A DNA stretch of 24,712 bases from a virus, in IMG/VR virus record IMGVR_UViG_3300010392_000868, positions 1 through 24,712 of that record. One strand, written 5' to 3'. Position numbers and translations under genes: made by a program. Positions 1-24,712 of this stretch are shown in pieces; positions within the stretch are counted from its first letter, which is position 1; each line of letters begins with the position of its first letter. The notes under the pieces were generated by a model. The model saw only the letters and a program-made list of their open reading frames with translations. It was not told the DNA's origin and ran no database searches.

Positions 1-3000
1 CTTGTACTAACAGAATACGCTTGTGATATTAATGTAGATGTATCATTTACAACTGGTACTCCAGATGCCTTAATTCTTACAGAATATCCTGCCGATATTA
101 ATGAAGATTTATCTATTCAAGTTGGAATAGATTCATTAATCCTTACGGAATACCCTGCTGAAGTAAATGCTGAGACTTCGTTTACTACCTCTACACCAGA
201 TGCATTAATTCTTACGGAATATGCAGTTACAGTTCAAGCAGATGTAGACACCAATATTACAACTAACGCTCCTGATGCATTAATACTCACAGAGTACTCT
301 TGTACAGTTCAGGCTGATGTTGATACCAATATTACAACGAATGCTCCCCAGGCATTGATATTAACAGAGTATGTCTTTGGTCAAAATTTAGGGATTAATA
401 TTGATGCTACTAAGCAATCATTAATTCTTACTGAATATTCATGCACAGTGAATGCTGAGATTGCATTTACGACAAGTGCACCTGATGCATTAGTAATTAC
501 TGAGTATGGATGCAATGTAAATTTAGGAACTAATATTGATGGTGGTATTGATAACTTAATACTAACTGTATATTCATATACACATACATATGATGTAAAT
601 CTTACTACTAATCTAGATTCATTAATTTTAACTGAATATCCAGTTACTCTTAATATTGCTACAGGTATTACTACAAATACACCTGATGCACTAATACTTA
701 CTGAGTATGGTTGTACTGTTAAGTACGATATTAATGTTACTGCAACAGAACAATCATTAATCCTTACAGAATATACATGTGATATTAATACTAATCTTAG
801 TATTGTAGCTGGAATAGATTCTTTAATTCTTACTGAATACGCAGCTGATATTAATTTAGATATTAGTATTACTACAGGAACACAGTCATTAATTATTACT
901 GGTTATCCAGTAGATGTTAATGAAAATGTAAGTATTTTAACAATCGTACAAAGCTTAATATTAACTGAATATGCTTGTACTGTTAATGCTGAAACAGCAT
1001 TTACAACAAATGCCCCAGATTCGTTAATTTTAACTGAACATGTATTTGGGTATGACTTTGGTAAATTAGTTTTATGTAATTCAGAGTCATTGGTTCTTAC
1101 CGAGTATCCTTGTACCGTAGTTATTGAAACTACAGTTGATGCAACAGTTGATTCGTTAATTCTTACTGAATATCCTGCAGTTGTTAATTTTGCTCAGGTA
1201 ATGCACTTTATACCTCAGTCTCTGATACTGACTGAGTATCCAGTAACAATTCAATTTGATACAGGAGTCTCAACACAACCTCAGTCATTAATAATAACTG
1301 AGTATCCTGCTGCTATTACAATACAATTTGGAATTGCTGCTAATACAGATTCTCTGATATTAACGGAATACAGTTTTACTACTAAATTTGATTCAAATTT
1401 CATAGGAGCAAACTTTGCTCCATTTGTATTAACTACTTATCCTGTTCAAATTGGTATCAGTACAAATATTACAGCAACTGTTGATCCTCTTATTCTGACT
1501 GAATATGTTGCTACGTTACTTACACCAACAAACGTAAGTGTTGGTACAGACTCCCTGGTTCTAACAGAATACCCAGCTGATGTAGCTCTTGATCTACAAA
1601 TTCAAGCAACAAGTGAGAGTTTAAATCTAACAACTTATCCAGCTGATATTTATTCAGTTGGAACTATTATTTATTTCGATAATATTCCTACTTGCAACTT
1701 AACGACATATGACTTTGGTGTAACAGGAAGCTGGGTAATTTATGGTAAGACAGATAATTTAGTTCTTACAGAATATCCATTTGTTCTTCAAGATAACCAG
1801 AGTATTTATGCAGAGTATCAGTCTTTAATCATTACTGAGTATCCTGCAGTTGTTACTGCAGATATAAATATTGATTGTTTTATAGATACTCTAATTATTA
1901 CTGAATATCCATGTCAGATTGGTGTAGGAACACCAATTGCAACAAATACTGATTCACTTAATATTACAACCTATCCAGCTATAGTTAATAGTCCAGTAAA
2001 TATTATTACAACTGTAGATTCATTGAATCTTACAGCATTACCACTTATTCCAGTTAACTTCTTTACAGTTAATATAGATGCTACATCTATTCCATTGGTT
2101 CTAACAGAATATGGGTTTACATTAGAGTTAGGAGTTACAGTAACAACTGAAGTTGATAATTTAATTCTAACTTCATATCCAGCTGCTATTAATGCTGAAT
2201 TTAGCTTAATTACCAATACTCCAGATAGTTTAATTTTAACTAGCTATCCATTTGCACTTAACTTTATTGGTAGTGGTACTGTTTACGCTATTCATGATCT
2301 TTTAATATTAACTGAGTATCCAGCCGAAGTTAATGTTCCAATTGAAATTACTACTGGAACACCTGACTCATTAATATTAACTGAATATCCAGCAACTCTT
2401 ATTCAAGCATTTACGGTTGAAGGAACAACTCAAGATTTACTTCTTACAGAGTATTCATGTGATATTGCTTATCATGTCAATATTAATACAACTATTGATG
2501 GTTTATCTCTAAATGAGCGTCCAGCAACTGTAAATGTACCAATAACATTTGAAACAGTACCTGGGTCATTAATTCTAACAACTTATCCAACACTTGTTGG
2601 GCTTACTACATCAGTTGATGTAACACTAGATACTTTATTACTAACTGAATATCCATTTACTCAGGGACTTGGAACAGTTATTAATGGAACTTTGGATTCA
2701 TTAGTATTAACTGAATATCCTGCAGCTATAAGTCTTAGTGCAGATCTTGTTATTGGATTTAGTTCACTCATCCTTACAGAATATCCAGCAGTAGTGAATT
2801 CTGGGTATGCTGTTAATACAAATATTGATTCACTAATTTTAACCGAACAACCTGCAACTGTTAGATATAACGTAAATATTTCAGCTGGATATGATGTTCT
2901 ACAATGGACTAATTATTCATTTGATTTAAATCAAAATGTTACAATTGATGCAGCAACTCAGGCATTAATACTGACTGAACAAAATGTTGTAATTAATAAA

Positions 3001-3444
3001 GGGATAAATATTCCAATTGGAATAGATTCCTTAATTCTTACAGAACAAGTTGCTGCTATTAATGCTGCTCTCAATATTCCGGTAACTTCACCAGATGGAC
3101 TAATCCTAACGCCCTACCAGGCTACGATTAATACTGGAATTGGAACAGTTCAGGTTAGTGCTCAATCCCTGATTCTAACTGAATATCCAGCCTCACTTAA
3201 TACAGCAATTGGTATCCAGACAGGTACTCCAGATTCACTTGTATTAACTGAGCACCAATCTACTATAATTCATAATATTGGCGTAGATATTACTGCTGGT
3301 ACGGATTCACTTGTATTAACGGAATATGGCTGTACGGTTAACATACCGATTGAGTTTATTGGTACTAATCCCCAGGAACTAGTACTTACGACTTATCCAG
3401 TAGTAACTGAATTTATCCCGATTAACTGGTTATTAGTTGTAGAA
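1..3444 (+). repeat. About 51 tandem coding repeats of 66-75 bp (22-25 aa)
   Basis: Reading frame 1 from base 1 gives about 50 complete units plus a final partial one. The L-[IV]-[LI]-T-[ES]-Y core recurs every 22-25 codons. Unit length varies by 1-3 codons at the loop (DS versus PDS/PDA). The repeat is conserved in protein but not in DNA: the core is spelled with many codon combinations (TTAATTCTTACAGAATAT, TTAATATTAACTGAATAT, CTGATACTGACTGAGTAT). Degenerate units occur at about 1640-1740 (LNLTTY, CNLTTY), 2026-2096 (LNLTALP), 2506-2570 (LSLNERP) and 2890-2960 (LQWTNYS). Confidence 0.95.
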
Positions 3445-3600
3445 GATAGTCGACATATTCTACAATCACCACAAATAACTTTAACTGGTCTTGGTGGTGC
3501 TCCAGGAGAAGAAATTCCGACTACAGAAGTACCAGTAGGACGAGTAATTAATATAGAACATGAAAATAGACGTTTAAGTATATTAAAAGAGGTAATATGA
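1..3600 (+). CDS. Giant repeat protein (51 LILTEY repeats), C-terminal part; probable virion fibre/appendage
   Basis: The frame is open from base 1, so the N-terminus lies outside the window; a TTG at 355 would start mid-repeat and is not credible. The visible 1199 residues are about 51 tandem units of 22-25 residues with consensus S-L-I-L-T-E-Y-P-A-x-V-N, then an alternating polar/hydrophobic strand ending in D-S or P-D-S/A. Each unit looks like two beta-strands, suggesting a beta-solenoid or fibrous beta-spiral shaft. After the last unit (codon near 3379) a non-repeat tail of about 65 residues follows, including a Gly/Pro-rich stretch and a charged C-terminus. It lies on the tail side of the lysis and portal genes, where N4-type phages keep tail and appendage genes, and it is followed by two structural-type small genes. 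I infer a virion fibre or appendage role; I do not recognise a named family. A membrane or secreted host-interaction protein is the alternative. Confidence 0.85.
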   Translation, partial: LVLTEYACDINVDVSFTTGTPDALILTEYPADINEDLSIQVGIDSLILTEYPAEVNAETSFTTSTPDALILTEYAVTVQADVDTNITTNAPDALILTEYSCTVQADVDTNITTNAPQALILTEYVFGQNLGINIDATKQSLILTEYSCTVNAEIAFTTSAPDALVITEYGCNVNLGTNIDGGIDNLILTVYSYTHTYDVNLTTNLDSLILTEYPVTLNIATGITTNTPDALILTEYGCTVKYDINVTATEQSLILTEYTCDINTNLSIVAGIDSLILTEYAADINLDISITTGTQSLIITGYPVDVNENVSILTIVQSLILTEYACTVNAETAFTTNAPDSLILTEHVFGYDFGKLVLCNSESLVLTEYPCTVVIETTVDATVDSLILTEYPAVVNFAQVMHFIPQSLILTEYPVTIQFDTGVSTQPQSLIITEYPAAITIQFGIAANTDSLILTEYSFTTKFDSNFIGANFAPFVLTTYPVQIGISTNITATVDPLILTEYVATLLTPTNVSVGTDSLVLTEYPADVALDLQIQATSESLNLTTYPADIYSVGTIIYFDNIPTCNLTTYDFGVTGSWVIYGKTDNLVLTEYPFVLQDNQSIYAEYQSLIITEYPAVVTADINIDCFIDTLIITEYPCQIGVGTPIATNTDSLNITTYPAIVNSPVNIITTVDSLNLTALPLIPVNFFTVNIDATSIPLVLTEYGFTLELGVTVTTEVDNLILTSYPAAINAEFSLITNTPDSLILTSYPFALNFIGSGTVYAIHDLLILTEYPAEVNVPIEITTGTPDSLILTEYPATLIQAFTVEGTTQDLLLTEYSCDIAYHVNINTTIDGLSLNERPATVNVPITFETVPGSLILTTYPTLVGLTTSVDVTLDTLLLTEYPFTQGLGTVINGTLDSLVLTEYPAAISLSADLVIGFSSLILTEYPAVVNSGYAVNTNIDSLILTEQPATVRYNVNISAGYDVLQWTNYSFDLNQNVTIDAATQALILTEQNVVINKGINIPIGIDSLILTEQVAAINAALNIPVTSPDGLILTPYQATINTGIGTVQVSAQSLILTEYPASLNTAIGIQTGTPDSLVLTEHQSTIIHNIGVDITAGTDSLVLTEYGCTVNIPIEFIGTNPQELVLTTYPVVTEFIPINWLLVVEDSRHILQSPQITLTGLGGAPGEEIPTTEVPVGRVINIEHENRRLSILKEVI

Positions 3601-3601
3601 T

Positions 3602-3790
3602 ATGTTGGCTGTAGACTCTACTAAACATACTTTATCAGATGCAGGTAATATTGTTTTAGAACAATATACTCCAGCTTATGATATAGATGATATACGGACA
3701 TTAGCTATCAATGAACAAGAACTTGAACGTACACTTTCAATAAATGAAAATACATATGAAGATAATAAGATTCATAAGCATCACTTATAA
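3602..3790 (+). CDS. Small hypothetical protein, 62 aa
   Basis: The ATG lies one base after the TGA of the giant repeat gene, so translation is probably coupled to it. The product is acidic and polar with a His-rich C-terminus (KIHKHHL), no signal peptide and no membrane segment. Residues 16-28 (NIVLEQYTPAYDI) resemble one degenerate copy of the upstream SLVLTEYP..VN repeat, which may mark a small partner or a split-off end of that protein. No family is recognised. Operon position and tight spacing are the main reasons to accept it as a gene. Confidence 0.6.
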   Translation: MLAVDSTKHTLSDAGNIVLEQYTPAYDIDDIRTLAINEQELERTLSINENTYEDNKIHKHHL

Positions 3791-3808
3791 AATATTGAGG
3801 ACATAATC

Positions 3809-4177
3809 ATGCCAAAATCTGCAAATAATAAGGTGCTTGATGGATCACTTAACATTGTTGGGTCAGCAAACTTAATGATTGTTTGTAATGCTTTTCCTTA
3901 TTCAAGATATGATGCAATAAATACATTTGCTTTAGCAGATGTTGTAATGGACCCAAATACAGATTTTGTTACTGCTGAAGGAACCATAGACGGACGTAAA
4001 ATTATTATTGCAGCAAAAAGTACAGTTGCTGTAGATACTACGGGAGAAGCAACACATATAGCTTTGCTTAATGACACAGACTTGTTATATGTAACAACTT
4101 GTCTAGCCCAACAATTAAATGCACTTAATACTGTTGATATACCTTCTTGGTCTATCGAGATTTCTGATCCAATATAA
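3809..4177 (+). CDS. Probable phage virion structural protein, 122 aa
   Basis: The 122-residue protein begins NNKVLDGSLNIVGSANLMIVC and ends near SWSIEISDPI. This start/end pattern (an N-terminal VLDxxLN segment, an N-P-F-Y/YALA-like middle, a DTxLLYVTT strand and a W-S-I-E-I-S/A-D-P end) is, from memory, a small structural protein widely shared by unrelated tailed phages and of unknown exact role. It has no signal peptide or membrane span. A GAGG-type ribosome site (TTGAGGAC) precedes the ATG. It sits next to the adaptor-like gene at 4187, and the two often occur together in other phages. The family assignment is recognition from memory, not a search. Confidence 0.65.
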   Translation: MPKSANNKVLDGSLNIVGSANLMIVCNAFPYSRYDAINTFALADVVMDPNTDFVTAEGTIDGRKIIIAAKSTVAVDTTGEATHIALLNDTDLLYVTTCLAQQLNALNTVDIPSWSIEISDPI

Positions 4178-4186
4178 GGATTTAAC

Positions 4187-4501
4187 ATGTCACATACATT
4201 TTACAAAGATCCAGGTGAGAAACTCGATTACAAGTTTGATTGGGCACCTCTTACTAATGAACGTCCTGATGGTATTTCTGATTGGCTCAGACTTCCAGGA
4301 GAAACTATTGTTGAGCATATAGTGACTGCTGATGTTGGAATTACTGTTCATAGTTCAGTAATCGCAGATGACGCTACTAGTGTTGTAGCTTGGATCTCAG
4401 AAGGGACAGCAGGTGTTCGATATAGAGTTAATTGTAATATAACAACTTCAAGTGGTCGCCAAGGTGAACGCTCAATTTTCATAACAGTATTGCAGAGGTA
4501 A
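4187..4501 (+). CDS. Fibre-tail adaptor-like protein, 104 aa
   Basis: The small beta-rich protein contains the series YKDPGEKLDYKFDW near residue 6, SDWL...GETIVEH in the middle, then a V-V-A-W-I-S-E-G-T-A-G strand and a C-terminal Y-R-V-N-C-x-I-T-T-S-x-G-R-x-x-x-R-S-I-x-I-x-V motif. This is the pattern of a common small phage protein in which a single Ig-like beta-sandwich links fibres to the tail (fibre-tail adaptor type). It lies 9 bases after the preceding structural gene and just before the endolysin, and close to the giant repeat protein, so it may help attach that protein to the virion. The attachment role is inference; the family match is from memory. Confidence 0.65.
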   Translation: MSHTFYKDPGEKLDYKFDWAPLTNERPDGISDWLRLPGETIVEHIVTADVGITVHSSVIADDATSVVAWISEGTAGVRYRVNCNITTSSGRQGERSIFITVLQR

Positions 4502-4503
4502 TT

Positions 4504-4971
4504 ATGGCTAGTTTTGGAGTTTCATCAAAAGGTAGATTGCTTACATGCTCTTTAGCATTACAGGCATTATTTAATCGTGTTGTATATAAATATGATTGTT
4601 CAATAATGGAAGGGCATCGTGACGAAGAAACACAAAATAAATACTTCGATCAAAAGAAGAGTAAAGTTCGATGGCCTGATGGAAAGCATAATACAAAGCC
4701 CTCTTCGGCTGTTGATGCTGGTCCTTATATTCACGGTACTGGTATCCCTTGGCCTCAAGTACCTGACGATTGGAATGATAAACCTGCTCGAGATTTGTAT
4801 GTAAAACAAATGATGCAATTTGCTCATTTTGGTGGATATGTACAAGGTACTGCTGAAGTAATGGATATTCCTATTCGTTGGGGGGGTGATTGGGATAAAG
4901 ATAATGATTTACGAGATAACAAATTTGATGATTTAGTGCATTTTGAACTAGTGGAGGTTCCTCATGAGTAA
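4504..4971 (+). CDS. Endolysin, M15-family L-alanyl-D-glutamate/DD-type peptidase
   Basis: This 155-residue single-domain enzyme resembles the phage T5-type endolysin. Visible motifs are GHRDEETQN (residues 37-45), KHNTKPSSAVDAGPY (61-75) and DDLVHFEL (142-149). By comparison with T5 endolysin the zinc ligands would be H62, D71 and H146, with D143 as catalytic acid/base. The two-residue longer H-to-D spacing is normal in the phage branch with a KHNxxPSxAVD motif. It would cut the peptide stems of peptidoglycan at the end of infection. There is no signal peptide, so it needs a holin; one is encoded at 5516. N4 itself uses a different endolysin (an N-acetylmuramidase), so this is a swap within the same genomic slot. 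Confidence 0.92.
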   Translation: MASFGVSSKGRLLTCSLALQALFNRVVYKYDCSIMEGHRDEETQNKYFDQKKSKVRWPDGKHNTKPSSAVDAGPYIHGTGIPWPQVPDDWNDKPARDLYVKQMMQFAHFGGYVQGTAEVMDIPIRWGGDWDKDNDLRDNKFDDLVHFELVEVPHE

Positions 4972-5086
4972 CTTTGTATTATTAATTATTGTTGGTATTG
5001 GTGGCATGTTTGTTGGTTGGAATTTACCTCAACCAGAATATGCTAAAAAAATTCAAGCCTGGGTTTTAGAAAAACTTGGTAGGTAG
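4964..5086 (+). CDS. Small membrane protein, 40 aa, lysis cassette
   Basis: ATG at 4964 overlaps the endolysin stop by 8 bases (ATGAGTAA), and GTGGAGG at 4951-4957 is a good ribosome site. The 40-residue product has one membrane helix at about residues 4-20 (FVLLIIVGIGGMFVGW), then a soluble amphipathic segment ending in KLGR. It stops with TAG at 5084-5086, seven bases before the next ATG. Overlap, ribosome site and hydrophobicity support a real gene. A holin-related, antiholin or pinholin role is possible from its position, but nothing in the sequence proves it. Confidence 0.72.
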   Translation: MSNFVLLIIVGIGGMFVGWNLPQPEYAKKIQAWVLEKLGR

Positions 5087-5093
5087 GTAATTT

Positions 5094-5516
5094 ATGACTA
5101 AACGAAAGAAAAATTCTCGTGTTGATGATTTACCTTCAGAAAGACCAGCAACGGTCTTTGAACGACATGGACAGTCAGTAGTAGCTGCTACTGCTCTATT
5201 ACTTTTAGCCTGGGTGGGAGTTACTGTTAGTGATAATTCTAAGGGTAATGCTGTAATGCTTACTCGTATTGGTGGATTAGAACTACAAGTAACCAAACTT
5301 GAACAATCAATTAGTACCGACATGAGAGATCGCTACACCAGTAAAGATGCTGCACGAGATTTTTCAGCAGCGTACAAAGAGATAGATCGCATACGCGATG
5401 ACAACTCTAGGTTCATGGCTGAACAATCATCTCGTGGTCCACGGATTAAATCGGTAGAGACTCAGGTTAATGAGTTACTTAAAGCTATCGCTGAATTACG
5501 AATGGGGAAAAAATAA
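5094..5516 (+). CDS. Membrane-anchored coiled-coil protein, i-spanin-like
   Basis: The 140-residue protein has a short basic cytoplasmic N-terminus, one membrane helix at about 28-46 (VVAATALLLLAWVGVTV) and a helical C-terminal domain of about 90 residues with heptad-like spacing and many charges (DMRDRYTSKDAARDF onward, 77-137). Positive-inside charge places the C-terminus in the periplasm. This is the layout of an inner-membrane spanin (Rz-like), and similar small phage proteins with an R-Y-x-x-x-D-A-x-x-D-F motif occur near lysis genes. No clear spanin family match can be claimed from sequence alone. Its stop overlaps the holin ATG (TAATG), indicating coupling. Confidence 0.7.
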   Translation: MTKRKKNSRVDDLPSERPATVFERHGQSVVAATALLLLAWVGVTVSDNSKGNAVMLTRIGGLELQVTKLEQSISTDMRDRYTSKDAARDFSAAYKEIDRIRDDNSRFMAEQSSRGPRIKSVETQVNELLKAIAELRMGKK

Positions 5517-6088
5517 TGAATTTTGGTAAAGCACTTAAAAGTATAGCTGGACCATTACTCGGTGTAGCTTCAACTCTTATTCCTGGTGGTCCTGCTATTT
5601 TAGGAGCTATTAATGCGTTTATGCCAGAAGATAAAAAACTTCCAGCAACTGCTACTGGTGCTCAAATGCACCAAGCAGTAAATGATCTTACTCCTGAATC
5701 TCGAGCATCATTAATGGAAAAAGAATTAGAAGTTGAAATACAGGAAATTAAATCCTGGGAAGGTATTCAAGCTTCTCTGGCTCAAGCTGATGCAGCAGGT
5801 GCAAGTACACGCCCACGCATAGCAGTAATGATGGCACAGGTAGTTGTATTTACTGTTCTAGCTTTTGTCAGTGTTTGGGTAGTAGCCATCTATCAAGAAG
5901 ACATAAAAACTTTAGACTTAATTAACAGTTCCTGGGGAACCATATTAGCAGTTATTGCTACTCCTACTGCTTTATTACGTTCCTACTTTGGTATGCGTAC
6001 TAAAGAGAAACAATCACGTTATGCAGCTGCTTCTGGTAATGAAACCACAGGTGCACTTGCTGGCATCATTAAAGCATTTAAGGGGTAA
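5516..6088 (+). CDS. Holin, GTA-type three-transmembrane family
   Basis: The 190-residue protein has hydrophobic segments at about 12-34, 102-126 and 139-157. The third ends in ATPTALLRSYFGMRTKEKQSR. The R-P-x-I-A-V-M-M...W..I....TP...LRSYFGxRTKEK pattern matches the family of 3-TM holins first named for gene-transfer-agent release. It would form the inner-membrane lesion that lets the endolysin reach the cell wall. An amphipathic linker with E-K-E-L-E-V-E repeats (60-90) lies between the first and second segments. The gene starts in the TAATG overlap with the preceding gene, and a basic protein gene follows 3 bases after its stop. Confidence 0.85.
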   Translation: MNFGKALKSIAGPLLGVASTLIPGGPAILGAINAFMPEDKKLPATATGAQMHQAVNDLTPESRASLMEKELEVEIQEIKSWEGIQASLAQADAAGASTRPRIAVMMAQVVVFTVLAFVSVWVVAIYQEDIKTLDLINSSWGTILAVIATPTALLRSYFGMRTKEKQSRYAAASGNETTGALAGIIKAFKG

Positions 6089-6091
6089 ATC

Positions 6092-6370
6092 ATGGCTTCA
6101 GAAAAAAGATTAAAAACACCTAGAATTAAGAGTACTGGTCTAGTAGATAGACTTAAGGAAATTGGTTCTGATGTTATTGATACCGTAGAAACAAAAGCAA
6201 AAGAAGGACTAAAAGCTGGTCGTGATTTTGTTCTAGAAAATACAGGATTAACTGGAGGAGCAGCTAAAGACCTTCAAAAATCTAAAAAACGAACAGATGC
6301 AGCAGTTAAAAAAGGACAAGGTAAAACTGCTGCTCGTAAACGTAAGCCGAAGGCTACAAGGAAAGTATAA
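6092..6370 (+). CDS. Lysine-rich small basic protein, 92 aa
   Basis: The 92-residue protein has an amphipathic helical middle (about 17-48) and a C-terminal tail (about 63-92) that is mostly Lys, Arg and Ala, like a histone H1 or HU-type nucleic-acid-binding tail. It has no membrane segment or signal peptide. It lies 3 bases after the holin and 2 before the outer-membrane-type gene. The function is unknown. Binding to DNA or to anionic lipid or lipopolysaccharide would fit the charge; neither is shown. N4-type homology is not recognised. Confidence 0.7.
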   Translation: MASEKRLKTPRIKSTGLVDRLKEIGSDVIDTVETKAKEGLKAGRDFVLENTGLTGGAAKDLQKSKKRTDAAVKKGQGKTAARKRKPKATRKV

Positions 6371-6372
6371 TC

Positions 6373-6795
6373 ATGAAAAGAGGAATATTACTATTAATAT
6401 TATTGGTTGGTTCTTCTGTTGTATATGCAGAGAATCCACACAATCAACCTGATGTTATAAATAACACGGATAATTCTGTTACTGATAATTCAACTACAGT
6501 TAATAATTATTATTATGGTGAAGGAGGTGATCCTATATCTGTTGTAAGTAATGAATTTGATAAAAAATTCAATGCTGGTATGGCAATGGGAATGGCTGCA
6601 ACTGGTGTTATATTTAGGGCAAGACGTTCCTTACAATGGGGAGCTTCCATGAGTCGAGTTGAAGAAGTTGGAGCACTTGGTTTTGGGTTAGCTCAAGAAA
6701 TTCATGATAATAAATTATTACTCAGTGGCAAAATCGTTATTGAAGATCAAGATCGAACAAATGCCTGGGTAGTTGGGATTAGTGGAGGATTCTAA
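6373..6795 (+). CDS. Exported protein with YadA-anchor-like C-terminal barrel
   Basis: Residues 1-19 form a signal peptide (MKRG, hydrophobic core, VYA cleavage before E20) with no lipobox Cys. An Asn/Thr-rich segment (28-48) follows, then residues 66-140 show four alternating beta-strand segments: MAMGMAATGVIF, SLQWGASMSRVEEVGALGFGLA, LLLSGKIVIED and NAWVVGISGGF. That length and pattern, with Gly-rich start and terminal Phe, resemble the roughly 70-residue YadA-type trimeric outer-membrane anchor, whose trimer makes a 12-strand barrel. I infer insertion in the host outer membrane. In this cassette it could help break the outer membrane, or alter the surface against superinfection. Its stop forms TAATG with the next gene. 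Confidence 0.72.
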   Translation: MKRGILLLILLVGSSVVYAENPHNQPDVINNTDNSVTDNSTTVNNYYYGEGGDPISVVSNEFDKKFNAGMAMGMAATGVIFRARRSLQWGASMSRVEEVGALGFGLAQEIHDNKLLLSGKIVIEDQDRTNAWVVGISGGF

Positions 6796-7157
6796 TGAAA
6801 GACGCAACACTTAAAGTTTATCTAGCATTTATGGAGAATTTTATTGGACCTCTCGTTAAAAACGAGAAGTTTATTTTGGCATTATTACTCCTAGCTTTAG
6901 GTGGTGGACTTTATACTGTTGCGGATCTTTTAGGGCTAACTCATGCTAAACACGATGAACCAGAAAAAGTTGTTGAAGTTGCACCAGTTGAAGTAGTACC
7001 AACTACTAGAGAACTCCCAATAATTTCTGAAGGAACTCATTATCATGACAATTACGCTTTGCGTAATCATACTCATCCACAAAAGAATTGGGTTCCTATT
7101 ATTAAGAAATCACAATCTGAAGTAAAAGAAGAATTATTTGAGGAGTATCACAAATGA
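6795..7157 (+). CDS. Single-span membrane protein with His-rich periplasmic motif, 120 aa
   Basis: One membrane helix lies at about 26-46 (FILALLLLALGGGLYTVADL). It is followed by an acidic Val/Pro-rich linker (55-75) and then a THYHDNYALRNHTHP motif (81-95). Histidine clusters of the form H-x-D-x-Y-x-x-x-x-H-x-H-P are familiar from phage tail-fibre proteins, where HxH pairs can hold a metal ion in a trimer; here the motif is on a membrane-tethered protein. The C-terminus is charged and helical. It overlaps the next gene as ATGA. The role is unknown; a partner of the exported protein encoded just upstream is a reasonable guess. Confidence 0.68.
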   Translation: MKDATLKVYLAFMENFIGPLVKNEKFILALLLLALGGGLYTVADLLGLTHAKHDEPEKVVEVAPVEVVPTTRELPIISEGTHYHDNYALRNHTHPQKNWVPIIKKSQSEVKEELFEEYHK

Positions 7158-7471
7158 TCAATACTGAAAAAGCTGTGAAAGTTGCTGGTGATTTCCGAAC
7201 AATTTATTTGAGTATTGCATTATTGTTATCGGGGGTTGCATGGGCTGCAGATAGTTACTTCGATGGTAAATACATGAAGGTTGTAGATGGCGCAAAAATC
7301 AGTAAACAAATTAAATTTGATAACCTGGAAGAAGCAATTGAAGAAACAGCAATTCAAATTCAGTTTTCAAATAATCAAGCAGAAAAAGATCGACTAAAAG
7401 CAATTCTTGAATATAAGAAAACAAAAATGGATAACCTTATTAAGAAATACTCTTTAGAAGCATTTAAATAA
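7154..7471 (+). CDS. Membrane-anchored helical protein, 105 aa
   Basis: A hydrophobic segment at about 16-32 (IYLSIALLLSGVAWAA) could be a membrane anchor or a cleavable signal peptide (AWA before A-D). Residues 55-98 are highly charged and helical with heptad-like spacing, suggesting a coiled coil. The gene begins inside the stop of the preceding one (ATGA) and ends 11 bases before the portal gene. Topology again resembles an inner-membrane spanin subunit, which would make a second candidate beside the protein at 5094. No family is recognised. Confidence 0.68.
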   Translation: MINTEKAVKVAGDFRTIYLSIALLLSGVAWAADSYFDGKYMKVVDGAKISKQIKFDNLEEAIEETAIQIQFSNNQAEKDRLKAILEYKKTKMDNLIKKYSLEAFK

Positions 7472-7482
7472 TAGGAATTACT

Positions 7483-9693
7483 ATGGCTAACGAACCCTCA
7501 TATCAATTAGATAAAGATCCTGCTGAAGTATCTCTTGAGCAGTTAGAAGGCCGTAGTAAGCTTACTAACTGGGAAAATGAGCCTTCGCTTAAAATGCTTA
7601 AGCAAGATTATCAAGATGCCAAACCATCACATACACATCAAGTTAGTAGAATTAACGGATGGTTAGATAATTTACTTATTCGAGGGAAGACTAAACTTCC
7701 AAAGAAAGACAGTAGATCTTCTCTTGTACCTAAACTTATTCGTAAGCAAGCTGAATGGCGTTATGCTTCGCTTAGTGAACCTTTCTTAAGTACTAATGAT
7801 ATTTTTAACACAGCTCCTGTCACTTATGAAGACAAAGATGCAGCTATTCAAAATGGATTAGTACTAAATAATCAATTTAATACAAAATTACAGAAAGTTA
7901 AATTTATTGATGAGTATGTAAGAACTGCTGTTGATGAAGGAACAGTTATTGTTAAAGTTGGTTGGGATTATGAAGAGGAAGTAAACGAAATAGAAGTAAT
8001 TGATTATGAACTTCAACCTTCAAATGATCCTGCACGAATTCAAGAATTTCAAGAGCGTCATCAATTAATGCTACAAAATCCATTAGCAATGGAACAAGAA
8101 GATCCTGAAGTACAGGAACTTCATTTAGCATCAATGCAAGCAGGAGTAGCATTAGAAAAAGTTGAAGTCGGTACTCACATGGAAGAAGAGATTACTGTTC
8201 TTAAGAATCAACCTACTTTAGAAGTTTGTGATTATAATAATGTTCTTGTTGATCCTTCTTGCCAGGGAGATTTAACTAAAGCTAATTTTATTAATTATAG
8301 TTTTGAAACTTCTCTCTCAGAACTTGAGAAAGATGGAAAGTATTCCAACCTGGATCAAATTAATATTTCTGGTTCATCTCCACTAGCAGAAGCTGATGAT
8401 CATAAGAGTCAGGATGATTCTTCATTTAATTTCTCTGATAAACCTCGTAAAAAATTCATTGCTGTTGAATATTGGGGATTTTGGGATATTCACAATGATG
8501 GAATTGTAGCTCCATTTGTTGCGACATATGTTGGAAATACTCTAATCCGAATGGAAGAGAATCCTTTCCCAGATGGGCAATTACCTTTTATTTCAGCTCA
8601 ATACTTGCCTGTCCGAAAATCCATTTATGGGGAACCTGATGGAGAACTCTTAGAAGATAACCAGAAAGTAGTAGGGGCTGTGACTCGAGGTATGATCGAT
8701 ATTATGGGTAGATCTGCCAATGGGCAGACCGGACTCAAGAAAGGTGCCCTGGATGTCACAAATAAGCGTAAGTTCGATAGAGGCATGGATTATGAGTTCA
8801 ATTCTAATGATGATCCTCGCCAAGCCATTCATATGCATACTTTCCCTGAAATCCCTAAATCTGCTGAATTCATGCTAAATCAGCAACATGCTGAAGCTGA
8901 GAGCCTCACAGGTGTTAAAGCCTTCCATTCTGGTATCTCAGGACAGTCTTTAGGTGTCACTGCTACAGGCATTAGAAGTGCTCTGGATGCTACTTCTAAG
9001 CGTGAATTAGGGATATTGCGCCGATTAGCTCAAGGAATGAAGGATATTGGCCGTAAAATCGTCAGTATGAATGCTATTTTCCTTACTGATGGGGAAGTTA
9101 TTCGTATTACTAATGAGGAGTTTATAGAGGTAAATCAAGACGATTTAGCCGGAAACTTCGATTTAACCTTAACTATTAGTACTGCAGAGGCAGATAATGA
9201 GAAGGCGCAGGAACTAGCCTTTATGCTGCAGACTATGGGCAATAACATGGACCCAGCTATGTCTAAGATGATTTTGACTGATATAGCCAGGTTAAGGAAT
9301 ATGCCAGAATTAGCTAAGAGTATTGAGAATTATCAGCCTCAACCTGATCCTCTGGTACAACAAAAAGCTCAATTAGAAATTGCTCTACTCCAGGCACAGA
9401 TTAATAATGAAAATGCCAAGGCTCAAGAGAATACAATGGATATACGGCTTAAACAGGCTAAAGCTCAGACTGAAGAATCTAAGGCACGGAATCTCAATAG
9501 TAAGTCTGATAAACAAGATCTGGACTTCTTGGAACAAGAATCTGGTGTTAATCGACAACATGAGATGAATAAACTAGATCATGATCGAGGTAGTAAACTT
9601 GACCTGGAAACAGCTAAAAGTATTATGGGTCCAGATGACAAAAATGAGCAAAAAGCAGAGGATGTTGCTACAACTGGTTCAGAAGCACTATAA
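7483..9693 (+). CDS. Portal protein, N4 gp59-like
   Basis: The 736-residue protein would form the ring at the head vertex through which DNA is packed and ejected. Length, an N-terminal RKQAEWRYASLSEPFLST segment (near 87-104), an acidic insert, the QLPFISAQYLPVRKSIYGEPD block and the DIMGRSANGQ block are typical of N4-type portals. From about residue 625 on, a long Gln/Ala/Lys-rich helix (QKAQLEIALLQAQINNENAK onward) forms a C-terminal coiled coil, as in podovirus portals with an extended barrel. Position ahead of the scaffold and capsid genes supports the call. It is the first gene of the head module and is preceded by TAGGAATTACT as ribosome site. Confidence 0.9.
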   Translation: MANEPSYQLDKDPAEVSLEQLEGRSKLTNWENEPSLKMLKQDYQDAKPSHTHQVSRINGWLDNLLIRGKTKLPKKDSRSSLVPKLIRKQAEWRYASLSEPFLSTNDIFNTAPVTYEDKDAAIQNGLVLNNQFNTKLQKVKFIDEYVRTAVDEGTVIVKVGWDYEEEVNEIEVIDYELQPSNDPARIQEFQERHQLMLQNPLAMEQEDPEVQELHLASMQAGVALEKVEVGTHMEEEITVLKNQPTLEVCDYNNVLVDPSCQGDLTKANFINYSFETSLSELEKDGKYSNLDQINISGSSPLAEADDHKSQDDSSFNFSDKPRKKFIAVEYWGFWDIHNDGIVAPFVATYVGNTLIRMEENPFPDGQLPFISAQYLPVRKSIYGEPDGELLEDNQKVVGAVTRGMIDIMGRSANGQTGLKKGALDVTNKRKFDRGMDYEFNSNDDPRQAIHMHTFPEIPKSAEFMLNQQHAEAESLTGVKAFHSGISGQSLGVTATGIRSALDATSKRELGILRRLAQGMKDIGRKIVSMNAIFLTDGEVIRITNEEFIEVNQDDLAGNFDLTLTISTAEADNEKAQELAFMLQTMGNNMDPAMSKMILTDIARLRNMPELAKSIENYQPQPDPLVQQKAQLEIALLQAQINNENAKAQENTMDIRLKQAKAQTEESKARNLNSKSDKQDLDFLEQESGVNRQHEMNKLDHDRGSKLDLETAKSIMGPDDKNEQKAEDVATTGSEAL

Positions 9694-9737
9694 TTAATTA
9701 TTACTAATCAACTCAACTCTTTAAGAGGACACGAGCA

Positions 9738-10076
9738 ATGAGCAATGAAAGCGATTTACAAGAAGTAGAAATAAGTATTGATCAGGCAAATAGATCTATT
9801 AATAAAATGCGTAGTTTTCAGAAATTAACTGAAAATAAACATTTTCAAGAAATAGTGGAAGAAGACTATTTCCAGACAGAACCAAGTAGATTGGTTCTAT
9901 TAAAAGCAGCTCCTGCTATGCAAACGCCTGAAGATCAGGAATTTATTGATAATCAAATGATAGCAATTGGGTTTTTACGACAATATTTCGTTAGCATTAT
10001 GCAACGTGGACGTACTGCTGAAAGTGCTATTGAATCTCATGAGCAAACTCGTGATGAAATAATGGCGGAGGTGTAA
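9738..10076 (+). CDS. Small head-module protein, N4 gp58-like position
   Basis: The 112-residue helical protein lies between portal and scaffold, where N4 has gp58. It is acidic, has no membrane segment, and contains a hydrophobic helix FIDNQMIAIGFLRQYFVSIM in its second half. AAGAGGACACGAGCA precedes the ATG. GGCGGAGG near its end serves as the ribosome site of the scaffold gene, whose ATG begins one base after the stop. Function is unknown; the gene position is the reason to suggest a role in head assembly or in portal-coat joining. Confidence 0.7.
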   Translation: MSNESDLQEVEISIDQANRSINKMRSFQKLTENKHFQEIVEEDYFQTEPSRLVLLKAAPAMQTPEDQEFIDNQMIAIGFLRQYFVSIMQRGRTAESAIESHEQTRDEIMAEV

Positions 10077-10077
10077 T

Positions 10078-11367
10078 ATGAGTACTCCTGCCGAAAAAAT
10101 AGAGGATGAATTGAAAGATGATGAAAATGAAGACAAAAATCTTTCAAGTCCTTTAGAAGTATCTGATGATGATCTGGCAAATATGTCAGTTGAAGATATA
10201 GAGAAACTCGCCACTAAAGCTGAAGCAAGTGATGATGATTCTGATGATTCTGATAAAGATGATGATACTGATGATTTAGATAAGGATGATGATAGTGAGG
10301 ATGCAGACAGCGAGGATGATGATCAATCTGATACTGATGATGATAGTGATGATGATGACGTTGATGATACTGACTCCGAAGATGGTACTGATGACGACAA
10401 AGATTCCGATGAAATCACAGATGATGATACTTCCTCCAAAGCCCAACCTTTTGATGAATCAAAATCGAAAACCAAAGGAAAAAAAGAAGAGAAGAAAGAT
10501 GCGGATTTAGATGATGAATCCGTTAATGGTAAAGTAAATTACCAAGCCGAACATGAAAAATTATTGGCTCCATTTAGAGCAAATAATAAAAACATGCAAG
10601 TTGATAGCGTAGATGAAGCGCGAACATTGATGCAAATGGGAGCTAATTATAACAAGAAGATGGCTGGACTTAAGCCCAGCTTAAAAATTGTTAAAATGCT
10701 CGAAAATAACGATTTGCTCGATGAAGACAAATTAAGTTTTTTGATTGACCTGGATAAAAAGAATCCAGAGGCTATTGCTAAATTTATTAAAGACAGTGGT
10801 ATTGACCCACTGGAACTTGATTTAGATACTAGCAAAAATTATAAGTCCAATACTTACACTGTAAATGATAAAGAAGTCGAATTAGATGGAATACTTGCTG
10901 ATATAAAAGACACAGAATCTTTTAATAAGACTATCGACATCATAGGCAATAAGTGGGATGAGCAAAGCAAGCAAATTTTATTAGAACAACCTGATGCTAT
11001 TAAAGTTATAAATGACCATGTTGCTACAGGTATTTATGACAAAATAGATGAAGTCCTTTCAAAAGAACGTGCAATGGGACGATTTATTGGTGTACCTGAT
11101 GTTGAGGCATATCAACAAATTGGAGATGCAATAAATGCTGCAGGTGGATTTGCTCCATCTGATACCCAGAACACCAATTCTTCGAACTCTTCAAAAAATA
11201 GCTCAAAGAGTAAATCTAATAAAAGTGCTGATCCTGAAGTCAGAAAGCGTAAGAAAGCTGCTGGCTTAACTAAGCCCGCTAGTGGAAAAAAGAGGGATGC
11301 TGATTTTAATCCTCTATCAATGTCTGATGAAGATATTGAAAAAATGACCACTAGTAAATTTATTTAA
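10078..11367 (+). CDS. Probable scaffolding protein, N4 gp57-like, highly acidic
   Basis: The 429-residue protein sits immediately before the capsid gene. Residues 51-117 are almost only Asp, Ser, Thr and Glu. A helical middle part (about 150-350) follows, then a Ser/Asn/Lys-rich linker and a basic patch (PEVRKRKKAAGLTKPASGKKR). Scaffolds often combine an acidic disordered body with a short basic or helical coat-binding end, so the call is scaffold by position and composition. The motif MSVEDIEKLATKA (36-48) recurs at the extreme C-terminus as MSDEDIEKMTTSKF (415-428), an oddity described in the findings. No protease domain is seen. Confidence 0.8.
   Translation: MSTPAEKIEDELKDDENEDKNLSSPLEVSDDDLANMSVEDIEKLATKAEASDDDSDDSDKDDDTDDLDKDDDSEDADSEDDDQSDTDDDSDDDDVDDTDSEDGTDDDKDSDEITDDDTSSKAQPFDESKSKTKGKKEEKKDADLDDESVNGKVNYQAEHEKLLAPFRANNKNMQVDSVDEARTLMQMGANYNKKMAGLKPSLKIVKMLENNDLLDEDKLSFLIDLDKKNPEAIAKFIKDSGIDPLELDLDTSKNYKSNTYTVNDKEVELDGILADIKDTESFNKTIDIIGNKWDEQSKQILLEQPDAIKVINDHVATGIYDKIDEVLSKERAMGRFIGVPDVEAYQQIGDAINAAGGFAPSDTQNTNSSNSSKNSSKSKSNKSADPEVRKRKKAAGLTKPASGKKRDADFNPLSMSDEDIEKMTTSKFI
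10228..10428 (+). repeat. Low-complexity Asp/Ser coding tract (GATGAT-rich)
   Basis: This tract inside the scaffold gene is dominated by GAT/GAC codons with interspersed TCT, AGT and ACT, giving residues 51-117 of the scaffold. It is a simple-sequence region prone to length change by slippage in steps of three, which would keep the frame. The frame-shifted reading at 10286-10510 is only its shadow. Confidence 0.85.
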
Positions 11368-11390
11368 CATTTACAGAAGGTATATAACTA

Positions 11391-12875
11391 ATGGCTATTT
11401 ATAATGATCCGGTAGGTGGTAATGAATCCACCATTGGTACGCAGATCCGTACCGACTTCTATCAGAAAAAGGCTCTGATTGAAGCTAAGAAAGAACAGTT
11501 CTTCAGTCAATTGGCTGATGTGACTTCAATGCCTAAAAACATGGGTAAGAAAATTAAGCGTTATCATTACTTACCTCTCTTAGATGATGCCAATATCAAT
11601 GATCAAGGTATTGATGCTGCTGGAAATGGAACAGAAAATGTATCAGTAACATTTATGTTTACTGCTCCTGATGCCAATGACAGTAATAACGGACATGTTC
11701 GTTTTTATCTGGTTGGTGAAGGTGATGATCCTACTCCAGCTACTGCTGCTGCTGCTGCCATTGCTGCTGCTAAAGCTGCTGCTGAATCTTTCTTTGTCAA
11801 AATGACAGGCGATGCAGGTATCTGGAACACTGACTATGCTACAACTGTTGGTGATCTTCAGACAGCTGGTTGGTTGGTAACTGATGATACTGAAAGTGAT
11901 CATGGTGAAGGCGTTCAAGATGCATCTGCTGCAGTATCTGCAGTTGGTAATCTGTATGGTTCATCCAAAGATGTTGGTACGATTGCTGCTAAACTTCCAG
12001 CTCTGTCTGAAACTGGTGGTCGTGTTAACCGTGTTGGTTTCAAACGTATTGAACTTGAAGGTACTATCGATAAGTTTGGCTTCTTCGATGAGTACACTCA
12101 GGAATCAATGGATTTTGACTCCGATGCTGACTTGGAAATGCATATCACTCGTGAAGCAGTCATGGGTGCCAATGAGATGACTGAAGATGCTCTTCAGATT
12201 GATCTACTCAATGGTGCTGGTGTTGTTCGCTACACAGGTGCTGCAACTGGTACTTCAGAATTGCAGGGTGACGGTACACCAGATGTACTGACTTATGGCG
12301 ATCTGATGCGTCTTTCTATCGATCTGGATAACAACCGTTGTCCTAAAAATACGAAGATCATCACTGGTACTCGTATGATTGATACCAAGACCATCGATGC
12401 TGCTCGTTACCTGTATTGTGGTTCAGAAATGCTTCCAACTTTGAAAGCAATGCAAGATCTGCATAGTAACCAGGCATTTATCCAGGTACACCAGTATGCT
12501 GCAGGTACTAACGTAGCTGTTGGTGAAGTTGGTTCAATTGATCAGTTCCGTATCATTGTTGTCCCTGAAATGATGCATTGGGCTGGTGCTGGTGCAGCTG
12601 TATCTGCTAACAGTGGCTATCGTGAGTCTGGTGGTAATTACGATGTATTCCCAATGTTGGTAGTTGGTTCTGGTTCCTTTACTACGATTGGTTTCCAAAC
12701 TGACGGTAAGACCGTTAAGTTCAAAATCACTCATAAGAAACCTGGTCCTGAAACTGCAGATTCTTATAACGATCCTTATGGCGAAATGGGCTTTTACAGC
12801 ATCAAATGGTACTACGGTACTATGATTCTGCGTCCTGAACGTCTAGCCGTTATCAAGACAATTGCTGAATGGTAA
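11391..12875 (+). CDS. Major capsid protein, N4 gp56-like
   Basis: The 494-residue coat protein has the N4-type signature [19 protein letters not shown] (187-205), [11 protein letters not shown] (209-219), [21 protein letters not shown] and [13 protein letters not shown]. The N-terminal arm includes [20 protein letters not shown]. From memory, N4 gp56 is about 400 residues, so this protein is longer. The excess appears to lie in residues 90-185, including an Ala-rich run (117-131) and the [18 protein letters not shown] segment. Codon use differs from the neighbours (more CGT, CTG, GGT, AAC), as expected for the most highly expressed gene. GAAGGTATATAACTA precedes the ATG, and a strong terminator follows the stop by 18 bases. 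Confidence 0.95.
11739..11783 (+). repeat. GCT triplet tract in capsid gene (Ala-rich segment)
   Basis: A run of GCT/GCC codons, broken by ACT, ATT and AAA, encodes Ala-rich residues 117-131 of the capsid protein. It is a short triplet repeat that can change length in frame. In the protein it forms a likely helix within the region that makes this coat longer than N4 gp56. Confidence 0.85.
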
Positions 12876-12892
12876 GAAGTAAGTAACTAACT

Positions 12893-12933
12893 GGATAGCC
12901 CCTCGCGTCAGCGAAGGGGCTATCCTTTTATTA
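12893..12933 (+). terminator. Rho-independent terminator after the capsid gene
   Basis: GGATAGCCCCT (12893-12903) pairs with AGGGGCTATCC (12915-12925), extended by CGC/GCG around the loop GTCA with one unpaired A, and is followed by TTTTATTATT. An 11-bp uninterrupted stem with a U-rich tail is a strong intrinsic terminator. It ends the head-gene transcript directly behind the most abundant product and separates it from the ejection-protein genes. Confidence 0.92.
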
Positions 12934-12943
12934 TTAACAAGAG

Positions 12944-12964
12944 GTATCACCCTCACTAAAAAGG
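12944..12964 (+). promoter_or_regulatory. T3/T7-like phage RNA polymerase promoter candidate
   Basis: The 17 bases 12944-12960 (GTATCACCCTCACTAAA) match the T3 promoter (AATTAACCCTCACTAAA) at 13 positions, with a 12-base perfect block ACCCTCACTAAA covering -12 to -1. The initiation region is AAGG rather than GGGA. It lies directly behind the terminator and 14 bases before the next ATG, so it is well placed to restart transcription. N4-type phages encode their own T7-like RNA polymerases, which is a plausible user. Transcription from it is not shown; the AAGG also doubles as ribosome site. Confidence 0.45.
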
Positions 12965-12974
12965 TAATAAGACA

Positions 12975-13550
12975 ATGACTGATTCTAATGATATTCAACA
13001 ACCTGATGAATTATCTCTATTAAAAGATCGTGCTAAAAAAATGGGAATTAAATTCCATCCAAGTATTGGTCTGGAAAAATTACGAGATAAAGTTAATCGT
13101 GTAATTAATTCCCAAGAAGCATCAACTCAAATAACTGAAGAGGCTGATACTCCTGTTGTGAAAGCAGTTAAACCAGAAACAAAAGCGCAACGTGAAGCAC
13201 GAATGCGTAAAGAAGCATCCAAATTAGTTCGGGTTAAAATTAACTGTATGAATCCGAATAAAACTGAATATGAAGGGGAAATCTTTACTGTTAGTAATAG
13301 TATTGTAGGAACATTTAAAAAATATGTTTCTTATAACAACGAAGAAGGTTGGCATATTCCTCAGATAATTTTAAAACATCTACAAGAACGTAAATGTCAG
13401 GTCTTTTACACAGTAAAGGGTCCTCGTGGTGAGAAAGTTCGTAAAGGTAAATTAATCAGTGAATTTGCAATTGAAATTATGCCTCCATTAACAACGCAAG
13501 AGCTTAAAGAATTAGCTCAACGCCAAGCAATGGCAAATAACATAGATTAA
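12975..13550 (+). CDS. N4 gp55-like structural protein
   Basis: The 191-residue protein begins with a helix-extended-loop-helix element (about 13-44: LSLLKDRAKKMGIKFHPSIG then LEKLRDKVNRV), of the kind also seen in HeH/LEM-like nucleic-acid-binding domains. An acidic/basic linker (50-80) leads to a conserved domain from 84 on (KLVRVKINCMNPNKTEYEGE, then GTFKKYVSYNNEEGWHIPQI). That domain and the position directly after the capsid gene match N4 gp55 and relatives, whose exact role is not settled. It is the first gene after the terminator and the promoter candidate. It has no membrane segment. Confidence 0.75.
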   Translation: MTDSNDIQQPDELSLLKDRAKKMGIKFHPSIGLEKLRDKVNRVINSQEASTQITEEADTPVVKAVKPETKAQREARMRKEASKLVRVKINCMNPNKTEYEGEIFTVSNSIVGTFKKYVSYNNEEGWHIPQIILKHLQERKCQVFYTVKGPRGEKVRKGKLISEFAIEIMPPLTTQELKELAQRQAMANNID

Positions 13551-13585
13551 TTTTACTAACTGCTAATAACCTCCAGGTAAATATT

Positions 13586-14719
13586 ATGGCTGATATAGAA
13601 ATTGAAAACGTAACCACTGGCATCGTAGATGGTGATGGTGTGTTTGATAAATTAATGACAGCTGTAGAAGCTCAGTTGCATCATCAATATACAAATAATC
13701 GAATAACAGGTTCAGATTATGCAACTGTTTACCTGGGGGCTATGCAAGCTGCAATGGGACAAGCTATTACGTTTGTTCTTGGTGAGCAACAAGCTGATAA
13801 ACAAGCTGAATTAACTGCAGCTCAAACTCTTGAAGTATTGGCAGGTACTATTCGTAATGATGATATTGCTGAACAAGAAATCTTATTAAAAGCTCAACAA
13901 ATTCTTCAAAGTGTTGCTCAAACTTCATTAATTGAAGAACAGGAACAATCTGAGAATAAACAGAATGAACCTGATGGAATGATTGATAAACAAATTCTTG
14001 ATCTTATTTCTCAAACAGAAACACGAGATAATGAATCTATTGAGAAAGTTAATGTTCTGCAGGAACAAGTTCTCAAATCAGAAGCTGAGAAAAATTTAAT
14101 TAATCAGAAAACTCTTACTGAAGAAGCCCAGATTAAAGATATTGTTGATGGTAATCCTGTATTTACTCCTAAAACTCTGGATGGAGCTGGTTTTGAAGAC
14201 ACTCCAGCTTCAGGTGAAGGTATGGTTGGTAAGCAACAAGTATTGCTTGCTAAACAAACTGATGGATTTGATCGAGATGCTGAACAAAAAGCATCTAAGA
14301 TCTTAATGGATAGTTACACTATTAGACGCTCAACTGATTCTGCTGCACCTCCTCCTTCTAAAGCAGAAGACCCAGATATTAATAAATTCTTAGAGCAACT
14401 AGCTCTTGGTACACAAGTTGCCCTTACTGATACAAGTTATAATGTTGGTGGAGTTGTATCAGGATTAACTGGTACTGGAATGGTACTTCAAACCAGAATT
14501 AATGGTGGAGCCTGGGTAGGTAACTTACTTATTGAAACAAACGGGTCATTTGTATTCACAATTCCATTTGCTGATGGTGATGCATATGATGTACGGGTTC
14601 AAGTACAACCTAATGCTGCCCCATCAGAAACAGCTGTTGCATATCAAGATAGTGGGTTTATTTCTGCATCTGTTGGTAATGTTGATAATGTACTTATTCA
14701 AGTTACTCCTGATGCATAA
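13586..14719 (+). CDS. N4 gp54-like structural protein with C-terminal Ig-like domain
   Basis: The first 90 residues (GVFDKLMTAVEAQLHHQYTN, then YLGAMQAAMGQAITFVL) are the conserved N4 gp54-type N-terminus. Residues 95-200 are Gln/Glu-rich helix, a likely coiled coil. From about 277 to 377 a separate beta domain follows: YNVGGVVSGLTGTGMVLQ, GSFVFTIPFADGDAYDVRVQ and VGNVDNVLIQVT. This is the repeat type found in many secreted bacterial surface proteins (GG-x-V-SGL-x-G ... NGSF-x-F ... LADG-x-Y-x-V). Attached to a virion protein it is probably exposed or used for binding. The stop overlaps the next ATG (TAATG). Confidence 0.75.
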   Translation: MADIEIENVTTGIVDGDGVFDKLMTAVEAQLHHQYTNNRITGSDYATVYLGAMQAAMGQAITFVLGEQQADKQAELTAAQTLEVLAGTIRNDDIAEQEILLKAQQILQSVAQTSLIEEQEQSENKQNEPDGMIDKQILDLISQTETRDNESIEKVNVLQEQVLKSEAEKNLINQKTLTEEAQIKDIVDGNPVFTPKTLDGAGFEDTPASGEGMVGKQQVLLAKQTDGFDRDAEQKASKILMDSYTIRRSTDSAAPPPSKAEDPDINKFLEQLALGTQVALTDTSYNVGGVVSGLTGTGMVLQTRINGGAWVGNLLIETNGSFVFTIPFADGDAYDVRVQVQPNAAPSETAVAYQDSGFISASVGNVDNVLIQVTPDA

Positions 14720-15180
14720 TGATTTATGTTAAACCATCAAGGGATAAAGAATTAATTAGCAATATTATTAAACATCCAGTAATTGCTGAAACATTTGTTG
14801 ATGATACTCCATTTAATATTAATGAGTATGAACCAAATATAAGTGAGCATCTTTATTTATTGATTTATAAAAATAACACAGTAATTGGGGTTATGATTTG
14901 TACAGAAATCAATTTAATTACACTTACTTTACATATACAAATATTACCGGAGCATAGAGGAAAAACTGCATTTAAAGGAGCAATGAAATGTCTTGAATGG
15001 ATCTGGAGTAAAACTAGATTTTTAAAGGTTGTTGCTATAATTCCTACTAAGTATCCAAACGTAATTAATTTTACATCTAAATGTGGTTTGGAAGTTGAAG
15101 GAATTTCTAAAGATTCTTTTCAAAAAAATAATATTATTTATGATCAGGTGTATATGGGATTATCTAGACCAGGGATTTAA
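14719..15180 (+). CDS. GNAT-family N-acetyltransferase, phage type
   Basis: The 153-residue protein has the GNAT order of elements: strand IGVMICTEI, strand LTLHIQILPEHRGKTAFKGA carrying the acetyl-CoA-binding loop (HRGKTA at about 80), helix MKCLEWIWSK, then KVVAIIPTKYPNVINFTSKCGLEVEG. The R-G-K-x-A loop and the N..F..K.GF/CG-like end are typical of small phage acetyltransferases, including the P22 gp14 type encoded beside virion genes. It would transfer acetyl to an amine on a protein or small molecule; the substrate is unknown. It starts inside the stop of the gp54-like gene and ends 2 bases before the next gene, so it is made with virion proteins. This is an insertion relative to the N4 order. 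Confidence 0.78.
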   Translation: MIYVKPSRDKELISNIIKHPVIAETFVDDTPFNINEYEPNISEHLYLLIYKNNTVIGVMICTEINLITLTLHIQILPEHRGKTAFKGAMKCLEWIWSKTRFLKVVAIIPTKYPNVINFTSKCGLEVEGISKDSFQKNNIIYDQVYMGLSRPGI

Positions 15181-15182
15181 TT

Positions 15183-17693
15183 ATGACCGGAGCAGTAAAA
15201 TCTTTTACAAAAGCTGTAGATGGTGCTTTAGGTACTAATTTTACTGGTGCTGTTAATTGGGTCGAAGATAATGTTCTTCAACCTCTTGAAGAAGTAGGTT
15301 TAGCTCTTATAGGAGTTGGTTCTCAATTTTTAACTTTTATATGGGAAGAAGTTGGGTATCCTGTTGTTAGATGGTTTTTTGCTGCATTAGGATTTACTGG
15401 TGAAACTGTTTATGCAACACAATCAGTAACTGTTCCTTTATTAAAAGATCCTGTACGAGATAATCTTACTCTGGCTGTTGTTCGAGCAATTCGAAATGAA
15501 ACAGATCTTGTTGAGGAAATTCAAGCTACTTTAACCACAACTCTAGTTAATTCAATTAATTTATATTTATCTCGTGGACGTAATGATTATATATATGGTC
15601 TTCCTACTATTGTAAGTGGATTTCAATCTGTAAATATACCTGCGATCACAGAAGCAATTGAAAGTGAAATTGGTGAAGATGTTATTGTAGATTCAGCTTT
15701 TTTGGATCTTCCTCAAGCAGCTATATGGGTAAAGTACTGGCTTCAAGAAAATCATAATTATACTGAAGCTGATAATTATTTATATAATCCTCCCGATCCT
15801 GTTCCCTGGATTTATAATGGATTTCATAATGATCCTCCTTCTGATACTTTTGTTGTAGATCTTAAACGCCTTCAACAAGATTCTGGTGTACATTCTGGTA
15901 TTACAAGTCCAACACTAAATGTTCCAGGGGCAGGATGGACAGTAAATGAATGGGTAGGAGAATTAGTATTAAATCTAACTGATGGAAGTTCAGGAATTGT
16001 TACTTCAAATACAACTGATACGATTACTGCTTCTTTAGCTGGAGGTACTTCTAATAATTGGGAAGTAACCGATTTATATTATATTGATAAAGAAATTTAT
16101 GATGTCTTTTATGAAGAAGCTCCTGCTCTTAAATTTGATCTTTATTACAATGTAAATTATCGAAAACTTACTGATTTATTAACTACTAGATATTGGCTTT
16201 ATGAAAAAGATGAAGGATCATATCCTGATCTTGATACAGGAGCAGCAACAGAAGCTATTAATTCTACAATAGATCATAAACAATCATATATGCTTCCTAT
16301 TATTCCATTAAGAGAGCATTTTAAAAGTGTTAATAAAAGTAAAGAAGCCAAAGAATATAAAAGTTCTAAAAGAATGTTGGATGTTTTAAATTTAGATATA
16401 GATTATCTTATTGATGAAATAGAAGGAAATGAGGCTATTGATCAAATATCTAATGCTTATGTTTTATTTGCAATTAATCTTAAAACAAAAAGTGATGGTG
16501 GGAAAAAAGCATTATTTTCTATATTTTTTGATGCACATAAATATGCCATCGTAGGACAACAACAATTTAATGCACATCCACAAGCTGCAACACCTTTATT
16601 TAATTCATTACATATAAAAGAGCAACAATATAATTTTGCATTTAAATATGATTACATAACTTTAAATAAGAAAAGTGGAAAGATTGCAGATGTAGGTAAA
16701 TGTACAGTAGAGATAGTTATCTTGCCTAATACGTCAGAAGAACGTGATGATGACTATCAAATAATTAGTCAAGCTCGTATTAATAGTCATATTATTCTTC
16801 AACATCAAGTTTCTGAAGGTACATATCTTGAATTAGTAGTTCAAGGTCCATTTATGATGGTTAATATTCAAAGAGAGAATTCAAATGAATTTGATCATAA
16901 ATTAATACAGTTAAGTAATGATGAGGAGGAAATGAAGAATTTTAGTATTCCTCTTCCTGGCTCACTATTTAGTGGATTCTTAAGCCATTATGAACAAGAA
17001 CAATTAATCAATGATTCTTTATCAATGGTTCTATATGCATCTGAATCTCAATATCTTGAATGGTATGAGACTGAACGCTTCTTAAATTTTGTAGGAGATG
17101 TGTTATTTATAATTGGCGTTATTATGCTGATCTACGATTGGTCAGGTACAAGTACTAAAGCATTATGGGCATTGGCATATTACATCATGTATCAATATGC
17201 GATTTATATCGTCATGAAACGATTGATGGAAATTTATGCTGATAATAATAAAGCTAAATTAGCAATTCTAGCTGCCTACTTAGTAGCCTCATATTATGCT
17301 CCAGGTGGTGGATCAACAGGAATGAGTACAGCTGAAGCTCTCCTGTTTGGAGTGACTGCAGCACTTAAAGCAATAACTGTTGATATAGGGATTCAAGCTG
17401 AAACTCTGGCTGAAGAACAGGCAGCATTCCTCATAGATGCTGAAGAACGTCAGGAAGAGCTAGATAAGGCAGCTGCTTTACTAGATAACAATACTGGACT
17501 AGATTTATGGGAATTAGTGACATATTGGCCGATAGACAGTTATGAGAAGCCTGATGACTATTTTCAACGGACAATTCATACTCAAAATCCTGGAGTTCTA
17601 GTACTTGATCAAATAGATGGATTTCACGATAATTTACTAAAATTGCCTGAAGTAGATGTATATTCATTTCAGGCAGAATCTGTATATACTTAG
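15183..17693 (+). CDS. Large virion protein, N4 gp53-like position, membrane-active C-terminus
   Basis: The 836-residue protein sits where N4 has gp53. An N-terminal hydrophobic region (about 38-72: VGLALIGVGSQFLTFIWEEV and YPVVRWFFAALGF) precedes a large soluble part with Asn/Tyr-rich loops (NHNYTEADNYLYNPPDP near 200). The C-terminal quarter holds several membrane-type helices: about 634-655 (FVGDVLFIIGVIMLIYDW), 660-682, 692-706 and 718-738, followed by a charged helix (AEEQAAFLIDAEERQEELDK). A virion protein with such a cluster probably enters the host envelope during DNA ejection; that is inference. No enzymatic motif is recognised. TAG at 17691-17693 ends it. Confidence 0.7.
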   Translation: MTGAVKSFTKAVDGALGTNFTGAVNWVEDNVLQPLEEVGLALIGVGSQFLTFIWEEVGYPVVRWFFAALGFTGETVYATQSVTVPLLKDPVRDNLTLAVVRAIRNETDLVEEIQATLTTTLVNSINLYLSRGRNDYIYGLPTIVSGFQSVNIPAITEAIESEIGEDVIVDSAFLDLPQAAIWVKYWLQENHNYTEADNYLYNPPDPVPWIYNGFHNDPPSDTFVVDLKRLQQDSGVHSGITSPTLNVPGAGWTVNEWVGELVLNLTDGSSGIVTSNTTDTITASLAGGTSNNWEVTDLYYIDKEIYDVFYEEAPALKFDLYYNVNYRKLTDLLTTRYWLYEKDEGSYPDLDTGAATEAINSTIDHKQSYMLPIIPLREHFKSVNKSKEAKEYKSSKRMLDVLNLDIDYLIDEIEGNEAIDQISNAYVLFAINLKTKSDGGKKALFSIFFDAHKYAIVGQQQFNAHPQAATPLFNSLHIKEQQYNFAFKYDYITLNKKSGKIADVGKCTVEIVILPNTSEERDDDYQIISQARINSHIILQHQVSEGTYLELVVQGPFMMVNIQRENSNEFDHKLIQLSNDEEEMKNFSIPLPGSLFSGFLSHYEQEQLINDSLSMVLYASESQYLEWYETERFLNFVGDVLFIIGVIMLIYDWSGTSTKALWALAYYIMYQYAIYIVMKRLMEIYADNNKAKLAILAAYLVASYYAPGGGSTGMSTAEALLFGVTAALKAITVDIGIQAETLAEEQAAFLIDAEERQEELDKAAALLDNNTGLDLWELVTYWPIDSYEKPDDYFQRTIHTQNPGVLVLDQIDGFHDNLLKLPEVDVYSFQAESVYT

Positions 17694-17725
17694 CGATATA
17701 CAGAGTTAGATAAGAGGACAAAATC

Positions 17726-18163
17726 ATGGGCGATGAAAATAATCTTAGTGTCAATGTGGGGCAAGATAATATTGCAGAACGATTAGCAGCATTAACTAAT
17801 ACCCAAGCATTAGGGTCAGGAGAATTTTCTCCTACTGGAGCTGGGGATACTACTGGTATTGGTGGAGTAAAAACTAGCTTTGGTTCTAAACTTAGTCCTT
17901 ATATTCAGGGCTTCTCAGCATTAGCAAATGCTTATTTAGGGTATCAAAGTCTTCAGCTTGGTAAAAAACAATTTGGCCTTTTAGAGAGTACTACTAAGAA
18001 AAATCTCGCAAACCAAGCACTATTAACTAATGCTGAAAAGAATGCACAATTTGCTGCTCGTGAACGAGCAAGATTAGGATCTGAAGGCAATGAACCAGCT
18101 CTAGCTGCCAACCTTGCAAGATACCAAGCTGCAACTGATGTATCTGGAACTCTTGATACATAA
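17726..18163 (+). CDS. Small ejection/internal virion protein, N4 gp52-like
   Basis: The 145-residue protein contains IQGFSALANAYLGYQSLQLG then KKQFGLLESTTKKNLANQA and ARERARLGSEGN. The pattern A-x-A-YLGYQxLQLGKxQ..F....NLANQA...N......R.R is shared by small structural proteins of many short-tailed phages, encoded just before the large internal proteins; N4 gp52 occupies this slot. The first 50 residues are Gly/Thr-rich and probably flexible. AGAGGACAAAATC precedes the ATG. It likely joins the 836- and 636-residue neighbours in the ejection apparatus. Confidence 0.72.
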   Translation: MGDENNLSVNVGQDNIAERLAALTNTQALGSGEFSPTGAGDTTGIGGVKTSFGSKLSPYIQGFSALANAYLGYQSLQLGKKQFGLLESTTKKNLANQALLTNAEKNAQFAARERARLGSEGNEPALAANLARYQAATDVSGTLDT

Positions 18164-18173
18164 AGGTAACTTT

Positions 18174-18180
18174 TAGGAGG
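18174..18180 (+). promoter_or_regulatory. Strong ribosome binding site (TAGGAGG)
   Basis: TAGGAGG lies 5 bases before the ATG at 18186 and is the best Shine-Dalgarno match in the right half of the window. It fixes the start of the 636-residue gene. Confidence 0.8.
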
Positions 18181-18185
18181 CTATT

Positions 18186-20096
18186 ATGGCTTTAACGTGG
18201 AGAAATGTTACTGGTGTTAGTTCTAATGCAGGTACACAAGCAGTAGCTAATGCTGGAGATTTATTTAATAAAGCTTTTAGTAAAGCTGAAAAAATTGCTT
18301 CTGCCCATGATACAGAAGTACAACAACGAACAGATGCTTCTCTTCGTGATCAATTATCCGGTCTTACCTCTGAAGACCAACTAGATACTTTTAGACAAGA
18401 TTTATTATCACAAGGTACAGATCAGTATTCCCCTGGATTACTAGATAAACTAGTTGATGCCCAACGTCAGGACATTCGTGCTGAAGATGAATTTCAACGT
18501 ACTACTTTGCGTAGAGAAAGCAAAGAAAACTCCTTACGCCTTGCTAAAGAAACAGCAAGTATTGATCCTGAACTTGCTGGTAATCTTAAAGCTCATCAAG
18601 GCGCAATTGAGCATATAGAAGCTTTAGATCCTACTAATAGAGGATTATTTACTCTTAATAAATTAGGTAAAGTTGTTGTTGATAAGAAAGCTGATCCAAG
18701 TTTAGTTAATACTTTTATTGATAAAGCAAATGAATTAGGACGAGTTGAAATACCAACTGTTAAAGATCGTACTAAAGAATTAGCAGAAAGATTATCTGGA
18801 CCAGCATTTAGTGTTGAAGATCAAGAAAATGCTAGAAAATTTATGTTAGAAATAGCTAATCGTAAAGATCTTCCAGAAACTGCACGGGCTTCTATTACTG
18901 CTAATACTGAACAACAACTTGCTTTCCAGAAAGATGATATTAACCGTATTAACTCATTAGAAGCAGATTTACTTGCAGCTGTTGATAATCCTCAAAATCC
19001 ACGAGATAAAGGTAAAGAGAATTTAGATGCCATTAATTATTTACAACAAAATTTTAATGAAGGACATTTAAATCTTTTTGGTTATGGCAATGTCGAAGGC
19101 GGAAAAGAGCTAACTCAAAAAGCAGGTGGATGGTTAACTCAAGGTATTACTCGAGATGATGTTACTCATCAAATTAGTCCAACAATGCTGTATAACACTA
19201 TTGGAATTGCTGCTGATTTTGAACAAGATATGTTTGATGCAGCTGGAGTAGATATTGAAAAAATGGAGGATGCTTTAGTTGCTGAAGCTAAAAAGAGTCC
19301 TGTATCTACACCAGCACAACAAAGAGCTGCTATACGTTTACGAATTGGGGAAGAAAGACGTATATCACGTTTAACTACCCAACAAGGTATTAATAACTTT
19401 ATTCGTGAGGTTGATGCACAGAATGGAATTATTAACCCTAAACAGAATGCTTTTTTATATAGTCCTGAATTACAACGTACTTTTAAAGCTCATGATAGAG
19501 ATAAAGCTGCAACTTTTGCAAAAGAAGAAGAAGCAAAACAAAAAGCATTTGATCGTACTGTGCAACAAAATACACAGGATATTTCTGGATTAGGAACTGC
19601 TGCACCTGGAACTACCCCATTTGGTCCTGGTGGAAGTGGTACACCTTCTGCTGTTGCTGATGATCTTAAAGCATCACTTGCTGCTCCAACAGTAACTCCT
19701 AGAATTAAAGTTGTTCCTGCTAAACCAGGAGTGACAGCTCCTACAGCTATCGTGAAACAAAAAGAAGATGCTGTTGAAAAACAATTTACTCCTAATGCTG
19801 ACGATACTCGTCTAGAAGCATGGAATAAACGTAATAACAAAGCTAAAGCTATGTTGGAATTGCGTGATGATCCTGAGTATGCAGAAGCACAGAACAAATT
19901 AGCTCTCCAAAAAGCTCAAGAAGAAGCAGAAGCTGGACGTACACAAGATTTATTAAGACGATCTATTTCTGATGAAAGATTACGGAATAGTCCTGCTGTT
20001 AAAAAAATTCTACGCGAGCAACGAGAACGAGGTAAAGAAGAAGCTGCAGAAAGACGCAGAAAAGTAAAAGAGTTCTTCGGCTTTGGTGATTCTTAA
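18186..20096 (+). CDS. Large helical internal virion protein, N4 gp51-like position
   Basis: The 636-residue, mostly helical and charged protein lies directly before the virion RNA polymerase gene, as N4 gp51 does. It starts MALTWRNVTGVSSNAGTQA. Residues 40-115 are rich in Gln, Arg, Asp and Glu. From about 480 to 520 there is a Gly/Pro/Thr-rich linker (GLGTAAPGTTPFGPGGSGTP), and the last 60 residues are Arg/Glu-rich helix (RRSISDERLRNSP then REQRERGKEEAAERRRK). No lysozyme or transglycosylase motif is seen, unlike T7 gp16. By position it is an ejected partner of the polymerase. Its stop overlaps the next ATG (TAATG). Confidence 0.7.
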   Translation: MALTWRNVTGVSSNAGTQAVANAGDLFNKAFSKAEKIASAHDTEVQQRTDASLRDQLSGLTSEDQLDTFRQDLLSQGTDQYSPGLLDKLVDAQRQDIRAEDEFQRTTLRRESKENSLRLAKETASIDPELAGNLKAHQGAIEHIEALDPTNRGLFTLNKLGKVVVDKKADPSLVNTFIDKANELGRVEIPTVKDRTKELAERLSGPAFSVEDQENARKFMLEIANRKDLPETARASITANTEQQLAFQKDDINRINSLEADLLAAVDNPQNPRDKGKENLDAINYLQQNFNEGHLNLFGYGNVEGGKELTQKAGGWLTQGITRDDVTHQISPTMLYNTIGIAADFEQDMFDAAGVDIEKMEDALVAEAKKSPVSTPAQQRAAIRLRIGEERRISRLTTQQGINNFIREVDAQNGIINPKQNAFLYSPELQRTFKAHDRDKAATFAKEEEAKQKAFDRTVQQNTQDISGLGTAAPGTTPFGPGGSGTPSAVADDLKASLAAPTVTPRIKVVPAKPGVTAPTAIVKQKEDAVEKQFTPNADDTRLEAWNKRNNKAKAMLELRDDPEYAEAQNKLALQKAQEEAEAGRTQDLLRRSISDERLRNSPAVKKILREQRERGKEEAAERRRKVKEFFGFGDS

Positions 20097-23000
20097 TGGC
20101 TCAACAACCTACTCCTTATGGACAACAGGTATTAGCAAGTTTAGATTCTGATGTACAAGGTTTTGTCCCAGGTGATCCAGATTTAACTGCTGCCTTAACT
20201 CGGTTTCGTAATGAAGCTCAGGGGCGTGATATTGTGCCTGATGATTTACGCGCACAAGGGGTAACTTCGAACACTTCTATACCATCTGTTACATCAGATA
20301 CTCCTGAAGTAGCTCCATCGATAGATCTAGCAGCTGCTAAAGAAAAATTATCATTACCTCAACAAAAAGCTATTTCCCTTGATGAAGCAAAATCTAGATT
20401 ATTTGGAGGATCTACTGAACCTCAATTTAGTTTAGAAGAAGCTAAATCTTTATTAGGTGGTAAAGAACCTCCTGCTTTTAGTGTTGATGAAGCTAAAAAT
20501 ATTTTATCAGGAACTACTCCTCTTGATGCAACTGTTGCAGATAAACAAATAACAGTCGCAGCTAAAACTTTAGAAAAACAAGAATTATTTGGTGGTCCTG
20601 GATTGGGTGAAGTTCCACAGGAGTTCTTAACTGAAGAAGATCAAGCCAGAGCTATACAAAATGAACAAGAAGTAGAAGCTGCAAGGTTAGCTCAAACTGA
20701 ACGAGAAGCCAGAGCATTACTAACTGATGAAGAAGCAGATACTGTTGGTGGTTATATTGCTAATCTTGGTTTAACTTTCTTTTCAGGAGCTGCCACTGTT
20801 GTTGGAGACTTATTAAAAGCTCCTACACATGTTGCTGATTATTTAGATGGAAGAGGAATTACTGATGCTGATATTGGATTATATAATAGTATTGGACGTA
20901 AATTAGCTGCTGGTGAACAGTTATCTGAAGCAGAAGACGCATTTATTGCTACTGAAAAATACACTGACTTAGGTGATATTGAATCACGCAAAGAGTTTAT
21001 TAATGTTATTGATGGTGGACTAGAAACTATTTCTGGTTGGGTCAATGATAATAAAACAAGTAAAGCTTTAGCAAAACTTGGAAAGACATCTGAACAAGCT
21101 GCTGACTCCTTTATCAAAGGAGAATACATGGAAGGTATCAGTAAGTTTGCAGAAGGATTATTAACTCTTGCTGCAGATGATACAGGTGCTGCTGTTGAAC
21201 TAACTGTTAATTCACTTCCTCAAATGTTTGTATTAGCACGACAAGCAATTGTTGGTGTAGGTTCACTTGGTTTAAGTCAATATAGTGAAGCAATAAATGA
21301 CTTTGTTGAAGAACATGGTCGTCAACCTACTGAGGGAGAAAAAGCATTTGCAGGTATATTATCTTTCACTTCTGCTGGTCTTGATGCTCTTGGTGCTAAA
21401 TTTATTCTAGGAGCTAAAGCATTACCTGGAAATATTACTAAACTAGCTGCCAAGTTAGGATTAGAAGTTGCTAAGAAAACAGTTAAAGCAACTACAACAG
21501 CAGTTAAGCAAGCTAAGAAGGGTGCAATTAAAACAGTTGCTAAAGGAGCTGCTCAAACTGGTAAGTCAGTTGGTGTTGAAGGATTAACTGAAGGTAGCCA
21601 AGCATTCTTACAACAACAAGCTGCTAAACAAGATTTATCTGCAACAGATCTTCCTGAAATACTTACAGAAGCAACTGTAGGTGCAGTAGCAGGTGGAATT
21701 ATTTCTGGTGGTGTAGAGACAGTTAGAGCTACTCCTAAAGTTGTAAAAGAAACTGCAAAGACTACTAAGAAAGCAGCTCGTAAAGTTGGTATTGGTGATC
21801 CAACTAAAGTCATTACTCAGGCTAAAAAATCTGGTGATGTCGAATTAGGAATGAATACAATTCTAAAACTTAAGTTTGCAGACTTAACACCTGAAGAACA
21901 GGTAACACGAGTTGAAGAATATGAATCATTCCTTGAGACATTTGAGGCTAAAACAGAAGAAGAGATTTCAAATTTAGATCCTGAAACTGAATCAGATGCT
22001 ATACAAACAAAACAACGAACCATTACAGATTATAAACGCCGATTAGATCAATTGGTGCGTGAACAAGCACGAACAGAAAGTGGTCGTGTATTTAGAGAAG
22101 CTGTTGATATTCTTGATCCTCAAACAGTTACAACAACGGATGCTCAGGGTAAAAAAGTAACTTCAACCCCTGAACCTCGAACTAAAGAAGTTGTAGTTTC
22201 TGCTATTGATTCAATTATCGATAATATTCAAACCAGTGGTGATCTGTCTTTAAATCAAATTAATCGTACTCTGGGTAGTAAAGAATTCGATGATAATGCT
22301 ACAAACAAACAGAAAGAATTAGCTAAAGATTATAAAGAGTTTAAGGTAAATACGGAGACAGTTAAAAATTTACCTGAAGATGCACAAAAAAGCATTGAAG
22401 AAGTACACGAAGATATTCTTACAGGAGGAAAAGGGTTTGCAGGAATTAACCAGCATATGGCTAATTTCAAAAAGGCTTTAGTTGGTAAAAAGAAAATAGC
22501 TGCTCAAAATACTATTCGTCATTTACAGGATTTTAGACAAGAACTAAAAAATAAATTAGTTGATCCAGAAACTGGTTTAGAAATTAGTAATGCTCCTGTA
22601 TTTGTTGAAGCTGTTCAATCTGAGATTGCATTGCTTAGTTCTACCATTAATCAGATGAAGAACATGGGAATTGATGTTTTTGGTTTCAAGAAGGGAGTAG
22701 ATATACCTCCCGAAAAAGTTCCTGAGAAGCAGGAAAAAGGAGTTGAACCTGAAAAGAAAAAAGAAGCTAAACCTAAAGCTAAGGCCAAACCTGCAAAAAA
22801 GGAAAAAGTCACAAAGAAGAAAGAGGCAAAGCCTGAGCCTAAATCTAAACCTGAGCCTAAAGTTGAAACTGCTGTAGAACCAGTAGTTGAAACTAAAGCA
22901 AAACCTGTAGCTCAAGAAATTCCTAGTATCGATGGAAGTAATATTAATGAAGTATTAGCAATTTTAGAAAATCTTCCAGAAGAAGTTATTACTCAACGAG

Positions 23001-24712
23001 TAAAAAATATTATTGGGGAAGTTCAAAAGATAGCCAAGAAAGGATCAATTAGTTCTGTTCAGGCTGCTAAATTAGATAAAGAATTTAAAGTAATTAACGA
23101 TACTATTTCTGGTAAGAAAGTATTAGCTGGAGATAAGCAACAGGGTACTCATAATCCAGAAGAATCTGTGGAAGGTGCTACTACTGTCGGTGGACAAGTT
23201 ATAGGTAAAACTACTGTCAAATATGACAAGGCAACCAAAGGAGATAAATCTACAGTTGAAGAGAGATTATCTATCCATGATTACCTAAAGGTTAAGAAGG
23301 GGTTAAAACCTGTAAGTATGTTTCATAAGGTGCATAACTTTTTTAGTTCTACGAAAACCAAAGATAAAAAATTAAAAGCAGAGATTGCTGCTTTATTGCC
23401 TAAATTAACAGATGAGCAATTTAAGGCATTTAAGTTCTTACGAAACTTTCATGATGAATTTTCAGAAAATTTATTAAAAGTAGTTGGTAACTTAAATTCT
23501 GAATTTATTTTTAAGAGTCAGATTGAAGGAGTCATATCTGAGGATGGTAAAGCTAAGAATGAAAATCCTGGTGATCCTGCTGCCTACCTAATTAATATTG
23601 ATAAAGATGGCAATAAATACCTGAATGAAAATCTCGTAGCTACTATGAGTATGGTTATTCTTGATTGGATCAGTAAAGAAGCCCAGAACACTCTCTATAA
23701 TGAAAAAGAAACAGTTAATAATTTTCTTGGATTACCTATAGAAGCAACTGCAAAACAAGAAGCTTATGAAAATTTAACTACTGCAGGTCTACCTCGTAAT
23801 ACTTTAGACGATGCTTTAGGGCGTGAGATATTCAAACAATTGGGGCTTGAAGCTCAAGAAAATATTGATGGTGATTTCATTCCTCGTTTACGTTTAGCTT
23901 TAGGTAAGATGGCTGTTAATGGAATGCTTCAAAGTGATCTAGTTACTCAGACAACATTCAAGACAGAGGAAATGATTGATTGGGGTGGTAACGTAGTTAC
24001 ATTAGGTGTTCCTGGTTCATTAACAAGTTTTATTCGTGCAGAAAGTGATCAAGATCCTGTTAATAAATATAAATATACTCTTTCTAAAGGTAAAAAAGGA
24101 TTACAAACATATGTTAAACGAATAAAAGATAGCGATCATTTAATAAAAACCTTATTTGATATTTCTAAGGATATAGCAGGACCTGTATTTACGGCTGCTA
24201 AATCTTTAAAAGACATACCTAAATTTATTAACAAGAGTCCTGTTGGAGAAATACCAGAACAGATGCGTAAATCTATTCTGGCTTACTCCCAAGTCGAGTG
24301 GGAAATAAAAGAAAATATAAGTGATATTTCTGATTTTATGGGAGTCAACTTTGTTAAGAGTATGTACGGATACAATTTTAATGTTGATGAAGAGCATATA
24401 ACTGAACAGCCAGGAATAACTGCACGGAATCAAGCTATTGAAAAAGAAATGAGAGACTTTGGTGAGTTTCGAACTTTAGCTCGAGAGGAAGGTAAAACTG
24501 GATTCTTCTTTAATCATGTCATGGATAAAAACATGCGTGTACGTCTGGACAGTTCTACTGTTAATCCCCAGGCTAGTAAATTACACAGACATTTAATTGG
24601 TGTTAAGGAGTGGACTAACGAATTAGATATGAATAATCCTGATCATGCATTAGGATTTAAAATGGCTGTTGCCCAAGCTTTAACTGTTGGTGGGTTTAAA
24701 ATTGAAAAAGAA
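20096..24712 (+). CDS. Virion-encapsidated RNA polymerase (N4 vRNAP-like), partial
   Basis: An open frame of 1539 residues runs off the right edge. The catalytic region begins near residue 1060, close to where the N4 mini-vRNAP begins (998). At 1477-1481 is DKNMR, then VRLDSSTV and NPQASKLHRHLIG (1490-1502). In N4 the counterpart is TRVGR followed by NPQSAKL, and in T7 RNA polymerase DWRGR followed by NPQ. GFKMAVAQAL near the end also matches N4 (QLGLAQAL). Motifs A, B and C, with the catalytic Asp, Lys and Tyr, lie beyond the window. Before the core are four short repeats (76-144), a Gly/Ala-rich hydrophobic module (373-540) and a Lys/Pro/Glu linker (867-940). The enzyme would enter the cell with the DNA and transcribe early genes. 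Confidence 0.9.
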   Translation, partial: MAQQPTPYGQQVLASLDSDVQGFVPGDPDLTAALTRFRNEAQGRDIVPDDLRAQGVTSNTSIPSVTSDTPEVAPSIDLAAAKEKLSLPQQKAISLDEAKSRLFGGSTEPQFSLEEAKSLLGGKEPPAFSVDEAKNILSGTTPLDATVADKQITVAAKTLEKQELFGGPGLGEVPQEFLTEEDQARAIQNEQEVEAARLAQTEREARALLTDEEADTVGGYIANLGLTFFSGAATVVGDLLKAPTHVADYLDGRGITDADIGLYNSIGRKLAAGEQLSEAEDAFIATEKYTDLGDIESRKEFINVIDGGLETISGWVNDNKTSKALAKLGKTSEQAADSFIKGEYMEGISKFAEGLLTLAADDTGAAVELTVNSLPQMFVLARQAIVGVGSLGLSQYSEAINDFVEEHGRQPTEGEKAFAGILSFTSAGLDALGAKFILGAKALPGNITKLAAKLGLEVAKKTVKATTTAVKQAKKGAIKTVAKGAAQTGKSVGVEGLTEGSQAFLQQQAAKQDLSATDLPEILTEATVGAVAGGIISGGVETVRATPKVVKETAKTTKKAARKVGIGDPTKVITQAKKSGDVELGMNTILKLKFADLTPEEQVTRVEEYESFLETFEAKTEEEISNLDPETESDAIQTKQRTITDYKRRLDQLVREQARTESGRVFREAVDILDPQTVTTTDAQGKKVTSTPEPRTKEVVVSAIDSIIDNIQTSGDLSLNQINRTLGSKEFDDNATNKQKELAKDYKEFKVNTETVKNLPEDAQKSIEEVHEDILTGGKGFAGINQHMANFKKALVGKKKIAAQNTIRHLQDFRQELKNKLVDPETGLEISNAPVFVEAVQSEIALLSSTINQMKNMGIDVFGFKKGVDIPPEKVPEKQEKGVEPEKKKEAKPKAKAKPAKKEKVTKKKEAKPEPKSKPEPKVETAVEPVVETKAKPVAQEIPSIDGSNINEVLAILENLPEEVITQRVKNIIGEVQKIAKKGSISSVQAAKLDKEFKVINDTISGKKVLAGDKQQGTHNPEESVEGATTVGGQVIGKTTVKYDKATKGDKSTVEERLSIHDYLKVKKGLKPVSMFHKVHNFFSSTKTKDKKLKAEIAALLPKLTDEQFKAFKFLRNFHDEFSENLLKVVGNLNSEFIFKSQIEGVISEDGKAKNENPGDPAAYLINIDKDGNKYLNENLVATMSMVILDWISKEAQNTLYNEKETVNNFLGLPIEATAKQEAYENLTTAGLPRNTLDDALGREIFKQLGLEAQENIDGDFIPRLRLALGKMAVNGMLQSDLVTQTTFKTEEMIDWGGNVVTLGVPGSLTSFIRAESDQDPVNKYKYTLSKGKKGLQTYVKRIKDSDHLIKTLFDISKDIAGPVFTAAKSLKDIPKFINKSPVGEIPEQMRKSILAYSQVEWEIKENISDISDFMGVNFVKSMYGYNFNVDEEHITEQPGITARNQAIEKEMRDFGEFRTLAREEGKTGFFFNHVMDKNMRVRLDSSTVNPQASKLHRHLIGVKEWTNELDMNNPDHALGFKMAVAQALTVGGFKIEKE
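20321..20527 (+). repeat. Four tandem 17-residue repeats in the vRNAP N-terminus
   Basis: Residues 76-144 of the polymerase read as four degenerate units beginning IDLAAAKEKLS, ISLDEAKSRLFGG, FSLEEAKSLLGG and FSVDEAKNILSG, at 17-18 residue spacing. Each has a hydrophobic-S-hydrophobic start, an acidic-Ala-Lys helix and a Gly end. It is a repeat at protein level; the DNA has diverged. Confidence 0.85.

Follow-up and report, generated by a model that had tools for sequence, protein, structure and literature searches.

A LILTEY repeat protein as a candidate tail appendage subunit of an N4-like environmental phage

The LILTEY repeat protein encoded at the left edge of an environmental phage contig is probably (at a rough probability of 0.58) a subunit of an N4-like phage tail appendage, that is, an adhesin, with the array as stalk, the C-terminus as collar anchor and the N-terminus as head. 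The protein would be part of the virion, its C-terminal tail, bearing the motif R-x-h-x-h-x-x-E-x-R, docking on a tail collar formed by the Gp77-like adaptor, the product of the third gene downstream. The array, with at least 51 turns of 22 residues and probably folded as a beta-solenoid or in some comparable stack of strands, would act as a stalk keeping away from the virion an N-terminal, probably carbohydrate-binding domain, putatively located on the missing N-terminus; the number of units would set the reach, about 24 nm if the rise is 0.48 nm per turn. Environmental phages commonly encode tail proteins of this unnamed kind, and none of those found here is longer.

The LILTEY array, its relatives and its predicted fold

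The window, i.e. the whole stretch of DNA analysed, is an entire virus record of 24,712 bases. The repeat ORF (positions 1 to 3600, plus strand, 1199 amino acids) has no start codon and runs off the left contig edge; the window being the whole record, the true N-terminus of the protein is absent from the data. The first-pass annotation had described a frame open to the left, a full protein larger still, and a repetitive chain of nearly 3.5 kb with about 51 LILTEY repeats, and the description holds in each of these respects: a strict core scan finds exactly 51 cores spaced by 22-25 residues, i.e. 50 complete units plus the last core (positions 1 to 3444, plus strand), and the array stops near nucleotide 3444, the last LILTEY-type core lying at residue 1127, after which the ORF continues into a C-terminal tail. 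Units are 22 (32 units), 23 (12), 24 (4) or 25 (2) residues long. The local autocorrelation of the array is 18-19 s.d. above that of shuffled sequence, with the global peak at lag 22; the periodicity is far beyond chance. The array is also acidic, with 125 Asp and Glu versus 8 Lys and Arg in 1126 residues.

The core residues recur as L1 in 49 of the 51 cores, T4 in 50, E5 in 38, Y6 in 44 and P7 in 28. A near-fixed core and a variable second strand, as first noticed by eye, are recovered as entropies below 1 bit at unit positions 1, 3, 4 and 6 versus about 2.7-3.5 bits at most of positions 11-20 (namely 11-15, 17 and 19-20). The 19 identical LILTEY hexapeptides are written in 17 DNA spellings, hence the core is kept by selection at the protein level. 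Together with a mean base identity of 50% between units, the same spellings rule out recent DNA duplication as the origin of the array; a single adjacent pair, units 4 and 5, is near-identical (a 75-nt tandem).

In the nearest relative carrying an array, contig L003, whose portal is 77% identical, 37 or more units are present and the contig edge again truncates the array. Two contigs from one sample, L093 and L094, overlap inside a LILTEY array (L093:1-44, L094:10187-10310); in L093 the start is present and about 590 N-terminal residues precede the array, the head genes being of another type. Shorter LTEY/LTEN arrays are found in L085, L097 and L099 to L104, so that the earlier guess of a repeat shared among environmental phages proves right. 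As the window, L003 and L093/L094 contigs all end inside arrays, the array seems to break assemblies, and its frequency is therefore probably underestimated. Another tail-type protein of the L093/L094 phage (L094:3721-5682) terminates in one LTLTEYPATVT unit.

One may ask whether the array is itself the binding surface, its variable second strands providing a multivalent glycan-binding or decoy face and the turnover of units driving host range. The high variability of positions 11-20 against a fixed core would suit such a role, as would the poor unit-by-unit correspondence between the arrays of the window and of L003, which fails except in the last few units. Yet hydrophobic residues occupy even positions 8, 10 and 16 in 91-100% of the 22-residue units and odd positions 9, 11, 15 and 17 in 16-28% of them, an alternation that points to partial burial of the variable half; moreover, unrelated arrays and, in L130, a Ser/Thr linker occupy the same place in other proteins (see below), which a spacer fits better. 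A binding role of the array is thus improbable.

Profile searches with the repeat match no described fold or enzyme family, which agrees with the initial failure to recognise a characterised fold. No credible match to the repeat emerges from Pfam, PHROGs, NCBIfam or PDB, and the repeat and the tail give nothing credible against PDB with phmmer or hmmsearch. A Pfam PP-binding match (E 9.3e-5), as well as G8 on L016 and GxGYxYP on L003, were taken as spurious, each resting on one or a few repeat units or on a composition-biased stretch; PHROGs matches with E values of 0.002-0.07 were set aside as weak. The LILTEY protein, taken as available with its N-terminus missing, has no match in 50,697 phage records (tblastn, E<=1e-5, low-complexity filter on). 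Repeat patterns searched in 84,980 bacterial and archaeal species, each represented by one genome, return eight single matches and no array; the LILTEY array is therefore not a common bacterial gene.

An AlphaFold2 model of seven units, based on an alignment (A2) of 22 non-overlapping repeat blocks, places strands in each unit at residues 2-5 and 14-18, with pLDDT 61 and pTM 0.50. The extended beta fibre proposed in the first-pass annotation thus finds a counterpart in a predicted all-beta, extended array, but the constant Glu-Tyr ladder that was to run along one face is not established, as this low-confidence model puts E-Y-P near or just past the end of the first strand. Foldseek searches with the array model give best E values of 0.38 (PDB) and 0.039 (viral); the PDB matches are mainly beta-helix proteins, none of them significant. 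Because AlphaFold2 over-predicts beta-solenoids for perfect repeats (PMC11795689), a periodic beta-solenoid-like fold is taken here as a suggestion of low confidence.

A Schitoviridae structural module with a tail cassette

By its sequence, the contig represents a structural module of the Schitoviridae, the N4-like phages. The placement derives from three plus-strand genes: the portal of N4/SU10 type (7483 to 9693; phrog_1216, E 1.5e-245; 57-58% identical to the best named phages), the major capsid protein (11391 to 12875; phrog_1357, E 4.2e-139) and the N-terminal part of the giant virion RNA polymerase (20096 to 24712; phrog_2206, E 8.1e-87), a Schitoviridae hallmark. The structural gene order is the same as in Vibrio phage SBP1. 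The capsid protein counts 494 residues versus 356 positions of the family profile, and an Ala-rich segment around residues 115-140 hints at a domain insertion; the gene before it (10078 to 11367), in the scaffold position, encodes a long Asp/Ser-rich low-complexity N-terminal region.

The repeat gene opens a cassette whose order is repeat protein, small ORF, 122-residue protein and Gp77, identical to that of the isolate Microcystis phage Mae-JY22; the cassette genes are present also in L003 and L008. The repeat protein ends in the C-terminal tail GRVINIEHENRRLSILKEVI (3538 to 3597, plus strand), whose R-x-h-x-h-x-x-E-x-R motif is common to proteins with other repeat types. When the last 120 residues are given to AlphaFold2 only the final hairpin is modelled, the last 20 residues forming two strands with pLDDT 67-75. 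Just past the stop of the repeat gene begins an ORF of 62 residues (3602 to 3790, plus strand) with a further tail-like copy of the motif, DIRTLAINEQELERTLSI; L003 has a comparable small ORF after its array. Several relatives carry every copy of the tail motif in a single protein, so that here the tail may be distributed between two polypeptides, or frameshifting may join them. The 122-residue cassette protein (3809 to 4177, plus strand) is 61% identical in L003 and 52% in L008, and resembles a 133-residue ORF in Mae-JY22. The Gp77-like fibre-tail adaptor, a putative collar protein of 104 residues (4187 to 4501, plus strand), matches Pfam PF23148 with E 1.9e-19 (70.4 bits, for a cut-off of 27) and PDB 8jou_D with E 2.5e-5. 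An endolysin gene follows (4504 to 4971, plus strand; phrog_465, E 4.6e-24).

In N4-like phages, the interval taken by the repeat gene carries tail appendage and sheath genes (PMC12633501). Rather than a side appendage, the LILTEY protein might then correspond to gp64/gp65, the N4 tail sheath that encloses the tail tube and attaches to the outer-membrane receptor: it lies in the same genomic interval, between the terminase and portal genes, in an order as in Vibrio phage SBP1, and N4 gp65 is similarly large (PMC12633501). Such an equivalence is very hard to credit, however, given that tblastn finds no match in the 50,697 phage records at E<=1e-5 and that the description of N4 gp65 is of ten domains, together with gp64, and not of a 22-residue array.

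Tails, middles and heads beside Gp77-like adaptors

Viral contigs were searched with the adaptor, yielding 36 loci, and with the 122-residue protein, yielding 18; 32 loci have a usable upstream ORF, and the tail was scored in ORFs ending within 1.5 kb upstream of the adaptor. The C-terminal R-x-h-x-h-x-x-E-x-R tail is present in an upstream ORF at 23 of the 32 Gp77 loci, the remaining nine having none, versus 12 of 277 other ORFs. Since the regular expression is permissive (16% of shuffled tails match), a second test relied on pairwise local alignments against shuffles among the 20 proteins with both ends. Over the last 50 residues, 66% of pairs have z>4, compared with 0.5% over the first 50 and 5% over a stretch from the middle; because the proteins were picked by tail or neighbouring genes, some of this contrast follows from the selection as regards the tail, though not as regards the unconserved N-terminus.

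A case in point concerns the slot of the LILTEY protein in two related schitoviruses. In L005 (3516-5387) it holds a Laminin_G_3 domain followed by LTGYAPT-type units and in L008 (3760-7182) Laminin_G_3 domains followed by ALHxH units; despite unlike heads and repeats, the window, L005 and L008 proteins all close with R-x-h-x-h-x-x-E-x-R. Across the survey the middles are LILTEY, ALHxH, LTGYAPT or YTLTGQ arrays, mostly of period 22, and once a Ser/Thr-only stretch of about 200 residues, lying between the N-terminal domain and the R-x-h-x-h tail (L130:4559-5992). With the last 60 residues removed, LILTEY, ALHxH, YTLTGQ and other arrays stay at period 22, L005 peaking at 24 and L126 at 18; the periods of 20-21 in actinophage-type loci (L141-L151) may reflect two ten-residue copies of the tail motif and were left out of the 22-residue arrays. 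The N-termini vary from protein to protein and are in many cases lectin-like; among these heads, family matches are to Laminin_G_3 (L005, L008, L126, L139 and L163) and to CBM96 (L117). In another schitovirus, a protein with a different repeat of 20-22 residues (L016:1262-3328) adjoins a weak BppU_N-like phrog_1084 gene instead of Gp77, which suggests that the type of adaptor is exchangeable too.

Since unrelated repeats or a Ser/Thr stretch can stand in for the middle, it is most simply read as a spacer. The C-terminal tail, by comparison, is the sole part conserved between proteins and goes with the collar adaptor gene, which suggests that the anchor is C-terminal and the tip N-terminal, though conservation of the C-terminus could instead reflect a role in oligomerisation or folding. 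The opposite, conventional polarity would have the fibre attached by its missing N-terminus, with the array as shaft and the C-terminal tail as a trimerisation or tip element. Most characterised phage fibres do attach N-terminally, DEV gp53 among them by way of a collar barrel at that end (PMC10925440); this arrangement is nonetheless rather unlikely here, for among the relatives it is the C-termini that are conserved (66% of pairs at z>4) and not the N-termini (0.5%), and the proteins of L120, L122 and L158, which have next to nothing before a lectin domain or the repeats, keep the tail.

Along the same line, the C-terminally anchored stalk proposed for the LILTEY protein may, more tentatively and at somewhat less than even odds, stand for a class of phage adhesins that is widespread, so far undescribed and of reversed polarity, with a conserved C-terminal plug in a Gp77-type collar, an exchangeable spacer that sets the reach and usually has ~22 residues per unit irrespective of sequence, and an N-terminal lectin tip, the plug occurring in schitoviruses, in a Microcystis phage and in a mycobacteriophage minor tail protein. 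Of the features that define such a class, namely a variable head, a 22-residue array and a tail beside Gp77, the window displays the ~22-residue units, the C-terminal tail and Gp77 downstream. The minor tail protein gp24 of mycobacteriophage BobsGarage (L115:8733-11021) ends in tail-like R-x-V-x-V motifs and is encoded two genes after the Gp77-like gp22.

To sum up, the tail motif together with the adaptor gene offers a simple signature by which many unannotated proteins of environmental phages could be named as adhesins, and the same signature would yield a list of their head domains as possible receptor binders. Should the anchor indeed be C-terminal, the usual rule for tail fibres, according to which the N-terminus sits at the virion, would be reversed for the class, affecting host-range prediction. 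In addition, a constant 22-residue period beneath unrelated sequences poses a structural question, namely which fold fixes the period.

Comparison with known systems

The long fibres DEV gp53 and N4 gp66 are likewise Schitoviridae appendages, with a flexible, receptor-facing role. DEV gp53 attaches by an N-terminal beta-barrel and comprises coiled coil and esterase-like domains (PMC10925440); between the LILTEY protein, its N-terminus missing, and N4 gp65/gp66 or DEV gp53, tblastn against the phage records finds no sequence similarity.

Comparable in described architecture is the three-gene module gp34-gp36 of Alishewanella phage LSH1, whose genes travel together and whose products are reported as virion-associated by mass spectrometry; one of the module proteins joins a polysaccharide-lyase-like N-terminal domain to a long C-terminal stretch for which AlphaFold gives a poor beta helix (PMC13243795). 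The likeness to the LILTEY cassette is drawn from the architecture described in that article. Slicko01, a myophage related to LSH1, encodes a large protein in which repeats, as judged by eye, come after N-terminal domains, the repeat and the C-terminus differing from those of the LILTEY protein.

Among actinobacterial phages, gp37 of Gordonia phage Gibbles and its relatives, annotated as minor tail proteins, contain about eleven GYAPTV-type units that match the L005 array, and gp37 adjoins a small tail-type gene, gp36 (phrog_644-like by eye). Gibbles gp37 differs in its shorter array, after which a different domain stands in place of the R-x-h-x-h tail, and in its actinobacterial host. Microcystis phage Mae-JY22 has the same four-gene order (XAI95683-XAI95680), including a repeat protein with an R-A-L-x-I-x-x-E-x-R tail; it departs from the window in its ALHxH repeats, in having only about eight units and in its different head genes.

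Finally, the window ORF at 4187-4501 matches gp77 of Ralstonia phage GP4 (PF23148) over nearly its full length, as well as a GP4 virion chain in 8JOU, the entry named as the GP4 structure (PMC13243795), and both adaptors are encoded alongside tail appendage genes. A collar bears the fibres of GP4 and of the schitovirus DEV (PMC10925440); the window adaptor, for its part, lies beside a protein of 22-residue repeats.
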